This document shows, piece after piece, positions 1 to 64,000 of a DNA stretch of 64,000 nt. Source of the DNA: Anaerolineaceae bacterium (lineage in GTDB: Bacteria > Chloroflexota > Anaerolineae > Anaerolineales > Anaerolineaceae); assembly GCA_016841365.1 (NCBI GenBank), contig JAENZI010000005.1, forward strand, positions 1 through 64,000, given 5' to 3'. The position numbers and the translations under genes were made by a program. The notes beneath the pieces are model-generated. The model worked only from the letters and a program-made list of their open reading frames with translations, had not been told where the DNA came from and made no database searches. Each line of letters starts with the position of its first letter. Position 1 is the first letter of the stretch.

Positions 1-24
1 TAATTTTGATCGTTAAACATGAAA

Positions 25-59
25 GGGACTGCCTTTTTAGACAGCCCCTTTTTGTTTTT
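25..59 (+). terminator. Intrinsic terminator, possibly bidirectional
   Basis: A 10-bp stem (25-34 with 39-48, two G-T wobbles) closes a TTTT loop and is followed on the plus strand by a T-rich tract at 49-59. It would end a plus-strand gene lying before the window. On the minus strand it sits just past the gcvPB stop, but the T tract there is weaker (TTTCATGTTT). Confidence 0.75.
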
Positions 60-66
60 AATAGAC

Positions 67-1527
67 TTAATCTTCAGGAATCCAACAGCACAAAACCAGA
101 TCACGCGCCGCTTTGACTTCGTCACAACGGCGGAGTGGTGTGGTGAAAGGTGCCTTTTGAAGCAATTCTGGGTTCTCCCGGGCTTCTTTGGCAATGGCTT
201 TCATTGCGTCTGCAAAGGCATCCAATGTTTGTTTGGACTCGGTCTCCGTCGGCTCGATCATCAAAGCCTCGTGCACGATCAGAGGGAAATAGTTTGTTGG
301 TGGATGGAAGCCGTAATCCATCAAGCGCTTACTGATATCAAGGGCATGCACATCCGGAACATCGTCCCAGGCACCTTCAACCACGAATTCGTGCATACAA
401 GTGCGGTCATATGGAAGCACGTAATCTTCTTTGACTTTGGCCATCAGGTAGTTGGCGTTCAACACAGCCTTTTCACCAATATTGCGCAATCCTTTAGCGC
501 CATGCATGGCGATGTAGGTATAGGCTCGTAAAATTACACCAAAATGCCCGTAGAAGGTTTTCATCCTTCCGATTGAGTTTTCAGGATGGTAGAAACCAAA
601 GAATGGTGGTGTTTCCTCATCGCCTTCTTCAATCACTGTCACGATTGGGCTGGGCAGATATTCTGCCAGATATTCTGAAACGCCTACCGGTCCTGACCCC
701 GGCCCTCCGCCGCCATGTGGTGTGGAGAACGTTTTGTGCAGGTTAAAGTGCATAATGTCGAAGCCGACATCTCCGGGACGGATAATGCCAAGCAGTGCAT
801 TCAGGTTGGCACCATCGCCGTAGACAAGCCCGCCAGCCTCATGGACCATATTGATGACTTCTTCCACGTTTTCATCGAAAAGCCCAAGGGTGTTGGGGTT
901 AGTGAGCATTAAGCCAGCCAACGTATCGTCGCATTCTGCTTTCAATGCCTCCAGGTCCACATTCCCGCGATCGTCTGACGGCAATGAAACAACCTCGAAA
1001 CCGCTCATGGAAGAGGTCGCAGGATTGGTGCCGTGGGCTGAATCAGGGATCAGGATCTTGACACGTTTGTGGTTTTGGTTGACATCATGATACTTCTTGA
1101 TGATCAATGCGCCGACCAACTCGCCCTGTGCACCTGCGGCTGGGGTCAGGCAAACGCGATGAAACCCGCTCAGCGCCTGCATCCACTCCTGGAGTTGATA
1201 CATCACGTACAGGTTGCCCTGAACACTGACGATGGGCTGCAGTGGGTGGGTGTGAGCAAAGCCAGGTATCCGGGCTGCCGCTTCGTTAATTTTAGGGTTA
1301 TATTTCATCGTGCACGACCCTAAGGGGTAGAAACCGCCATCAATTGAGTAGTTGAGCTTTGAGATGTTGGTGAAATGACGGATCACATCCAATTCCGATA
1401 GTTCTGGAAGATTTAACGAGTGCCGAGCAAAATTATCTGGCAAATCTGCGGTTGGCACATCTGATTCAGGAAAAGCAACGCCTCTTCGACCGGGTTGAGA
1501 AAGCTCATAAATCGTCTTTTCAGTCAT
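67..1527 (-). CDS. gcvPB: Glycine dehydrogenase (decarboxylating) subunit 2, P-protein beta half
   Basis: This 486-residue protein is the C-terminal half of the glycine cleavage P-protein, which decarboxylates glycine and passes the aminomethyl group to the lipoyl arm of GcvH. The PLP lysine is K265 in the NLHKTF segment, followed by the glycine-rich stretch HGGGGPGSGP typical of the family; an SAHGTNPA segment lies near residue 163-170. The split into two subunits is the form found in many Gram-positive, thermophilic and Chloroflexota genomes. Its start overlaps the end of gcvPA by 8 bp, so the two subunits are translationally coupled. No gcvT or lpd is present in the window. Confidence 0.97.
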   Translation of the reverse strand: MTEKTIYELSQPGRRGVAFPESDVPTADLPDNFARHSLNLPELSELDVIRHFTNISKLNYSIDGGFYPLGSCTMKYNPKINEAAARIPGFAHTHPLQPIVSVQGNLYVMYQLQEWMQALSGFHRVCLTPAAGAQGELVGALIIKKYHDVNQNHKRVKILIPDSAHGTNPATSSMSGFEVVSLPSDDRGNVDLEALKAECDDTLAGLMLTNPNTLGLFDENVEEVINMVHEAGGLVYGDGANLNALLGIIRPGDVGFDIMHFNLHKTFSTPHGGGGPGSGPVGVSEYLAEYLPSPIVTVIEEGDEETPPFFGFYHPENSIGRMKTFYGHFGVILRAYTYIAMHGAKGLRNIGEKAVLNANYLMAKVKEDYVLPYDRTCMHEFVVEGAWDDVPDVHALDISKRLMDYGFHPPTNYFPLIVHEALMIEPTETESKQTLDAFADAMKAIAKEARENPELLQKAPFTTPLRRCDEVKAARDLVLCCWIPED

Positions 1528-2869
1528 GGGCTACCTCCTCTAATGATTCTACAAACGCATCGATGTCTTCTTTAGAGATTTTTTCAGTGACAGCCACCAA
1601 CATTTGGTTCTTCATCTCCGGGTAATCTTGACTGAGATCATAACCTCCGAGAATCCAATGGTTCTCTAAGTGGTGATTGATCAGGTTTACAGGTTTAGGT
1701 GTTTTGACCACAAACTCGTGGAAAAATGGCGTTTCAGGAAAAGCCAGAGAATAACCCTCAAGTTTTGAGATTAGTTCTGCTGCATAATGTGCTTTTTGGT
1801 AGCATAAATTAGCGACCTGCTTAAAGCCCGTTTTTCCCAATAGGCTGAGATAAACGGCTGCAGCGAGTGCCATTAAGCCCTGGTTAGTGCATATATTTGA
1901 GGTAGATTTTTCGCGACGAATGTGCTGTTCCCGGGCGGTCAATGTCAGGACGTAGGCTCTTTGTCCCGCTTCATCGACGGTTTCTCCAACCAGACGTCCG
2001 GCCAACTTTCTGACATACTTTTCCTTGGCTGTAAAAATTCCTAAGTAGGGACCACCAAAGGAGAGTGGGATTCCTAAAGGCTGTCCTTCACCGACGGCGA
2101 TGTCTACATCGAAATCTCCAGGGGGTTTGAGCAAGCCTAATGCGGTTGGATTGAAGACAAAGGCAACTAACGCGCCTTGCGCGTGAGATAACTCAATCAG
2201 TTTCGTGTAGTCAAATACTCTACCAAAGAAATCGGGATATTGAACCATGACAAGCGCTGTGTTATTGTCAATCTGATCTACAAGATGATTAAAATCCAGG
2301 CTGATTTCAGGTTCATCACCGGTAACGACAACCGATTCGAGTCCTTGCATATAGGTGCGGATCGTTTCGCGATATTGGGGATTTACGGATCGGGAAACGA
2401 CAATCTTTTTCCGCTTGCCTCTGAAAAAATGATAAGCAAGATTGGCTGCTTCTGCCGCCGCAGTTGCGCCATCGTAATGCGAGGCGTTGCTGATATCCAA
2501 CCCGGTCAGCTCGGTCATCAGTGATTGGAATTCAAAGATGGCCTGGAGCGTGCCCTGGGATATTTCAGGTTGATAGGGGGTGTAGGCGGTGTAAAATTCA
2601 CCGCGCCTCAAGATCATATCGACTGCGGCTGGAATATAATGGTTATATGCGCCTGCGCCTAAAAATGAAATAAAATCATCAGTTGAGGCGTTTGCTGAGC
2701 TGATTTCATTCAACTCAGCAGCAATTTCCATTTCTGTTAAACCTTCAGGAAGATCAAGTTCCGGGAAACGATGTTTCGCCGGAACTTTAACAAACAATTC
2801 CTCAACAGATTCAACCCCAATAACCTTAAGCATCTCCTCAATTTCTTGGGGGGTGTGGGGAGTGAACAT
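1520..2869 (-). CDS. gcvPA: Glycine dehydrogenase (decarboxylating) subunit 1, P-protein alpha half
   Basis: The 449-residue product matches the N-terminal half of the glycine cleavage P-protein, with the opening typical of the family (TPHTPQEIEEML), the YTPYQPEISQGTLQ segment and the SNASHYDGATAAAEA segment. It forms a heterotetramer with GcvPB; the PLP lysine is in the partner. The start codon overlaps the gcvH stop by one base (TAATG) and the gene end overlaps gcvPB by 8 bp, so the three genes form one tight operon. Confidence 0.97.
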   Translation of the reverse strand: MFTPHTPQEIEEMLKVIGVESVEELFVKVPAKHRFPELDLPEGLTEMEIAAELNEISSANASTDDFISFLGAGAYNHYIPAAVDMILRRGEFYTAYTPYQPEISQGTLQAIFEFQSLMTELTGLDISNASHYDGATAAAEAANLAYHFFRGKRKKIVVSRSVNPQYRETIRTYMQGLESVVVTGDEPEISLDFNHLVDQIDNNTALVMVQYPDFFGRVFDYTKLIELSHAQGALVAFVFNPTALGLLKPPGDFDVDIAVGEGQPLGIPLSFGGPYLGIFTAKEKYVRKLAGRLVGETVDEAGQRAYVLTLTAREQHIRREKSTSNICTNQGLMALAAAVYLSLLGKTGFKQVANLCYQKAHYAAELISKLEGYSLAFPETPFFHEFVVKTPKPVNLINHHLENHWILGGYDLSQDYPEMKNQMLVAVTEKISKEDIDAFVESLEEVAHD

Positions 2870-3261
2870 TAACCCTCGCGTTCCTCGTTATAGGCTTCGT
2901 ATGCGTCTGCATCAAGAAGATCTTCTAATTCAGATGGATCATCCAGTTTCATCTTGACCAACCAACCAGCTTGATAAGGGTCCGAATTTAAGACCTCTGG
3001 TGCGTCGACAACGTCTTCATTGATCGCGGTGATTGTACCCGATGCTGGGAAACTGACATCGGCGGCAGCTTTAACCGATTCCACGGTTGCCAATGTATCG
3101 CCTTTGCCGACTTCATCACCCTCATCTACCATGAACTCAACAAAGACGACATCAGAAAGTTGGTCCTGGGCGTAGTCTGAGATACCAATGATGGCCTCAT
3201 CACCCTCTACTTTAATCCATTCATCAGTTTTTGCATATTTTAAACCTTGTGGCGTTTTCAT
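2869..3261 (-). CDS. gcvH: Glycine cleavage system H protein
   Basis: Lipoyl carrier protein of the glycine cleavage system. The lipoylation lysine is K64 in the ESVKAAADV motif, counted from the start chosen here. An ATG six codons further upstream (3279) is in frame, but the AGGAG at about 3270-3274 lies about 8 bases before the ATG at 3261 and the protein then begins MKTPQGLKY, as expected for GcvH. The length of 130 residues is normal for the family. It is the first gene of the operon and sits directly behind the glycine riboswitch. Confidence 0.95.
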   Translation of the reverse strand: MKTPQGLKYAKTDEWIKVEGDEAIIGISDYAQDQLSDVVFVEFMVDEGDEVGKGDTLATVESVKAAADVSFPASGTITAINEDVVDAPEVLNSDPYQAGWLVKMKLDDPSELEDLLDADAYEAYNEEREG

Positions 3262-3310
3262 TTTAGGAACTCCTATCATATAAAAAATTTATTTATCTAT
3301 TCTTAGAAGT

Positions 3311-3357
3311 CCTCTGTTGATTGTGCGGTTTTTCAGTCAACCGTAGTTTTTCAGAGG
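3311..3357 (-). promoter_or_regulatory. Probable expression platform of the glycine riboswitch
   Basis: Between the aptamer and the gcvH ribosome binding site, CAGAGG (3352-3357) can pair with CCTCTG (3311-3316), enclosing a smaller hairpin made of AACCG (3339-3343) and CGGTT (3326-3330). There is no T run after it, so it does not look like a standard intrinsic terminator. Control through antitermination or ribosome access is inferred from position only. Confidence 0.45.
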
Positions 3358-3364
3358 TGTCTGT

Positions 3365-3450
3365 TTAGTGGGTCTTGTTTACCTGAGAGTTTCGGTTATT
3401 AGCCTTGCCCCTTCGGTGCCGTATGTGCTCTAACGGTCTCTTCCCACTAA
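3365..3450 (-). ncRNA. Glycine riboswitch, single aptamer
   Basis: Read on the minus strand, this element has a perfect 8-bp P1 stem (TTAGTGGG at 3450-3443 with CCCACTAA at 3372-3365), an AGAGACC segment, the family's core GGCACCGAAGGGGCAA and the 3' core AACTCTCAGGTAAA. These are the conserved blocks of the glycine riboswitch aptamer. It lies between a strong promoter and gcvH, so glycine should turn on gcvH-gcvPA-gcvPB. Only one aptamer is visible; the region downstream lacks the core blocks of a second. Confidence 0.93.
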
Positions 3451-3471
3451 CATCCAACGGATTACATCCTG

Positions 3472-3500
3472 ATTTTATAAGCAGCCAATTGATATGTCAA
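3472..3500 (-). promoter_or_regulatory. Sigma70-type promoter of the glycine cleavage operon
   Basis: On the minus strand a perfect TTGACA -35 box (3500-3495) is followed after 17 bp by TAAAAT (3477-3472). Transcription would start near 3465, just before the P1 stem of the glycine riboswitch. Confidence 0.8.
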
Positions 3501-3539
3501 GCAAGGAAGATATTGCAGTGATATTCAACCGCAAAGGTC

Positions 3540-5357
3540 TTATTTCCTTCTGTATTTTTGGGCTTCTTCAACATATTCTAATGACTGATGTCGGAAGTAG
3601 GTGTTGTAAAGTTCTGCATAATGATCACCGTGTTCCATCAGATCAGAATGGCTGCCTTCTTCAATTATTTCTCCGTCACGCATCACGAGGATCCTATCTG
3701 CTGAGCGAACTGTTGAAAGCCGATGTGCGATCAGGATACTGGTTGTTTCGGACAGAATTAAATCCAGAGCGGTCTGTATTTGTTTTTCCGTGAATGGGTC
3801 AATACTGGCTGTCGCCTCATCCAGAATGAAGATGGACGGTTTCTGGATAAGCACGCGCATTAAAGCAACCAGCTGCCGCTGCCCCATTGAAAGCTGTGAA
3901 CCGCGTTCTCCCACCTCTGTATCAAGACCATTGGGCAAGGTTTCAAGCCATTCACCTTCACCGATTTTGTTACCAATTTCAAGAATTTCAGATCGATTGC
4001 ATACCGGGCATCCGTAGCGGATGTTTTCTTCTATCGTCCCGGAAAAAAGGAACGGAACTTGTGAGACGATACCCATCTGCTGGCGAAGCGCAACCAGGTC
4101 AAACTGGCGAATATCAGTCCCGTCAATGTATATTTCGCCTTCCTGAAAATCATAAAATCGGGCAATCAATCGTCCAATGGATGTTTTGCCGGCACCAGTG
4201 TGACCGACCAATGCCAATGTTTCACCTGGTTCGATGTGCAGGTTGAAGTCCTTCAGCACCGGCTCATCCGGTGTGTATTGAAAATTGACATGAACCATAT
4301 CAATTTGCCCCTCAAGTTTTTCGGGAATGATGGCAGCTTGTTGTTTCACAGAGTGTTCAGCGTCAATCAGCGCAAAGATCCTTTCTGCTGCCGAAAGTCC
4401 TGTTTGAAGTTGCGTCCAAAAAGAAGACAGGTTCATCACAGGGTAAAGAAACCGATCTAAAGTGGTGAGGAAGAGGTACCAGGCACCGGCGGTGACCAAA
4501 CCATCCATCACGGTCATGGCACCGAAATACACCATCAGGGCGGCTGCAATCCCGCCAATGGTCCTGAGAACCGGGAAAACGATTGAAAGGATCAAGCCCC
4601 GTTTGATGTTTACCTTGAAGGAGGTTTGGTTCGCATCTTCAAACTCTTCATAAATTGATTCTTCCTGCCGGAAGTTCTTGGCAATAGCAATCCCGCTCAC
4701 TGTTTCTTTGATGGTTGAATTGACATTTGCCATCGCCCGCATGCCATCTCTCGTCACCTTGCGTGCCGCATGCCGATATTGGATCACAAACAAGAACAGC
4801 AGCGGCAGCATTAAGAAAACGGCGAGCGCCAAACGCCATTCTGTTTGGATGAGAACAAACGCCAGAATGATGGATGAAATCAACTGCATGATGACGTTTG
4901 TCGAAAGCGTTACCAGTTGCCCAAATTCGCGAGTATCGGATGTGATGCGAGAGACAATTTTTCCTGAGTCAAAGCTGTCGTGAAACGATAGATCTTGCCT
5001 GACAGCCGCTGTGAATGCATCTGTAGCAAGTTCTCGAATTAAGTCAGCGATTGTCCTTGCGGAATAACGTCGGTTAAGGAAGCTGCTGAACCAGCTGAGG
5101 ACGCCAAGCCCCAACACAATCCCTGTAAGTGTGAAGATGAATTGCGGCGTTACGCTTTCCTGGGTGACCTGATCCAAACCGCGTGAAACAATGACGGGAT
5201 TGAAGGCTTCGATCACTGCATGAACAATCAGTGCTATACCGACAATGATCAAGCGATTCGCCTGGTTCTTGAAATAATCAAAAATCCGGCTGAAGAGTTT
5301 TTTGTCGGAATACTGCCTGTCATATTTTTCTGCTGCTAATCCTGAATAGAATCCCAT
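3540..5357 (-). CDS. ABC exporter half-transporter, subunit with the catalytic glutamate
   Basis: A 605-residue fusion of six membrane helices (about 30-300) and an ATPase domain. Walker A is GHTGAGKT at 385-392, the signature is LSMGQ at 489-493, and Walker B is ILDE with catalytic glutamate E514; the H-loop is in IAHRLSTV. The signature departs from LSGGQ while Walker B is intact. Its neighbour has the opposite pattern, as in asymmetric heterodimeric exporters of the BmrCD/TM287-288 type. It begins 7 bp after the stop of the partner. The exported compound (drug, lipid or peptide) cannot be told from sequence. Confidence 0.92.
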   Translation of the reverse strand: MGFYSGLAAEKYDRQYSDKKLFSRIFDYFKNQANRLIIVGIALIVHAVIEAFNPVIVSRGLDQVTQESVTPQFIFTLTGIVLGLGVLSWFSSFLNRRYSARTIADLIRELATDAFTAAVRQDLSFHDSFDSGKIVSRITSDTREFGQLVTLSTNVIMQLISSIILAFVLIQTEWRLALAVFLMLPLLFLFVIQYRHAARKVTRDGMRAMANVNSTIKETVSGIAIAKNFRQEESIYEEFEDANQTSFKVNIKRGLILSIVFPVLRTIGGIAAALMVYFGAMTVMDGLVTAGAWYLFLTTLDRFLYPVMNLSSFWTQLQTGLSAAERIFALIDAEHSVKQQAAIIPEKLEGQIDMVHVNFQYTPDEPVLKDFNLHIEPGETLALVGHTGAGKTSIGRLIARFYDFQEGEIYIDGTDIRQFDLVALRQQMGIVSQVPFLFSGTIEENIRYGCPVCNRSEILEIGNKIGEGEWLETLPNGLDTEVGERGSQLSMGQRQLVALMRVLIQKPSIFILDEATASIDPFTEKQIQTALDLILSETTSILIAHRLSTVRSADRILVMRDGEIIEEGSHSDLMEHGDHYAELYNTYFRHQSLEYVEEAQKYRRK

Positions 5358-5364
5358 AGTTATG

Positions 5365-7134
5365 TCACTCGCTGAAAATTCGCTGGTATGATTTCGATGT
5401 TTCCATCAGTTCTTCGTGGCTGCCAACCGCTACCACTTCACCCTGGCGCAGTACCACAATCAAATCTGCCCATCGGATTTGCGATAACCGATGGGTGATG
5501 ATCAGGGTTGTTCTGCCCTCTGCGGCTTTAAAAATCGCTTGTTGAATGCGGTCTTCTGTTTCGCTGTCAATCGCGCTGGTTGAATCATCCAAGATCAGGA
5601 TCTTTGGTGACGTCAAAAATGCGCGTGCCAGGGCAAGCCGCTGCCGCTGCCCGCCCGAGAGGGTAGCGCCCCGTTCGCCAATGATTGTCTCATATCCGTT
5701 TTCAAAGCTCATGATGAAATCGTGCGCCTGGGCTTCTTTTGCAGCCTGGATGATCTCATCCCTTGTGGCATCCTGTTTGCCAAAGGCGATATTGTCTGCA
5801 ATGGATCGCGAAAACAAGAAAACATCCTGTTCGATGATTGAAATTTGATTGCGTAATGTTTCCAGATACCAATCGCGAACGTTGATACCGTCTATCAACA
5901 CTTGTCCTTCTGAAACATCAAATGTGCGGTTGATCAATTTCACGAGGGAGGTTTTCCCGGAACCGGTTTGTCCGACAATGGCAACCGTTTGTCCTGGTTT
6001 GATTTTCAGGTTCACGTTTTCTAAAATGGGCTCGTCATCGTTATACCCAAAATGGACATTTTTAAATTCGATCTTACCTCTGATCTGTTTGGCGTAACCT
6101 TCGATGTTCTGGTCCAGCTTATTCTCGGTTTTGAGCAATTCAAGGATGCGCCTGGCACCCGCAAATCCGAGAGAGATTTGTGAATAGGCAAATAAGGAGA
6201 CAAAGGTAGGGAACCCTAACAGCGAAAGGGTGCCGAAATAACCGATCACATCACCGATGGTGATCTGTCCCTGTTGAAATAAAAACAGGGCATGGCCTAA
6301 TCCGGCGGCCATTGAAATCCCGAGCAGCAGCATGGGTAGGAAACGGCTCTCGATATCACCCTGTTTAACGGATGCATCCCGGTATTCGTTGGCGTTTTTG
6401 TGGAACAACTTAATTTCCGCATCTTCTCTTGCGGAGCCTTTGACGACTTCGATCCCGTCAACCGATTCTGCCAGCCGACTGTTCAATGTACCAAAACTTT
6501 GGCGCACTTCCCGTGTGATCGGGTTTAGGATGTTAAGATAACGCCAAAGTGCGATAATGTATAAGATGATAAAAGCTGCCGGTGTGGCGATCAGCGCGAT
6601 GTGATAACTCGGGCCAACAAACAGCGGGATGAGCAGGAAGTTCAGCGAACCAATGACCAGATTGAAGCCCGGGCTGAACATATAGTTTACTTCTCTAACA
6701 TCGTTGGTCGCCCGTGCCATTAAATCGCCAACGGATTGCAGGTTATGAAAAGTCATGCTTTTTCCTAACAAGCTGACATAAAGCTCCTGGCGCACAAATT
6801 TTTCAATGTTTTGGGCAACGACCTCAAACCCGAAGTTTCGGCTAAATTGCAGCAGACCGCGGATGGTCTGTGAGATGCCGATAATTAAGGCGTAACGACC
6901 AATGGTGGCCATCGAGGGGTTTGGCGTGAGGATTTCGTTGAATGCGCGGCCGATGTAGATTGGGACGACGCTGGCCAGGGCGGCATTGCTGATCGCCCCT
7001 GTGAAGGCTAATAATAGCCAGTTCCACTGGTGGATAACGTGTGAGAGCACCCAAACAAGCGGGGTTTTCTGATTGGTTTTGTATTTGGTTTCAAAGCTAA
7101 ATTCTGCGATACTCTCAGCGGATTGCGTTGTCAT
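5365..7134 (-). CDS. ABC exporter half-transporter, subunit with degenerate Walker B
   Basis: A 589-residue membrane-ATPase fusion. Walker A is GQTGSGKT at 388-395, the signature is a canonical LSGGQ at 492-496, but the residue after Walker B is D517 (ILDDST) where the catalytic glutamate normally stands. With the partner gene this gives one complete ATP site (partner Walker A/B plus this LSGGQ) and one degenerate site (this Walker A/B plus partner LSMGQ), the rule for heterodimeric exporters. The start codon overlaps the tex stop by 4 bp (ATGA), so tex and both subunits are co-transcribed. Confidence 0.92.
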   Translation of the reverse strand: MTTQSAESIAEFSFETKYKTNQKTPLVWVLSHVIHQWNWLLLAFTGAISNAALASVVPIYIGRAFNEILTPNPSMATIGRYALIIGISQTIRGLLQFSRNFGFEVVAQNIEKFVRQELYVSLLGKSMTFHNLQSVGDLMARATNDVREVNYMFSPGFNLVIGSLNFLLIPLFVGPSYHIALIATPAAFIILYIIALWRYLNILNPITREVRQSFGTLNSRLAESVDGIEVVKGSAREDAEIKLFHKNANEYRDASVKQGDIESRFLPMLLLGISMAAGLGHALFLFQQGQITIGDVIGYFGTLSLLGFPTFVSLFAYSQISLGFAGARRILELLKTENKLDQNIEGYAKQIRGKIEFKNVHFGYNDDEPILENVNLKIKPGQTVAIVGQTGSGKTSLVKLINRTFDVSEGQVLIDGINVRDWYLETLRNQISIIEQDVFLFSRSIADNIAFGKQDATRDEIIQAAKEAQAHDFIMSFENGYETIIGERGATLSGGQRQRLALARAFLTSPKILILDDSTSAIDSETEDRIQQAIFKAAEGRTTLIITHRLSQIRWADLIVVLRQGEVVAVGSHEELMETSKSYQRIFSE

Positions 7135-9272
7135 GATTGTTTGCTTTCTTTCAAGTCAAGGCTGATGCGATTTCTTTCATGATCGATTGACAAAATTTGG
7201 ACGTTGATAATTTCCCCCACCTGCAAGTCCGTATCTTTCTTAATCTTTGACTTGTGGAGTAAACCATCGGTTTTGACGCCAATATCAACAAAAGCGCCAA
7301 AATCAACGACATTTCGTATTGTACCCATTAATTGCATCCCGGGGGCTAGATCTTCCATATTGAGTACGTCTTTTCTCAGCATGGGTTTTGGGATTTCTTC
7401 GCGTGGGTCTCTCCCTGGACGAGCGATTTCATCCAGGATGTCAAGAATCGTGGGCAACCCTGCATTTAAACTTGCCACAAGTTTTGAGAAGTCTGCTTCT
7501 GTTTTAAATTTTTTTACGGCATCTGATCGTGTCTTTTGATCGGCATCCATTGGGAGCGACATCATCGTGAACAGCCGGCGTGCTATTGGATAGCTCTCTG
7601 GGTGGATGGCGGTTGCGTCCAGTGGGTTGCTCCCATCCCTGATCCGCAGAAATGCCGCACATTGTTCAAATGTTTTCGTGCCCAATCCAGGCACATCATG
7701 GAAAGCCTCTCGATCCTTAAAAATACCATTTCCTTCTCTATACTGGACCATCTTTTCTGCGAGGGCAGGACCGATTCCTGAAACATAACTGAGCAGCGGT
7801 ACAGAGGCAGTGTTGACATCGACGCCCACTGCATTCACGACGGATTCGACGACTTTAGAGAGCGCTTCGGATAATTTTGTCTGGTTTAAATCATGCTGAT
7901 ATAAACCAACACCGATGGACTTTGGATCGATCTTGACCAGCTCAGCCAAAGGATCCTGCACACGGCGCCCAATTGAAACCGCACCCCGGATGCTCACATC
8001 CACGTCAGGGAATTCTTGTCTGGCAATTTCACTGGCGGAGTAGACACTGGCACCTGCCTCGCTTGTGATGATGTAGTTTAGCGAATCATCTTGTTTGGTG
8101 ATTTCCGCAACAAATTGCTCTGTCTCACGCGATGCAGTGCCATTGCCGATCACGATCAGCGTGACCTGATACTTATTTATCAAATCGTTGACGGTATGAT
8201 AAGCCTCTGCTTTGCGGTTTTGGGGCGGATGAGGGTAAATGGTCCCTGTATCCAGCAATCTGCCAGTAGGGTCAAGGATAACCACCTTAGAACCGGTTCT
8301 GAACCCCGGGTCTATCGCCAGAACCACTTGGTTTGTGAGGGGCGGCTGAGTCAGCAATCCTTTTAGGTTTTTGCTGAAAACATCAATGGCATGCGTTTCT
8401 GCCTTTTCCGTCAATCCACGGCGGATATCCCGCTCAATGGCCGGGAGGAGCAGTCGTTGTGCACTATCTTCTGCGGCTAATTTGAGGGTTTCATAAAAAA
8501 CGGATTTCTGGTTCAGTGGGAATTGCGAAAAAATCGCATTTCGCCAGTCAGCCTCTCGAAAAAGAATGCTGATGCGTAGAACTTTATCGCTTTCCCCGCG
8601 GTTTATGGCTAATACTTGGTGTGGTCTGAGGTCCTTAACCCTCTGCTCAAATTGATAATAAAGGGCGTACGTTTGTCGTTCATCTTGGCTGTTCTTAATA
8701 TTTTCGCTGACCAATGTACCGTGCTCAAAACCGCTTTTTCGGACGGATTGCCTGACGTTGGCGTTTTCAGCAATGATTTCAGCAACAATATCTGCTGCAC
8801 CAATTAATGCCGCCTCAGCGCTTGCCACTTTCTCATTGAGGAATGGTGCTAAAAGGGCATCCATGGACTTGGATGAGACTGATTGTCGGATCAATTGATC
8901 TGCCAGCGGGGCTAAACCCTTTTCCCTGGCATCGGTTGCCCGTGTGCGCCTTTTGGGGCGATAGGGCTGGTAGAGATCTTCTAATTGGGTGAGGGTTGCG
9001 GCATTTTCAATCGCTTTTTTCAATGCCGCCGACAAATTGCCCTGCTCATCCAGGCTCAGTAAAATACTTTGACGGCGCTGACCCAAGTTCTCCAGTCTTG
9101 AAAGCGCATCACCGATCTCACGAATCTGGACTTCATCCAAGCCGCCAGTCATTTCTTTTCGGTACCGGGCAATGAAAGGGACGGTGTTGTTGCCTTTGAT
9201 TAAGTTAATGGTTTGACTGACTTTTTGAACAGGCAGATTGAGGTTTGATGCAATGGTTTGAGAAAAATCCAT
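7131..9272 (-). CDS. tex: Tex family S1 RNA-binding protein
   Basis: The 713-residue product has the full Tex layout: an N-terminal helical region with KEMTGGLDEVQIREI, a YqgF/RNase H-like domain (VVLAIDPGFRTGSKVVILD, about residues 320-440), helix-hairpin-helix repeats (SYVSGIGPALAEKMVQYR and DVPGLGTKTFEQCA, about 500-555) and a C-terminal S1 domain (GMQLMGTIRNVVDFGAFVDI, near 645). Tex is a nucleic-acid-binding factor linked to transcription and RNA handling. It is first in an operon with the two ABC exporter genes. Confidence 0.95.
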   Translation of the reverse strand: MDFSQTIASNLNLPVQKVSQTINLIKGNNTVPFIARYRKEMTGGLDEVQIREIGDALSRLENLGQRRQSILLSLDEQGNLSAALKKAIENAATLTQLEDLYQPYRPKRRTRATDAREKGLAPLADQLIRQSVSSKSMDALLAPFLNEKVASAEAALIGAADIVAEIIAENANVRQSVRKSGFEHGTLVSENIKNSQDERQTYALYYQFEQRVKDLRPHQVLAINRGESDKVLRISILFREADWRNAIFSQFPLNQKSVFYETLKLAAEDSAQRLLLPAIERDIRRGLTEKAETHAIDVFSKNLKGLLTQPPLTNQVVLAIDPGFRTGSKVVILDPTGRLLDTGTIYPHPPQNRKAEAYHTVNDLINKYQVTLIVIGNGTASRETEQFVAEITKQDDSLNYIITSEAGASVYSASEIARQEFPDVDVSIRGAVSIGRRVQDPLAELVKIDPKSIGVGLYQHDLNQTKLSEALSKVVESVVNAVGVDVNTASVPLLSYVSGIGPALAEKMVQYREGNGIFKDREAFHDVPGLGTKTFEQCAAFLRIRDGSNPLDATAIHPESYPIARRLFTMMSLPMDADQKTRSDAVKKFKTEADFSKLVASLNAGLPTILDILDEIARPGRDPREEIPKPMLRKDVLNMEDLAPGMQLMGTIRNVVDFGAFVDIGVKTDGLLHKSKIKKDTDLQVGEIINVQILSIDHERNRISLDLKESKQS

Positions 9273-9373
9273 GTAATAACCTGACGAGAATTTGATTGAT
9301 ATCCAAGTAAGGATTGTAACATTAAATGAGTTCGTTCGCTTGTGACGGCTGGTCGTTTACTTTGAATATTGTG

Positions 9374-9402
9374 TTGACCTTGACCGCAAGACATGTTATA
9401 CT
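9374..9402 (+). promoter_or_regulatory. Sigma70-type promoter of the regulator-korAB operon
   Basis: TTGACC (9374-9379) and TATACT (9397-9402) are separated by 17 bp. The predicted transcription start (near 9409) falls a few bases before the palindrome at 9412-9425. Confidence 0.8.
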
Positions 9403-9411
9403 GGACGCGAG

Positions 9412-9425
9412 TAATCATATGATTA
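9412..9425 (+). promoter_or_regulatory. Perfect 14-bp palindrome, candidate autoregulator operator
   Basis: TAATCATATGATTA reads the same on both strands and sits just downstream of the -10 box and 25 bp before the regulator's start codon. GntR/FadR-type repressors bind short palindromes at such places, so autorepression is plausible. The sequence does not match the classic FadR consensus closely, so the assignment rests on position and symmetry. Confidence 0.55.
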
Positions 9426-9450
9426 ATCCTATGAATTAGGAAGAAGTTGA

Positions 9451-10149
9451 ATGACTTCTCAAATGCTGTCCAATCATTTATCAAAGTTCCTGGCTTATTT
9501 AGCAGAAGAATCCGCTAAAGGAACTGAAACACTGCCCAGTTTAACCGAGTTGAGCAAGAAACTTGGGATGAGCGTTTCTGCGCTCCGTGAGGAATTACAG
9601 GTTGCCAGGGCACTAGGTTTCGTTGAAGTCAAACCTCGCACCGGGATCAGGTGCTTACCCTACACATTTGCGCCATCGGTCAAACAAAGCCTGGCATTTG
9701 CCATCACGGTAAAGCATGATATGGTGCAGCAATTTTCGGATTTGCGCAATCACATCGAGGCATCCTACTGGTATCAGGCGGTGAGCAGCCTGACTGAGCA
9801 GGATGTCAGGAAATTAAATAATATAATTCGTATAGCCGATCGTAAATTAAGCGCCGATCCAATCCAAATTCCCCATGAAGAACACCGACAACTTCATTTG
9901 ACGATCTTCAGCCGACTGGACAATGCATTTGTTCAGGGGATTCTTGAATCCTACTGGGATATATACGAGGCAGTAGGGTTGAGTTTCTATGAGGATCAGA
10001 AATACCTTGAGCGAGTTTGGGATTATCATCGCCAGATGGTGGATTCTATTACTCACAGTGATTATCTGTCTGGTTATCAGGCATTAATTGCCCACATGGA
10101 TCTCTTGTTCCAGCGTGAGCAAAAAAACACAAAGATTCTATTTGAATAG
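9451..10149 (+). CDS. GntR/FadR-type transcriptional regulator (FCD-like sensor domain)
   Basis: The N-terminal part (about residues 20-70) is a winged helix-turn-helix with the SLTELSKKLGMSVSALREEL recognition segment and a wing ending in KPRTGIRCLPY. The C-terminal part is helical and has EEHRQLHLTIF and VWDYHRQMVDSI, placed as the metal- or ligand-binding histidines of FCD domains. It lies 18 bp before korA in the same direction, so it probably controls the oxidoreductase and itself. Ligand unknown; an organic acid is likely for this family. Confidence 0.85.
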   Translation: MTSQMLSNHLSKFLAYLAEESAKGTETLPSLTELSKKLGMSVSALREELQVARALGFVEVKPRTGIRCLPYTFAPSVKQSLAFAITVKHDMVQQFSDLRNHIEASYWYQAVSSLTEQDVRKLNNIIRIADRKLSADPIQIPHEEHRQLHLTIFSRLDNAFVQGILESYWDIYEAVGLSFYEDQKYLERVWDYHRQMVDSITHSDYLSGYQALIAHMDLLFQREQKNTKILFE

Positions 10150-10167
10150 GTTTTCGGAGGAACCCGT

Positions 10168-12000
10168 ATGATAGATGATCTTGGATCAGAAAAAGCGCAT
10201 AAGTCACCACAATCCCAAAAAATCAATGATTTTTGTATGACAATTTGTACCGTCAATGGTTCTGGCAGTGCAACGGCAAATATCACATTGTTGCGAGCCA
10301 TGTTTCATATGGGAATCCCGGTTTCAGGGAAAAACATCTTTCCATCAAATATTAAGGGATTACCGACCTGGTTTTCAATTCGTTTGTCAGATGAAGGTTA
10401 CCTGGGTCGGGTGGCACACGATGACATCATCGTTCAGATGAACCCGGCGACATTTCAGGAGGATATCAATTACGATATCCCCGGGGGGGTGATCTTTTAT
10501 GCTGATCACATCGATTTACCAATTCAACGTGATGATGTTGTCGTTTATCCGATGCCTGTTAAAGATTTGATCAAAGCGGCTGATATTCCGCGTAATTTGC
10601 GTGATTACATGGAAAATATGGTGTATGTCGGCGTTGTCTCCCAGATGCTTGGGATTGGGCTGGAATACATTAATAAAGCGCTATTGCAGCAATTTGAACA
10701 GAAGCCGTCGGTGGCTGAATCCAATTTTGCTGTAGTCAAAATGGCTGCTGATTGGGCAAAAGATAACCTTGAAAAGAAAGACCGATATTGGGTTGAGGAA
10801 AGAGAGCCATTAGAAGGTTATATGCTCGCAGATGGTAATACCGCTGCAGCATTAGGTGCAATTTACGGTGGTTTTCAGTTCTGCGGCTGGTATCCAATTA
10901 CGCCTGCAACCAGTTTGGCAGAATCCCTGGGTATCTATGCCCCAAAACTGCGAAAAGATCCTGAAACTGGAAAGAACAACTTTGCCATCGTGCAGGCAGA
11001 GGATGAACTGGCAGCAATAGGCATGGCTGTTGGTGCCGGCTGGGGCGGTATTCGTGCGATGTCTTCGACATCAGGTCCAGGCATCAGTCTGATGACAGAA
11101 TATATGAGCCTGGCGTATTATGCTGAAGTTCCCTTGGTGTTGTGGGACGTGCAGCGTGTTGGACCGAGCACCGGTTTGCCCACCCGAACGGGGCAAGGTG
11201 ACCTCAACCTGACCTATTATCTTGGGCATGGCGATACCCAGCAATTGGTCATCATTCCATCCTCGGTCAATGAGTGTTTTGAGTTTGGCTGGAAGGCTTT
11301 TGATTATGCCGATGAATTTCAGACACCTGTGATTGTATTGAGCGACCTTGATCTGGGGATGAACCTTTGGATCACCAAGAAGTTTGATTACCCTGATAAA
11401 CCGATCGACAGGGGCAAAATTTTATGGGAAGAGGACCTGGAGAAATTTGAGAGTGATTGGGGACGGTATCTTGATGTGGATGGGGATGGGATACCTTACA
11501 GGACTTTGATGGGCAATAAACACAAAAAAGCACCTTATTTCACACGCGGCACCGGTCACGATGAGTTTGGAAATTACAGCGAAGCACCTGATGTGTGGCT
11601 TCGTGTGATGGATAGGATCAAGTTGAAATTTGATAATGCACGTGAAAAACTACCTAAACCCGTTTATCGGAACATTGAAGGGGCAAAGATCGGTTTGATT
11701 GGGATGGGTTCGACTGAACCGGCAATTATGGAAGCTCAAGATATTTTAAACAAAATGGGCATTACAACAGATTTCATGCGTGTCCGAGCATTGCCCTTCT
11801 CCCAAGATGTCCGTAAGTTCATCCAGGCTCATGATCGAAATTATGTACTGGAATTGAACCGGGATGGTCAACTACATCAGATATTGGTGACAGAATATTG
11901 CGATCTTACGGATCGACTTGTTTCCCTTTCCTACATGGACGGTTTACCTTTGACGGCTAAATGGATCGTTGAGTCTTTATCCGAAAAGGAGGAAAAATAA
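10168..12000 (+). CDS. korA: 2-oxoacid:ferredoxin oxidoreductase, fused gamma-alpha subunit
   Basis: A 610-residue protein of the two-subunit (KorAB) class. The N-terminal third (about 20-190) is the gamma domain with NGSGSATANITLLRAMF; the rest is the alpha domain, opening with ADGNTAAALGAIYGG and the YPITPATS motif that builds the active site, followed by SSTSGPGISLMTEY. The enzyme oxidatively decarboxylates a 2-oxoacid to acyl-CoA and reduces ferredoxin, or runs in reverse. 2-oxoglutarate is the usual substrate, but pyruvate or branched 2-oxoacids cannot be excluded. The N-terminus has about 20 extra residues before the gamma domain. The korB start is two bases past its stop. Confidence 0.92.
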   Translation: MIDDLGSEKAHKSPQSQKINDFCMTICTVNGSGSATANITLLRAMFHMGIPVSGKNIFPSNIKGLPTWFSIRLSDEGYLGRVAHDDIIVQMNPATFQEDINYDIPGGVIFYADHIDLPIQRDDVVVYPMPVKDLIKAADIPRNLRDYMENMVYVGVVSQMLGIGLEYINKALLQQFEQKPSVAESNFAVVKMAADWAKDNLEKKDRYWVEEREPLEGYMLADGNTAAALGAIYGGFQFCGWYPITPATSLAESLGIYAPKLRKDPETGKNNFAIVQAEDELAAIGMAVGAGWGGIRAMSSTSGPGISLMTEYMSLAYYAEVPLVLWDVQRVGPSTGLPTRTGQGDLNLTYYLGHGDTQQLVIIPSSVNECFEFGWKAFDYADEFQTPVIVLSDLDLGMNLWITKKFDYPDKPIDRGKILWEEDLEKFESDWGRYLDVDGDGIPYRTLMGNKHKKAPYFTRGTGHDEFGNYSEAPDVWLRVMDRIKLKFDNAREKLPKPVYRNIEGAKIGLIGMGSTEPAIMEAQDILNKMGITTDFMRVRALPFSQDVRKFIQAHDRNYVLELNRDGQLHQILVTEYCDLTDRLVSLSYMDGLPLTAKWIVESLSEKEEK

Positions 12001-12001
12001 G

Positions 12002-13033
12002 ATGGCTGAACAAGATAACACAAACGCAATCGGATTAACTCGAGCCGATTACAAGGGTGAGCGTTCCACGCTTTGCCCAGGATGCGGCCATAATACCATT
12101 TCGGCACAGATTCTTTATGCCTGTTATGAAATGGACATTCATCCTTCAAATATTGTCAAATTCAGCGGTATTGGCTGTTCAAGCAAGAGCCCTACCTATT
12201 TTCTTAGCCAATCCTTTGGATTCAATGGTTTGCATGGGCGAATGCCTTCGCTTGCACTGGGTGCTGCCTTTGCTGATACGAGCATGAAAGTGCTTGGTGT
12301 TTCTGGAGATGGTGACACAGCCAGTATCGGGCTTGGTCAATTCAAACACCTGATTCGTCGGAATTTGCCAATGGTTTACATTGTTGAGAACAACGGTGTT
12401 TACGGGCTGACAAAAGGGCAGTTCTCTGCAACAGCCGAGAAGGGGTTGGAATTGAAGTATCAGGGAGTGAACCCATTTTTGCCGATCGATATTGCCAAAG
12501 AGGCATTGATTGGCAATGCCAGCTTTGTGGCACGTTCCTTTGCTGGAGACCCGCAACAGGTGCGGTCATTATTAAAGGCAGCGCTTAGCCATCGCGGAAC
12601 TTCGGTTTTGGATATCATCAGCCCCTGTGTGAGTTTCAATAACCGCGAGGACACCCTGCATTCGTATCAATGGGGGCGACAGCATGAAGCGCCACTCCAC
12701 GATATCGCTTTTGTCCCTACACGTAAATCGATCATTCTGGATGAATTTAAGGAAGGCGAAACAAAAGAAGTGACACTGCACGACGGTTCTGTTGTGGTGC
12801 TGAAAAAATTGGAAAAAGATTATGATCCAACAGATAAATATCAGGCATTACAGATGCTGGAAGAAGCAGAACGTAATCGCTGGTTGATAACAGGTCTTAT
12901 ATATGTCGATCCTGGTCAGCCAGCACTGTATGATTATATGAACCTTGTCGAGGAACCATTAAATCGTGTCCCGGCAGAAAAATTGCGCCCTTCCGCTGAA
13001 GCATTACAAAAGATAAATCAGTCGATGGGGTAG
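12002..13033 (+). CDS. korB: 2-oxoacid:ferredoxin oxidoreductase, beta subunit
   Basis: Catalytic thiamine pyrophosphate subunit (343 residues). The TPP motif is GDGD...ENNGVYGLTKGQ. Four cysteines stand where KorB enzymes ligate a [4Fe-4S] cluster: the pair in CPGCGH, one in SGIGCSSKSP and one in SPCVSFNNRE. The start is the ATG at 12002, preceded by AAGGAGG at 11986-11992; an in-frame start 33 bp upstream would lie inside korA. A bidirectional terminator follows. Confidence 0.93.
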   Translation: MAEQDNTNAIGLTRADYKGERSTLCPGCGHNTISAQILYACYEMDIHPSNIVKFSGIGCSSKSPTYFLSQSFGFNGLHGRMPSLALGAAFADTSMKVLGVSGDGDTASIGLGQFKHLIRRNLPMVYIVENNGVYGLTKGQFSATAEKGLELKYQGVNPFLPIDIAKEALIGNASFVARSFAGDPQQVRSLLKAALSHRGTSVLDIISPCVSFNNREDTLHSYQWGRQHEAPLHDIAFVPTRKSIILDEFKEGETKEVTLHDGSVVVLKKLEKDYDPTDKYQALQMLEEAERNRWLITGLIYVDPGQPALYDYMNLVEEPLNRVPAEKLRPSAEALQKINQSMG

Positions 13034-13062
13034 TTGGTTTGTGGCGAATCAAAAGGAATCAA

Positions 13063-13090
13063 AAAACCGGTGATTTTAATCACCGGTTTT
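13063..13090 (+). terminator. Bidirectional intrinsic terminator between korB and pyk
   Basis: A 12-bp perfect stem (13063-13074 with 13079-13090) closes a 4-base loop. A-runs on one side and T-runs on the other make it usable from both strands, for korB (plus) and for the long minus-strand run that ends with pyk. Confidence 0.9.
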
Positions 13091-13109
13091 TACTTGATGA
13101 TTTTAATTT

Positions 13110-14558
13110 TTAGGCGTCACCCAGCGTATGTAAAAGGGCAAGGTTTGGTTGTTTATAAGCACCGACCGGGAAGCCAGAGATCACAATAACCTGTTGGCCA
13201 AACTCGAGGTTTGTAGCTGTTGCGATGGCTGTCTCGACATGTTTGATCATTGTTTCAAGCGTATCTGCATAAGGCACAAGCATGGGTGTCACGCCCCAAT
13301 ACATGCTCATCTGACGGTAAGTGTTCATCTCTGGTGTAAAAGCCAAAATTGGCACCTCTGGCCTTGCCTTCGACATCAACCGGGCAGTCTTGCCGGATTG
13401 TGTAAAGACAATAATCGCGACCACATTCCGATCATGCGCCAGTTCTTTGGCAGCCTTAGTAATTGAAACTGGGTCGCTTTGGCCGGACAATTCGGAAACA
13501 AAGGATTTTTTACCCCATTTTTCAGAATTATCTTCAGCTTGTTGAATGATGGAATTCATCATTTTAACACTCTCAACAGGATATTTCCCCGCTGCGGTTT
13601 CGCCTGAGAGCATTACGGCATCGGTCCCGTCGAAGATGGCGTTTGCGACATCGGTCGCCTCAGCCCGGGTAGGCCGGGGGTTTGTGATCATTGATTCAAG
13701 CATCTGAGTGGCCGTGATGACCAGTTTCCCATGAGCATTGGCACTGGCGATGATCTCTTTTTGCGCAATGGGGACTGCCGCAGGGGACATTTCAACGCCA
13801 AGGTCGCCACGCGCTACCATGACGCCATCGGTAACCTTGAGGATCTCTTCAAGGTTTTTTAGAGCTTCTGGCCTTTCCAATTTGGCGATAATGGGTGTTT
13901 TCGCCGCCTTGGCATTGGTGGCTAATTCTTTGATGGCCTTACGGACTGTCAAAATATCATCTGCATTGAGGACAAAAGAGACTGCGATCATATCCACACC
14001 GATTTCTAAGCCAAATTTTAAGTCTTCGCGGTCTTTTTCTGTAAAGATCGGCATGGTTAAGTTAGCGCCGGGCAAGTTAACACCCTTATTAGATTTCAGC
14101 GTTCCGCCTAACATCACAACTGCTTCAATCCGGTCTCCATTGATCGATTGGACTTCCATTTCAAGGTGGCCATCATCGAGCAAAATATGATTGCCAGGTT
14201 TCAATACCTTGTGCAGATCAGGGATCTCGAATGGAATAAAAATATCGTCCTCATCCACAACAAACGATTCCGAGGAGCTTAATGCCACCTGATCCCCGGC
14301 TTTTAGTTCAAGGCTTCCTCCAGGCAGTTTGCCAATCCGCATTTTAGGCCCCTGAAGGTCTTGCAAGATTGTAATGCTGATCCCGCGTTCATCGGCTATC
14401 TCACGGATGGTTTCAATCACTTTTTGGTGTGCTTCTTGAGTGCCATGGGAAAAATTCAGCCGCGCGACATCCATTCCAGCGCAGATCAGTGCGTGAATGG
14501 TGTCATGATCATCGCTGCTTGGGCCTAATGTACAAACAATTTTTGCAAATCGGTCCAT
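13110..14558 (-). CDS. pyk: Pyruvate kinase
   Basis: The 482-residue product converts phosphoenolpyruvate and ADP to pyruvate and ATP. It opens with KIVCTLGPSSDD, has the SHGT segment, the active-site region AKLERPEALKNLEEI with the catalytic lysine, VARGDLGVEM and the ATQMLESMI and PTRAEATDVANA segments, and a full C-terminal domain. It has no extra PEP-utiliser domain. The start codon lies 19 bp after the rocD stop, so it is probably the last gene of the argF-rocD-pyk group. Confidence 0.97.
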   Translation of the reverse strand: MDRFAKIVCTLGPSSDDHDTIHALICAGMDVARLNFSHGTQEAHQKVIETIREIADERGISITILQDLQGPKMRIGKLPGGSLELKAGDQVALSSSESFVVDEDDIFIPFEIPDLHKVLKPGNHILLDDGHLEMEVQSINGDRIEAVVMLGGTLKSNKGVNLPGANLTMPIFTEKDREDLKFGLEIGVDMIAVSFVLNADDILTVRKAIKELATNAKAAKTPIIAKLERPEALKNLEEILKVTDGVMVARGDLGVEMSPAAVPIAQKEIIASANAHGKLVITATQMLESMITNPRPTRAEATDVANAIFDGTDAVMLSGETAAGKYPVESVKMMNSIIQQAEDNSEKWGKKSFVSELSGQSDPVSITKAAKELAHDRNVVAIIVFTQSGKTARLMSKARPEVPILAFTPEMNTYRQMSMYWGVTPMLVPYADTLETMIKHVETAIATATNLEFGQQVIVISGFPVGAYKQPNLALLHTLGDA

Positions 14559-14577
14559 GGCACTCCTTTTATTTCCA

Positions 14578-15783
14578 TTAATCCATTAAAAGCACTTCAC
14601 GCAGGATGGGAAGCATCCAGTCAATCGTTTCTTTATCGATAATCAGAGGTGGTGCAAGCCGCAGAATGTGGGTATGGGTCTCTTTAACCAGGATACCTCT
14701 CTTCTTCAATTCTTCTGCAAAGCGCCTGGCACCGCCTAATTCATGTTTGAGTTCAACACCAATGAATAAACCCTTCCCGCGGATGTCTTTGATATTCTTT
14801 TTTGGAATTTCCTCCAAGTAATCCAGCATGTATTCGCCCATTATCTTGGAGTTTTCTACTAAATTCTCTTCTTCGATCACCTCGAGCGCGGCGATGCCGA
14901 TGGTTGCCGCCAGGGGGTTGCCACCGAAGGTTGAACCATGCTGACCGGGTTCGATCAATCCCAAAATGGATTTATCGGCGAGAACGGCAGAGATGGGATA
15001 AAAACCACCCGAAAGTGCTTTACCGATGATTGTAATGTCCGGACGAACACCTTCATGCTGGCTTGCAAAGAGTGCCCCAGTTCTGCCGAGGCCTGTTTGG
15101 ATTTCATCTGCCATAAAGAGGATGTTGTTCTCACGGCAAAGTGCTTCAACATCTTTGAGATAACCCTTGGGAGGTATTAAAATACCGTTTTCTCCCTGGA
15201 TCGGTTCCAGCATGATTGCAGCGGTATTCTCATTGATCGCATCTCTCAAGGCATCGATATCCCCATATTTCACCATGGGGAAGCCTGGCGTAAAGGGGCC
15301 GAAATCCTTTTTATAATCCTCTTCTGAAGTGAAAGAAATAATCGTGGTTGTCCTGCCGTGGAAGTTCCCCTCGGCGACGATGATCTCAGCCTTGTTTTGG
15401 GGAATACCTTTAACCAGATAACCCCATTTCCTGGCGACCTTGATCCCTGTTTCCACTGCTTCGGCACCGCTGTTCATAGGTAATGACATCTCATAGCCGG
15501 TCATATCCGAGAGTTTTTTATAGAAAAGACCGAGTTTATCGTTGCGGAATGCGCGGGAGGTTAACGTCAAACGATCGAGCTGATCGATCACCGCTTGCTT
15601 GATTTTGGGATGATTATGGCCCTGGTTCAATGCCGAGTAAGCACTCAAACAATCCAGGTATTTATTGCCCTCTACATCCGTAACCCAAACGCCTTCGCCT
15701 TTAGAGATTACGACATCCAGCGGGTGGTAGTTGTGCGCCCCATATTCCTCTTCCAAATGGATGAAATAGTCACTATTTTGCAT
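14578..15783 (-). CDS. rocD: Ornithine aminotransferase
   Basis: A class-III PLP aminotransferase of 401 residues, closest in layout to ornithine-oxo-acid aminotransferase: [14 protein letters not shown] at the N-terminus, [22 protein letters not shown], the cofactor aspartate D226 in [13 protein letters not shown] and the PLP lysine K255 in [10 protein letters not shown]. It turns ornithine and 2-oxoglutarate into glutamate semialdehyde and glutamate. It overlaps the end of argF by 11 bp, which points to ornithine breakdown or ornithine-proline interconversion rather than arginine synthesis alone. Acetylornithine aminotransferase is the alternative, but the N-terminal signature favours RocD. 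Confidence 0.92.
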
Positions 15784-16711
15784 CTGATTCTCCTTCAGTT
15801 AGTAAGTCTACGAGGATTGCTTTTTGTGCATGCATTCTGTTTTCCGCCTGGACAAACAAGCGTGAATGCGGTCCATCAGCAACTTCATCAGTGATTTCCT
15901 CGCCGCGATGTGCGGGAAGGCAATGCAAAACAATGGCTTTAGGTTTTGCTAATTTCACAATTTCTTGATTTACCTGGTAGGGAGGGAATACCTTTCTCCG
16001 ATTTTCCGCTTCTTCCTCTTGTCCCATGCTGGTCCATGTATCCGTATAAATCACATCTGCCTGATCTGCAGCAGCTTGTGGCTCTCGCAGCAGTGTAACG
16101 GATCCACCAGAAAGCTCAGCAAACTTCTTGCTTTGCTCAATATCAGCTTCGGGCATATCGTAACCCTCAGGATTCGCGATGCGGAAATCAGCACCTAGTT
16201 TTGTGGCGACTTTCATCAGTGACACAGCCACGTTATTGCCGTCGCCGATGTATGAAATCGTCAAACCCTTCAAATTGCCAAATTCCTCATAGATGGTGAG
16301 TGCATCAGCCATTGCCTGGCAGGGATGGTTGTAGTCGCTCAAGCCATTGATCACAGGTACGCTAGCCCATTTAGCCAGCTCAAGGACATGCTCGTGCGCA
16401 AAAACACGCGCCATGATGACCTGCACATACCCGGACAAGACTCTGGCAACATCGGCGATCGACTCCCGTTTACCCAACCCGATTTCCTGGGGGGATAAGT
16501 AAAGCGCATCACCGCCCAGCGTCCGCATCGCCATGTCAAAGCTGACCCGTGTGCGCAGGCTTGGTTTCTGGAATACCATTGCCAGCACTTTGTTTTTGAG
16601 GATTGGCCGAAATTCTCCATTTTTCAGCTCTTGTTTTAGTGTTGAACCTAAATCGAGCAAATGGCGAATCTCGTCTGAGGTGAAATCCGCAAGGTCAAGA
16701 AAATGTTTCAT
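15773..16711 (-). CDS. argF: Ornithine carbamoyltransferase
   Basis: The 312-residue enzyme joins carbamoyl phosphate and ornithine to citrulline, or runs backwards in arginine catabolism. The carbamoyl phosphate motif is SLRTR at 51-55 (the textbook form is STRTR), HPCQ is at 129-132, the ornithine loop is DTWTSMG at 224-230, and [10 protein letters not shown] at 263-272 carries the catalytic cysteine. The gene heads the argF-rocD-pyk set and is preceded by only 35 bp. Whether it acts anabolically or catabolically cannot be settled here; no carbamate kinase or arginine deiminase is in view. Confidence 0.95.
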
Positions 16712-16746
16712 AAAATCTCCTTTTGTTATTGGTTGACAATAGATTG

Positions 16747-17589
16747 TTATTCCCGTCTGACATCTGAGAGGTTGACAACCTCAACTTCGTCGTTGACATA
16801 CGCAATCCCCTGAAGCAGGACATTGCTCTGAGCAACACCCAGCCAGAAGAAAATTCCGGTTAGGAAGAGGTTGGCAATTATCAAATATTTATTGAGGTTG
16901 TTCTGTAATTTGCCGCTTGTTCTCTCCATCCTACTGATGATGTTATCATATTCTTCGAGAACGACTTGAGCGTCTTCGATATCCGATTCAAACTTCTCGA
17001 GATCTTGAGATAGAACAAGCAGGTCATCATTAAGCAAGGTCACACCATCTGCGGTAACGACAAGGGATTGTTCGATACTCTCAAGCGATTCTGGGATATC
17101 ATCCATTGATCCTGCCATTTGATCGAGGCTGAGATGCAGTGGCACATCAGGCTCGTAATCGACGCCGATCAGCGGAATAGAAGCTAAAAATGATAATGTC
17201 TTGTGGATAATTTCTGCACTGGCAGACGCAGAAGATAATGCGTTTTGTGATTCAATGATGGTCAATCGGATATCATCACCGATCAAAGCTCCGGAGCTTT
17301 CTAACGACTCTGTGATAGAGCCAAACGTGCCATCAAGGTTTTCTATCAATGAAATCAGCACCTGTAAATTAGAGTTTGTGTTTTCCAGTGTGCTATCAAG
17401 AACCAAAATACCATCCTGGGTGGTCTGAAGGACGTCATCGAAAGAATCCAATGCCCCGTTCGCTGAATTTTCCAGATTAGGCTTAACGAGCCATATCGCT
17501 GCAATCACAGCGATGCAAAATAAGATGCCCAATGCACCAAGAAGGATGTAAACTTTGCCCCACAATCGGACGCCAGGTGAATTCTTCAT
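16747..17589 (-). CDS. Membrane protein with two terminal helices and a long coiled-coil-like middle
   Basis: I do not recognise the family. The 280-residue protein has one hydrophobic helix near the N-terminus (about 11-34), another near the C-terminus (about 234-258), and between them a Ser/Asp/Glu/Leu-rich heptad-like stretch (residues 40-230), so an extracytoplasmic helical hairpin anchored at both ends is likely. The layout recalls the periplasmic sensor part of chemoreceptor-like proteins, but no signalling domain follows. Its start overlaps the ybeY stop by 4 bp, so it is translated from the same message. Confidence 0.75.
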
Positions 17590-18038
17590 TCTTTTTTCTC
17601 CTTATGTTTTAAGAGCAGGTCAGCAAATAATTTATCCTGCAAATCCCACATCTCAGCTTTTCTCTCCGGTTCATCGTGATCAAACCCTAAAAGATGCAAA
17701 GTGCCATGAATTGCCAAAAATGCACATTCCTCTTCTGTGGTGTGGTGATTTTCCGGTGCTTGTTGTTGCACCTTGTCAACTGAGATAACAATATCCCCAA
17801 GGTAATGGCGTCCCGTCTCGGGGTCGGTAAAACCTTCATAGAAAGAAAGCACATCGGTGGTTTGGTCTATCCCGCGATACCTGTGATTCAGTTTGCGCAT
17901 TTCCTGGTCATCGGTCAGGCGCAGTGTGATATCCACATCGGATTGATCGATCCGTCCGAGGGTCGCTTCAATGGCCGCTTTCAAGAATGATAGATCAATA
18001 TTATTGAGATTGTTTTGGGTCTTCTGAATTTCAATCAT
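17586..18038 (-). CDS. ybeY: rRNA maturation endoribonuclease YbeY
   Basis: The three zinc ligands are H111, H115 and H121 in the motif HGTLHLLGFDH, the hallmark of the UPF0054/YbeY family, and LNHRYRGIDQTTDVLSF is also characteristic. YbeY is a metal-dependent RNase needed for 16S rRNA maturation and ribosome quality control. The length of 150 residues is normal. It follows the 7TM-HD gene by 6 bp, the same order as yqfF-ybeY in Firmicutes. Confidence 0.96.
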   Translation of the reverse strand: MIEIQKTQNNLNNIDLSFLKAAIEATLGRIDQSDVDITLRLTDDQEMRKLNHRYRGIDQTTDVLSFYEGFTDPETGRHYLGDIVISVDKVQQQAPENHHTTEEECAFLAIHGTLHLLGFDHDEPERKAEMWDLQDKLFADLLLKHKEKKE

Positions 18039-18044
18039 TTCAGT

Positions 18045-20156
18045 TTATCTGTTTGTTTCGTTTCCGCTTGGGCGGGTTTTTTCATTATCCAACGGTGGAT
18101 ATTTGACTCTTGGGTGATAAGTGCCTTTTAATGTTCTGAAGAAAGAATCTTTGACTATTTCTAAGTCCTTAAGAGTCAGGTTCGTGTCTTTGAGCTGTTC
18201 ATTTTTTGTATAAAAGTCAACAACTGTTTCAATAAGCGAGCGCAATTCCTGTTCATCTTTTGGGATTTCGGCGCGGGCGCGTGCCTCAGTGCCGTCAGCC
18301 AGCATTAATAGCGCGGTTTCTCGAGATTGAGGGCGGGGCCCCGGATAGGTGAATAGAGATTTGTCCACTTCTGAAGGATCACTGGCATCTTCCAGTGCCT
18401 GAGAATACTGGTAGTGGGTGTGCATGGTGCCGTGATGCTCCCTAATAAAGTCGATAATATTTTTCGGCAGGTGATATTTCTTGGCGATTTCAACACCATC
18501 TATCACATGACTGATGATGGTCTTTGCACTGACGACTGGGTCAATTTCATCATGCGGATTGAGTTCTCCCTGAACCTGGTTTTCGATGAAAAATTGAGGG
18601 TTGCGCGCTTTGCCACAATCATGATAGATTGCTCCGACACGTACGAGCAAGCCATCTGCACCAATTGCTTCTGCTGCTTGTTCGGCTAAATTGGCGACCT
18701 GTAAACTGTGTTGATAACTTCCTGGCGCATTTCTGAGGATTTGCTGCAGGAGCGGATGATCTGGACGTGAGGTATCCAATAACTGTAGGGCGGTTGTTTT
18801 CCCCAATAATTGCGAAAAAATATACTGCAATAAAAGCGTCAACCCGGCAGTAGCGATGCCATTGACAATGGAGGCACCTGAAAGGGTTGCAATCCCGATC
18901 CAATCTGTGGCTGAATCAGCAAGACGGTAGCCGAGGACGATGCCGATGCCGGCTAAACCAATTGTGATCCCAGACAGGAAAAAAGCGGCGATGCGCCTGG
19001 CTTTACCCATGGTGAGCATCCCAATTATCGGCGGAAGTGCATAAAAGATCGTCAGATCTAAGCCAGTGGGATTACCATAAGCTGCCATGATTCCTAAGAT
19101 GAAAGAGAAAATTACCGCAACTTCAAAATTAAAAATAACTGAAAGTGTCAGGCTGAACGCAGCTACCGGGAAAATATAAGGCACAATCGTTCGTCCAAGA
19201 ACAATGAAGCGGGTTGCCGCTAAAAAGATGATAAAAGTCACCGCAAGTAACATCAATGCCTTGACGGAATAGGCTTCATTGCTTCGTTCGTGAGTGAAAT
19301 AAAGAATGATTAAAACACTGATGGTTAAAGTGAGAACTGCCGCACCGATAAGATCTTTTGTGCGGTTTTCGGGTTGGATCAAACCATAGCGCTGTAAGGC
19401 TTCCCATTCCACATCCCTGATGATTTGCCCGCGTCGAACAAGTGTTTCTCCTACAATAAATGATCGAATGACAGGGTCAACGCTCTCCCGGGCTTCATCA
19501 ATTGCTGCCTGTGTTTGCTCTTCGCTGTGCAGGCTATTTGGGACGATGAAAGGTTCCACAAGGCCTACGACGATATCTGCTTGATCCTGCGGAAAAGAAA
19601 AATCAATGAGAGAGGGAATATTTCGTTTCGCGGCGTAGATGTCGGACTCTCGCAATGTATTCCGCATGATCTGTTCAAGGACGTTGGTCGCTTCGGATTC
19701 AATTGCTTCCCAGCGAGAGTCGCTGATGATCAGGATTTGAGTAATGAGTTCTTCAGATAACTTCAATTCTTCGATGGCTGAGATATCCGAGATTTTCTCT
19801 TCTTGTGATGCGAAGTCATCTTGCCGGACGGTGTTGATATAGTAAAGGATTGTCCGCAGGTGTTCAACCTGCCGACGGCCTATGCTTGGGTCTGTAGGTA
19901 AATAAATGGGATCGACTGCCCTGACTGCTTCTTGACGGGCTTGCTCTGTCAGGATTTCACTCTCATAAGTTAATGAATAAGGTGCCAGGATGTCTTGTGT
20001 GGCGACATCACCAATTTCCATCGGGAAGGAAGATTGGCTGAAAGAATCGGGTAAGACCAGAGTCAGAAAAGCAAGAATCGCCGTAAATGCTAAGATGGTG
20101 ATCTTAGCTAATCTTGATTGGCGCGGTTGCTTTTTTGGCTGGGTGTTGGCAGTCAT
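18045..20156 (-). CDS. 7TM-HD family phosphohydrolase (PgpH/YqfF-like)
   Basis: A 703-residue membrane protein with a helix at about 16-38, a large extracytoplasmic domain with VRAVDPIYLPTDPSIG, a bundle of about seven membrane helices (roughly 285-470) and a cytoplasmic HD domain: PGSYQHSLQVANLAEQAAE, VGAIYHDCGKARNP (the HD pair) and DFIREHHGT. Listeria PgpH of this class degrades cyclic di-AMP, so a second-messenger role is likely but inferred. Genetic linkage to ybeY supports the family assignment. Confidence 0.93.
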   Translation of the reverse strand: MTANTQPKKQPRQSRLAKITILAFTAILAFLTLVLPDSFSQSSFPMEIGDVATQDILAPYSLTYESEILTEQARQEAVRAVDPIYLPTDPSIGRRQVEHLRTILYYINTVRQDDFASQEEKISDISAIEELKLSEELITQILIISDSRWEAIESEATNVLEQIMRNTLRESDIYAAKRNIPSLIDFSFPQDQADIVVGLVEPFIVPNSLHSEEQTQAAIDEARESVDPVIRSFIVGETLVRRGQIIRDVEWEALQRYGLIQPENRTKDLIGAAVLTLTISVLIILYFTHERSNEAYSVKALMLLAVTFIIFLAATRFIVLGRTIVPYIFPVAAFSLTLSVIFNFEVAVIFSFILGIMAAYGNPTGLDLTIFYALPPIIGMLTMGKARRIAAFFLSGITIGLAGIGIVLGYRLADSATDWIGIATLSGASIVNGIATAGLTLLLQYIFSQLLGKTTALQLLDTSRPDHPLLQQILRNAPGSYQHSLQVANLAEQAAEAIGADGLLVRVGAIYHDCGKARNPQFFIENQVQGELNPHDEIDPVVSAKTIISHVIDGVEIAKKYHLPKNIIDFIREHHGTMHTHYQYSQALEDASDPSEVDKSLFTYPGPRPQSRETALLMLADGTEARARAEIPKDEQELRSLIETVVDFYTKNEQLKDTNLTLKDLEIVKDSFFRTLKGTYHPRVKYPPLDNEKTRPSGNETNR

Positions 20157-20164
20157 AGAATTGG

Positions 20165-20617
20165 TTAGTTTTGGAGCAAATCCCGGACAGTTTTGCTTGC
20201 ATCCTGCCCTGAGGCACGTCCCTGTAATTTGGGCATCAAATGCTTCATCACTTCGCCCATATCTTTGATGTTTGATGCGTTAAGGTCGTCAATGACTTGC
20301 TTCGCAAGCTGGCGCAACTCCTCTGGATCCATTTGTTGCGGGAGGAATTGGTTGAGAATCTTGATCTCTCTTTCCGCGGCTTTGACGAGTTCTTCTCGGT
20401 TTGCCCTTTTTGATTCTTCGATTACATCTTCCCGGGTCTTCACTTCTTTTTGCAGGATGCTCAAGACTTTAGAATCGTCTATTTCTCCGCCTTGCTCTAC
20501 CTCCGCCAGCTTGATGGCGGACATGACAAGGCGCAGGGTACGTTTAGTGTCTTCATCTCGGGCTTTCATCGCTGCCGTTAGTGCTTTTTGGATTTCATCT
20601 TTTTTGCTCATAATCAT
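20165..20617 (-). CDS. yqeY: GatB/YqeY domain protein
   Basis: A 150-residue helical protein of the YqeY family: TLRLVMSAIKLAEVEQGG, REDVIEESKRANREELVKAAEREI, LNQFLPQQM and LMPKLQGRASGQDASKTVRDLL. The domain also occurs at the end of the GatB amidotransferase subunit and is thought to bind tRNA. The ATG at 20617 is chosen because AAAGGT lies 6 bp before it; starts at 20632 and 20611 are possible. Eight bp separate it from the downstream 7TM-HD gene. Confidence 0.93.
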   Translation of the reverse strand: MIMSKKDEIQKALTAAMKARDEDTKRTLRLVMSAIKLAEVEQGGEIDDSKVLSILQKEVKTREDVIEESKRANREELVKAAEREIKILNQFLPQQMDPEELRQLAKQVIDDLNASNIKDMGEVMKHLMPKLQGRASGQDASKTVRDLLQN

Positions 20618-20640
20618 GATTATACCTTTCATTCACCTTC

Positions 20641-21273
20641 TTAAAATCCCTTAAACGATTGAATTCTCACCGGATCAATCTGGAGCGCTTGTAACTTGTC
20701 TATCAGACGGTCACATTCGATCTGAGTTGTTTTCAGGCTAGCCCAATAGGCAAACTGGAAAAGATCACCGGCTTTCGGGCTATCAAGGTTCATGCGGGCA
20801 TGTGAATCAGCAGGCATACGAGGTGTGATCAGGGAAGAGAGGATTGGCAGCATGGCAATGAATTCGATTATGCCATAATTCTTCCCAGATTTTAGATCAG
20901 GATGCTGCATGATCTGTTGATCATCTGGAACAACTTCTTTGGGGTTTTGAGCATTGAATTTCTCAAGCCACAGTTTCACATAATTACTGTGGCTGTAAAA
21001 GTCTTGCCATGAATGGCACAGACGCCCGAGAGCGGTTCTGGCTTGCATGAAATCATTTTTGTCGATGCTGTTGAGGATAATTTCGTATTGTTCGTCAATA
21101 TAACTGAAACCCTGTGCAAAGGCACTGCCGTCAAAGTGGATGTAATCATGCCCAAATTGATTTTTGATCCTGTCCTGTTTGATATTGGCCTGAACGATAG
21201 CATCCAAAGCTTGTGATGAAAATCGACCTTTCAACGCGTTTTGTGTAACCTCGATGTGATATTTCGTTTTCAT
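20641..21273 (-). CDS. Putative zinc-dependent phospholipase C/Het-C-like protein
   Basis: A 210-residue protein without a signal peptide. It has YHIEVTQNALKGRFS at the start, DYIHFDG near 44-50, LCHSWQDFYSHSNYVKLW near 85-105 and DSHARMNLDSPKAG near 155-170. This spacing of histidines and aspartates resembles the metal site of the phospholipase C/P1 nuclease and Het-C families (HxxxD pattern, DFYSHSNW-like segment, HxxLNKD-like segment). The assignment is by motif only and activity is unproven. It lies between comEA-like and yqeY in the long minus run, with gaps of 1 and 23 bp. Confidence 0.6.
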   Translation of the reverse strand: MKTKYHIEVTQNALKGRFSSQALDAIVQANIKQDRIKNQFGHDYIHFDGSAFAQGFSYIDEQYEIILNSIDKNDFMQARTALGRLCHSWQDFYSHSNYVKLWLEKFNAQNPKEVVPDDQQIMQHPDLKSGKNYGIIEFIAMLPILSSLITPRMPADSHARMNLDSPKAGDLFQFAYWASLKTTQIECDRLIDKLQALQIDPVRIQSFKGF

Positions 21274-21274
21274 T

Positions 21275-21886
21275 TTATTGTCCTATGGTGATCAAATCTT
21301 TGAGGCTTGTAAATGTTTCAGGCCCAATCCCTTCTACATTCATCAGTTCTTCAATGGATACGAAAGGCCCATTTTGGTCTCGGTAGTTGATGATACTGGC
21401 GGCTTTGGTTGGGCCAATACCCGGCAGTGTTTCAAGCGCGTCTTGTGTGGCGCTGTTCAGATCGAGGGGATAGTCATAAGACGGGTTCTGGTCTATGAAG
21501 ATATCCAAAAATGCGTTTCTGGCGGTTTCAGGCACCTCTTCATCAATCCTGGGAATGTAGAAATAATCACCATCCTGCAGAACCGATGCCTGGTTAACCC
21601 GCTTCTCGTCAGCGTTTTCAGTCAAACCGCCAGCAAGCTCAATCAAATCGCTTAATCGGGCATCCTGATCAAGCGGATAAACGCCTGGTGCCGCAATTTC
21701 ACCATTAATCTGGACCATAATAGGTTGGGGTGTGGGTGTCGCTTTAGGCGGAGATGTTTTGGTCGCAGTTGGCGCTTGCTTTAAAATGATCGGCTCACCA
21801 GACGGCGGTCTGGATATTAGATATATCAAACCGCCGACAAGTAGTCCAATCAAAATGCCTATGATCAATGTTCGCCACTGGCTCAT
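21275..21886 (-). CDS. ComEA-like DNA-binding protein (SLBB plus helix-hairpin-helix)
   Basis: Residues 7-26 form one membrane helix, followed by a Thr/Pro-rich linker, an SLBB domain (VQINGEIAAPGVYPLDQDARL, about 57-120) and two C-terminal helix-hairpin-helix motifs (LNSATQDALETLPGIGPTKA and NVEGIGPETFTSLKDL, about 140-203). This is the architecture of ComEA, the membrane-bound DNA receptor of natural transformation. comEC is not in the window, so competence is only suggested. Confidence 0.9.
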   Translation of the reverse strand: MSQWRTLIIGILIGLLVGGLIYLISRPPSGEPIILKQAPTATKTSPPKATPTPQPIMVQINGEIAAPGVYPLDQDARLSDLIELAGGLTENADEKRVNQASVLQDGDYFYIPRIDEEVPETARNAFLDIFIDQNPSYDYPLDLNSATQDALETLPGIGPTKAASIINYRDQNGPFVSIEELMNVEGIGPETFTSLKDLITIGQ

Positions 21887-21919
21887 GCTTCTCAGCCCTC
21901 CAATAGCTTTGTTTACTGC

Positions 21920-22804
21920 TTATGCTGTTATGTCTTCGTCTTCCATCGCCTTCATCTCGTTAAAGGCTCGGATTGAAACCTCAAGCATCTCCAAGGTGGG
22001 TTCACGGGTGGTCAACTGCTGTAAGGCTAAATTGGGTTTGATGATCGCCTTCACAAAAGGTGATTCCATGAATTTTGAAAGCAACCGGATATATTCATAA
22101 GATATGCCTGCCAGGACCGGGATCATCAATAAGCGGGATAACAAACGCCAATGCAGGGGCATTGGCCCCATCAACGAGAAGATCAGAATGGACAGCAACA
22201 CTAAAGTGAGTATAAAAGATGTGCCGCACCGAGAATGCTCAACGGAATAAGGTTTGACGTTTTCAGGGGTAAGTTCTGCCCCGTCTTCAAAGGCATTGAT
22301 TGTTTTATGCTCAGCGCCATGATACATAAATACACGGGCGATATCTGGCATTTTTCCGATGCCCCAAATATATGCGATCAATAACACCAAACGAATCACT
22401 CCTTCAAGCAGATTGATAACCCAGGGGCTGACGGTGGTGTAGTTTGCCACCAGTCCTGAGATCAATGCAGGGAGCAGAAAAAAGAAGCCAATGCCAATGG
22501 CTAATGAGAGCGCCAATGTGAGGTAAAGCATTGGCCCTTCAAGTTTTTCATCCTCCCCAGTCTGCACATTGGCGGACATGGTCAGATAGCGCATTCCCAG
22601 CCCCAGAGAGTCCCAAAGGACGATCAGTCCACGAAGAAATGGGATCTTCGCCAGTTTGCTGGTGTAAATGCCGCCCAATTTTTCTTTGTGAACGACGATT
22701 TGCTCATCGGGTGTTCGGTTAGCCATGGCCACAGACGATTTTCCGCGCATTAGTACGCCTTCGATCACTGCCTGACCGCCGTATGATGGTAAATTTTGTT
22801 TCAA
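21920..22804 (-). CDS. DUF1385 membrane protein (YqhQ-like)
   Basis: The 294-residue protein starts with YGGQAVIEGVLMRGKSSVAMANR, the signature of the DUF1385/YqhQ family, and has the conserved YHGAEHKTINAFEDG and VEHSRCGTSFI segments. Four to five hydrophobic helices are visible (about 95-125, 135-155, 200-245). The function is not known; the conserved His, Glu and Cys residues suggest a metal site. It lies 25 bp after the M20 peptidase gene. Confidence 0.9.
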   Translation of the reverse strand: MKQNLPSYGGQAVIEGVLMRGKSSVAMANRTPDEQIVVHKEKLGGIYTSKLAKIPFLRGLIVLWDSLGLGMRYLTMSANVQTGEDEKLEGPMLYLTLALSLAIGIGFFFLLPALISGLVANYTTVSPWVINLLEGVIRLVLLIAYIWGIGKMPDIARVFMYHGAEHKTINAFEDGAELTPENVKPYSVEHSRCGTSFILTLVLLSILIFSLMGPMPLHWRLLSRLLMIPVLAGISYEYIRLLSKFMESPFVKAIIKPNLALQQLTTREPTLEMLEVSIRAFNEMKAMEDEDITA

Positions 22805-22829
22805 AAGATTATCCTTTTCTTATCTACGA

Positions 22830-24200
22830 TTAAAAATTCAAGAAAAACCTGATCAGGGCTTCTACGCCCTTGCGATGGGTGGGAATATGTACATGTTCAT
22901 TGGGTGAATGGATCTGATCATCGGGCAAGCCAAACCCGGTGATGATCGAATCAACGCCCAGGATCTCTTTCATGGCTGTTGCCACGGGGATCGAACCGCC
23001 TTCGCGTTTTAAAAGATGTTTTGTGCCCCAGGTTTCCTCTAATGATTTTGAAAAGCAATCAAGACCGGGCACGTTTTCTTCCGTGATGTATGCGGGTGCC
23101 CCGGATAAGTAATCCAGTTCCCAGTGAACAGAGTCAGGCACAGTCTCTTTGAGGAATTCCCTCATGCTGGCATGCACTTCTTCGGGGTCCTGATCTGGGA
23201 CTAAACGGGTAGAAATTTTGGCCATTGCGTAGGAAGGGATGATGGTTTTGGCGCCTTTTTCAATGTAGCCTGAATAAATTCCATTTACATCCAGGGTTGG
23301 GCGAGCGCCGGTTCTTTCAACCGGGGGAAATTCCTTCTCGCCGCTTAATTGAGGTGCGCCACTGATTTCCAAATAGAAATTGTCGTCCATGCCGAGCCGT
23401 GACAAATTTTCTTTTTCTTCTGGTGAGATCTGCCTAACGCGATCATAAAACCTGGGTAGCGTCACTTGCCAGTTTTCATCGTGCATTTTTGCGATGACTT
23501 TGCTGAGAATGTTTGCCGGGTTGCCGACGACACCGCCAAAAGTGCCCGAATGCAAATCTGCTTTGGGTCCATACAAACGGAGCTCAAAATATGCCATTCC
23601 GCGCAATGCATAAATGATCGTGGGCTTGTCAGGTGCAATCATCCCGCCATCCGGGTTGAGAACCAGATCGCACTTAAGTGTTGTTTGGTGTTCTTTAAGG
23701 AATATGTCCAGACTGGGTGAACCGATTTCTTCTTCTCCCTCGATCAAATATTTTACATTCAGGGAGAGGTCACTTGTTTCAAGAACAGCCTGCAGGGAAG
23801 AAATGGTCGCCCAAATTTGTCCCTTCATGTCAGATGCACCACGTGCATAGAGATTATCACCGCGCAACTCAGGTTCAAATGGCGCTGTGTGCCAGTCCTC
23901 AATGGGGTCAGGTGGCTGGACATCATAATGGCCGTAGAGCAAAACCGTCGGTTTTTCCGGGTCAACCAGATATTCACCATACACAATCGGGTGCTTCGGG
24001 GTCGGATGTGCTTTTACTTGTTTAAATCCAATACTTTCTAATTTCTGCACTAAAAAGTCTGCTGCTTTTTGGATGTCGCTCGCATTTTCCGCTGATGTTG
24101 AAACCGAGGGGATCTTAAGAAAAGTCAAATATTCCTCGTAAAGATCATCAAAATTCGATTGATATTGTAAAATTGCGCTTTTAATTTTGTCTTGGCTCAT
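22830..24200 (-). CDS. M20 family metallopeptidase (dipeptidase-type)
   Basis: A 456-residue di-zinc hydrolase. Metal and catalytic motifs are YGHYDVQPPDP (first His-Asp), ARGASDMKGQ (bridging Asp), LIEGEEEIGSPSL (catalytic Glu and ligand) and the final ligand in PNEHVHIPTHRKG. A dimerisation domain (DLHSGTFGGVVGNPANIL) sits in the middle. The family splits dipeptides such as beta-Ala-His or Cys-Gly; the substrate here is open. It is the first gene of the long minus run that continues to pyk. Confidence 0.93.
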   Translation of the reverse strand: MSQDKIKSAILQYQSNFDDLYEEYLTFLKIPSVSTSAENASDIQKAADFLVQKLESIGFKQVKAHPTPKHPIVYGEYLVDPEKPTVLLYGHYDVQPPDPIEDWHTAPFEPELRGDNLYARGASDMKGQIWATISSLQAVLETSDLSLNVKYLIEGEEEIGSPSLDIFLKEHQTTLKCDLVLNPDGGMIAPDKPTIIYALRGMAYFELRLYGPKADLHSGTFGGVVGNPANILSKVIAKMHDENWQVTLPRFYDRVRQISPEEKENLSRLGMDDNFYLEISGAPQLSGEKEFPPVERTGARPTLDVNGIYSGYIEKGAKTIIPSYAMAKISTRLVPDQDPEEVHASMREFLKETVPDSVHWELDYLSGAPAYITEENVPGLDCFSKSLEETWGTKHLLKREGGSIPVATAMKEILGVDSIITGFGLPDDQIHSPNEHVHIPTHRKGVEALIRFFLNF

Positions 24201-24231
24201 TTTTATCCTTCCTATGAATTAATACCACTTG

Positions 24232-24237
24232 ATTATA
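24232..24237 (-). promoter_or_regulatory. Possible -10 box for the minus-strand run starting with the M20 gene
   Basis: TATAAT on the minus strand lies about 30 bp before the M20 start codon. No good -35 box is seen at 16-18 bp, so this is a weak call. An AAGGA ribosome binding site precedes the start codon. Confidence 0.35.
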
Positions 24238-24307
24238 GAACAAGTTACCAAATTTGGCGTGAAAAAATACAAACTTAGCCAATTTGAAGACGGCAGTGTG
24301 ATATGAT

Positions 24308-24336
24308 TTGACGTGATAGATGTTGTTGGAGATAAT
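24308..24336 (+). promoter_or_regulatory. Sigma70-type promoter of trxB
   Basis: TTGACG (24308-24313) and GATAAT (24331-24336) are separated by 17 bp, giving a leader of about 70 nt before trxB. AAGGAG stands at a normal distance before the start codon. Confidence 0.65.
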
Positions 24337-24416
24337 TAATCCCTGTGAATGTAACCAAACCAGTATGGACTGCATCATAATAAGGTATGAAAAATTTTAA
24401 GGAGTGAGATATTTTT

Positions 24417-25370
24417 ATGGCTAATACCAATGAAACAAAGATCGAAGAAAGAAAATTGATTATCATCGGATCGGGACCCGCCGGTCTTTCTGCAGCGTTA
24501 TACGCGGCCAGGGCGGATGTGGATCCTCTGGTTTTGACCGGCATGACCTTACATGGTCAGGCGTCCATCACATCGACCATCGACAATTATCCTGGCTTCC
24601 CTGAGGGCATTGGCGGTGCTGATTTGGGGCAATTATTTCAGACGCACGCTGAACGATTTGGTGCTCAGATTGAGATGAACCAGGCAACCAGCGTTGATTT
24701 TAGTCAGCGTCCATTTGTTATTCAGGCATATGACAAGACTTACAAAGCCAATTCCGTGATTATTTCAACCGGTGCTGACCACAGGAAGTTAGATGTGCCC
24801 GGTGAAAAAGAACTCACAGGTCGTGGTGTTTCTTATTGCGGCACATGTGACGGGTGGTTCTTCAAAGAAAAAGACATCGTTGTTGTTGGGGGTGGTGATG
24901 CGGCGATTGAAGAAGGCTTATTCCTGACACGGTTTGCAAACTCTGTAACGGTTATTCATCGGCGAGATGAACTCAGGGCGGGTGCAATTCTCCAAAAACA
25001 CGCCTTTGCCAACCCTAAAATGAAATTCATCTGGGATACGGTCGTTACAGAAATCCTGGGAGAGAATGCTGTGCAATCCGTAAGACTTAAAAATGTCAGA
25101 ACCGGTGAAGAAAGCATTAACGAAACGGATGGCGTATTCATTTTTATCGGGCATACACCCAATACTGAGTTATTTGCGGGGCAGCTAGAATTGGATCAGG
25201 AAGGCTATATTGTTATTGACAAGAATATGGAAACATCCGTGCCTGGCTTGTTTGCGGCGGGTGAAGTGGCTGATCCTGATTTCCGCCAGGTGATCACGTC
25301 TGCCGGGATGGGTGCGGCAGCAGCGATCCAGGCGACAAGGTATCTTGAACGGCTAGAAGAAGGGGATTAA
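24417..25370 (+). CDS. trxB: Thioredoxin reductase
   Basis: A 317-residue FAD/NAD(P)H-dependent disulfide reductase. The FAD motif is GSGPAGLSAALYA (18-30), the redox pair is C141-G-T-C144 followed by DG, the NADPH motif is VVGGGDAAIEEG, and the FAD-binding end is GLFAAGEVADPDFRQVITSAGMGAAAA. It reduces thioredoxin or a related dithiol protein; no thioredoxin gene is adjacent. It stands alone between a promoter and a terminator. Confidence 0.95.
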   Translation: MANTNETKIEERKLIIIGSGPAGLSAALYAARADVDPLVLTGMTLHGQASITSTIDNYPGFPEGIGGADLGQLFQTHAERFGAQIEMNQATSVDFSQRPFVIQAYDKTYKANSVIISTGADHRKLDVPGEKELTGRGVSYCGTCDGWFFKEKDIVVVGGGDAAIEEGLFLTRFANSVTVIHRRDELRAGAILQKHAFANPKMKFIWDTVVTEILGENAVQSVRLKNVRTGEESINETDGVFIFIGHTPNTELFAGQLELDQEGYIVIDKNMETSVPGLFAAGEVADPDFRQVITSAGMGAAAAIQATRYLERLEEGD

Positions 25371-25394
25371 AGCAAGTTACCTAAGACTTAAAAC

Positions 25395-25424
25395 AAAAAC
25401 CGGAGGAATTATCCTCCGGTTTTT
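25395..25424 (+). terminator. Bidirectional intrinsic terminator after trxB
   Basis: A 13-bp perfect stem (25395-25407 with 25412-25424) with a 4-base loop, with A-run and T-run flanks. It serves trxB (plus) and the LysM gene (minus), which converge here. Confidence 0.9.
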
Positions 25425-25438
25425 TATCTTCATAATTT

Positions 25439-26593
25439 TTAATTATCTGACGTTGTATCTCCGGCGATGCTGAACCAGCTAAAGACGCGCTCGTCACTCT
25501 TATTACCGGCAGTTTCCCAGTTATTTTCATCCTCGTCATCTGTTCCAACCTGCCGGACAATATACACGGACCACCGGAAAATATGTGGTTTACCGTCGGT
25601 TGGCATAAGAGAATCGGGCACGATGAAGGATGTATCCGTCACGTATTCGACAATTGTTTGATCATCATCACTGGTCAGGTCAATGATTGTCACAGCGTAA
25701 GCTTCATTGCCTTCCAATTCACCTACGGCAGCCCATTGCAAGGTGATTGTGTCTGCACTTGACGTGAATGATGCCCCATCTGCAGGCAGCAGTAAGTTCG
25801 GTCCGGGGTAGGGTGGCAATTGAGTGGGTGTGGGTGTCGGCCCGGGTGTGGGTTCACGCAAACAGAGCGGGATGACCAAAGGCTGGCCTTCATACACGGT
25901 ATCATTGACCATGCCGTTGTATTCTCTGATGGTTGCCATGCTGACGTCATAGGTATCAGCAATGGAACTCAGGGTGTCGTTGGCTTCCACCTCGTAATTG
26001 ATCGTTTCACAGGCAATCTCGGTCTTTTCTGCATCGCTCAATGTTGCTGTAGGCTGAGGTGAAGCAGTCGGTGTTGGTTGTGGAATTGATAACGCCTGAC
26101 CTTCGAAAATATCACAATTCGCAGAGAGGTTATTTTCAAGAATGATGCTCTGGACAGATACACCAAAGGAGGCTGCGATGCCAGCGCATGAATCAAGGGA
26201 TTTGACCGTGTATTCAATCGGGGGCAGCGGCGTCCAGGTTGGGGCTTGCGTGGCAGTGCTTGTCACGGTGGGGGTAATCGTTATGGTAGGGCTGGGTGTC
26301 GCTGACCCGGCAATGGGTGTGATTTCAGCACCTTCAGCAGGGGGTGTTTCTCTGAGGATGAAGAAGATCGCAGCTGCAGCGAGAATTAAAAACAGTGCTA
26401 AAATCCCCAGTGCAGCAGGAAGGCTGAGTGTAATTTCAGGCAGGCGCTTTGCACGCACTTCAGGGGATTTTTTGCTTTCAGCAACCGAATCTAATTCTGT
26501 ACCGCAGACCAGGCAGCGTGTTGCGGATTGATTCAAACGTGTTCCGCATACTGGACAAAGTTTCGTTTTTGGGTTGTTCGTTTCTTGGTTCAT
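25439..26593 (-). CDS. Zinc-ribbon, transmembrane, double-LysM protein
   Basis: The N-terminus has a double zinc-ribbon knuckle (CPVCGTRL...CLVCGTEL), followed by one membrane helix (about 55-80), a Thr/Pro-rich linker, two LysM repeats (YTVKSLDSCAGIAASFGVSV and YEVEANDTLSSIADTYDVSM), a second Thr/Pro-rich linker, and a C-terminal beta-rich domain resembling a fibronectin-like fold. A cell-wall binding protein with a cytoplasmic zinc ribbon is inferred. ATG at 26593 is preferred; a TTG 15 bp upstream with a nearby GAGG is possible. Role unknown. Confidence 0.85.
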   Translation of the reverse strand: MNQETNNPKTKLCPVCGTRLNQSATRCLVCGTELDSVAESKKSPEVRAKRLPEITLSLPAALGILALFLILAAAAIFFILRETPPAEGAEITPIAGSATPSPTITITPTVTSTATQAPTWTPLPPIEYTVKSLDSCAGIAASFGVSVQSIILENNLSANCDIFEGQALSIPQPTPTASPQPTATLSDAEKTEIACETINYEVEANDTLSSIADTYDVSMATIREYNGMVNDTVYEGQPLVIPLCLREPTPGPTPTPTQLPPYPGPNLLLPADGASFTSSADTITLQWAAVGELEGNEAYAVTIIDLTSDDDQTIVEYVTDTSFIVPDSLMPTDGKPHIFRWSVYIVRQVGTDDEDENNWETAGNKSDERVFSWFSIAGDTTSDN

Positions 26594-26690
26594 AATAATT
26601 CGCGTCAAGTATACCTCAAGCCAAAGAAATTAGGCAATATCGATGATTAGGGGTGCCATAACGCCGATCGAAGGTATTATTAACCACAAG

Positions 26691-27872
26691 ATGAATTACA
26701 GTCTTTACTTCCACATCCCATTCTGTAAGCACCGCTGTCATTACTGCGATTTTATCACCACAGCCGGTCAGCAAAGGCATATTCCGGCTTATATGACAAC
26801 ATTAATCAAAGAATTTCGTATAGTAATGGAGCGGATTGGGTCAATTTCGGTGCATTCGATCTACTTTGGTGGGGGAACGCCATCACTTGTTGAAATACCT
26901 GATTATGCTCAATTATTCGAATTATTACGCTCAACCTTTGATTTATCGCTGGATTGCGAGATCAGTTTAGAAGCTAACCCGGGGACGATTTCTGCGTCTT
27001 ATCTAAAAGAATTACGGGAGATCGGTTTCAACCGGATCAGCCTTGGCGTGCAATCCATGAAACCTGAAGATTTGCGCCGCCTAGACCGGATCCATTCGGT
27101 GGAAGAGGTCATCCAGGGCGTTTATTTGAGTAAACAGGCTGGTTTTGAGAACATCAACCTGGATATGATCTTTGGTCTGCCGGGTCAAGACCTGCCCGGG
27201 TGGGAGGCGTCTTTACAACAGGCACTCAACCTCAAACCCACACATTTTTCGTTATATTCACTGATCATTGAGCCGGGTACACCGCTGCATACCTGGTATC
27301 AACGCGGTTTAATTGCGCCGCAGGATCAGGACCTGGAAGGGGATATGTACGAGTTAGCGATCGAAACACTGCAGGTTGAAGGATTTGAGCATTACGAAAT
27401 TTCGAATTGGGCAAAAAGGAGTGATAACTTCGACTACCGCTGCCGGCATAACCTTCAATATTGGTTAAACCAACCTTATTTGGGATTCGGAACTGGAGCG
27501 CATGGCTATGCAAGGGGTGTGCGCACCGAAAATTCAGCGGATTTGTTTGAGTATCTGCATCTTATCAAACAGGCGCAGCGGTATGAAGCTGAATTTCCAT
27601 GTTCACCAGCGACGATCAATGCCACACCTGTTGATCAAGCAACACAAATGAAAGATTTCATGATGCTGGGATTGCGCTTAATTCAGGAAGGTGCATCCGC
27701 TGAGCGATTCCGGCGCTTATATGAGATGGAGATGGAAGATGTCTTTGCGGTTGAAATTGATTTGCTGATCAAACGTGGGTTGGTCGCCTGGGAAAACACC
27801 GACCATGCCCGTCTGTGTCTGACAGACAGGGGGATTATGGTCGCAAATCAAGTATTTATGGAATTTGTGTAA
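26691..27872 (+). CDS. hemW: Radical SAM heme chaperone HemW-like protein
   Basis: The radical SAM motif is CKHRCHYCDF near the N-terminus, preceded by YFHIPF. The residue after the third cysteine is Asp-Phe rather than the extra cysteine of true coproporphyrinogen oxidase HemN, so this is the HemW class (heme delivery). YFGGGTPSL, SLEANPG, NRISLGVQS and GFGTGAHGY segments and the HemN C-terminal domain are present. I start it at the ATG at 26691, 10 residues before the first cysteine, because HemW proteins begin this way; an in-frame ATG at 26643 is possible, and neither has a strong ribosome site. Confidence 0.9.
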   Translation: MNYSLYFHIPFCKHRCHYCDFITTAGQQRHIPAYMTTLIKEFRIVMERIGSISVHSIYFGGGTPSLVEIPDYAQLFELLRSTFDLSLDCEISLEANPGTISASYLKELREIGFNRISLGVQSMKPEDLRRLDRIHSVEEVIQGVYLSKQAGFENINLDMIFGLPGQDLPGWEASLQQALNLKPTHFSLYSLIIEPGTPLHTWYQRGLIAPQDQDLEGDMYELAIETLQVEGFEHYEISNWAKRSDNFDYRCRHNLQYWLNQPYLGFGTGAHGYARGVRTENSADLFEYLHLIKQAQRYEAEFPCSPATINATPVDQATQMKDFMMLGLRLIQEGASAERFRRLYEMEMEDVFAVEIDLLIKRGLVAWENTDHARLCLTDRGIMVANQVFMEFV

Positions 27873-28907
27873 TTAAACGACGGATACGCGGGTGCCAAAT
27901 CCGGTGATATACACATCATGCGGTCCGCCAACTGGAGTCACCCACCTGAACAGCCATTTTGCCTCATGATTGCGCATATTGACGCACCCGCTGGATTGCG
28001 GGATGCCAAAATTGTTGTGCCAATAAGTGCCGTGTGTCGCAATCCCCTCTGCAAAGAAGCAGTTCCAGGGAACGCCCGGAAGGACGTAGGCATAGATATT
28101 GTCCCGTGTGGTACCACCCATGTGTTTTGAGGGGTAGGTGGATTGAACCCTGAACTCACCGGAGGGGGTTTCTTTCTGAGGCGTCAACGCACCACTGGCG
28201 ATTTTCGTCTGCATCACGATTTCATCACCTTCGAAAGCCGTCAGCTCTTGCCGTGAGATGGAAATTTCAATCCGTTTTTCGCCGATTGGGACGTCAGGAG
28301 AGATTGGATCAAACTCTGAATCGGATAAAATCCGCATGTTCTCTGCTGGTGTGGCATAGCGCAACCGATCCAGTTCGTCTTCAATCTCATACCAGGGTTG
28401 CCCATCCGGCCCCGTGATGATGTCCCGAATCCAGTGGGTTGTCTGGTAATACAGACGGTAAACCGGCTCCCAACCGTTCATCGGGGTATATCTGAGTGCG
28501 CTGGTGTAGGGTACGGTGACTTCACCTAATTGACCATCTTTGTGGATGGTATCGGATACCGGGTTGAGTATGTGTTCCACTTCTTGCAAATAGGCACGGT
28601 GGACATATCCTCCCCAGGCCCGGTACCAGATGGGGTTGTATTCAGGACCCGCTTCTGATTCGATCTCGTCATACACATTCATCAGATCATCCTTATACCG
28701 CTGGTAAAGGATGGTGCTTTCCTCATCAGGAGCAGAATGAATGCTGACCGAGGTAACCTCGCCGTCTTTCGCAATCTTAGCGACACGCATCAAACGCCTT
28801 TTTGGGAAAAAGCGTGTTTCTTTGCGCATGGGGCTGAAGGCGAGGGATCCAAGGCTCACCCCGGCCAGCTTGAGAAAATTTCTGCGTGATATGGTCTTAT
28901 TTGTCAT
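27873..28907 (-). CDS. Tat-exported L,D-transpeptidase (YkuD family)
   Basis: The N-terminus has a twin-arginine signal (SRRNFLKLAGVSLGSLAF). The C-terminal catalytic domain starts near residue 218 (KRIEISISRQELTAFEGDEI) and has the YkuD motif HGTYWHNNFGIPQSSGCVNM with the catalytic cysteine. The middle may be an SH3-like wall-binding region. It forms 3-3 or similar crosslinks in the peptidoglycan, or attaches proteins to it. It follows the HAD gene by 32 bp and meets hemW end to end. Confidence 0.93.
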   Translation of the reverse strand: MTNKTISRRNFLKLAGVSLGSLAFSPMRKETRFFPKRRLMRVAKIAKDGEVTSVSIHSAPDEESTILYQRYKDDLMNVYDEIESEAGPEYNPIWYRAWGGYVHRAYLQEVEHILNPVSDTIHKDGQLGEVTVPYTSALRYTPMNGWEPVYRLYYQTTHWIRDIITGPDGQPWYEIEDELDRLRYATPAENMRILSDSEFDPISPDVPIGEKRIEISISRQELTAFEGDEIVMQTKIASGALTPQKETPSGEFRVQSTYPSKHMGGTTRDNIYAYVLPGVPWNCFFAEGIATHGTYWHNNFGIPQSSGCVNMRNHEAKWLFRWVTPVGGPHDVYITGFGTRVSVV

Positions 28908-28939
28908 ATATTAGGATTATACCCATTGACCCGGACCTG

Positions 28940-29713
28940 TCAATTATCGAACTCCTCCGGGTTAATATCTGCGACTGCGTGTTTTATGTGGGTTGGCAGG
29001 TAGGGGTACTTGTCAATCATTTCTTCTTTTGTGACGCCGCTTAAAACCAGGATAGTTTCCATACCGCTGGTCACGCCAGCCACGATGTCTGTATCCATCC
29101 GGTCGCCGATCATAATCGTATCTTCTGAGTGCACATCCAGGTAATTGAGCGCTGTGCGCATCATCAAGGCGTTGGGTTTACCGACAAAATAGGGTGACAC
29201 ACCGCTGGCAGACTCGATCAAGGCTGCCATCGCACCGCATGCAGGCACGATACCGCCCTCACTGGGGCCTGATGGATCAGGATTGGTGGCAATGAATCGC
29301 GCTCCTTCATCGTGGATCAGACGAATAGCCTTTTTGATCATCTGGAAGTTATAAGCCAGTGTCTCACCAAGCACAACGTAGTCCGGGTTCATATCTGTGA
29401 TCACATAGCCGATATCGTGGATTGCCTCAGTCAGACCGCTTTCCCCTAAAACAAATGCCTTGCCATCTGGGCGTTGACGGTGTAAGAACGATGCAGTGGC
29501 GAGTGCGGATGTAAAAATTTGATCCTCTTGAATGTGAATCCCAGTCGCCTGGAGGCGATGCGCCAGGTCTCTCGGCGTGTACATCGGGTTGTTCGTCAAC
29601 AGTAGAAATTTTCGCTCCTGATCGATAAGCTTTTGGATAAATTCGTCAGCACCCGGAATGATCCGGCTGCCATGCACCAAAACGCCATCCATGTCTATTA
29701 AAAAATTCTTCAT
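28940..29713 (-). CDS. HAD-superfamily phosphatase (NagD-like)
   Basis: A 257-residue HAD hydrolase. Motif I is [12 protein letters not shown] (nucleophile and acid Asp), motif II is LLTNNPMYT, the lysine is in VGKPNALMM and motif IV is [13 protein letters not shown]. The cap is of the NagD/4-nitrophenylphosphatase type. It removes phosphate from a small metabolite that cannot be named from sequence. Confidence 0.9.
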
Positions 29714-29859
29714 ATTAGAATACTTTCTCTATATTTTTATTCTTCATTGACCTCAATTTTACATCAAATCAATGAAATTCAGTAGGCTCAAGGGGTTAAC
29801 AACAGATTTCTGTTTATTAACTTAACATCTTATCCTATTAGTGAATTCAACCCAGAGAA

Positions 29860-29894
29860 AAAGCCACTGCGCATAACCTGCGCGCAGTGGCTTT
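29860..29894 (-). terminator. Intrinsic terminator after the acyl-CoA synthetase gene
   Basis: A 13-bp stem (29860-29872 with 29882-29894) closes a 9-base loop, and on the minus strand is followed by TTCTC after the T-rich arm. It stands 24 bp after the stop of the ADP-forming acyl-CoA synthetase gene. Confidence 0.8.
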
Positions 29895-29918
29895 AATCTT
29901 AGGATTATTTATGGACTG

Positions 29919-32027
29919 CTATTTCTTTTTAAGAATGATGCGAGCGTCCACCACTTTGACGCCCTGTCCTTCTTCATAAACCAGGACAGGATTCGCATCA
30001 GACTCAGCTACTTCATCAGCCAGGTCGGTGATCATAAAGGCATACTTGGCTAATACGCTGGCCAATGCTTTTTTATCGCGAGGTGATTCACCCCGGGTGC
30101 CATCGAGAATTGGGGCGCCGCGGATTTCATCCAGCATAGCAGCGGCTTCTTTCTCCGAAATAGGTGCGACCCTGAAGGTCACATCTTTGAGGACCTCAAC
30201 AAAGATGCCGCCGAGACCGAACATGACTGTTGCCCCAAATGTGGGGTCGTTGACGGAGCCGATGATCGTTTCTGTTGCCCAGGGTGCCATCTCCTGGATG
30301 ACAAGGCCATGAATGTCAGCATCAGCTTTGTAGTTTTTGGCGTTTTCGAGGATCGTTTTATAGGCTTCACGGACGCCGGCTTCATCTTTGATGTTGACTT
30401 TCACGCCACCTGCATCGGATTTGTGAAGAATGTCTGGTGATACGATCTTTAAAACGACCGGAAAACCGATTTCTTCCGCCATTGAAACAGCTTCTTCTTC
30501 GTTGGTTGCCAGTTCTGTGCGAACGGTGGGCAGCCCATAAGCATTAAAGATCTTCTTGGATTCGATTTCTGTCATGCCTGTGCGGCCATCTTTGCGCACT
30601 TTGGCAATGATCTCACGGGCTGTATCCCGATCAACCTTGTGGTCGTTTTGGATCGGTTCGGCTTTCATTGCTTCAAGACGGGCATATTCGCGTAAGGCGC
30701 CCATCGCTCTTACAGCCAGGTCGGGTGCGTTATAGGCAGGAATGCCGTTTTCCACGAGCCACTGCATGGCTTCGTCGGAGCGTTCGCCGCCAACAAAGGA
30801 AACGGTGACAGGTTTATGTGTGATGCCTGTATCTGTGATCGCTTTATGGATCGATTTGGCGATTTCCATCGGGTTGGTCATCGCGGTTTCGCAGTAGAGC
30901 ACAACTAAACCATCTACCCAATCGTGTGCAAAGGCAAATTTTGTTGAGTCGTGATACCAATCATTGCCAGCCATACCGGTCAGGTCAACTGGGTTTTTGG
31001 CTGAGCCAAAGGAAGGCATGTGCTTTTTAAGTTCAGCCTGGACAGATTCAGGGGCAAAATTCAGAGGAACGCCATATTTTTCTGCCGAGTCGGTGGCCAG
31101 AACGCCCACACCGCCGCCATTCGTGATGATCAGCAGGTTTTCACCCTTCATTGGGGGCTCTAAGGATAATGCCAGTGTACAGTCAAACAGATCGCTGAGG
31201 TCAGTGGCTTCAATCACGCCTGCCTGTTTGAAGGCAGCGCCATAAACTTTTTGTGCGCCAGCAAGTGAGCCAGTGTGAGATGCCGCTGCTGCAGCGCCGT
31301 GTTCTGAAACGCCTGCCTTCAAAACCACGATGGGTTTAGAAACCTTTAGGGATTCATCAATGAACCGGCGGCCTTCTTTTAAGCCTTCAATGTAGAAGGA
31401 GATACACTTGGTGTTCTCGTCTTCATCCAGCCAGCCGACCATATCAGCGAAATTGACATCGGACATATTGCCGATGGAAACCAGCTTATCAAACCCAATC
31501 CGCCGTGTGTAGGTGATGGCATCGATCGCGATCAGCAGTGCACCGCTTTGCGATACAAGCGAGGCTGAACCATCTAACGGGAGGAAGGGTGCAAAGGAGG
31601 CATTCAGGTTATCCGAGTTGGATAATGTACCGACCACGTTCGGGCCGAGCACGCGCATCCCATATTGGTGCGCAATGGCTACGAGTTCTTGCTCCATTTC
31701 GGTTTCGCCCACTTCGCTAAAGCCAGAAGTGATGACGATTAAACCCTTTACGCCTTTTTCGCCGCATTCCTTCGCAACATCCAAAACAAATTTTGCAGGG
31801 ACGGTTATGGCGGCTGCGTCTACGGGTTCTGGAATATCAAGAACAGATTTGTAGACCTTTAAACCTAAAATCTCATCCGCTGAGGGGTTGATGGGATAGA
31901 TCCCGCCTTGATACCCACTCTCAATGAGATTTTTTACAACAGTATGTCCAATTTTCCCCGGTGTGGTCGAAGCCCCAACAATTGCTACCGATTTGGGTCT
32001 GAGAAGACCGGTCAATACATCATCCAC
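29919..32027 (-). CDS. Acyl-CoA synthetase (ADP-forming), fused alpha-beta
   Basis: The 702-residue enzyme makes ATP from ADP, phosphate and an acyl-CoA, yielding the free acid (acetate or a branched acid). Domain order: CoA-binding (KSVAIVGASTTPGKIGHTVVKNL, about 10-130), two ligase CoA domains with the phosphohistidine motif ASHTGSLAG near 250 and the GGGVGVLATD segment near 305, and an ATP-grasp domain from about 480 (FPVVLKIVSPDILHKSDAGGV). Fusion of alpha and beta subunits is common in bacteria. Together with KorAB it would complete energy-conserving 2-oxoacid breakdown, but they are not in one operon. Confidence 0.93.
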   Translation of the reverse strand: MDDVLTGLLRPKSVAIVGASTTPGKIGHTVVKNLIESGYQGGIYPINPSADEILGLKVYKSVLDIPEPVDAAAITVPAKFVLDVAKECGEKGVKGLIVITSGFSEVGETEMEQELVAIAHQYGMRVLGPNVVGTLSNSDNLNASFAPFLPLDGSASLVSQSGALLIAIDAITYTRRIGFDKLVSIGNMSDVNFADMVGWLDEDENTKCISFYIEGLKEGRRFIDESLKVSKPIVVLKAGVSEHGAAAAASHTGSLAGAQKVYGAAFKQAGVIEATDLSDLFDCTLALSLEPPMKGENLLIITNGGGVGVLATDSAEKYGVPLNFAPESVQAELKKHMPSFGSAKNPVDLTGMAGNDWYHDSTKFAFAHDWVDGLVVLYCETAMTNPMEIAKSIHKAITDTGITHKPVTVSFVGGERSDEAMQWLVENGIPAYNAPDLAVRAMGALREYARLEAMKAEPIQNDHKVDRDTAREIIAKVRKDGRTGMTEIESKKIFNAYGLPTVRTELATNEEEAVSMAEEIGFPVVLKIVSPDILHKSDAGGVKVNIKDEAGVREAYKTILENAKNYKADADIHGLVIQEMAPWATETIIGSVNDPTFGATVMFGLGGIFVEVLKDVTFRVAPISEKEAAAMLDEIRGAPILDGTRGESPRDKKALASVLAKYAFMITDLADEVAESDANPVLVYEEGQGVKVVDARIILKKK

Positions 32028-32081
32028 GTGTTCCTCCTAAGTGTCAAAATTATTATTTGATATTAAATGTAAATGTCACAT

Positions 32082-32109
32082 TTTACCATCGGGTATTGTA
32101 CCTTATAAT
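32082..32109 (+). promoter_or_regulatory. Probable promoter of the glycerate kinase gene
   Basis: TATAAT at 32104-32109 is preceded at 16 bp by TTTACC (32082-32087), a weak -35 match. It lies 55 bp before the GTG start codon. Confidence 0.5.
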
Positions 32110-32163
32110 CAATGGATACAAATGTGATTATGACAATTATCTATTGAATTATAGAGGATTATC

Positions 32164-33567
32164 GTGAAATCTGGTCAAGGAATTTTTATCCCCCCCATAA
32201 AGTTCGCAAATGATGTTCTTGAAAGAAATGGCGCTGCAGGGCAGGCTGCCTGTGAGATCATGGCTGCTGCTATTGATGCGGCATCGCCAGAGCGAAGTAT
32301 TGAAAAAAATCTCATCCTTGATGGTGATTTATTGAATATCTGTGACCAGGGCGTTCGTCTGGGTGATTTTGAGCGGATCTTCTTGCTGGGTTTCGGTAAA
32401 GCCGCAGTGCCAATGGCAAAAGCCGTCATCGAGCGGTTGGGCAGTGACCGGATAAGTTTTGCCCGCGTCATAACAAAGGACCCAAAATTTTTAGCAGAGA
32501 ATGGTTTCCAGGATAAATTAGAGGTCTCTGTTGGAGGTCATCCTGTACCGACGGAAGCATCTGTACAGGCGACTCAATCCTTACTCTCCAGTCTACCGGT
32601 ATTTACGCCTCGTGATTTGGTGCTGCTCCTGATTTCTGGCGGTGGCTCGGCATTGTTTACTGATCCTGTAGATGGCGTAACGCTTGGTGATTTACAGGAA
32701 ATCACACGGGCGTTACTGAAGAGTGGGGCAGATATTCATGAGATTAACACGGTTCGCAAACATCTTGACCGTGTTAAGGGCGGGCGTTTCTCGCAAAGAT
32801 TGTTGCCTGCTGTTGTGCATGCATTGATTCTTTCTGATGTGATTGGCGACCAGTTGGATATGATCGCATCTGGACCCGCAGTCCCTGACCCAACAACCTT
32901 CGCTGATGCAATAAACATTATCCACAAATATGGCATTATGGATGAATTGCCCACATCGGTTTTTGAATATCTTGAATCAGGTGTCCGCGGTGAACAAATG
33001 GAAACATTGAAACCAGGGGATTTGCCCCCATATAAGGTTTTCAATCACCTGGTTGGCACGAATTTTCTCTCGGCTCGTGCGGCTTCACACAAAGCTGACG
33101 AGCTCGGTTATCACAGCGTGATCATCACAACGCACCTCACCGGGCATACCCAACAGGTTGCAGAATTTATTGCCAGCATTATTGAGACTGTCCGTCAGTA
33201 TGAAGAACCTGTTAAACCGCCGGCTTGTTTGATTTTTGGCGGTGAAACCACCGTTAACGTGACAGGTGGCGGTTTGGGCGGCAGGAATATGGACCTGGCG
33301 CTACATATGGTCTCAAAGATTGCTGGCAAAGATGGTGTGCTGTTCATCTCGCTGGCTACGGACGGAGAGGACGGTCCCACAGATGCAGTCGGTGCAGCTG
33401 TTGATTCTCAAATGGCACAATTCGCTGCTACGGAATTACCTAATCCGCTTGAGTGGTACATCAAAGATAATGACGCCTATCACTTCTTCGAAAGCATGGG
33501 TGGTTTAATAAAAGTAGGGGCGACGGGTACGAATGTCAATGATCTAGTTCTGGTAATAATTGAATAA
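32164..33567 (+). CDS. Glycerate 2-kinase (GckA/MOFRL family)
   Basis: The 467-residue protein belongs to the class-II glycerate kinase family (DUF4147 plus MOFRL domain). It has LLGFGKAAVPMAKAV, VSVGGHPVPTEAS, LISGGGSALFTDP, EINTVRKHLDRVKGGR, LILSDVIGDQLDMIASGPAVPD, GGETTVNVTGGGLGGRNM and LATDGEDGPTDAVGA, all family signatures. It phosphorylates glycerate to 2-phosphoglycerate. The start is GTG with GAGG just before it. It stands alone. Confidence 0.94.
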   Translation: MKSGQGIFIPPIKFANDVLERNGAAGQAACEIMAAAIDAASPERSIEKNLILDGDLLNICDQGVRLGDFERIFLLGFGKAAVPMAKAVIERLGSDRISFARVITKDPKFLAENGFQDKLEVSVGGHPVPTEASVQATQSLLSSLPVFTPRDLVLLLISGGGSALFTDPVDGVTLGDLQEITRALLKSGADIHEINTVRKHLDRVKGGRFSQRLLPAVVHALILSDVIGDQLDMIASGPAVPDPTTFADAINIIHKYGIMDELPTSVFEYLESGVRGEQMETLKPGDLPPYKVFNHLVGTNFLSARAASHKADELGYHSVIITTHLTGHTQQVAEFIASIIETVRQYEEPVKPPACLIFGGETTVNVTGGGLGGRNMDLALHMVSKIAGKDGVLFISLATDGEDGPTDAVGAAVDSQMAQFAATELPNPLEWYIKDNDAYHFFESMGGLIKVGATGTNVNDLVLVIIE

Positions 33568-33715
33568 TCTCAATAGAAAATTGAATTATAATAAAATAAT
33601 GATTAAACAATAGTAAATTACGATGCTTTTTGCTATCTTATTTTATTTAATTAAGGTATAAATATTGCTCGCTTAAAACGCTTGTTGTTCAATACGCGTT
33701 TTGGAGGTGTAAATT

Positions 33716-34693
33716 ATGAGGAAGTCACGAAACAGGCTGCTGCGTCAGCGGATTTTGCTTGTATTTTTGTCGTTTGTTTTTCTAATATCTGTCAGTATGA
33801 TTTTTTTGGGTGCTACTGTCTTTCGGTCGCACCTGCCATTCTTCCAGTTGATCGATGGTTCTTTAGCGCCTGAGACACAGTTGGGTCCAGAGCCGGAACC
33901 AAATCCTGGCGTGGTGGACTTTGAGTCAGAGTCAGGTGTGAGGCTTTACATGGTCTTGGGTTCGGACTATCGCCCTGATGCGGGTTATCGTACTGATGTA
34001 ATCTTACTGGTCGCAATGGATAGGAAGTCCGGGAAGATCAGCATGGTTTCCTTCCCGAGAGATCTTTGGGTATCCATTCCGGGTTATGGCGAGCAGCGTA
34101 TCAATACGGTGATGCAGCTCGGTGGATTCCCGTTGCTGGCAGAGACCATGCAAACCAATTTCGGCGTTTATCCAACCAGCTATGCCATGATCAACATGGA
34201 AGGATTCTTGGATGTTGTTGATGCCTTGGATGGGGTTGAGTTTGAAACTGAGCACTACACTGCAGACGCATGTGATGGATCCCTTGACCCTGATCGATGG
34301 TGCGAGGTCGGGCCAGGTCAGGTGAAATTGAATAGCGCCTGGGCGTTGTGGTACGTACGTGCACGGTATAACTCAAGTGATTTTGACCGAATGCGCCGGA
34401 CACAAGAAGTCGTCGAGGCGATCGCGAAAAAGGCAATCAGCCCTGCAGGCTTGATTAAGATGCCCAAGCTGATGAGCATCTATGAGTCTGAGGTTGAAAG
34501 CAACATCCCGGCAGATCAACTGCTCTCTCTTGCCAGGTTGGGTACGAAATTAGATAGCGCTGAAGGTGTGAGACGGTTTACGATCGGACAATCTGAGGTC
34601 ACCGGTTGGACGACTGCAGGTGGCGCGGCTGTCTTGCTGCCAAATACAGCGGCTATTCAAGCAATTCTTCAAGAAGCTTTAACTTTTGAGTAA
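33716..34693 (+). CDS. LCP (LytR-CpsA-Psr) family wall-polymer ligase
   Basis: A 325-residue protein with an N-terminal membrane helix (about 15-38) and an extracytoplasmic LCP domain: LYMVLGSDYRPDAGYRTDVILLVAMD, SMVSFPRDLWVSIPGYGEQRINTV and WALWYVRARYNSSDFDRMRRTQ. The Arg and Asp residues of these segments bind the polyprenyl pyrophosphate substrate in the family. LCP enzymes attach glycopolymers to peptidoglycan. GGAGGT precedes the start codon. Confidence 0.93.
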   Translation: MRKSRNRLLRQRILLVFLSFVFLISVSMIFLGATVFRSHLPFFQLIDGSLAPETQLGPEPEPNPGVVDFESESGVRLYMVLGSDYRPDAGYRTDVILLVAMDRKSGKISMVSFPRDLWVSIPGYGEQRINTVMQLGGFPLLAETMQTNFGVYPTSYAMINMEGFLDVVDALDGVEFETEHYTADACDGSLDPDRWCEVGPGQVKLNSAWALWYVRARYNSSDFDRMRRTQEVVEAIAKKAISPAGLIKMPKLMSIYESEVESNIPADQLLSLARLGTKLDSAEGVRRFTIGQSEVTGWTTAGGAAVLLPNTAAIQAILQEALTFE

Positions 34694-34740
34694 CTTTCCC
34701 CGTTGATTAAGATTGGATAGAAAGTTTGATTTAGCAGATT

Positions 34741-34768
34741 TTGATTTCTCATTTTTATCAAGTAAAAT
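34741..34768 (+). promoter_or_regulatory. Probable promoter of bfr
   Basis: TTGATT (34741-34746) and TAAAAT (34763-34768) are separated by 16 bp, about 50 bp before the bacterioferritin start, which has an AAGGAGG site. Confidence 0.6.
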
Positions 34769-34819
34769 AGGATTAAACGAGATTCTTCGATTTTCACTAT
34801 TTCAAGGAGGAATAAACCA

Positions 34820-35284
34820 ATGAAAGGTCAACAGGAAGTTATTGATAAACTTAATGAACTTTTAGCTGAGGAATTAACTGCGATCAATCAGTATTTTCTT
34901 CATGCTGAAATGTGTGAGGACTGGGGATATGAGAAACTGCATGAAACAATTGAACACCGTGCAATTCAGGAAATGAAACACGCGGAAAAGTTGATTGGCC
35001 GCATTTTATTCCTTGAAGGACGCCCGATCGTTTCTGAACTCAATAAAATTACCATTGGTGATACGGTCCTGAAGATGCTTGAGAATGATCACAGTGCAGA
35101 ACAAGATGCCGTCAAAATGTACAATGATGCTGTTGCACTGACAAGCAAACTGAGTGACAACGGGTCAAAAATTCTGGTTGAATCAATCCTAACCGAAGAA
35201 GAAGACCACATCGATTGGATTGAAGAGCAATTAGACCAGATCGAACAAATGGGTTACGAGCGTTATCTGAACAAACAAGCCTGA
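34820..35284 (+). CDS. bfr: Bacterioferritin
   Basis: A 154-residue ferritin-like four-helix protein with every Bfr ferroxidase ligand at its textbook number: E18, E51, H54, E94, E127 and H130, plus Y25. The heme-ligand methionine M52 is present, so it should bind heme between subunits, which separates it from plain ferritin. It stores iron and protects from peroxide. It stands alone with its own promoter and terminator. Confidence 0.97.
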   Translation: MKGQQEVIDKLNELLAEELTAINQYFLHAEMCEDWGYEKLHETIEHRAIQEMKHAEKLIGRILFLEGRPIVSELNKITIGDTVLKMLENDHSAEQDAVKMYNDAVALTSKLSDNGSKILVESILTEEEDHIDWIEEQLDQIEQMGYERYLNKQA

Positions 35285-35302
35285 TCAATTTTCTAAACAC
35301 TT

Positions 35303-35328
35303 AGAGCGGCGTAATGCCGCTCTTTTTT
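35303..35328 (+). terminator. Intrinsic terminator of bfr
   Basis: An 8-bp perfect GC-rich stem (35303-35310 with 35316-35323) with a GTAAT loop, followed by a T run to 35328. On the minus strand it also lies after the converging hydrolase gene, but without a T run. Confidence 0.92.
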
Positions 35329-35330
35329 GT

Positions 35331-36263
35331 TTAACGGTTTTGAACTGGTATGTTTTTAATTAACCAAGTTTTGACTATCTCAGAAAATCGACTTGGGGTT
35401 TCCTGATGGGGAAGATGCCCTGACCCTTTGATCTCTTGAAATTCCGCATTGGGTTGGACCCTGGCAACGGCTTTAGCATTTTCGAGTGTAAACAAGGGAT
35501 CGAATTCGCCGCGTAAGATAAGCGTAGGTGTGGGGAAATTAGAGAGCTTGTCAGGTAAATCCGCCTGGAGCGCTTTTGTCCAGCGTGTCATATGGCGCAG
35601 CGTGGAGAGATACGCCCTGCGTTGACCATCACGCCACACGCGCTGATTAACCCGCGTAAACAGGAACTCTCGATCCGCCTTTGGGAGTTGGTCAAGGTCA
35701 TGATAAACATTGCGCAAAGAGTCAAATGCCGCCTTTGGGTCTTTCCTGAGCCTTGTGTAAAGCCATTTTCCTAACAGAGGCACTTGCATCAGGCGCAGTG
35801 ACCAATCTTTGATCGGTTCGTGCTGCAGCAAGGCGCCGTCCACAAGAATGATCCCCGAGATGCGTTCTTGGTGTTTGAGTGCTATGGCATGTGAAAGCAT
35901 CGCGCCTAACGAATTCCCAATCAGTACGGGTTGTTTCAATTCGAGTGTATCCATCAATTCCAGCAGTGCATCCATCATGAATTTCGGTGTGTAGTCGACA
36001 TCAGGCTGATCTGAACGGCCAAACCCGGGTAGATCAGGTGCAATAACATGATAGTTGGAGGATAATGGCTGGATCACATGCCGCCAGGTGTCTGCTTCAT
36101 CTCCTAACCCGTGAATGAGCATCAGAGTGGGATTGTTCTTCTCCCCCGCCTCATAGAAGAAAATATTGAGATCCAAATCTGGCAGGTTTATTGTCGCTCC
36201 GAATGACGCAAGGTCTGGCCAGGGCTGCATGGGCTGGCGATATAAGGCTTGGTTTGATACCAT
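35331..36263 (-). CDS. Alpha/beta hydrolase
   Basis: A 310-residue alpha/beta hydrolase: oxyanion-hole segment LMLIHGLGDEADTW, nucleophile elbow GNSLG with the serine, the acid in LRGEFDPLF and the histidine in GSGHLPHQE. There is no signal peptide. The substrate is unknown; this branch includes esterases, lactonases and C-C hydrolases. It follows the 2-hydroxyacid dehydrogenase gene by 20 bp and is likely co-transcribed with it. Confidence 0.88.
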   Translation of the reverse strand: MVSNQALYRQPMQPWPDLASFGATINLPDLDLNIFFYEAGEKNNPTLMLIHGLGDEADTWRHVIQPLSSNYHVIAPDLPGFGRSDQPDVDYTPKFMMDALLELMDTLELKQPVLIGNSLGAMLSHAIALKHQERISGIILVDGALLQHEPIKDWSLRLMQVPLLGKWLYTRLRKDPKAAFDSLRNVYHDLDQLPKADREFLFTRVNQRVWRDGQRRAYLSTLRHMTRWTKALQADLPDKLSNFPTPTLILRGEFDPLFTLENAKAVARVQPNAEFQEIKGSGHLPHQETPSRFSEIVKTWLIKNIPVQNR

Positions 36264-36283
36264 TTAATAATCTCCTACAAATC

Positions 36284-37264
36284 CTAATAACCGGCTTTTA
36301 GATCCACTTTGTTCGGAATCGGTTGATCCCGGTTAGCGGCATTCAACAAGGCAGCCAGGGCATGGGCTCGTTGGTGCTCCACTTCCTCAACCATTCCGCC
36401 GCGGTGCGGGCTGAGCACAAAATTTTCAAGTTCACCAAATGGCAAATCTGCAGGTGGGGTATCCGTCCTGGCTTCTTTAGATTCTGGATAGTGATACCAA
36501 ACATCGCTGCCGGCAGAACGTAAGTGACCGCTTTTCAGGGCTGCATACAATGCATGCTGGTTGACAATCGGCCCGCGGCCAATGTTGACGAGAATTGACC
36601 CCTTAGGCATTGCCATGATTTCTTCCTCGCCGATCAGGTCTTCAGTCTCCTCTGTTAGCGGGAGGGCGATCAATAAAACATCAGCCTTGGGTAGGAGGTC
36701 GTGTAATTGGTTGTCGGAAAAAATCTTAACGTTTAATTCGCCCTGGTACTGTTCTGGGTGCTTTTTTGTCGCAATCACATTCATCCCAAGACCCAAACAA
36801 TAGGCACCTAAAGCCTGGCCAATTTCTCCAAAACCGAGGATCAGTGCAGTTCTTCCCCGCAGCATAATCGCTTTGGTTTGTTGGTATCGGGGTGTCCAAT
36901 CGTTTTTCCGCAGTGCCTGATCCATGGGGACTATGAATTTCGCTGCGGAGAGCAACAGTGCAAAACCAAGCTCGGCTGTGTTGAAGTTGTTATGATGAAG
37001 ATTGTGAATTGAAATTTGCGGGTAATCCACCATGAGTCCCCGGGTTTCTTCCGGAACCCCTGCCCAGGGCACAACAACAGCGCGCAGGTTGGGGCTTGCC
37101 TCAAGCCATGCTTTGGATGGTGTCGGATAAATCAAGATTTCGTAATCCGCAGGTGTTGGTATCTCGCTGCCAATCGTGATGTTGATATCCTCATCTAAAA
37201 GCGATTTCAACTCATCTGCAAATTCAGAGGATTGAAGTCGATAAAAATGTACTTGTAATGACAT
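36284..37264 (-). CDS. D-isomer-specific 2-hydroxyacid dehydrogenase family protein
   Basis: The NAD(P) fold is seen in LILGFGEIGQALGAYCLGLGMNV; the catalytic arginine, glutamate and histidine positions correspond to NIGRGPIVN, the segment near LPFGELENFV, and SPHRGG. The length of 326 residues is normal. It reduces a 2-oxoacid or oxidises a D-2-hydroxyacid; the substrate is unknown. The N-terminal substrate domain is divergent. GGAG precedes the start codon. Confidence 0.88.
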   Translation of the reverse strand: MSLQVHFYRLQSSEFADELKSLLDEDINITIGSEIPTPADYEILIYPTPSKAWLEASPNLRAVVVPWAGVPEETRGLMVDYPQISIHNLHHNNFNTAELGFALLLSAAKFIVPMDQALRKNDWTPRYQQTKAIMLRGRTALILGFGEIGQALGAYCLGLGMNVIATKKHPEQYQGELNVKIFSDNQLHDLLPKADVLLIALPLTEETEDLIGEEEIMAMPKGSILVNIGRGPIVNQHALYAALKSGHLRSAGSDVWYHYPESKEARTDTPPADLPFGELENFVLSPHRGGMVEEVEHQRAHALAALLNAANRDQPIPNKVDLKAGY

Positions 37265-37709
37265 TATTCTCCTTATGTGGCTAAAATTTTCAGACCTTCA
37301 CAAATAGACTACTTTATTTGAAGAGGTTTCCTCGTCACTCACGCAAGGTTGTTGACGTTAACCTTTATAATGTAAATGATACCTGCTAATTTATTAGATT
37401 TAGAGTTTTCGACACAGAAATCAGGCAACGAGTATCTGGAAAGAGCGTTGTGATTAAAATGCCTCACTCATAACTTTTTTGAGTTAGACAGTTTCAGACA
37501 AATTAATTATAATCAAACCTGTATTTGGATTTACCGGTATTTTTCCCCCTTTATTGGTAAGGTTTTTGCTGTTGCACGACTTGATTTGGAGGTGAATGCG
37601 ACGATATAGCGCAACTAACATTTGATAAAGGAGGTAAAAATCGAAAGTTTTCTCATTTGACTTCAAAATATTCCCATAAACAAAGACTATATGAAGGAGA
37701 TTAAGGAAA
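37265..37709 (+). promoter_or_regulatory. Leader region of the BMP-type importer with a short upstream ORF and an orphan ribosome site
   Basis: This 445-bp gap lies between divergent genes. TATAAT boxes occur at 37366 and 37508, but neither has a good -35 at 16-18 bp, so no promoter is firmly called. A 9-codon ORF (37596-37625, MRRYSATNI) follows GGAGGT at 37588-37593. Two bases after its stop comes a perfect ribosome-binding core AAAGGAGGT (37627-37635) that has no ATG, GTG or TTG at a usable distance. The genuine ribosome site of the lipoprotein gene (GAAGGAG) comes later. No tRNA or known riboswitch is recognised. Confidence 0.5.
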
Positions 37710-38855
37710 ATGAAATTCAAGGCTTGGATTGGTTTGACCTTATTGTTGATCGTGGCGATTCTGGTCTCTGGTTGTACACCAGAACCTGAAGTTGAGGAGC
37801 CTGAAATTGCGCCCGAAACAGAAGCCACTGAAGAAGAGGTTGCTGAAGAACCCACAGAACCATTTAGAATTGCCTTTGTTTATATTGGCCCTCCTGGTGA
37901 CCTTGGTTGGACATTTGAACATGACCGGGGCCGTTTGATGCTCGAAGAGGAATTTGGTGATCTCATCGAGACAACCTATATCGAAAATGTTGAAGAGGGC
38001 CCAGATTCAGCGAGGATCATGCGCGATTATGCCCAACAGGGGTATGACATGATCTTTGCTACCTCGTTTGGCTACATGGATCACATGGCTGAGGTCGCAG
38101 CAGAATTCCCGGATGTTATTTTTGAACACTGTTCCGGCTATAAGACGGCTGACAATATGGCTACTTATTTTGGGCGCATCTATCAACCGCGCTATCTTTC
38201 GGGTATCGTCGCTGGCTTGATGACCGAAACCAACAGCATCGGCTACGTTGCAGCCATGGAAATCCCTGAAGTGATCCGGGGTTTGAATGCCTTTACTTTG
38301 GGCGTCCGATCCGTGAATCCTGAAGCTGAAGTCCGGCTCGTATGGACAAATACCTGGTACGATCCGGTTTTAGAGCGTGAGGCAGCGGTATCCCTGCTTG
38401 ACCAGGGTGTAGATATCATCGCCCAGCATCAGGATACTACAGAACCTCAAAAAGCTGCTCAGGAACGTGGCATGTTGAGCATTGGTTACGACTCCGACAT
38501 GGGTCAGTTTGTTGGTGATTCAGTTCTCACCAGCGCCATGTGGAACTGGGGAACCTATTATATCGACACTGTTGGTAAAGCGCTGGACGGCACATGGGAA
38601 TCCCATCAATTCTGGGGCTCCATGGATGATGATATTGTCATGTTAGCTGATTTCAGCGGTTTAGTACCTCAGGAAGTTATTGATGAGGTCGAAGCAGCAA
38701 AAGAACGCATTCTTACTGGTGACGATGTCTTCTGCGGTCCAATTAATAATCAGAATGGACAGGAAATGGTGGCGGAAGGCGAATGTATGAGCGATTCAGA
38801 TATGTTGAATATGAGTTGGCTCGTTGAGGGTGTCATCGGATCAGTTTCACAATAA
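37710..38855 (+). CDS. BMP family ABC transporter substrate-binding lipoprotein
   Basis: A lipoprotein signal ends in the lipobox LVSGC with the modified cysteine at C22, followed by a Glu/Pro-rich linker. The mature part fits the BMP/PnrA family: FRIAFVYIGPPGDLGWTFEHD, GYDMIFATSFGYMDHMAEVAAEFPDV and SIGYVAAMEIPEVIRGLNAFTLGVR. The characterised members bind purine nucleosides, so nucleoside uptake is the first guess; other BMP proteins bind different ligands. It heads the operon and is followed by a terminator-like hairpin, which would raise its level above the membrane subunits. Confidence 0.92.
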   Translation: MKFKAWIGLTLLLIVAILVSGCTPEPEVEEPEIAPETEATEEEVAEEPTEPFRIAFVYIGPPGDLGWTFEHDRGRLMLEEEFGDLIETTYIENVEEGPDSARIMRDYAQQGYDMIFATSFGYMDHMAEVAAEFPDVIFEHCSGYKTADNMATYFGRIYQPRYLSGIVAGLMTETNSIGYVAAMEIPEVIRGLNAFTLGVRSVNPEAEVRLVWTNTWYDPVLEREAAVSLLDQGVDIIAQHQDTTEPQKAAQERGMLSIGYDSDMGQFVGDSVLTSAMWNWGTYYIDTVGKALDGTWESHQFWGSMDDDIVMLADFSGLVPQEVIDEVEAAKERILTGDDVFCGPINNQNGQEMVAEGECMSDSDMLNMSWLVEGVIGSVSQ

Positions 38856-38863
38856 CACTTACT

Positions 38864-38892
38864 GGGGGTAAGGCCAGGCCTTACCCCCTTTT
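38864..38892 (+). terminator. Intrinsic terminator between lipoprotein and ATPase genes
   Basis: An 11-bp stem (38864-38874 with 38878-38888) with a 3-base loop, followed by TTTT. It probably lets only part of the message through to the ATPase and permease genes; a separate promoter downstream is not evident. Confidence 0.85.
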
Positions 38893-38940
38893 CTCTTATT
38901 TTTATTAAGTCATTATCTTCAATTTTCTTCATGTGAATTT

Positions 38941-40488
38941 ATGGACAATCAACAATTACAAGTAGTATTAGAAATGCGGGGGATAACCAAACGATTTCCG
39001 GGCGTGCTCGCGAATGACAAGGTTGACCTTACCTTAAATGCGGGTGAGGTTTTAGCTCTCTTGGGAGAGAACGGTGCAGGTAAAAGCACATTAATGAATG
39101 TGCTGATCGGCCTATATCGGCAGGATGAGGGCGAAATTTATTTGGGGGGTAAGCGGGTTGAAATTCATTCACCCTCTGACGCTGCAGACCTGGGGATTGG
39201 TATGGTGCACCAGAACTTCAAATTGGTTCGCACGATGACCGTCGCTGAAAATATCATTCTCGGATTGAAGGATTTGCCTTTCATTCCCAAAATCCAGGAA
39301 GTAACAAAACGCATCAAGGCACTTTCGGATCAATATCATCTAAAAGTTGATCCATCTGCCTATATTTGGCAGCTCAGCGTAGGTGAGCAGCAACGTGTGG
39401 AAATTCTCAAATTGATTTACCGTGGTGCTTCGATATTGATTTTGGATGAACCCACAGCCGTTTTGACGCCCCAAGAAGCACAAGAACTGGAGCATGTACT
39501 TGAAATCCTTACTTCAGAGGGGAAATCAGCTATCTTCATCACTCACAAAATGGAAGAGGTGATGGCTTTTTCAGATCGAGTCCTGGTACTGCAGCAGGGC
39601 AAGCTGATTGCTTCGCGGAATACCGACGAAACCTCACCGCAAGAGCTAGCCAGGTTGATGGTCGGCAGGGAGGTTCTCTTCCGATTGGATAAGGAGCCCT
39701 GTCAACCGGGTGATACTGTGTTGGAATTAAAAGACATTTGTGCCATGGACAACAGGGGTTTGCCGGCGTTGAATGACCTTTCGCTTGAAATTAAGAGTGG
39801 AGAGATCTTGGGGATTGCCGGTGTTGCCGGCAATGGTCAAAATCACCTGGCAGAAGTCGTTACCGGGCTGAAAAAGCCATCCAAGGGACAGGTCATCTTA
39901 AATGGCAAGGATGTCACGCAAAACTCGCCGCTGCAGATGATCCAATCAGGCGTGAGTTATATCCCAGCAGATCGAATCGGTATGGGTGCAGTCGGAAATA
40001 TGGCTGTATCTGAAAATCTCTCGATGAAAGGGTATCGCAAAGAACCGATCACAAGGAACGGTATATTACAGCCCAAGCAAATTACAAAATTTGCCAAAAA
40101 TCTGATCGAGTTATTCAGAATTGCGACACCCACACCTGCCACACGGATAAAATTTCTTTCAGGCGGAAATATTCAAAAAGCGATCCTGGCGAGAGAGATC
40201 GATTCTTGTTCAGGATTAATGGTCGCGGTTTATCCATCTCGCGGTTTGGATGTCGGTGCCACGGAATCTGTGCGGAAAATGCTCCTTGATCAGCGGCAAA
40301 GAGGTTTGGCAGTTCTGTTGATCTCAGAGGATCTCGATGAGCTGTTGTCTATCTCTGATCGAATTGCAGTGCTGTTTGATGGCAGGATCATGGGTGTTGT
40401 TCCTTCAGAACATGTAGATAGTGAGACCTTGGGTTTGATGATGGGTGGTGTCCCAATCTCAGCCCTGCCTGATGAAGCGGTATCCTGA
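38941..40488 (+). CDS. Two-domain ABC importer ATPase of the NupO/YufO type
   Basis: The 515-residue protein has two ATPase domains. The first has Walker A LLGENGAGKSTLM and signature LSVGEQQR with Walker B ILILDEPTAVL. The second has the altered Walker A GVAGNGQNHL (no lysine), signature LSGGNIQK and a Walker B region VAVYPSRGLDVG. A weakened second domain is usual for nucleoside and sugar importers of this class. It serves the BMP lipoprotein and the two permeases that follow. Confidence 0.93.
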   Translation: MDNQQLQVVLEMRGITKRFPGVLANDKVDLTLNAGEVLALLGENGAGKSTLMNVLIGLYRQDEGEIYLGGKRVEIHSPSDAADLGIGMVHQNFKLVRTMTVAENIILGLKDLPFIPKIQEVTKRIKALSDQYHLKVDPSAYIWQLSVGEQQRVEILKLIYRGASILILDEPTAVLTPQEAQELEHVLEILTSEGKSAIFITHKMEEVMAFSDRVLVLQQGKLIASRNTDETSPQELARLMVGREVLFRLDKEPCQPGDTVLELKDICAMDNRGLPALNDLSLEIKSGEILGIAGVAGNGQNHLAEVVTGLKKPSKGQVILNGKDVTQNSPLQMIQSGVSYIPADRIGMGAVGNMAVSENLSMKGYRKEPITRNGILQPKQITKFAKNLIELFRIATPTPATRIKFLSGGNIQKAILAREIDSCSGLMVAVYPSRGLDVGATESVRKMLLDQRQRGLAVLLISEDLDELLSISDRIAVLFDGRIMGVVPSEHVDSETLGLMMGGVPISALPDEAVS

Positions 40489-40516
40489 ATAAGGATATTA
40501 GAGGAGTAATTTATTT

Positions 40517-41629
40517 ATGCGTGTGGTTTTTGAAAAGCGACAATCAATATCACGCCAGGCGATGGTATTGGTGCCTGTGCTTTCTTTTTTTGCTGCATTA
40601 CTTTTAGGCGCCATATTGCTGCTTAGCTCGGGAGCAAATCCAATTACAACCTACGTTGCGATGTTGCGCGGCGCCTTTGGATCCACCTATTCATTTTCTG
40701 AAACACTTGTCAAGGCCATCCCTTTGATGTTGACAGGTTTGGGGGTCGCAGTTGCCTTCAAAATGCGTTTTTGGAATATCGGTGCTGAAGGTCAATTCGT
40801 TTGGGGTGGGATAGCAGGCACCTTTGTAGCTTTGTTCCTCAGTCAATACATTCCAGATCCATTATTACTTCCTGCTGTGATCCTTGGCGGCACGATTGCA
40901 GGCGCAATTTGGGCAGGGATTCCTGCAGTGTTAAAGGCTTACATCGGTGTTGATGAGACTTTGACATCTCTCATGTTGAATTACGTGGCGATTCTTTATG
41001 CCCAATACCTGTTTTATGGACCGTGGCGTGACCCAGAGGGCTATGGCTTCCCAGGGACTGCTTTATTCCCAGAGGCTGCCTGGCTGCCGAGGCTTCTGAA
41101 CCGTGCCCACCTTGGTTTAGTGTTTGCTTTTATTGCGGCCTTAGTTTTGTGGTTTATTTTCAACCGCACTCGATGGGGTTTTGAACTAAAAATCATTGGC
41201 GAAAATAAGACTGCGGCAGAATACCTGGGAATTAAAATCGCACGAAACATTGTGCTTGCTCTGCTTCTCTCTGGTGCCCTGAGTGGTTTGGCAGGCGCCA
41301 GTGAAGTAGCGGGATTATCCCGCCGCCTTCAAACCGGGTTTTCTATGGGTTATGGTTACACAGCAATTATTGTCGCTTGGATGGCACAACTGAAGTCGAT
41401 CCCGGTGTTGTTTGTCGCCGTGTTGATGGCAGCCTTGCTGGTAGGCGGGGATCAGGTTCAACTCACCATGGGGCTGCCATCTTCAGTTGGCCTTGTTTTA
41501 CAGGGATTGATCCTATTCCCTATGTTGGCAGGCAGTTTGTTTACCGAATATCGACTCAGGATCATCCGCCAGAAGAATGAGCCGTCAATCAGCCCTGATC
41601 AAGAAATTGAATCGGAGTTGCAATCATGA
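40517..41629 (+). CDS. ABC importer permease, NupP/YufP type
   Basis: A 370-residue membrane protein with about eight to nine helices. FKMRFWNIGAEGQFVWGGIAG, SLMLNYVAILYAQYLFYGPWRDPEGYGFPG and LSGLAGASEVAGL are typical for the first permease of BMP-dependent importers. AGAGGAG precedes the start codon at a normal distance. Its stop overlaps the start of the next permease by 4 bp. Confidence 0.92.
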   Translation: MRVVFEKRQSISRQAMVLVPVLSFFAALLLGAILLLSSGANPITTYVAMLRGAFGSTYSFSETLVKAIPLMLTGLGVAVAFKMRFWNIGAEGQFVWGGIAGTFVALFLSQYIPDPLLLPAVILGGTIAGAIWAGIPAVLKAYIGVDETLTSLMLNYVAILYAQYLFYGPWRDPEGYGFPGTALFPEAAWLPRLLNRAHLGLVFAFIAALVLWFIFNRTRWGFELKIIGENKTAAEYLGIKIARNIVLALLLSGALSGLAGASEVAGLSRRLQTGFSMGYGYTAIIVAWMAQLKSIPVLFVAVLMAALLVGGDQVQLTMGLPSSVGLVLQGLILFPMLAGSLFTEYRLRIIRQKNEPSISPDQEIESELQS

Positions 41630-42579
41630 TCGCGTTACTGACTTCCATTTTAGCCATCACACTTCGAGCAGGAACCTCGCTGGTATACGCCACGATGGGA
41701 GAAATTTACACTGAAAATTCCGGTGTTCTCAACCTTGGCATAGAAGGCATGATGTTACTCAGTGCTGTATCAGGATTTGCTGCGGCTTATTATTCAGGGT
41801 TTGTGTGGGTAGGGTTCCTGATTGCAATGCTGGTAGGAGGTATTTTAGCGGCGATACACGCCTTTTTGAGTGTCACCATGCGAGCTAATCAGGTGGTCAG
41901 CGGTCTTAGTATCACTTTATTTGGCACAGGCATGGCATCATTTCTGGGTCAGCGTTTAGGCCCTGAATCGAACAATTATTATCTCGCTGGCATGGTTGGC
42001 CCCCGTCTGCAGACGATTTCTATTCCCGGGTTGAGCCAGATTCCTGTCATTGGAGCGTTGTTTAATCAGGACATCTTAACTTACATCATTTATTTGCTGG
42101 TACCTTTAGCCTGGTTTTATCTTTATAAAACCCGCAATGGGCTTAACCTGAGGGCGGTAGGTGAAGACCCGCAAACCGCTGATGCGATGGGCATCAATGT
42201 GACAAGAACCCGCTATATTTACACGATCATCGGGGGACTTCTGGTCGGTCTGGGAGGCGCGCATCTTTCACTTTCTTATACGCCAGGATGGTCTGAGAAT
42301 ATCACGGGTGGGCGTGGGTGGATTGTGATCGCACTGGTGATATTTGCTATGTGGAACCCGGGCAGGGCGTTTTTAGGTGCGCTGATCTTTGGCGGGATCA
42401 ACGCTGTTCAATTTCGTTTACAGGCTTCTGGTACGAATATCCCGGCATCATTCCTAAATATGATGCCATATATTATGACCGTGCTGGTTTTGGTGCTCAT
42501 TACTTGGTGGGAGGCATTAAGTAAACGGATCGGAGCACCTGCCGCGTTAAGCACACCGTATATGCGCGAAGATAAATAG
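41626..42579 (+). CDS. ABC importer permease, NupQ/YufQ type
   Basis: A 317-residue second permease with the segments YATMGEIYTENSGVLNLGIEGMM, TMRANQVVSGLSITLFGTG, DPQTADAMGINVTRTRY and GRGWIVIALVIFAMWNPGRAFLGALIFG of the family. The ATGA overlap with the first permease shows coupling. No clear terminator follows before 42657. Confidence 0.92.
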   Translation: MIALLTSILAITLRAGTSLVYATMGEIYTENSGVLNLGIEGMMLLSAVSGFAAAYYSGFVWVGFLIAMLVGGILAAIHAFLSVTMRANQVVSGLSITLFGTGMASFLGQRLGPESNNYYLAGMVGPRLQTISIPGLSQIPVIGALFNQDILTYIIYLLVPLAWFYLYKTRNGLNLRAVGEDPQTADAMGINVTRTRYIYTIIGGLLVGLGGAHLSLSYTPGWSENITGGRGWIVIALVIFAMWNPGRAFLGALIFGGINAVQFRLQASGTNIPASFLNMMPYIMTVLVLVLITWWEALSKRIGAPAALSTPYMREDK

Positions 42580-42657
42580 GGATATCTTTTACAAATTAAT
42601 TTTTCGACGTAAACGCCTTAAATAAAATTACAGATAATGCGTATAGTTTATTGTTTT

Positions 42658-43263
42658 CTATTCTGTAGGAGAATTCGTTTCATCACCAGTTCTTGATATT
42701 TCTGCCAAAACAAGCGTCAATAAAAATAAAATGATAAAAATGGATACCCCAAGCATCGCAAATTTTAAGATTGTGAATGCCTGTGCAACCCACACCAAGC
42801 TTGTGGGGTAGTTGGGGTAATTGTTAGTAATGTTAACAAACATAAAATTTTCAACCAAATCAAACACTGCTGCCAGAACGCTAAAAAGGGGGAGAACACT
42901 ACATGGTTTTTCTAATTTGTTCAATAACAGGCTGATCAAACCTGACAGAAATAGACCATAAACAATTGGAAAAGCAAGATCTGTGGTTAGATGCAGATAT
43001 TGATATGCTTGTCGTCCTTCAAGACCGATGGATGACAAGAATTGGTAAATTTTTTCCGGCGTCTAAGTGCCCATCACATCTGGAATGGTAAGATCAGGGC
43101 TGTTTTGGGTAACAGATTTCAGGCTTCCGGGTGAATTTGGTGAGTTAAAAAGAATCAAAACAATAATGATCAGAATGCCAAAAAATATAACGCGTTTCTT
43201 CGTTCCTAATTCACTGCAAAAGGACTGTATACCGATTTTTGCTGTAAGGGCTATCTTGTTCAT
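42658..43263 (-). pseudogene. Membrane protein gene interrupted by one in-frame amber codon
   Basis: Two pieces read in the same frame on the minus strand and are separated by a single TAG (plus 43063-43065). The first encodes 66 residues with one membrane helix (VIFFGILIIIVLILF), ending in DVMGT. After the stop, the frame continues with TPEKIYQFLSSIGLEGRQAY and three to four membrane helices to 42658. Without the stop it would be a 201-residue membrane protein. The segment after the stop resembles the Y-T/S-P-E-x-x-Y motif of small four-helix membrane proteins, so a Tyr codon may have become TAG. It could be a recent loss, a sequencing error or readthrough. Confidence 0.75.
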
Positions 43264-43387
43264 CGATGGACTTCCGTTTCAAGGGTTGAATGATTATTTC
43301 CATCATTCTAACTCAGAATGGCTGCATCAGGCTGAAAAAATGAATAAAATTTCAAAAAATTATTAACCTATTGTTAGCCTTACTTGA

Positions 43388-43416
43388 TTGACAGGTGTTT
43401 TAACTGGGATTATAAT
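43388..43416 (+). promoter_or_regulatory. Consensus sigma70 promoter of the antiporter leader
   Basis: TTGACA (43388-43393), 17 bp, TATAAT (43411-43416): a perfect match to the consensus. Transcription would begin near 43423, about 210 nt before the antiporter start codon. Confidence 0.9.
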
Positions 43417-43422
43417 CAACCC

Positions 43423-43596
43423 GGTTATAAAATATTGTAACAAGAAAACTTATGGATAAATTTCAAGAATTTCAAGCGCCGATAGAAGACGACCCTGAAG
43501 GGTGTTTAGGGGACCATTAGGCGCGCAGAACATTCCTTGAAATTATTTCAATGCAATTGCTCAGGGTCACGGTTCTGTGACCCTGATTTTATTTTG
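43423..43596 (+). ncRNA. Structured leader RNA with terminator, candidate riboswitch or attenuator
   Basis: Between the consensus promoter and the antiporter, nested helices can form: AATTTCAAG (43468-43476) with CTTGAAATT (43536-43544), GCGCC (43476-43480) with GGCGC (43520-43524) and ACCC (43492-43495) with GGGT (43500-43503) around a TGAA tetraloop. A 10-bp terminator stem (43561-43570 with 43577-43586) with TTTTATTTT follows. GACCCTGA at 43491-43498 equals the terminator's 3' arm at 43579-43586, so it can pair with the 5' arm at 43561-43568 and block the terminator. A 22-codon ORF (43452-43520) lies inside but has no ribosome site. I know no riboswitch class that matches. Confidence 0.6.
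43561..43595 (+). terminator. Intrinsic terminator in the leader of the antiporter gene
   Basis: TCAGGGTCAC (43561-43570) pairs with GTGACCCTGA (43577-43586) around a 6-base loop, followed by a T-rich tail (43587-43595). It ends before the antiporter's own ribosome site (GGAGAGG, 43615-43621). Confidence 0.88.
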
Positions 43597-43631
43597 GTCA
43601 ATTTTTGATTATTTGGAGAGGTCATTTCATT

Positions 43632-44666
43632 ATGCTCGATTTCTTATCACAAAGTTTACTGCTGCTGATATTGTCTGGGGCGATCTCGATTGCTATCCTG
43701 GTTGTTTCATCGAATGTCACAGTCAAAAAATTAACCGGGTTAGCGGGATATTTCCGTCTTTCCACAACCTTTATGGGTGTGACAGTCGTCTCGATTGCGA
43801 CCAGCATCCCCGAAATAGCCGCCCATTTTACTGCCTCAGTGGGTATTTTGAGCGGCACCCTTGATTATGAGGTCAGTTCGGCGATTGTCTTGGGTGCCAA
43901 TATTGGCTCTGATGTTGTGCAGCAAACGCTGATCATGGCGATGGTGGTTTTAATTGCTGGCGGACTCCACTTCAAACGGTATTTTCTGTGGAAGAGCATG
44001 ATCCCCATGATCGTCACAACCCTGATGTGTATTGTTTTAGGTATTGACGGAACCTACTCGCGTATCGACGGCATAATTTTGTTTGGATCATTTATCGCTT
44101 ATATGTATTATTTATATGTTGATGAGCGAAAGCATTACAAAGAGGAGGACCATGGGTTCACAGAAGATGGTGAAACACCGGAAGGTGTCCCTCAAAATGC
44201 AAAAGAAGCTTGGCGGGATGCATTTATTGCCTTGTTTACATTAGGTTTGACCATCGGCAGTGCAATGATTGCATTGCAGGTCACTGAAGTGGTTGTTGCT
44301 CGAACCGGCATTGGCGGTTCTTTAATCGGTGTTATGACCTTGGGTATCGCATCAGCGTTACCAGAGTTCATCACAGCGTATGCAGGCGTTCGTCATGGTG
44401 ACAGCGGCATATCTTTGGGCACGCTGGTTGGCAGCAACATCACCAATCCCCTGGTGGCGATTGGTGGGGGTGCCATAATCAGTACTTATTGGGTGCCGAG
44501 ACCATTAGTGGTTTGGGATTTACCCTGGGAAACGATCACAGGGGCAATCTTATGGGTTGTTTTATGGTTGAATAAGGGGAAATTAGGGAAATGGACAGCT
44601 TACTATTTGATTGGATTGTATTTTGTTTACGTCACCATGCGGATGATCTTCTTCTCGATTGATTAG
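43632..44666 (+). CDS. Sodium/calcium exchanger family antiporter
   Basis: A 344-residue cation antiporter of the CaCA superfamily with about ten helices in two halves. The two inverted alpha repeats are VTVVSIATSIPEIAAHFTAS (near 60) and GVMTLGIASALPEFITAYAGV (near 245), each with the acidic residue after Pro that binds cations, and each followed by GANIGSD or GSNITN. A charged cytoplasmic loop (YVDERKHYKEEDHGFTEDGE) joins the halves. The ATG at 43632 has GGAGAGG upstream; a TTG at 43605 is in frame but lacks a site. The exchanged ions are not shown by sequence. Confidence 0.92.
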   Translation: MLDFLSQSLLLLILSGAISIAILVVSSNVTVKKLTGLAGYFRLSTTFMGVTVVSIATSIPEIAAHFTASVGILSGTLDYEVSSAIVLGANIGSDVVQQTLIMAMVVLIAGGLHFKRYFLWKSMIPMIVTTLMCIVLGIDGTYSRIDGIILFGSFIAYMYYLYVDERKHYKEEDHGFTEDGETPEGVPQNAKEAWRDAFIALFTLGLTIGSAMIALQVTEVVVARTGIGGSLIGVMTLGIASALPEFITAYAGVRHGDSGISLGTLVGSNITNPLVAIGGGAIISTYWVPRPLVVWDLPWETITGAILWVVLWLNKGKLGKWTAYYLIGLYFVYVTMRMIFFSID

Positions 44667-44691
44667 AAGGAAAATCAAAAATACTGTAATA

Positions 44692-44719
44692 AAAAATTCG
44701 AGTTTTCACTCGAATTTTT
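44692..44719 (+). terminator. Bidirectional intrinsic terminator
   Basis: A 12-bp perfect stem (44692-44703 with 44708-44719) with a TTTC loop and A/T flanks, between the converging antiporter and PspC genes. Confidence 0.9.
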
Positions 44720-44727
44720 TTGTTGCT

Positions 44728-44931
44728 TTAAATGCGGTGTGCCTTTGGAACAATGATCCATAAAATCAGATAGGGAACCAATCCTGGCAATCCGCCAGGC
44801 AATAGTAATAGCAGGAAAGCCAGGCGAAACCAAAAGGCGCTGATCCCATAAAATTCAGCCAGACCACCACAAACGCCCGCAATAATTCGATTTCGACGAG
44901 ATCGACGTAATCTGTGTGGGGAAGTAGACAT
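44728..44931 (-). CDS. PspC domain protein
   Basis: A 67-residue PspC domain: RLRRSRRNRIIAGVCGGLAEFYGI, then one long hydrophobic segment (FWFRLAFLLLLLPGGLPGLVPYLILWIIV). The in-frame extension upstream is discarded because AAGGA stands before the ATG at 44931. PspC proteins are small inner-membrane proteins tied to envelope stress; this one has no added domain. It follows galK by 100 bp. Confidence 0.93.
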   Translation of the reverse strand: MSTSPHRLRRSRRNRIIAGVCGGLAEFYGISAFWFRLAFLLLLLPGGLPGLVPYLILWIIVPKAHRI

Positions 44932-45031
44932 AATTTCGATTTCCTTTCTCAAAACCTCTATTAAGTATACGGAAATCTCATGGCAAAGTCGCGAGGTGGC
45001 AAGATCCCCTGCTTGGGATATCTTTAGATGA

Positions 45032-46183
45032 TCATTTGAGTATTTCAGAGGAGACACCTTCTGAGATTTCAACCTTGAAGATATGTGGTTTGATATTTGT
45101 CTCCGCCAGATAGCGGTCATGAACTTTGCTGGTGAAGTTCTGGTCGCTGCTTTGTTTGATTAAGGCCAAAGCACACCCGCCAAACCCCGCACCTGCCATG
45201 CGAGCCCCCAGACATTCTGATTGCTCCTGAGCAATGGTAACAATCATATTCAATTCATCACTCGAAACCTCAAAGTCATCACGCAGGCTTTGGTGGCTGA
45301 GATTGATCAGTCGACCCATTTCTTCAATTTTACCAATCCGCATGGCTTTGCTGAATTCGTGCACACGCTCATTTTCGCTTATTACATGTCTGGCACGCTT
45401 ATAAACATTTTCAGGCAAGTTTTCTTTATTGTAATTAAGCTCCTGCAAACTGGCATCGCGCAGTACCTCAACACCTAACGCGCGTGCTGCTTGCCTCACT
45501 TCTTTGTGGCGTGTGTTATAGGCCGAATTTGAGAGCTCTCTCCTGGTTTTTGTATCAAGAACGACGATGCTGATTTCTTCAGGGACTGGCACATACTCAA
45601 AATCGAGTGTTCGACAATCCAGCAATACAGCATGATTGGCTCTTCCCGCTGCAGAGATTAACTGGTCCATGATGCCGACATTTACACCGACCCAACCGGT
45701 TTCAGCCTTCCTGCCTAGTTTTGCCATTGTTTCAGGCGAAAGGGAAAAATCGCCAATCCTTGAGAAAGCTTCCAGTGTAGCTATTTCCAACGCTGCTGAT
45801 GAAGATAAACCTGCGCCAATGGGGATATTGCCAGACAGTACGCCCTGCCAACCGCTCACCGGGTAACCTTCCTCTTTGAGAACCCAAGCGACACCCTTGA
45901 TGTATTCTTGCCAGCCACTACCCTCTTTTTGCATATCGTTCAGGTCAATCATAATATTTTGTTCAAAGTCGATGGAGTAGAGCTGGAGTGTTTCACCATC
46001 TCGGGGCGATAATGCGATTGAGATCCCTAAATTGATGGCAGCAGGCAGCACATAACCATCGGAGTAATCTGTGTGTTCTCCGATCAGATTAATCCGCCCG
46101 GGGGCGTAAATGGTAATCTTTGGCTTACGCTTATACCGTTCCTGATAGGTATCAATCACCATTTTGTTATTATTCGCTGCCAT
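45032..46183 (-). CDS. galK: Galactokinase
   Basis: A GHMP kinase of 383 residues: the substrate motif PGRINLIGEHTDYSDGYVLP, the ATP loop PIGAGLSSSAALE and MAGAGFGGCALAL at the C-terminus, all as in GalK. It phosphorylates galactose at C1. The ATG at 46183 has AGGAG 6 bp upstream; a TTG 15 bp further up is in frame but overlaps that site. No other Leloir gene is in the window. Confidence 0.96.
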   Translation of the reverse strand: MAANNNKMVIDTYQERYKRKPKITIYAPGRINLIGEHTDYSDGYVLPAAINLGISIALSPRDGETLQLYSIDFEQNIMIDLNDMQKEGSGWQEYIKGVAWVLKEEGYPVSGWQGVLSGNIPIGAGLSSSAALEIATLEAFSRIGDFSLSPETMAKLGRKAETGWVGVNVGIMDQLISAAGRANHAVLLDCRTLDFEYVPVPEEISIVVLDTKTRRELSNSAYNTRHKEVRQAARALGVEVLRDASLQELNYNKENLPENVYKRARHVISENERVHEFSKAMRIGKIEEMGRLINLSHQSLRDDFEVSSDELNMIVTIAQEQSECLGARMAGAGFGGCALALIKQSSDQNFTSKVHDRYLAETNIKPHIFKVEISEGVSSEILK

Positions 46184-46288
46184 CTGGGTCTCCTGCAATA
46201 TTTTCTTTTTGATGTATGCTGTGAATTATAAATGATTTATCGGTGGGTTTTGGCGTTTTTAGTTTTATTTACTAAGGGAGATTAAATA

Positions 46289-46351
46289 ATGAACTCCGGC
46301 TGGTGGGACCGGAGTTCATTTGACATAAAGGAGGTAGAAATGAAGCCTTAA
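46289..46351 (+). CDS. Possible 20-residue peptide or leader ORF
   Basis: An ATG ORF for MNSGWWDRSSFDIKEVEMKP follows GGGAG at 46276-46280. Its first half is inside the perfect 12-bp hairpin (46288-46320). A stronger ribosome core AAAGGAGGT (46328-46336) lies inside the ORF and precedes an in-frame ATG whose reading ends after three codons. No plus-strand gene follows, only the terminator at 46549. It may be a small gene, a remnant or chance. Confidence 0.25.
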   Translation: MNSGWWDRSSFDIKEVEMKP

Positions 46352-46548
46352 TTTGATGTTAGGAGCTCATAAGCTCCCCTGATAATTTCAAATTTGATCA
46401 ATTGCCGAGATTTTTTTGGATGAAACTGCCAACTTCGATATTAATCTCACTAATATTCTAAAGGATTTCAATCAACGTCACCCCATACTGGAGTATTGTT
46501 TTTAAGATTATCTTTATCAACGGTTATTTTATTGCTGAGATTCAATAA

Positions 46549-46588
46549 AAAAGTCCATCCTCAAACACATTCCTGAGGATGGACTTTT
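46549..46588 (-). terminator. Intrinsic terminator after the S10 peptidase gene
   Basis: A 15-bp perfect stem (46549-46563 with 46574-46588) with a 10-base loop; on the minus strand it is followed by TTATT after the T-rich arm. It stands 16 bp after the peptidase stop and could act on the plus strand too. Confidence 0.88.
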
Positions 46589-46604
46589 GTGCGTACTTTA
46601 AATC

Positions 46605-48074
46605 TTATACTGCGTCTTCAATGAAATCGTGTAGGTCCTTCGATAGTTCCTTTAGAGAAGGCAGGTGCAAATACATCATGTGTCCTGCCTGGTAGTAGGT
46701 CATTTTAATATTTTTTTGTTGAACCTTGGGCAACGGGATATGGCCGAATGTGTATTCTGTCGCCAGGAAGGGTGTCGCGAGATCAAAATACCCATTGCAG
46801 ACGATCACTTTCAGGCCGGGGTGGAGTTGAAAACCGAGCCGGAGGTCTTTTGCGGTGTTGACATAGTGGTTCTGGTAGTTTTCATACTTCCATGATTGAT
46901 ACAGCGATTTGAGAATCTCATAAGGAAGATCCGTTTCATATTCAAGATCTCGCCGCAGGTAATCATACATCGTTGATGTGTATGGGCCGAGGATGGCGGC
47001 ATAGCTTGGGTCAATTTCGTGCATTTCTCCCACATTGTCCTGGTCGAATCCCTTATACCGGCTATCGAGTCGTCCGATAGTCACGCCTTCATCTCGCAGC
47101 AGTTCTTTACAGAATCGGTGAATGTTGATGCGTAAATTTGTTCCCTCAATATATTTCTTCGAAAGACCTGTCAATCGCGCCAATTTGTTGATGACCTTTT
47201 CCCGCTCTTCTCCCTTTAGCTGGTTCCCCTTCATTAAGGCCAGGGTGTACTCGTTCAACGCGAAATCACGTGCTTCTTGCACCGTTTTCTCTAAATCCGC
47301 CTGTAAATCTTCAGCTAATTTTTTGTGATACCAGGCTGTTGCAGCGTAACTCGGTAAGAATAAGATGAACGGGAGGTCGTTGCCTTCATCAAACCTCGCG
47401 GTGATAAAGTTCAAGATGGAGGACACAAACATGATGCCATTCAGATACATACCGTGCCGCTGATGGAGATACCCTGCCAGGCCAGCGGCACGGGTGGTGC
47501 CATAGCTTTCACCAATTAAGAACTTTGGCGAAGTCCAGCGTTTGTTTCTGGTTGTCCACACCCGGATGAATTCGCCCACCGATTCAATGTCGGTCTTCAC
47601 ATTGTGGAATTGATCAGGCTTTTCCTTGGGGACAGGCCGGCTATAACCTGTACTGACAGGGTCGATGAAGACCAGGTCAGTTTTGTCTAACAAAGAAAAC
47701 TCGTTATCCACGAGCTGATGGGGTGGACCAATGGGTTTACCTTCGTCCGTCATCTGAACTCGCTTGGGGCCAACCAACCCCAGATGGAGCCATACAGAAG
47801 AGGATCCTGGTCCGCCATTAAATGAGAAGGTCACGGGTCTATCTTCAGGTGCATTGTCTTTGATGTAGGCAACGAAGAATATACTTGCTTTTTGTTTCAA
47901 GCCTTCCTCAACATCTTCCTCATTGAGCACAATGGTGCCTGTCGTAACCGAATAGTCGATTTTCTCACCTTTCAGTGTGATGCTGTGCTTTGTGGTCGAG
48001 GATGTTTCTTCTACCGCTGGTGTCTTAGGCTTGTTATTTTCAGTATTTTCTTTGTTGGGTTTTTCTTCTGGCAT
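46605..48074 (-). CDS. S10 family serine carboxypeptidase-like protein
   Basis: A 489-residue protein of the S10 clan. The oxyanion segment is SFNGGPGSSSVWLHLG, the nucleophile is the Ser of GESYGTTRAAG, the catalytic Asp is in CNGYFDLATPF and the His in QAGHMMYLHLP. It has no signal peptide: the N-terminus is highly charged (MPEEKPNKENTENNKPK), so it is probably cytoplasmic, unlike classical lysosomal or secreted members. Bacterial S10 proteins of this length are common but little studied. Confidence 0.92.
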   Translation of the reverse strand: MPEEKPNKENTENNKPKTPAVEETSSTTKHSITLKGEKIDYSVTTGTIVLNEEDVEEGLKQKASIFFVAYIKDNAPEDRPVTFSFNGGPGSSSVWLHLGLVGPKRVQMTDEGKPIGPPHQLVDNEFSLLDKTDLVFIDPVSTGYSRPVPKEKPDQFHNVKTDIESVGEFIRVWTTRNKRWTSPKFLIGESYGTTRAAGLAGYLHQRHGMYLNGIMFVSSILNFITARFDEGNDLPFILFLPSYAATAWYHKKLAEDLQADLEKTVQEARDFALNEYTLALMKGNQLKGEEREKVINKLARLTGLSKKYIEGTNLRINIHRFCKELLRDEGVTIGRLDSRYKGFDQDNVGEMHEIDPSYAAILGPYTSTMYDYLRRDLEYETDLPYEILKSLYQSWKYENYQNHYVNTAKDLRLGFQLHPGLKVIVCNGYFDLATPFLATEYTFGHIPLPKVQQKNIKMTYYQAGHMMYLHLPSLKELSKDLHDFIEDAV

Positions 48075-48110
48075 GGTCTTCCTCCTGACTTCTTTAGATG
48101 ATAATTTGTT

Positions 48111-49253
48111 TTATACTGGTCCGACATCAATAAAATAATCGTCCCACGATTGATGGCTGAACCTTGGGATGATTCTGTCTGCAGAACCTTGCAATGCCTT
48201 TATTTTAATCGGATTTTGACTGACGCCGATTAAAATCAAGTTGATATCAATCTCGACCGTTTTGAGTAAGGCTTGGGCTGCTTTTCCGGCATTCAAACCC
48301 TTTGCTGAATCTTCGAAGATGACCACTTGTCCATTTTCTAAGAAACCCCAGTTTTTGTGATTGCTGCGTCCAAGCCATAAGTCAGCGGCAGATTTAAGCG
48401 CGTATTCAGGTGGTTCACCCATCATCATGCGCAATAAACCTAATGCATGAACCGGATTTGGTTTCTGGAAGGTGAAACTGGGCAACTTGCAGTGGTGTGA
48501 CGAAAACCAACCCAGCAACCCCGACCCCAGGTAAGGGAGACCGCCAAAACCAATCACTTCTATGCCTATCTCGGCTTCGGGTGCGCTCAAAAAGCCGTCT
48601 GGGGCTTTACTTGGTCGATTGGTCATGATCCCTGCGAAATGTTGATCATTTTCGAGCCATCTGTGCAGTTCAATTTGCTGCTGACTGCTTAAAATCGGCT
48701 GGTCGTATATTAGCAGAAAACTGTCGGTGCTAAGCTGAGGCTCCAGGCTATATTGGGGCTTAAAGGCTTGGCTGCCCAGAACGGTTTCAACATGCCCTGG
48801 CAAAGTCAGGGAATGATAAATATCGCGGCAGTGAAATAGAATCTCATGTAAGTGATCGCGTTGAGAGCCGGTTAGCCATGGATTTTCTGTGATGATTTTG
48901 AGGAATGCAGATTCACCTGGAGGTTCAGTGACATTTGCAAATGATTTAATGAACGTGTCAAAATCTGGTGGTTTTGTGTGTATCATCCCAGGTCTCGCAT
49001 TCAATCCCTGAAGGCGTATACTCGGGTCTTCCTGCCAAACCTCTATCAATAACAATGCTGTGCAAATCGCAACTGAGTCCCATTCATTCGTGATCCCCAG
49101 GGCTTCAAAAGCAGCAATTTGGTCTGCAGTTAATCTGGTATGTGGTGCGCCAAGCGCCTTACCAATCCGTTCAACGGACGAGATTAAGGCTTTCTGGTAG
49201 CCGAGCGGTTTAAGCAAAACCCCATCCATATCAAATAATATGAATTTAGCCAT
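48111..49253 (-). CDS. Large HAD-like hydrolase
   Basis: The 380-residue protein starts with KFILFDMDGVLLKPLGYQ, a HAD motif I with both aspartates, and ends with GQVVIFEDSAKGLNAGKAA, a motif IV-like segment. Between them is a long insert (about residues 60-300) that is not a standard cap. ATG at 49253 is preferred since motif I then begins at residue 4. Substrate unknown. It is 36 bp upstream of the S10 peptidase gene in the same direction. Confidence 0.75.
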   Translation of the reverse strand: MAKFILFDMDGVLLKPLGYQKALISSVERIGKALGAPHTRLTADQIAAFEALGITNEWDSVAICTALLLIEVWQEDPSIRLQGLNARPGMIHTKPPDFDTFIKSFANVTEPPGESAFLKIITENPWLTGSQRDHLHEILFHCRDIYHSLTLPGHVETVLGSQAFKPQYSLEPQLSTDSFLLIYDQPILSSQQQIELHRWLENDQHFAGIMTNRPSKAPDGFLSAPEAEIGIEVIGFGGLPYLGSGLLGWFSSHHCKLPSFTFQKPNPVHALGLLRMMMGEPPEYALKSAADLWLGRSNHKNWGFLENGQVVIFEDSAKGLNAGKAAQALLKTVEIDINLILIGVSQNPIKIKALQGSADRIIPRFSHQSWDDYFIDVGPV

Positions 49254-49411
49254 GGCGCTTAATGTGTTTCGGGGCAAGGGCAGGCAGGGGAATGCGTGTT
49301 GAAGTTAAATTTTTCAAGATTGGTATCCATTTGTGAATTTGATTTTAACTTATTAAGCCATTACCGCTCAATTATAATGGCCTATTCAGCGAAACTTATC
49401 TAGAAGATAAA

Positions 49412-49439
49412 AAAGATGCCTGATTTCTTCAGACATCTT
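49412..49439 (-). terminator. Probable intrinsic terminator after the CarD-like gene
   Basis: An 11-bp stem with one mismatch (49413-49423 with 49429-49439), followed on the minus strand by a T run. It stands 33 bp after the CarD-like stop. Confidence 0.75.
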
Positions 49440-49472
49440 CAAAATTTGAATTTTCATGAAACGCTCGGTGAC

Positions 49473-50009
49473 TTACTCTTCTGATCTTCGGTTTTGTTTT
49501 GCGATTTTCACACCTTCTTTCAAAGCAGCACGGATTTGTTTTTTCGCGTTTTTCCGAATGAGACTTTCATCCGCGATCAGCCATTCATCGATAAAATGCC
49601 TTTTCACTTTTTCCATCATCTCTCTTTCGTTGAAGTTTAATTTCTCTAATTTTCGCCTGCCATACAAATCCCGTAATAGTTCGGCTCTTGAATTTAGATC
49701 TCCATCCCGCCAGCGTTCATGAATGCGTTTTTTTCGGGTTTTATGATGTTTCGCGATGGGTTGAGGTTCAGTCGAAAGCACTTTCAGTGCCTTTTTGAAT
49801 TCTTTTTTTGAGCGGATGGGTTCGATGTGTCCGCAGTCCGCATCATCAAACGGAATCCAGTAGTTGATGTCCTTTGTTGTAACTTTATAAAAGGTCTTTT
49901 CGTTTCCATCCAGACCTTTTTCAACGATGCCATTAACCTTGCCAACACCATGAAAGTAATGAACAATCCAATCGCCTTTTTTAAACATTGGTTTTTCTTT
50001 TGTGACCAT
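49473..50009 (-). CDS. CarD-like transcription factor
   Basis: A 178-residue protein with the CarD/TRCF RNA-polymerase-interacting domain (FKKGDWIVHYFHGVGKVNGIVEK, YYWIP-like segment near residue 45) followed by a Lys/Arg-rich helical region (about 85-178; RDGDLNSRAELLRDLYGRR, VKRHFIDEWLIADESL). CarD proteins bind the RNA polymerase beta subunit and stabilise open promoter complexes. The ATG at 50009 has AAGGAG close upstream; a second ATG 7 codons later is possible. Confidence 0.9.
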   Translation of the reverse strand: MVTKEKPMFKKGDWIVHYFHGVGKVNGIVEKGLDGNEKTFYKVTTKDINYWIPFDDADCGHIEPIRSKKEFKKALKVLSTEPQPIAKHHKTRKKRIHERWRDGDLNSRAELLRDLYGRRKLEKLNFNEREMMEKVKRHFIDEWLIADESLIRKNAKKQIRAALKEGVKIAKQNRRSEE

Positions 50010-50393
50010 GTCGCTCCTTAGATGTCATGCACCATTTATCTCCATGGGCATGAGTATGAATAGATGTCTGTTTTTTTACAATTAACACATTCATCAAGTT
50101 TTGTGAAATAAAAAGCTAAAATTCCCCAACCTTTTCAGCCATAAAGACGCAATAATACTCTTTTGTATAAGCATTGTACCACATTTAGTTTCATATATTA
50201 AGAACATTCATCAGCATTTTTAATCCCTCAACTATGGCGTTTACTTTACTTTGGGTTCACTGGGTCAACATTCCGATTGTATCCAAGCAACATAGCTTGG
50301 TTCTTTACTAGGGCAGTCATTTATAAACTGTCATCTGAAAAGAATCGATTTTTATGGAACGTAGAAGAGATAAATTGCCAGTATACTGGGGGT
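50010..50393. other. Divergent intergenic region between the CarD-like gene and recD2
   Basis: A 384-bp AT-rich gap. It must hold the two divergent promoters, but I see no -35/-10 pair good enough to name. A 12-bp palindrome CCAGTATACTGG (50378-50389) ends 4 bp before the recD2 start codon. Nothing else is recognised. Confidence 0.5.
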
Positions 50394-52598
50394 ATGGTTG
50401 AACTCAATGGATCTGTTGAACGAATAACTTATTACAACATAGAAAACGGCTATACCGTGCTGCGGCTCAAACCTGAGGAGAAACAAAAGCAGCAATCCCT
50501 TGGTTTGGATTTGGACGGTTTGTTGACCGTGGTCGGGAACTTGCCTGAGTTATCACCTGGACAACACATTCAATTAAAGGGCGATTATGTGACCCATCCC
50601 AAGCATGGGCTTCAATTCAAGGCCGAAGCGTGTGAAACAGTGGAGCCTGTCACGATTGAAGGGATCGAACGATACCTCGGTTCGGGTTTGATTAAGGGTA
50701 TTGGGCCAGAGCTGGCAAAAAGGATCGTGAAAAAATTTAAGACAAAGACATTGGAAATCATCGAAAACAGCCCCGAGCGGTTACACGACGTGCCTGGCAT
50801 TGGTCCAGACCGCACAAAAAAGATCCTCAAAGCATGGGAAGAACAACGCCAGGTGCAGGAAATCATGCTCTTTCTGCATGCGCATCAGGTCAGCACGCAT
50901 CTGGCAGTAAAGATATACAAAACCTACGGCGATCAAGCACTGGAAGTTGTCAAAAATGACCCTTATCAGCTTGAGAAGGACATCTATGGGGTGGGATTCA
51001 AGACTGCCGATAAAATTGCGCAGGATATTGGGGTGCCAAAAGATCATCCTTCTCGAATTGAAGCAGGGATTGTTTACGTGCTAAATTCGATCGTTAACGA
51101 TGGACATGTTTATGCACCACTCACCGAAATAAGTGACAAAACAGCAGCGCTTCTCAGTCTCCCACCTGAATTAATTGCCAAAGGATTTCTCAGGCTTGCA
51201 GATCAGGGTCGGATCAAGCAGGTTTCGCTCACGCTGGAGAACGTCAATGATACAGGAGAAATGGATGTCCTAAATCAAGAACAACCTGTAATTTACCTGT
51301 CACCATACTATTACAGTGAAAAAGGCGTGGCTGACAGGCTTAAAGAATTGATGGTGCACAAGGTCAAACCGATACAACAATCGCTGTTAGGTGAAGAAGA
51401 GAATCTCTCCCAAGGACAAAAATTAGCGATTGAAATGGCTCTGCACAACACTGTCAGTATACTCACCGGCGGACCTGGCACTGGGAAAACCACATGTATG
51501 AAGTCATTGATTGGCGTGCTTGAAGCCAACCAAATTCGGTATGCCCTGGCTTCTCCCACCGGACGTGCAGCAAAGCGGTTGTCAGAGGCGACTTCGCGTC
51601 CTGCCAGCACAATTCACCGTCTGTTGGGGAATTCCCCGGGTAAAGGCTTTGCTCACGATGAGAACCAACCGCTTAAGGTTGACTTCCTGATTGTCGACGA
51701 AGCCTCTATGCTGGATGTGCTGCTCTCATATTCACTCCTGCGTGCACTCAAACCGGGTACGCAAATTCTTTTTGTGGGAGATGTGGATCAATTGCCCTCT
51801 GTTGGGGCAGGGGATGTCCTGCGTGAGATGATCAACAGTAAGGTCGTCCCGGTATCGGAGTTGCATCAGATTTTCAGGCAGGCGGCAAATTCGCAGATCA
51901 TTTCCAACGCCCATCGCATTAATCAGGGTAAATTTCCTGAGTTTTCAAAATCAGAGCGGGGTGATTTTTTCCTCTTTCCGGCTGATGACGCTGAAAGCGC
52001 AGCACAATGGGTCAGCGACCTTGTGTGTTCAAGGATTCCCCAGAAATTTGGCTTTGATTCTATGGAGGCTATCCAGGTATTAACACCGATGTATCGCGGG
52101 GCAGCAGGTGTCGATGCGTTAAATGATTTGCTCCAAGATCAACTCAACCCGGCAGTTAAGGGCGGACCTGATGTAAAAATGTTCGGGAAAACCTACCGGG
52201 TGGGGGATAAGGTCATGCAGATCCGCAACAACTATGACAAAGATGTTTTCAACGGCGATATTGGTCTGATTAAAATGATTGACCCTGAAGAGCAACAAGT
52301 AATCGTCACCTCCGATAAAACAAGAGATGTTCCTTATGATTACAGCGAGATGGACGAACTTGTACATGCTTATGCCGTCACTGTGCATAAGGCGCAGGGC
52401 TCAGAATTTCCTGTTGTAGTCGTTCCAATTCTGACGCAGCATTATGTGATGCTGCAGCGCAATTTGATCTATACGGCTGTGACAAGAGCTGAAAAGCTGT
52501 GTGTATTGGTTGGAAATAATAAGGCAATTCGTATAGCTATTAATAATACTGATGTCGCAAAGCGCAATTCTAATCTCAGTAAGTTACTTTCATCTTAA
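50394..52598 (+). CDS. recD2: RecD2-type DNA helicase
   Basis: A 734-residue SF1B helicase. The N-terminal part has the RecD2 opening (ELNGSVERITYYNIENGYTVLRL) and helix-hairpin-helix segments (GSGLIKGIGPELAKRIV, DVPGIGPDRTKKILKAW). Walker A is LTGGPGTGKTTCMK (near 363), Walker B is FLIVDEASMLD, and motif VI is in AVTVHKAQGSEFPVVVVP and TAVTRAEKL. It acts alone without RecBC in DNA repair. The ATG at 50394 with GGGGG upstream is chosen because the family starts at this sequence; the longer frame to 50277 has an unrelated extension. Confidence 0.94.
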   Translation: MVELNGSVERITYYNIENGYTVLRLKPEEKQKQQSLGLDLDGLLTVVGNLPELSPGQHIQLKGDYVTHPKHGLQFKAEACETVEPVTIEGIERYLGSGLIKGIGPELAKRIVKKFKTKTLEIIENSPERLHDVPGIGPDRTKKILKAWEEQRQVQEIMLFLHAHQVSTHLAVKIYKTYGDQALEVVKNDPYQLEKDIYGVGFKTADKIAQDIGVPKDHPSRIEAGIVYVLNSIVNDGHVYAPLTEISDKTAALLSLPPELIAKGFLRLADQGRIKQVSLTLENVNDTGEMDVLNQEQPVIYLSPYYYSEKGVADRLKELMVHKVKPIQQSLLGEEENLSQGQKLAIEMALHNTVSILTGGPGTGKTTCMKSLIGVLEANQIRYALASPTGRAAKRLSEATSRPASTIHRLLGNSPGKGFAHDENQPLKVDFLIVDEASMLDVLLSYSLLRALKPGTQILFVGDVDQLPSVGAGDVLREMINSKVVPVSELHQIFRQAANSQIISNAHRINQGKFPEFSKSERGDFFLFPADDAESAAQWVSDLVCSRIPQKFGFDSMEAIQVLTPMYRGAAGVDALNDLLQDQLNPAVKGGPDVKMFGKTYRVGDKVMQIRNNYDKDVFNGDIGLIKMIDPEEQQVIVTSDKTRDVPYDYSEMDELVHAYAVTVHKAQGSEFPVVVVPILTQHYVMLQRNLIYTAVTRAEKLCVLVGNNKAIRIAINNTDVAKRNSNLSKLLSS

Positions 52599-52722
52599 AA
52601 TCTGAAAATACGCTAATCCTTGTTTAGGTAATGGCAAAGGGGCGAAATCAGCGAATGAAAATTTTAGTTTTTCTCCGAGCTTTGGGGGATGGGAAAGCGT
52701 TGAGTACAATTGTCGATTGATG

Positions 52723-52751
52723 TTGAATTGATGCTGAAGCAACCTTATAAT
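52723..52751 (+). promoter_or_regulatory. Promoter of the SARP/MalT-type regulator gene, with 11-bp direct repeats
   Basis: TTGAAT (52723-52728) and TATAAT (52746-52751) are 17 bp apart. Two near-identical 11-bp units, TTGATGTTGAA (52717-52727) and TTGATGCTGAA (52728-52738), lie head to tail over the -35 box, 7 bp before the -10. The repeat period suits a regulator that tracks one DNA face, such as the SARP itself. The start codon at 52845 has no clear ribosome site. Confidence 0.6.
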
Positions 52752-52844
52752 TATGCAGTGAAAAAGCAAAGAAAAATTATTAATAGAAATTATTGTATGC
52801 GCATATTTCACTTTTTGCCGCATACGAAAAGTTAGTGAAAACCA

Positions 52845-55800
52845 ATGTCCATTCGAAATCTTATTATCCTAAGCCAATTAAATCCGCCATCACAACGGCG
52901 CAACGTTCTCAACCGTGTCCGGGTCAATGACAGCCTGAGGCAATCTGGTAATTATTCTTTGACCATTTTAGAAGCAGGCACGGGTTACGGTAAGAGCACT
53001 GCCTTGTTGTCATTCCTGAATGAATTAAAGCACCCGGTCTACTGGTTTACGATATCGGGATCAGATCGTGACCCGAAATTATTCCTGGCAAAATTGTTTT
53101 CTGCCTTCACCCAGCGCAGCGCCACTGCAGGTGAGGAGGCGTTGCGTATTCTGGATATGCCCGAATCAACCACACAGGAAGCTCTGATTGCGTTTGTGAA
53201 CGATCTATCAAGGAAAATTGACGAGGATACGTTATTTGTTCTGGATGATTTTCACCGTGTGAGAGATATCCCTGAAGTGATGGGATACATGGATTGGTTA
53301 ATCGAGAACCTGCCATCGCATCTCCATTTGCTCATCGCCACCCGTCACAACCTTGAATTCAAGAACATCAATAAGTGGCGGTTAAAAGGCCGGCTGTTGG
53401 AAATCAAAAAAGACCAATTAATCTTTACCGGTGAAGAAATTGATGCACTTTTTCAAACCCACTATGGCATTACATTGACTGAAAAGGATATCCAAACCTT
53501 GCTGCACCTGACGGAAGGCTGGGCGATTGGGCTTCAAATGGTCTGGCAAACTTTGCAGAGCAATCCAAGTATGAACATTGACCAAGTTGTTGAGGAAAAT
53601 CGACCATCCAGAATGGCATTATTTCAATATTTGGCTGATGAAGTATTTGAAGGTTTGGATGAAACGCGCCAAAACTTCTTGAGAGATACTTCTATCCTCT
53701 CAAAACTGGATAGCAGCACCTGCGATTTTCTCTTAAATATAGAAAACAGCGATAAGATCCTGCCAAAACTTCATAACGCAGGTTTGTTCATCGAGGAATT
53801 GCGCCCCGGAGTTTATCGCTATCATCAGATGTTTAGAGAATTTTTAAATAATCGTCTGCAGCATCAACCAGAAAGGGCAAAACTTCTCCACCGGAAAATA
53901 GCCAGTTATTTCCAAGCACATGAATATTGGGAAGAGGCGATTTACCACCTTATTTCTGCACAGGATTATCATCAAATTAATCAAGTCCTTGAAAATATTG
54001 GCAATAAACTGATCAATGAAGGGCGCCACGAATCGATTAATTACTGGATTCATGAAATCCCGGAAGATATTCGCAAAAATTATCCGCATATTCAACTTCT
54101 CCTTGGCGAGGTGAATCGTTATTTGGGGCATTTTGAAGAGGCTTTGGAACATTATCATGTTGCGGAACGCCTTTACCGCAATGAGGATAATCGCTGGGGC
54201 ATTTCAATGGCTCTAAAGGGTCAGGGACAGGTGTTCTTAGATACCATTCGACCGATAAATGCAGACCAACTCCTACAGGATGCTTTAAAACTGCTTGACC
54301 CGAAAGAAATGAAAGATGAGGTTGCAGATTTACTGGTTCTGACAGCAGAAAATCAGCTTAATCTTGGTTATCCGGATAGTGCAGAAAAACTGCTTTCTCA
54401 AGCCAGCGGATTACGTTCTCAATTCGACAGGGAAACTGACTTGATCCAGGCACGTGTATTCTTGCGGACAGGCCGCCTTCAACAAGGGATTGAACTCCTA
54501 AAATCACGAGAATCAAAAACACAGACCCTTCCAACCTCGCGACCCCAGCGGTTTCACCGGGAAAGTCCATTGCTTTTGTCGCTTTTTTACTCCATCATTG
54601 GTGAGGTTGACAAAGCGGAATATTATGCAAAACAAGGGATCGAGTACAGCCGCTTACTGCAATCGACATTTGTGCAATCAGTTGGAAATATGCGGCTGGG
54701 TCATGCCATTTTGCTGCAATCCCAACATCCATTCAATAATCACGGATTTGAACAAGCAATCATTAATTTTCGAGAATCAATTGAAAGGATCGATGTTGTC
54801 CGCATCCACGTTGAGCCGTTATGGGGGATGTGCCGGGCTTTTGGTTACACCGGGCAACTCTCCGGGGCACAGGGCTTGGCTGAAGAGTCGCTGGTAATTG
54901 CGGAAAAAGCCGGTGATGAGTGGATTAGCGTATTGATTAACCTGTCGATTGGTGCTGGCGCAGTTTTGGTTGAGGATTTTGACACTGCCCAGCTCTATTT
55001 AACGTCTGCGGAAGTGTCCTCGCTCAAAGTAAAAGACACTTTTACACTTTGTGTTGCACGACTGTGGTTAGCGCTCAAAGCATATAAACAGAAATTTAAT
55101 AACACTGCGTATTCCTACTTGGAAAAAATGCTGGTGTTAATCAATCAACATGGATATGAATTCCTTCTCCAAAAAGAAACTTTGATGGGGTTGAAAGACC
55201 CTGAAATGATTTACCCATTGCTGATCGATGCTCTTATGAATAATATTGAACCGGCTATTGTCAAAGAGCTGATCAAATCTCGCGGCTTGGAAGAAGGTTC
55301 ATTCCATCCTGGTTACACACTTTGGGTCCAAACCTTTGGGAAATTCCGGGTTTGGCGCGGGGATGATTTGATTGCGGCTCAGGATTGGAAACGTGAAAAA
55401 TCACTCCAGCTCTTTCAGCTATTGGTCGCTAACAGAGATAAGTGGCTGCATCGAGACCAAATCAATTCCATCTTGTGGCCGGAAAATCCGGTAGATGATA
55501 CGTCAAACTATCTGAAAGTGATCTTCAACACGCTTAACCAAATCCTCGAACCTGAAAGACCACGCGGTGCAGTTACCTTTTTTGTCGAGCGACAACAGGA
55601 ACGCTATCGGTTAAATCCTGTTGCAAGAATTATCGTCGATGCTGATTTGTTCGTAAACGAAATTGAAAAAGGAACCGAATCTGCGCTTGAACGGGCGATA
55701 AACCTCTACGAAGGCAGCTATTTTGAAAATTGTTATGTTCAGGAATGGCTAACTATTGAGGAGCAGTATTACCGACAAAACTTCTTAACGAATGCCGATA

Positions 55801-56048
55801 ATCTGGTTAATCTAAAAATTAATAACGGCGATTATGAAACTGCTCTTGAGCTGACCTATAAAATTCTTACGGTTGATCAATTGTGGGAACCTGCTTATCG
55901 AGCTCAGATGAGGATATTTAATGAAATGGGGGAAAGTGCAATGGTGAGAGAAGTCTTCACAAAATGTGAGGAGGTTTTATCCTCGCAGATTGGCAGCGAA
56001 GTATCCTCTGAAACCCAACAACTCTATGAAACCTTAAAAAACGGCTAA
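52845..56048 (+). CDS. Large MalT/SARP-type transcriptional activator (ATPase, TPR, winged helix, BTAD)
   Basis: A 1067-residue regulator. An AAA/STAND ATPase lies at about 25-330 with Walker A EAGTGYGKST (near 43) and Walker B LFVLDDFH (near 130); then helical repeats of TPR type (about 350-800); then a winged helix of OmpR type (WVQTFGKFRVWRGDDL near 823, DQINSILWPENPVDDTSNYLK near 870) and a bacterial transcriptional activation domain, BTAD (DADLFVNEIEKG near 927 to the end). ATPase-TPR parts sense a ligand in MalT-like proteins, and the winged helix plus BTAD is the SARP DNA-binding unit, here at the C-terminus. The adjacent acyl-CoA operon carries a SARP-like operator, so it is the likely target. 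Confidence 0.9.
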   Translation: MSIRNLIILSQLNPPSQRRNVLNRVRVNDSLRQSGNYSLTILEAGTGYGKSTALLSFLNELKHPVYWFTISGSDRDPKLFLAKLFSAFTQRSATAGEEALRILDMPESTTQEALIAFVNDLSRKIDEDTLFVLDDFHRVRDIPEVMGYMDWLIENLPSHLHLLIATRHNLEFKNINKWRLKGRLLEIKKDQLIFTGEEIDALFQTHYGITLTEKDIQTLLHLTEGWAIGLQMVWQTLQSNPSMNIDQVVEENRPSRMALFQYLADEVFEGLDETRQNFLRDTSILSKLDSSTCDFLLNIENSDKILPKLHNAGLFIEELRPGVYRYHQMFREFLNNRLQHQPERAKLLHRKIASYFQAHEYWEEAIYHLISAQDYHQINQVLENIGNKLINEGRHESINYWIHEIPEDIRKNYPHIQLLLGEVNRYLGHFEEALEHYHVAERLYRNEDNRWGISMALKGQGQVFLDTIRPINADQLLQDALKLLDPKEMKDEVADLLVLTAENQLNLGYPDSAEKLLSQASGLRSQFDRETDLIQARVFLRTGRLQQGIELLKSRESKTQTLPTSRPQRFHRESPLLLSLFYSIIGEVDKAEYYAKQGIEYSRLLQSTFVQSVGNMRLGHAILLQSQHPFNNHGFEQAIINFRESIERIDVVRIHVEPLWGMCRAFGYTGQLSGAQGLAEESLVIAEKAGDEWISVLINLSIGAGAVLVEDFDTAQLYLTSAEVSSLKVKDTFTLCVARLWLALKAYKQKFNNTAYSYLEKMLVLINQHGYEFLLQKETLMGLKDPEMIYPLLIDALMNNIEPAIVKELIKSRGLEEGSFHPGYTLWVQTFGKFRVWRGDDLIAAQDWKREKSLQLFQLLVANRDKWLHRDQINSILWPENPVDDTSNYLKVIFNTLNQILEPERPRGAVTFFVERQQERYRLNPVARIIVDADLFVNEIEKGTESALERAINLYEGSYFENCYVQEWLTIEEQYYRQNFLTNADNLVNLKINNGDYETALELTYKILTVDQLWEPAYRAQMRIFNEMGESAMVREVFTKCEEVLSSQIGSEVSSETQQLYETLKNG

Positions 56049-56060
56049 CTAACCAATATT

Positions 56061-56104
56061 TGTAACCGCCCCGTAACCTGTTTGTAATTCTCAGTTGATA
56101 TACT
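56061..56104 (+). promoter_or_regulatory. SARP-type operator and promoter of the acyl-CoA operon
   Basis: Three direct repeats, TGTAACC (56061-56067), CGTAACC (56072-56078) and TGTAATT (56083-56089), begin exactly 11 bp apart. If the unit is taken as GTAAYYN, the last ends at 56090 and 8 bp separate it from a TATACT -10 box (56099-56104). There is no good -35 box, and the repeats lie where it should be. Known SARP sites have heptamer direct repeats with 11-bp steps and 8 bp to the -10. That the upstream SARP-type protein binds here is inferred. Confidence 0.7.
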
Positions 56105-56177
56105 GATGATGAACAATGACCCATTTTGTTCAATTATCACGTCTATTCAGTAAATAACAAATTTCAGGAGAGTCAAA

Positions 56178-56942
56178 ATGCGTTTAAGGGACAAAGTTTG
56201 CTTGATTACAGGCGGCGCGGCTGGTATTGGAAAAGCAACCGCTGAAAAATTTATTCGCGAAGGTGCACAGGTGGTGATCTGCGATGTTGACCAGGAAGCC
56301 GGCCAGGCTGTTGCAGAAGAACTGGGCAATGGCACCTTATTCTATCAAGTTGATGTGACCAACCGTGAAGCGGTTCAAGCCTGGGTTGATGATGTCGTTG
56401 CGAAATTGGGACGCGTTGATGTATTGGTGAATAACGCCGGGATCACTCGAGATGGCCTCTTCATTAAATACAAGAATGGCGAGTTGGTCGGGCAAATGTC
56501 CGAAAAGGATTTTGACCTGGTCATTGCAGTGAACCTCAAGGGTGTGTTCAACTGTGCACAAGCCGTTACTCCGCAAATGATCTCACAGGGTGGGGGAGTT
56601 ATCCTCAACGCCTCTTCCATTGTTGGGCTTTATGGGAATTTTGGCCAGACCAATTATGCTGCGACTAAATTTGGCGTGATTGGCATGACAAAAACCTGGT
56701 CACGTGAATTGGGCAAATACAATATCCGGGTCAACGCAATTTGCCCTGGTTTTATTTTAACTGAGATGGTTCAGAAAATGCCTGAGAAGATTTTAGAAGG
56801 TTTAGCAGCTAAAACTCCTCTGGGACGAATGGGAACTCCTGAAGATGTGGCAAATCTATATTGCTGGCTTGCCAGTGATGAAGCAGCTTATATCCATGGC
56901 GCAGCGATCAGCATCGACGGCGGTATGGTGTTGGGTACGTAG
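56178..56942 (+). CDS. Short-chain dehydrogenase/reductase (3-oxoacyl-ACP/CoA reductase-like)
   Basis: A 254-residue classical SDR: cofactor motif TGGAAGIGKATAEKF, NNAGITRDGLF, catalytic Ser in LNASSIVG and YAATK with the Tyr-Lys pair, and NAICPGFILTEM. The layout is that of FabG, but in this operon it may reduce a 3-oxoacyl-CoA rather than an acyl-ACP. AGGAG precedes the start codon. It is first in the operon behind the SARP-type operator. Confidence 0.92.
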   Translation: MRLRDKVCLITGGAAGIGKATAEKFIREGAQVVICDVDQEAGQAVAEELGNGTLFYQVDVTNREAVQAWVDDVVAKLGRVDVLVNNAGITRDGLFIKYKNGELVGQMSEKDFDLVIAVNLKGVFNCAQAVTPQMISQGGGVILNASSIVGLYGNFGQTNYAATKFGVIGMTKTWSRELGKYNIRVNAICPGFILTEMVQKMPEKILEGLAAKTPLGRMGTPEDVANLYCWLASDEAAYIHGAAISIDGGMVLGT

Positions 56943-56990
56943 CTCACTGAGGGATAAATTCCATATTTTTCGATATGAAATGAGGTAACG

Positions 56991-57998
56991 ATGGCACGTT
57001 ATGGAACAATTATTGGCACTGGGCGTTATGTGCCTAAAAACGAAGTTTCTAATGAGACTTTTGCTGAATGGATGGGTGAAATCAGCCCTAAATTGGCTGA
57101 AGTTGTGGGGAAGTTTGAAGACAGTTCAAACATAAAAACCCGGTTCTATGCAGATGAGGATATGACAACCTCAGACCTGGCAGTGGAAGCTGCAAAAGAA
57201 GCGCTCAAAGATGCAGGGATCACCGCAGATGATGTTGACTTAATCATTCTCGGCACGGACTCCCCGGATTACATTACACCTGCCACATCTGTTGTTGTGC
57301 AGGAGAAGTTGGGGGCGAAAAAAGCAGGCACATTTGATGTGGGTTGCGCCTGTGCTAGCTTCCCGACCGGGCTTGCATTAGCCGCAGGGTTGATCAGCAC
57401 AAACCCAAATCTACAATATGTCTTGGTGATTGGCGCCTATATGATGCATCGCTTTGCAGATGTAAAACACGATGTGATCAGCTTTTTCTATGGTGATGGC
57501 GCTGGTGCTGCGGTTGTTGCCCCGTCGGAGGAACCAGGATTTATTTCATCCACATTCTTTGCTGATGGTTCATATTATAAGCACTGGGGTATTTATGCGG
57601 GCGGTGCTGCAGAGCCGGCAACGGTTGAAAATGTGAAGAGTGGAAAAACGCAGGTCAAGTTGGTCACACCATTCCCTGCTGAAGTAAATAATGAGGGCTG
57701 GCCAAAACGCATCCGGGAGGTTGCGGAAAACGGTAATTTTGCGATCGAGGATATTGATTTCGTTATCTTCACACAGGTCAGGCTTAACAGCATAAAACTT
57801 GTGATGGAGGAGCTTGGTTTGCCGCTTGAGAAAGCCCATTGGATCATGGACAAATGGGGCTATACCGGATCCGCCTGTTTACCGATGGCCTTCGATGATG
57901 CTCGCAAACTTGGCAAAATCAAATCTGGTGATTTGGTTGTGTTCATTGGATCAGGTGTTGGCTATAACCAGGCAGGTGTCGCCTTTAGAATGCCGTAA
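56991..57998 (+). CDS. FabH-like thiolase-fold protein lacking the catalytic His and Asn
   Basis: A 335-residue KAS III-like protein with IIGTGRYVPKNEVSN, the active-site cysteine in CACASF (aligned with E. coli FabH C112), FYGDGAGAAVV and GSGVGYNQAG. Aligned with E. coli FabH, the catalytic His244 (VPHQAN) becomes Thr in IFTQVRLN, and Asn274 (GNTSAAS) becomes Tyr in GYTGSAC. Since His and Asn drive decarboxylation of malonyl-ACP, a classical condensation is unlikely; Cys-only homologues are known to act as acyltransferases. The role here is inferred. It follows the reductase by 48 bp. Confidence 0.88.
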   Translation: MARYGTIIGTGRYVPKNEVSNETFAEWMGEISPKLAEVVGKFEDSSNIKTRFYADEDMTTSDLAVEAAKEALKDAGITADDVDLIILGTDSPDYITPATSVVVQEKLGAKKAGTFDVGCACASFPTGLALAAGLISTNPNLQYVLVIGAYMMHRFADVKHDVISFFYGDGAGAAVVAPSEEPGFISSTFFADGSYYKHWGIYAGGAAEPATVENVKSGKTQVKLVTPFPAEVNNEGWPKRIREVAENGNFAIEDIDFVIFTQVRLNSIKLVMEELGLPLEKAHWIMDKWGYTGSACLPMAFDDARKLGKIKSGDLVVFIGSGVGYNQAGVAFRMP

Positions 57999-58015
57999 TC
58001 ATGGGAGTCGATTTT

Positions 58016-59332
58016 ATGGAAACAAAAGAACAATATCGGGACAAATATATCTCAGTTCAAGAAGCGGTATCTAAGGTCAAATCTAATCAAACCATTGGGA
58101 TTGGGATCGCAGGCGCTGAACCTGTAGGACTGCTGACTGCTATGGCTGAAGTGGCGATGAATGTCGAAAACGTCCATTTTTGGACATGCCTTCCCATGCG
58201 GCCGTATGATATCTTTCTGAAGCCCGAAATGGCAGGCCACATTTTCAACGAGAACTGGTTTTACAGCTACACAGACCGACAGGTTCACAGTGAGGGGCGG
58301 GTTTCGTATATTCCCAACAATCTCAACCGGGCCTCTACGGATAAGCTGTTTTCGACCAAAGGCAAATTGGATATCTTTTGGGGGACAGCGACTCCACCTG
58401 ACGAAGATGGATATATGTCGCTTTCACTCGGCATGATCGTTCAGAGAGACCTGCTCGAGGCGGCTGACCTAAAGGTGCTTGAAATCAATGAGAACTTACC
58501 CTTTACCTATGGTGACACTTTAGTGCATATTTCGGATGTGGATTTTGTCGTTGAAAATCATGTCCCCCTCGTTGAATTGCCGTCTACACCGCCCAGCGAT
58601 GTGGAACAACAAATTGGCGGATATATTGCTGAATTGATTGAGGATGGTTCTACCATTCAACTGGGCATCGGGGGTATACCGAATGCGATCACAGCCTTCA
58701 TTATGGAACGCAAGGATCTTGGGATCCATACAGAGATGGTTGTGGATGGAATGGTTGATTTGATCAATGCAGGTGTCGTCACAAATAAGAAAAAGACACT
58801 GCATCCCGGCAAGACGATTGGTGCTTTTGCCCTGGGCACAAAGAAATTGTACGATTATTTGGATCACAACAAAGATGTTGAAATGTATCGCGGCCACTAT
58901 ACCAACGATCCCTATGTGATTGCCCAAAACAACAAGATGATCTCCGTCAATACGGCGTTGCAGGTTGACATTTTGGGGCAGGTGTGCTCGCAGAGCATAG
59001 GCACCCGGCAGTTTAGCGGAACAGGCGGTCAACTGGATACACATCGCGGGGCTCAAATGTCTGAGGGAGGGCGCGGAATCATTGCGCTTCGGTCTACCGC
59101 TAAAAACGGAAGTATTTCAACGATTGTACCAACACTGGCACCCGGCGCTGGTGTGACAGTGCCCAGCCAGGACGTGGACACCATCATTACCGAATTTGGT
59201 GTTGCTGAATTACGCGGTCTGTGCGTGAAAGATCGGATGGAAGCGTTAATAAAGATCGCCCATCCCAATTTCAGGGATTGGATCCGTGATGAAGCACATC
59301 GCCTGGGTATCGTGCCCAAAAACCAGTTTTAA
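58016..59332 (+). CDS. Acetyl-CoA hydrolase/4-hydroxybutyrate CoA-transferase family protein
   Basis: A 438-residue member of the CoA-transferase family with QLGIGGIPNAI, a GIHTEMVVDGMVDLINAG segment (the family's catalytic glutamate is expected here, near residue 239), FSGTGGQLDTHRGAQ and FGVAELRG. It moves CoA between an acyl-CoA and a free acid, or hydrolyses acyl-CoA. The start at 58016 has GGGAG upstream; an ATG at 58001 is in frame but overlaps this site. The substrate is not shown by sequence. Confidence 0.88.
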   Translation: METKEQYRDKYISVQEAVSKVKSNQTIGIGIAGAEPVGLLTAMAEVAMNVENVHFWTCLPMRPYDIFLKPEMAGHIFNENWFYSYTDRQVHSEGRVSYIPNNLNRASTDKLFSTKGKLDIFWGTATPPDEDGYMSLSLGMIVQRDLLEAADLKVLEINENLPFTYGDTLVHISDVDFVVENHVPLVELPSTPPSDVEQQIGGYIAELIEDGSTIQLGIGGIPNAITAFIMERKDLGIHTEMVVDGMVDLINAGVVTNKKKTLHPGKTIGAFALGTKKLYDYLDHNKDVEMYRGHYTNDPYVIAQNNKMISVNTALQVDILGQVCSQSIGTRQFSGTGGQLDTHRGAQMSEGGRGIIALRSTAKNGSISTIVPTLAPGAGVTVPSQDVDTIITEFGVAELRGLCVKDRMEALIKIAHPNFRDWIRDEAHRLGIVPKNQF

Positions 59333-59344
59333 GAGGAGGTAGAA

Positions 59345-59653
59345 GTGAACGATCTCATTGGAAAATGGGTGCAGGTAGAAGGTCAGCCCTACGAAGGGCT
59401 TTGGTTTGAATTCAACAAAGACGGTACTTTCAAAGCGCAATACGATCCGATGTCCATCGAATCATCAGGCACTTATGAGCTCGGACAGGGTGAGATCATC
59501 ATGCAGCAGACGACCCATACTTTTGGGATGGTGGGCGAATTCAAGGGCATTTTTCAGGTCGAAGAAGATCAGTTAAAAATGGCTCTAGCGAGTGGTCCTG
59601 GGCAGGAAGGCCCCGAGGATCTTTCAGAGGCTCGAATTTATCAAAAGGAATAG
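59345..59653 (+). CDS. Small beta-rich protein of unknown function
   Basis: I do not recognise a characterised family. The 102-residue protein (GTG start, AGAGGAGGT just upstream) has no signal peptide or membrane helix. It opens LIGKWVQVEGQPYEGLWFEFNKDGTFKAQYD and continues with alternating beta-strand-like segments, a pattern of small lipocalin-like or calycin-like proteins. It lies between the CoA-transferase and the thiolase genes, with 12 and 15 bp gaps, so it belongs to the operon. Confidence 0.75.
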   Translation: MNDLIGKWVQVEGQPYEGLWFEFNKDGTFKAQYDPMSIESSGTYELGQGEIIMQQTTHTFGMVGEFKGIFQVEEDQLKMALASGPGQEGPEDLSEARIYQKE

Positions 59654-59668
59654 AGATAGGTGAATGGC

Positions 59669-60934
59669 ATGAAGAATCATAAATGGTCCAGAGGCGTTGC
59701 AGTTGTTGGGGCAGGCATGAGCAGGTTTGGTGCTTTTGCGGATAAAACCTCGCGTGATCTTTTCGTTGAAGCATATCAGGAGATGAAGAGCAGCATTGAT
59801 AAGGGATTTGATCCTGATCGGATCGATGCCTTTTATCTTGGCAATTTTAGCAGTGATCAATTTGAAAAGCAGGCACATCTGGCACCGATCCTGGCAAGTT
59901 GGATCGGATTATCACCAATTGCATCTGTCCGCGTTGAAAACGCATGCGCCAGCGGCGGTATTGCCATCAGGCAAGCGGCATTGGCAATTGCATCTGGCGA
60001 ATATGACGTGGTGCTCGTTGGCGGTCTGGAAAAAATGACTGATTTGGACATATCTGCAGTGACAGAAGCATTGGCGACTGCGGCAGACACCCAATTCGAG
60101 ATCCCAGCCGGGTTTACTTTCCCGGGGTTTTATGCCGCAATGGCAACAGCCTACATGGCAGAGCATGGTGCGCCCCGAGAAGCATTCTATCATGTGAGCA
60201 TTAAAAACCATGAAAATGGTGCGCTAAATGACAAAGCTCAATTTGGTCAAACGATCAAACAGATCATGGAAAGCAAGAAAAAACGTGCAGAAGAGAAGGG
60301 CCGTCCAGTTCCTGAATGGCAAAATGAAATTGAATTTCTGAGCGATCCCAAAGGGAACCCAAACATCGCCTGGCCGATGGCTTTGTTTGATTGTTCTCCC
60401 GTATCCGATGGCGGTGCGGTAGCATTGCTGGTTGCGGAAGACATCGCCAAGGAATTCACAGACACACCTTTGTATTTAATTGGCAGCGGACAAGCCAGTG
60501 ATGGCGCATTGCCAGATCGTGAGACACTTGCCTCAATCCCAGCTGCGGAAGCGGCCGCTAAACAAGCCTATGCGATGGCTGGGCTCACACCGGATGATAT
60601 TGATCTTGCAGAAGTGCATGATTGTTTCACCATCGCTGAAATTATGGCGATTGAAGACCTTGGTTTCTTTCCTCGTGGGGGAGGCTGGAAAGCTGCAATG
60701 GAAGGCAAGACAGCCCGTGATGGTGAGCACCCGGTAAATACATCGGGTGGTTTGAAAGCAAAAGGGCATCCTGTGGGCGCTTCTGGCGTCGGACAGCTCA
60801 ACGAAATCTGGAAACAACTGCGCGGTGTTGCAGGTGCACGCCAACTCCAGGGCAATCCCCGGATCGGTTTAGCCCACAATGTGGGCGGTTCTGGGCAAAC
60901 ATGCGTTGTCAATATCTTTGAACGGAGAGACTGA
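59669..60934 (+). CDS. Thiolase of the SCP2/archaeal-like class
   Basis: A 421-residue thiolase. The acyl-accepting cysteine is in VENACASGGIAIRQAAL, the histidine is in AKGHPVGASGVGQ, and the C-terminal loop is NVGGSGQTCVV instead of the CxGxG of biosynthetic thiolases, which places it with SCP2 and archaeal thiolases. EVHDCFTIAEIMAIEDLGF is also seen. It makes or splits 3-oxoacyl-CoA. ATG at 59669 with AGGTGA upstream is preferred to a GTG 9 bp before. The neighbouring DUF35 gene is the usual partner of this class. Confidence 0.92.
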   Translation: MKNHKWSRGVAVVGAGMSRFGAFADKTSRDLFVEAYQEMKSSIDKGFDPDRIDAFYLGNFSSDQFEKQAHLAPILASWIGLSPIASVRVENACASGGIAIRQAALAIASGEYDVVLVGGLEKMTDLDISAVTEALATAADTQFEIPAGFTFPGFYAAMATAYMAEHGAPREAFYHVSIKNHENGALNDKAQFGQTIKQIMESKKKRAEEKGRPVPEWQNEIEFLSDPKGNPNIAWPMALFDCSPVSDGGAVALLVAEDIAKEFTDTPLYLIGSGQASDGALPDRETLASIPAAEAAAKQAYAMAGLTPDDIDLAEVHDCFTIAEIMAIEDLGFFPRGGGWKAAMEGKTARDGEHPVNTSGGLKAKGHPVGASGVGQLNEIWKQLRGVAGARQLQGNPRIGLAHNVGGSGQTCVVNIFERRD

Positions 60935-60935
60935 G

Positions 60936-61352
60936 ATGAGTGAATATACACTAACCAGTAAAAACTTCTACAAAGCACTCAAACAAAAGCAATTAATTGG
61001 ATCCAAATGCCAGGTTTGCGGTAGCTATGCGATCCCCCAGCGCCAAATCTGCCCGAAATGCCATTCTGATCAAAATGAAATAACAACATATGTTGGTTCG
61101 GGTACTTTGAAGGCTTTCACAGTGATCTTTGTGCCACCTGTCAAAATGGCTGAGGCAGGATACAACGCAAAGAACCCCTATTGTGTCGGCATTGTTGAAT
61201 TGGATGAGGGACCCAGGATTTCTGCACAAATATTGGATGTTGACATATTGCAGCCTGAAAATATTAAAATTGGCACAAAGATGGAAATGACAACCATAAC
61301 GCGTGGTGAAGAAGCCGATCAGACCACCTTCTTAGCATTTAGGCCAGCCTGA
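60936..61352 (+). CDS. DUF35 zinc-ribbon/OB-fold protein
   Basis: A 138-residue protein with the zinc knuckle CQVCGSYAIPQRQICPKCHS near residues 25-42 and an OB-fold after it (TYVGSGTLKAFTVIFVPP, CVGIVELDEGPRISAQILD). In archaea such proteins bind between a thiolase and HMG-CoA synthase and form a channel for CoA intermediates. It starts one base after the thiolase stop, so the same partnership with the thiolase is expected. Confidence 0.93.
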   Translation: MSEYTLTSKNFYKALKQKQLIGSKCQVCGSYAIPQRQICPKCHSDQNEITTYVGSGTLKAFTVIFVPPVKMAEAGYNAKNPYCVGIVELDEGPRISAQILDVDILQPENIKIGTKMEMTTITRGEEADQTTFLAFRPA

Positions 61353-61371
61353 TCCATAAAACGAGAATACG

Positions 61372-62190
61372 ATGCCAAAAGCCAAAGTGAACGGAATCAA
61401 CATTTATTACGAGTTATCTGGGCCTGAAGATTCACCGGTGTTGGTGCTCTCAAATGGCATCATGATGAGCACTGCCAGTTGGGCACTTCAAAATCAGGTT
61501 TTGAACAAGCACCTGCGTGTGTTACTATATGATTGCCGCGGTATGTGGCAGTCCGACCATCCAGAGCAGCCTTACTCAATGGAACAACACGCCGATGATT
61601 TAGCAGCCCTGCTGGATTTTTTACGCATCGATCAGGCACACATCGGCGGCATCTCCTACGGTGCTGAAATCAGTATGGTCTTTGCACTAAACTATCCCCA
61701 AAAGACACAATCTTTGATTGTGATCGACGGTGTCAGTGAGATCCATCCACTTTTAAAAGCACAAACCATGCCCTGGTTGATCGCGGCACAAAAAAATGAC
61801 CCAGAACTACTTTTGAAAACCTCTTACCATATGAATTTCGGTGAAGATTGGATCATTGCAAACCAGGCGTTCATCGACAGTTCGGTGGAACGGTACGCTG
61901 CAATAGATATGGGGGCGTTTGAGCGGCTGATGGAGTCATTTTATACACTCGATATTACTGCCCGACTGAAAGAAATTTCAGCGCCAACATTGGTGATCGC
62001 TGGCGAGCAGGATTTGATAAAAGGACGTGAATACGCAGAAATAATCGCAAAAGGAATTCCGGGCAGCGAATTGGTGCTTGTACCTCGATCAGGCCACGCA
62101 CTATGCCTGGATAAACCAGCTGAATTAAATACTTTGCTGCTGGGATTTGTTATGAAGTACAGAAACCCCATAATAAAGGAGGTGAGTTAA
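61372..62190 (+). CDS. Alpha/beta hydrolase (enol-lactonase-like)
   Basis: A 272-residue alpha/beta hydrolase: VLVLSNGIMMSTASW (oxyanion segment), GGISYGAEIS with the nucleophile serine, VIAGEQDLIKGREY with the acid and RSGHALCLDKP with the histidine. It resembles 3-oxoadipate enol-lactonases in length and layout, but this cannot be proven by sequence. It sits 19 bp after the DUF35 gene and closes the enzyme part of the operon. Confidence 0.87.
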   Translation: MPKAKVNGINIYYELSGPEDSPVLVLSNGIMMSTASWALQNQVLNKHLRVLLYDCRGMWQSDHPEQPYSMEQHADDLAALLDFLRIDQAHIGGISYGAEISMVFALNYPQKTQSLIVIDGVSEIHPLLKAQTMPWLIAAQKNDPELLLKTSYHMNFGEDWIIANQAFIDSSVERYAAIDMGAFERLMESFYTLDITARLKEISAPTLVIAGEQDLIKGREYAEIIAKGIPGSELVLVPRSGHALCLDKPAELNTLLLGFVMKYRNPIIKEVS

Positions 62191-62256
62191 TCTCAATAAC
62201 AATAACGATTAGCCCCAAATCAAACTAAATTTGGTAACTTTAGAAGGAGTAAAAGA
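62175..62256 (+). promoter_or_regulatory. Short leader with an orphan ribosome site before the binding-protein gene
   Basis: A perfect AAAGGAGGT core (62175-62183) overlaps the end of the hydrolase gene and is not followed by a start codon at a usable distance. It ends 73 bp before the lipoprotein start, which has its own AGAAGGAG. The BMP lipoprotein gene has the same arrangement (gap of 74 bp). Confidence 0.4.
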
Positions 62257-63702
62257 ATGAAAAAGGCACGTTTAATAATTTTGACCATGCTGGTCATCAT
62301 CCCGCTGCTTGTGACCTCTTGTGTTCAGCAAGTGACCGAGGTCCCAGAAGTGGAGACAGAAGAACCAGTCGTCGAAGAAACAGAAGAAATTGTTGAAGAG
62401 ACCGAAGAGGTCGTCGATGAGACTGAAGAAGTCGAAGAACCTGAAGAGACCGAAGTCGTCGAAAAAGAATTAGGTCCTGTGTTGAAGATCGGTCAGATCG
62501 GCCAGATGTCTGGTTTGATGGCGCTTTATGGTCTGCAGCAGCAGCGCGGCTTCTTGATGGGCTTGGAGTATATGTCCGGCGGTGAGATGGATGAAGAAGG
62601 CCGCTACATTATTGCCAATCGTCCGGTTGAAGTGATCGTCAAAGACGATGAAGGCGACCCTGAGAAAGCAGTTGCTTTAGCACTCGAACTGATCGAGCGT
62701 GATGGCGTTGAACTGATCCAGGGCCCAGTGTCATCAGCGGCAGCGATTGCACTGACCAATGTTGCCCTCGAAAATGAGATCATCCTGATGATCGATCCTG
62801 CGGCATCCTATTTTATGACCGGTGCATACTTCAATCCCTACGTTTTCCGCACCTCTCGTACCAGCTTTGATGATACTTTGATCATCGCCAAGTACCTGGT
62901 CGAAAATGTCGGACCTACCTTTGCCCATATTGGTATTGATAATGCCTTTGGTCAGGGTTCTGGTGCAGCTCTTAAGTACTCGGTTGAACAGTTTGGTGGT
63001 GAGCTTGTTGCTGATGTTTATGCACCTTTTGAAACAACCGACTTCACGCCATATATTCAGCAGGTAATGGACTCCGGTGCCGAGAATCTTTTCCTGACCT
63101 GGGCTGGAACCGGGTATGTAACCCTGTTCCAAAACCTGGCAGATATGGGCGCCTTGGAAGAAATGACTGTAGGCACTGGCTTTGGTGATAATGCATCTTT
63201 CGCAGCAGTGTTCGGCGAGCAGACCCTCGATTCGATTGGTCTTAATGTCTATCACTACACCGTTCCTGACAATCCAGTCAATGATTGGCTCGTGGAAAAT
63301 CACTTCAATCGCTATAAGGACGAAGCGGATGCCGCGATCAATGCCTATCCTGACCTGTTCACGGCTGGTGGTATGGCTTCCGCAATCGCATTGGCGACCG
63401 CGCTTGAGATGACCGGCGGCGACACCTCTGGTGAAGCGATGATCCCTGCACTTGAAGGCTTGATGTTTGAAGGCCCGAAAGGCACCTACCACATTCGCCC
63501 TGAAGATCATGTTTGTGAGCAGCCAATGAATATTCTGCAGCTTGTGAACCTGAATCCTGATCTGGACGGTGATGGGATCAATGAATACGAGTTCTTTGAG
63601 ACAATTTATGTTTCAGAGTATGACGAATTAGGTGTTCCCTGCACATTAGCAGGCGAATATGCTGACCGTTGTGGTGATTTGCCCACAATTCCGACTGAGT
63701 AA
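62257..63702 (+). CDS. Branched-chain-type ABC transporter substrate-binding lipoprotein
   Basis: A 481-residue lipoprotein with a signal peptide ending in the lipobox LVTSC (cysteine near 22), a very acidic Glu/Val-rich linker (about 25-70) and a type-I periplasmic binding fold of the LivJ/LivK class: ILKIGQIGQMSGLMALYGLQQQRGF, KDDEGDPEKAVALALELIERDGV, TFAHIGIDNAFGQGSG. The ligand may be an amino acid, a short-chain or aromatic acid; its place after acyl-CoA enzymes favours an acid. It is followed by a hairpin and then the ATPase gene. Confidence 0.92.
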   Translation: MKKARLIILTMLVIIPLLVTSCVQQVTEVPEVETEEPVVEETEEIVEETEEVVDETEEVEEPEETEVVEKELGPVLKIGQIGQMSGLMALYGLQQQRGFLMGLEYMSGGEMDEEGRYIIANRPVEVIVKDDEGDPEKAVALALELIERDGVELIQGPVSSAAAIALTNVALENEIILMIDPAASYFMTGAYFNPYVFRTSRTSFDDTLIIAKYLVENVGPTFAHIGIDNAFGQGSGAALKYSVEQFGGELVADVYAPFETTDFTPYIQQVMDSGAENLFLTWAGTGYVTLFQNLADMGALEEMTVGTGFGDNASFAAVFGEQTLDSIGLNVYHYTVPDNPVNDWLVENHFNRYKDEADAAINAYPDLFTAGGMASAIALATALEMTGGDTSGEAMIPALEGLMFEGPKGTYHIRPEDHVCEQPMNILQLVNLNPDLDGDGINEYEFFETIYVSEYDELGVPCTLAGEYADRCGDLPTIPTE

Positions 63703-63717
63703 GCGTATATCAATAGG

Positions 63718-63747
63718 ATGGGGAGAGGAATTTAACCCTCTCCCCAT
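63718..63747 (+). terminator. Terminator-like hairpin after the binding-protein gene
   Basis: An 11-bp perfect stem (63718-63728 with 63737-63747) with an 8-base loop. The tail is weak in T, so partial termination or mRNA-end protection is likely. This gives a stoichiometric excess of binding protein over membrane parts. Confidence 0.7.
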
Positions 63748-63841
63748 TTATAAAATCTTAGCGTTTAAGGTTGAATTTTTCCGATTGATTTTTGTCAATA
63801 TGGTATTATATTGAAAAATTTTATTATTAAGGAAGCAAATT

Positions 63842-64000
63842 ATGACAGAGGATATCCTTCTCGAGGCAAGAAACCTGACGAAAGCCTTTGGCGGATTGGT
63901 TGCCGTGGATGATGTCAGCATCAAAATCCGGAAGAAGACCATGCACGCCATTATCGGGCCAAATGGTGCCGGGAAGACAACGCTTTTTAACCTCTTAAGT
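63842..64000 (+). CDS. Branched-chain-type ABC transporter ATPase, N-terminal fragment
   Basis: The first 53 residues are visible before the window ends. They give [22 protein letters not shown] and Walker [17 protein letters not shown], the start of a LivG-type ATPase. AAGGA precedes the start codon. It belongs to the importer opened by the preceding lipoprotein; permease genes should follow beyond the window. Confidence 0.92.

Follow-up and report, generated by a model that had tools for sequence, protein, structure and literature searches.

The leader in front of a CaCA-family antiporter gene in the window (the whole 64,000-nucleotide stretch that was analysed) is probably a translated, ribosome-mediated leader-peptide transcription attenuator, in which a ribosome that decodes an acidic, proline-containing motif slowly or unstably would set the termination of transcription ahead of the gene. 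As a reading of comparative sequence, the translated leader-peptide attenuator is well supported: at that level conservation lies in the nascent peptide, and the RNA pairings vary by genus. Since the peptide is kept and the surrounding RNA mostly is not, the ribosome that makes the peptide probably decides whether the antiporter is transcribed. The features on which the argument depends are the following.

43388–43416, plus strand: sigma-70 promoter TTGACA-17-TATAAT, 12/12 consensus, with an aligned counterpart in six relatives
43452–43520, plus strand: leader ORF, ATG to TAG, 22 aa, MDKFQEFQAPIEDDPEGCLGDH, start and frame kept in seven Brevefilum genomes
43458–43475, plus strand: region 1, codons 3–8, the 5' strand of P1, able to form the 1:2 duplex with region 2
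43473–43499, plus strand: motif QAPIEDDPE, codons 8–16; general form Q-x-P-[ILV]-[EQ]-D-D-P-[ED], nine pattern matches in 400 genomes
43491–43498, plus strand: GACCCTGA, codons DDPE, the 5' strand of P3, complementary to the terminator 5' arm
43505–43511, plus strand: TTTAGGG, the 3' strand of P3
43526–43540, plus strand: region 2, CAGAAC (43526–43531) and CCTTGA (43535–43540), partner in both 1:2 and 2:3
43561–43577, plus strand: region 3, terminator 5' arm TCAGGGTCAC and loop GGTTCTG, pairing with region 2
43561–43586, plus strand: intrinsic terminator hairpin (3:4), -18.7 kcal/mol (relatives -13.5 to -21.3), followed by the T-rich tail TTTTATTTTG
43632–44666, plus strand: CaCA-family (Na_Ca_ex) antiporter, 344 aa, PF01699 E=1.7e-31, the proposed regulated gene

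The leader-peptide sequence that bears the acidic/proline motif is MDKFQEFQAPIEDDPEG.

The antiporter locus

A perfect promoter, an intrinsic terminator and a downstream CaCA antiporter had been proposed in the initial annotation, and all three were confirmed. The promoter is the sole 12/12 match across the 2.4 kb scanned, the corresponding position is occupied in the six aligned relatives, and transcription is predicted to start at about 43423. The antiporter product is matched by PF01699 in two stretches, with which its alignment to NCX_Mj structures (E=2e-11) agrees, and it carries ATSIPE..GSD and SALPE..GSN, i.e. GTSLPE-like and GSN-like motifs in two Na_Ca_ex repeats; against TIGR00367 it reaches 140 bits, which is under that model's cut-off. 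An intrinsic terminator lies between leader ORF and antiporter in all seven Brevefilum genomes as well as in L065, L066, L067 and L079, and is imperfect in L014. In G246, G240, G253 and, in imperfect form, G116, a terminator-like hairpin stands 22–39 nt past the ORF stop.

Elsewhere in the window, an ordinary glycine riboswitch at positions 3360–3455 of the minus strand (RF00504, 65 bits) immediately precedes minus-strand glycine-cleavage genes, gcvH, gcvPA and gcvPB, named here from a reading of their ORFs. Nearer to the antiporter, and divergent from it, is a 126-aa ORF (42658–43038, minus strand) that is apparently membrane-associated, has no Pfam match and is convergent with ABC-transporter genes.

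A conserved leader peptide in Brevefilum

A DNA search of the genus recovered the same leader in six further Brevefilum genomes. It is present in all seven of those that carry the antiporter and absent in all nine that do not, several of which are incomplete. Across the seven, the peptide follows the consensus M-D-K-[FY]-Q-E-[FY]-Q-A-P-[IV]-[QE]-D-D-P-E with a variable tail of 5–7 residues; in L003 and L004 the original ATG is gone and an in-frame ATG 6 nt upstream replaces it. Over the 15 codons D2–E16, third codon positions account for 9 of the 13 variable sites (P=0.002) and the pooled pN/pS is 0.10. No strong Shine-Dalgarno sequence is present upstream of the ORF, and similarity of the leader in DNA searches ends at the genus.

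The same purifying selection across the N-terminal two thirds, together with the strict linkage to the antiporter, would also be expected if the ORF coded for a functional small protein, such as one that regulates the antiporter, with a terminator that just sets the operon ratio. The C-terminal tails, however, diverge in sequence and the ORF ranges from 21 to 52 aa in length, the Brevefilum peptide has no evident hydrophobic segment, and the terminator loop forms conserved alternative pairings with both the RNA of the ORF and its downstream flank, all of which makes a functional small protein improbable to a high degree.

The peptide motif across genera

The peptide extends beyond the reach of DNA similarity. 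Among 400 genomes from the order, the pattern Q-x-P-[hydrophobic]-[QE]-D-D-P-[ED] was matched nine times, every time ahead of this antiporter and 130–165 nt upstream of it, and the reversed pattern used as a control was matched zero times. A scan of 84,980 species genomes with the Brevefilum form of the pattern gave Anaerolineaceae/Brevefilum records and no others. The core peptide also precedes antiporter orthologues in the genera g91, g94 and g97: the leader peptide of G246 ends in TEYQQPIEDDPEHPCQRAYRV, and those of G240 and G253 contain LKNQPPLQDDPDGYVP and MINQVPIEDDPESSFC, respectively. In a second family, the leader peptide of G116 ends in AIPSDPYLDDPEGSQYVC, a looser DDPEG form that lacks Gln. 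For these four leaders, identity to Brevefilum over the 95 nt past the motif is at the level of shuffled sequence. The DDPE residues are at codons 13–16 here, which puts acidic residues and proline among the first 30 or so codons; they fall at about codons 20–24 in L066, L067 and L079 and, provided that the GTG start assigned to it is correct, at about 43–46 in L014.

Antiporter orthologues with 57–75% identity were gathered from the family, the order and the phylum. In the resulting tree the antiporters of Brevefilum, g94, G116 and G240 form a single clade of 11 (support 100/100). Every one of the 11 carries a promoter, a leader ORF and a terminator-like hairpin, and 10 the DDP motif. The antiporter of G253 falls outside this clade; most other orthologues beyond it have no recognisable leader, and in many of them promoter and gene are about 50 nt apart. 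A search of the relatives of G116's family gave no additional antiporter orthologue.

Several observations concern variation around the motif. The proline codon of DDP (43494–43496 here) is CCT in all 11 motifs, where in six genes nearby CCT accounts for 27% of proline codons; for the second Asp, 10 of the 11 use GAC. Common descent, constraint on the codons themselves, or the two together may explain this uniformity. The leader of L065 (G245), whose ORF MFEKMHEFQHPGCDIAAVAACAVLLP lies about 180 nt before the antiporter, keeps promoter, ORF and terminator and has lost the DDPE core, with [FY]Q-x-P remaining, through either divergence or decay. Outside the clade, L085 (G315) and L075 (G243) have a promoter 146–220 nt upstream and a terminator-like hairpin with no DDPE peptide, L085 having a 38-codon ORF upstream of its antiporter orthologue; these regions are possibly other attenuators of the same gene.

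Alternative pairings in the leader RNA

The leader RNA is stably folded (-52.8 kcal/mol, z = -3.8 against dinucleotide shuffles), and the P1 (9 bp), P2 (5 bp) and small hairpin drawn in the initial annotation are present in the minimum-energy fold. Because the ORF runs through them, the 5' strand of P1, the 5' strand of P2 and GACCCTGA are codons. The pairing that is best conserved joins region 2 to the terminator: CAGAAC to GTTCTG (43572–43577) of the terminator loop is paired in 100% of the cells compared, and CCTTGA to TCAGGG (43561–43566) of the arm in 97%, over the seven Brevefilum genomes. CAGAAC is unchanged in all seven of these non-coding copies, and no other reason for the invariance of the terminator loop is evident. 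The 2:3 duplex has an energy of -11.8 to -16.4 kcal/mol and is significant (P<=0.018) in each of the seven; beyond Brevefilum, where single sequences were evaluated, P is 0.09–0.41 and not significant. Region 2, which starts 5 nt past the ORF stop here and 4–9 nt past it in relatives, can pair alternatively with codons 3–8 of the ORF (P1, 1:2), and this 1:2 duplex has an energy of -9.0 to -13.0 kcal/mol, with P<=0.01 in two of the seven genomes. In L067 and L079, from two genera, the ORF ends in CAA TAA, and GCAATAAG and CGCAATAA at these ends are complementary to the terminator's loop and the start of its 3' arm, CTTATTGC and TTATTGCG, respectively, so that the stop codon would there sit within the antiterminator.

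A different antiterminator had been proposed in the initial annotation, between GACCCTGA and the terminator's 5' arm, TCAGGGTC (43561–43568). The complementarity is real, at 8 bp in six of the seven Brevefilum genomes, and when a ribosome at the stop codon covers the 3' strand of P3 the pairing has a mean probability of 0.65 with cross-ribosome pairs allowed. As a general antiterminator it is disfavoured, since the arm CCAGGATC breaks it in L008, the terminator arms of other genera lack TCAGGGTC, and it would have to form across a bound ribosome. We therefore think it unlikely to be the main antiterminator, although it may serve as an extra one in some states; the pairing of 43526–43540 with 43561–43577, found in all seven genomes, is the better conserved.

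A stable fold, mutually exclusive pairings and a cation antiporter downstream are also what one would expect of a riboswitch in which direct binding of a metal ion or proton state by the P1-P2-P3 domain frees or hides the terminator arm with no need of translation, and it was as a riboswitch candidate that the leader had been annotated, with the ORF overlooked. The P1-P2-P3 domain, however, consists of codons under purifying selection, and what the other genera retain is the peptide, not the RNA. When a covariance model built from the leader RNA was run on 147 genomes of the family and 396 of the class, convincing matches came from Brevefilum only; weak matches in G200, G209, G087 and G625 (per-genome E of roughly 1e-3 to 8e-3) were judged to be chance, and the sequences of L057, L058, L063 and L064 contain no such leader but mostly one hairpin with a similar stem. 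The absence of compensatory changes in homologous leaders had been named at the outset as evidence against an RNA sensor. Two pairs with such changes were found, a number matched by 81 of 500 shuffles, one of them in P3 (GAG/CTC in L006); P3 is paired in 82% of cells, and both P2 and P3 contain mismatches. With so few changes, covariation does not stand above shuffles as structural evidence, which tells largely against an aptamer. Rfam has no family for the leader: nothing was found at the gathering threshold, and at E<=10 there were only chance matches to snoRNA, CRISPR and viral families (E 1.6–8.4), in line with the original reading, which had found by eye no match to yybP-ykoY, ydaO or fluoride motifs. 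The switchable terminator before a cation antiporter stands, whereas a cation-sensing aptamer does not fit a leader that codes for a conserved peptide and is followed by shuffle-like RNA, and we give a riboswitch very little credence. A cation may still be the ultimate signal, acting via the ribosome.

A model for ribosome-mediated attenuation

The 1:2, 2:3 and 3:4 pairings and an ORF stop just before CAGAAC amount to the layout of a ribosome-mediated attenuator. In the model that we propose, RNA polymerase would start at about 43423 and produce a leader with the 22-codon ORF, within which QAPIEDDPE, acidic and containing proline, is expected to slow the ribosome or make it unstable. A ribosome dwelling on this motif would cover region 1 and leave region 2 free for the 5' arm and loop of the terminator (2:3), so that no terminator would form and the antiporter would be transcribed. 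If the ribosome were absent or left early, region 1 could capture region 2 (1:2), and the terminator (3:4) would be favoured with the gene off; a ribosome that reached the stop codon, 4–9 nt before CAGAAC, would cover the start of region 2, with the same outcome. Translation of the ORF and motif-driven stalling or destabilisation are here inferred from sequence.

Calculations of ribosome position are compatible with this scheme in part. When the ribosome's footprint is masked, a P site at codons 10–14, within the motif, gives the highest 2:3 probability (0.92–0.97, mean over the seven genomes), and with the ribosome at the stop the CAGAAC:GTTCTG helix drops to 0.15. With other footprints, and with cross-ribosome pairs either allowed or forbidden, the upstream pairing of the Brevefilum arm is near-constant between motif and stop; in the other genera, with cross-ribosome pairs forbidden, it is 0.23–0.33 at the stop versus 0.5–0.6 at the motif. 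Because the broader footprint measure discriminates less well in Brevefilum, we put forward as a hypothesis that stalling turns the gene on. Simulated occupancy of the arm was rejected as proof of the direction of the switch, its outcome varying with the footprint and with cross-ribosome pairs.

The identical 1:2/2:3/3:4 layout is used by attenuators such as the trp and his leaders, and here too scarcity of a charged tRNA (Gln, Asp or Pro) could stall the ribosome and turn the gene on; Gln stands at codons 5, 8 and often 12, and the CCT proline and DD are invariant. Such an amino-acid-specific attenuator nevertheless strikes us as a poor candidate: there is no run of a single codon, Gln is absent in G116, the target is an ion antiporter, and, unlike in amino-acid attenuators, the entire motif is retained, hydrophobic and E/Q positions included. 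For the leader-peptide attenuator that we favour, the acidic/proline core is likely to act as a nascent peptide, and an ionic signal (Mg2+, Ca2+ or Na+/K+ acting on the ribosome) is a plausible inference. Acidic and proline motifs near the N terminus are known to trigger ribosome destabilisation or pausing, as in EPDP of MgtL, the designed NKDEPD and the minimal DPEE (PMC11282234), and in mgtQ acidic codons act via alternative 1:2/2:3/3:4 stems upstream of a Mg2+ transporter (PMC8092293). As for EttA, the ABC-F proteins of the source genome all score below the cut-off of the EttA model.

More tentatively, we speculate that Q-x-P-[ILV]-[EQ]-D-D-P-[ED] could define a new class of regulatory nascent peptides, through which the ribosome would report an ionic condition (e.g. 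free Mg2+, Ca2+ or the Na+/K+ balance) and control a Chloroflexota antiporter by attenuation, the RNA switch being rebuilt in each genus. Most known leader peptides that destabilise the ribosome belong to Mg2+ importers of enterobacteria; a different acidic/proline peptide, strictly tied to an antiporter in a distant phylum, would suggest that the use of the ribosome as a sensor of ions or of the state of translation arose more widely and serves other kinds of ion transporter too. The compact peptide is itself testable, and the case carries the caution that a structured leader unmatched in Rfam may turn out to be coding sequence. In the open-licence papers searched we found no description of a leader peptide for a CaCA antiporter, nor of one in Brevefilum.

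Comparison with known systems

The leader shares with the yybP-ykoY, NiCo, Na+ and Li+ riboswitches a switchable terminator before an ion transporter, and differs from them in matching no Rfam family and in building its structure from a coding region. With the arrest peptides SecM, MifM, TnaC and CliM it shares a conserved nascent-peptide motif encoded upstream of the controlled gene; unlike them, it is very short and has no signal sequence, and its arrest is putative. To our knowledge, the motif itself resembles none of these four. Like the trp and his attenuators, it has an ORF over region 1, a stop just before region 2, a 2:3 antiterminator and a 3:4 intrinsic terminator, whereas it lacks a codon run for one amino acid, conserves the peptide sequence itself and precedes an ion antiporter gene.

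The leaders mgtQ (Salmonella mgtB, PMC8092293) and MgtL (mgtA, PMC11282234) likewise combine a short ORF, acidic residues and proline near its start and a cation transporter downstream. In both, the behaviour of the ribosome on the acidic stretch sets expression, as it would here, and with mgtQ the alternative 1:2/2:3/3:4 stems are shared as well. The peptide here, on the other hand, carries QAPIEDDPE and not EPDP, the output is an intrinsic terminator as against occlusion of the ribosome-binding site in mgtQ and Rho in MgtL, and the target is a CaCA antiporter rather than a Mg2+ importer, in the phylum Chloroflexota.

Follow-up and report, generated by a model that had tools for sequence, protein, structure and literature searches.

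The rules for SARP promoters derive from actinomycete antibiotic clusters, and the locus considered here raises the question of whether a promoter of the same geometry serves, in Chloroflexota, a regulator with a MalT-like N-terminal half and an operon for acyl-CoA enzymes. The DNA under study, referred to as the window, is a stretch of 64,000 nucleotides of an Anaerolineaceae bacterium (G000:C12:1-64000), in which a sequence-only reading had placed a SARP-type operator at positions 56061-56104, directly before such an operon. That interpretation is supported, since each part of it that could be checked held, and the regulator-operator pair is conserved across the class and partly beyond it.

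Direct reading of the plus strand reveals GTAA three times, starting at 56062, 56073 and 56084 at exact 11-bp steps, within the repeats TTTGTAACC (56059-56067), CCCGTAACC (56070-56078) and the promoter-proximal TTTGTAATT (56081-56089). The first repeat is conserved in relatives, the second and third are also backed by the comparison of family promoters, and the third by a matrix scan as well. The third GTAANNN unit ends at 56090 and is separated by 8 bp from the -10 element TATACT (56099-56104, plus strand), also recovered in the family comparison. The arrangement lies in the intergenic stretch 56049-56177, between the regulator and SDR ORFs, which also contains the ribosome-binding site AGGAGAG (56166-56172, plus strand). 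Both the 11-bp period and the 8-bp distance agree with the published rule, according to which SARP promoters have direct repeats at 11-bp (or 22-bp) steps, the 3' repeat 8 bp from the -10 and a poor -35 (available text of PMC10936776). The site itself stands as proposed; its limits are better set at 56059-56104 than at 56061-56104, because the unit kept among relatives is the 8-9 bp of the TTTGTAACC type.

The window contains a single copy of the triple repeat, where shuffled sequences have 0.01 on average, and a single copy of the composite of repeats and -10 with one mismatch allowed, for which the shuffled mean is 0.06. The whole genome contains two triple repeats, the second of which, within an opposite-strand ORF, looks like a chance occurrence. 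With a matrix built from the family promoters (that of the window included), the operator was the sole match at a score of at least 8 on both strands of the window (29.3), its neighbouring 11-bp register scoring 13.6. The stretch 56059-56104 is very probably a SARP-type promoter, at which binding and activation are predicted.

The ORF directly upstream (52845-56048, plus strand) encodes a regulator of 1067 aa, with a MalT-like P-loop ATPase and TPR part at the N-terminus and a winged helix and BTAD at the C-terminus. Pfam finds AAA_22 and BTAD above, and TPR_MalT and Trans_reg_C below, cut-off, and NCBIfam MalT covers residues 7-525 with an E value of 3.4e-70, under its equivalog cut-off. A LuxR/GerE HTH was not matched by Pfam anywhere in the protein, the C-terminus of which contains BTAD instead, nor was a receiver domain, so that the regulator does not classify as an OmpR/PhoB response regulator. 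When the C-termini of orthologues were aligned (76 of the 106 listed ortholog stretches), BTAD was present in all 76 and Trans_reg_C in 56 (E 0.01 or better), and the profile of this alignment matched the AfsR SARP domain over the whole module (E 2.9e-18). The predicted structure of the window's module (residues 820-1067, encoded by 55302-56045, plus strand; an OmpR-type winged helix followed by BTAD) has a pLDDT of 96.1, and its comparison with known structures yielded Z 19.2 for AfsR (230 aligned, 3.2 Å) and 18.0 for EmbR, with 10.9 for the best plain winged-helix protein. From the Pfam, NCBIfam, profile and structure matches it follows that a MalT-like protein has here a SARP module in place of the LuxR-type DNA-binding part, as the earlier idea of a MalT-SARP chimera had it. 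The module forms the C-terminal end of the protein, whereas small and large SARPs have theirs N-terminally; because of this domain order the regulator is not a canonical large SARP, despite its SARP fold and predicted SARP-like working. The residues T88 and R92, which contact bases in the recognition helix of AfsR (available text of PMC10936776), are not kept, as mapped by eye on the profile alignment; such a change is to be expected with a different repeat, but makes the DNA contacts of the regulator uncertain.

The downstream genes, all on the plus strand, encode acyl-CoA enzymes as judged by Pfam and NCBIfam. The operon opens with an SDR/3-oxoacyl reductase-like gene (gene 1, 56178-56942) and a beta-ketoacyl synthase III (KASIII)/HMG-CoA synthase-like gene (gene 2, 56991-57998, with orthologues in relatives), followed by an acetyl-CoA hydrolase/CoA-transferase (58001-59332), a small protein with a weak DUF5640 match below the Pfam cut-off, which is retained in the operons of relatives (59345-59653), a thiolase of the SCP2/BbsB type (59660-60934), its OB-fold partner of the ChsH2/BbsA type (60879-61352, the real start being probably further in) and an alpha/beta hydrolase (61372-62190). 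The substrate-binding protein of a branched-chain-amino-acid-type ABC transporter (62257-63702; Pfam and neighbour loci) comes next, and the transporter ATPases and permeases, from G000:C12:63842, lie mostly past the window end. Gene order is conserved in relatives (SDR, KASIII/HMG-CoA-synthase-like, CoA transferase, small protein, BbsAB-like thiolase pair, hydrolase, ABC transporter), and the operon looks like a system for uptake and turnover of an acid via CoA thioesters.

Regulator and operon are co-inherited. Among the 147 genomes of the window's family, a regulator orthologue is found in 45, as counted from the match list, in which a clear drop separates paralogues of about 26% identity. 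Gene 2 of the operon is found in 49, which include all 45, and neither is present in the other 98 (Fisher p 1.4e-33, shared ancestry ignored). The operon is found with no detected regulator in G009, G051, G072 and G094 (completeness 77-88%) and likewise in the fragment G127.

Promoters could be compared for 46 of the 49 operon genomes and for G127 (47 in all), those of G072, G091 and G094 being cut by contig ends and left out, and the repeat register was set blind to the -10. All 47 have TTTGTAACC-like units spaced 11 bp apart, never fewer than two; by reading, 18 have three units and 29 have two (G134 was entered with two, the automatic copy count having given three). A hexamer beginning with TA is found exactly 8 bp past the proximal 7-bp unit in all 47, and TA...T at this gap in 38, with any other offset accounting for at most 3 of the 47. 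Information content is about 1-1.9 bit in the unit cores and mostly below 0.3 bit in columns outside the motif, and the conserved part of each unit, 8-9 bp, is followed by 2-3 free positions.

Conservation stops at the -10, and the start codon follows the latter at anything between 46 and 226 bp across the 47 promoters, while the spacing between repeats and -10 is fixed. Both features argue against the view that the repeats are no protein site but a remnant of the 3' part of the regulator gene or a feature of a leader RNA, a view that would account for the position of the site directly past the regulator stop codon in many genomes and is extremely unlikely, also because the site remains with the target operon where the regulator is elsewhere: in G084, G085, G086, G088 and G099, and in genera g5, g38 and g39, the SDR gene is not next after the regulator and the operator is still found before SDR.

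As in the Streptomyces rule quoted by the sequence-only reading, a good -35 is lacking: none of the 47 promoters has a usable one, the best match to TTGACA reaching at most 3 of 6 positions. This has consequences for the sign of the control. The same regulator could, on the same site, be a repressor, its bound copies obstructing RNA polymerase 8 bp ahead of the -10 and being released by a ligand, as the overlap of site and promoter would allow, but since there is no -35 in any of the 47 promoters, the promoter should be weak alone. Moreover, the SARP fold and the 8-bp rule accompany activation in AfsR (available text of PMC10936776), and PimR, a SARP-LAL protein with 11-bp repeat units, also activates (available text of PMC5930380), so that repression is improbable and activation is the preferred reading.

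Searches of the 147 genomes show where else the motif is found. A two-unit pattern with one mismatch allowed gave 40 matches in 39 genomes, 37 of them preceding SDR, against 6 matches for the reversed control. A stricter pattern that includes the -10 gave 40 matches in 38 genomes, 36 of them at operon promoters and 4 elsewhere; its reversed version gave about 38 scattered matches, and because the reversed control differs in base composition, the evidence lies in the positions of the matches, not in their totals. One operator-like site (G130:C58:15802-15820, L099) is found, with a gap of 7 bp, before a gene named acyl-CoA-dehydrogenase-like from its translation, and may mark a second target in that genome. 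Further sites in the family are found in G006, before an unrelated ORF, and in G060.

The regulator is present in 87 of the 396 genomes of the class. Of the 84 class matches outside the family, 9 lack the C-terminus on the contig and were excluded, and among the 75 others one had less than 120 bp downstream. This left 74 regulators, the downstream DNA of which was scanned with the matrix trained on the family only (threshold 6). A site scoring at least 6 was found for 40 of the 74, with a bimodal score distribution, against 1 of 74 on the reverse strand and 0 of 64 for the distant control. Retention of the repeats in orthologous loci, the loss of which had been named beforehand as the outcome speaking against the proposal, is thus seen in these 40 loci as in the 47 family promoters. 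Among 34 repeat-only matches from these other families, TA...T stands at gap 8 in 27, any other gap being represented at most 4 times. The scanned downstream stretch contained no site scoring at least 6 for 34 of the 74 regulators, of which L191 and L204 have a strict match near or past its end; regulators of the class with no adjoining site may control genes elsewhere. In G496, G525 and G516 the operator is found before a KASIII-like gene and not beside the regulator.

The gene following the site changes from locus to locus. It was taken, for the 40 class loci with a site, as the longest plus-strand ORF starting within 900 bp, which three loci lacked, and Pfam (threshold 1e-15 or, for one set, 1e-6) assigned the remaining 37 to KASIII (9), SDR (8), AMP-binding enzymes of the acyl-CoA ligase type (6), alpha/beta hydrolases (6), CoA transferase, biotin carboxylase and PhaC (1 each), with 5 showing no match. 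A separate observation is that in 15 of the 40 loci (e.g. L163, L164, L158) a small protein of about 70-110 aa, resembling SFILRFVQ...WHGVIRHVQSNEE, is encoded between operator and enzyme genes; the match lies at a greater distance in L192 and falls in a longer frame in L211, and Pfam gave no match for a 45-aa piece of one such protein.

In the phylum search 35 of 301 genomes matched, family ones included, and the DNA downstream of 24 regulators from outside the class was inspected (11 close orthologues, 13 more distant proteins). Six of the 11 close orthologues carry the operator, with the repeats overlapping the regulator stop codon, and in five of these six an acyl-CoA-ligase-like gene (named from translation) comes next. 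Two more genomes, G637 and G651, have the site at a place away from the regulator, again before this ligase-like gene; G742 also carries it in front of such a gene. An adjoining site is absent from the other 5 of the 11, and for G542, G665 and G785 none was found in the stretches read. The operator was found downstream of none of the 13 distant MalT-BTAD proteins (29-33% identity; L253-L265). In L241 (G542) another ORF resembling a SARP module (LRVQTLGGFCVWRDG...) comes directly after the regulator stop and may represent a duplicate of the DNA-binding part.

Sites of PhoB-type response regulators also consist of 11-bp direct repeats, and their winged helix is similar in overall fold (Z about 10). 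A different OmpR-family protein might accordingly bind the repeats, the MalT-SARP neighbour being incidental, and an OmpR-type response regulator gene is indeed found about 10 kb past the operon (L056). Against this reading, the site is found just downstream of MalT-SARP orthologues in different families and classes, with differing target genes, regulator and operon co-occur as described, and the response-regulator gene was not found in the operon loci of five relatives, L059, L060, L063, L064 and L065 (which extend no more than a few kb beyond the operon). In addition, because just four strict matches in the 147 genomes lie off the operon, no wider regulon of another factor is apparent. Binding by a PhoB-type protein is therefore judged distinctly improbable, and the adjoining MalT-SARP protein is preferred as the factor acting on the repeats.

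Its relatives and its own gene were also inspected. No 11-bp direct-repeat family was found near two weak paralogues in the same genome (C18, C19). Autoregulation was considered and rejected, as 20 of 22 regulators scanned upstream scored below 0 and the matches of the other two, L007 (14.3) and L012 (10.0), are weak or ill-formed. In six further loci (L051, L052, L053, L054, L108 and L109) a paralogous MalT-BTAD regulator (about 25% identical) is followed by a signal-peptide-like ORF of 35-48 aa, ending in ...FVLAAGAP..TGT(I/V)GG or similar, with a gene for a small protein behind it. The two small proteins compared with Pfam gave weak matches, below cut-off, to Os1348, a RiPP family of the NHLP clan (E 8e-8 and 4e-4), and 12-bp direct repeats of the TTTTGAAGCCTG or GCATCCTGTTTT type are found upstream of the peptide ORF in most of the six. 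These loci may represent a peptide-signalling or RiPP module.

We conclude, with a probability of roughly 0.85, that the acyl-CoA operon has a MalT-SARP activator of its own, which recruits RNA polymerase to it and usually has no other target, the binding and activation steps being inferred. A signal, most likely a pathway substrate or an acyl-CoA intermediate, would reach the MalT-like ATPase/TPR sensor part; of the steps proposed, the action of an acyl-type ligand via the MalT half carries the greatest uncertainty. The 11-bp repeats would then be occupied by two or three adjacent SARP modules, each in contact with roughly the first 8 bp of its own unit, and these modules would substitute for the absent -35 by bringing sigma region 4 and RNA polymerase to the -10, a sigma adaptation as in AfsR. 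The operon for SDR, KASIII, CoA transferase, thiolase, hydrolase and ABC transporter, usually the sole target in the genome, would thereby be switched on. This mode is proposed because the conserved part of each unit, with its 2-3 free positions, and the lack of a -35 match what is described for AfsR, which touches each 11-bp repeat over its first 8 bp, forms a side-by-side dimer over the -35 and offers a new docking place for sigma region 4 (available text of PMC10936776).

With AfsR, the large SARP of Streptomyces coelicolor, and its afs box, the system shares the winged helix and BTAD over the whole module, the 11-bp direct repeats (the first 8 bp being contacted in AfsR), the poor -35, the 8-bp rule, and ATPase and TPR domains as additional parts (available text of PMC10936776). 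It differs in the reversed domain order (ATPase-TPR first, SARP module last), in the repeat TTTGTAACC and other recognition-helix residues, and in belonging to Chloroflexota rather than Actinobacteria and to an acyl-CoA operon rather than antibiotic regulation. In PimR and the SARP-LAL proteins a SARP is likewise joined to a large LuxR-type ATPase half and acts on one target gene, and the main PimR operator has three heptamers with 4-bp spacers; in the available text of the same source that operator has a different heptamer and is described with no -35 overlap (PMC5930380), and the SARP part is N-terminal in PimR whereas it is C-terminal here. E. coli MalT and the LAL regulators have the N-terminal ATPase and TPR region in common with the window regulator (NCBIfam MalT), their C-terminal LuxR-type HTH being replaced in the latter by the SARP module. 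EmbR of Mycobacterium tuberculosis shares the winged-helix-BTAD fold (Z as above), but has a C-terminal FHA domain and no MalT half.

In the titles and abstract openings of the open-licence PMC literature, no characterised MalT-SARP or MalT-BTAD regulator of Chloroflexota was found, which does not prove that none has been described. The present comparison likely defines a phylum-wide Chloroflexota MalT-SARP family with its own conserved SARP-type promoter, in which the -35 would be replaced, by sigma adaptation, outside Actinobacteria for primary acyl-CoA metabolism, and in the course of evolution the regulator-operator pair would have been connected to one first gene after another (SDR, KASIII, acyl-CoA ligase, hydrolase, CoA transferase) with repeat, period and 8-bp spacing fixed. 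Genome comparison follows the SARP promoter geometry into a second phylum, where it occurs in a metabolic context and beside a regulator of inverted domain order. Because a site of the same spacing is kept beside the same regulator, the scheme that activates antibiotic genes in Streptomyces probably also runs ordinary metabolism in another phylum, which suggests that the replacement of the -35 by a winged-helix-BTAD module predates antibiotic control or has a wider distribution. An operator motif is now in hand for the MalT-SARP family, providing a short route to the prediction of target genes in the mostly uncultured Chloroflexota.
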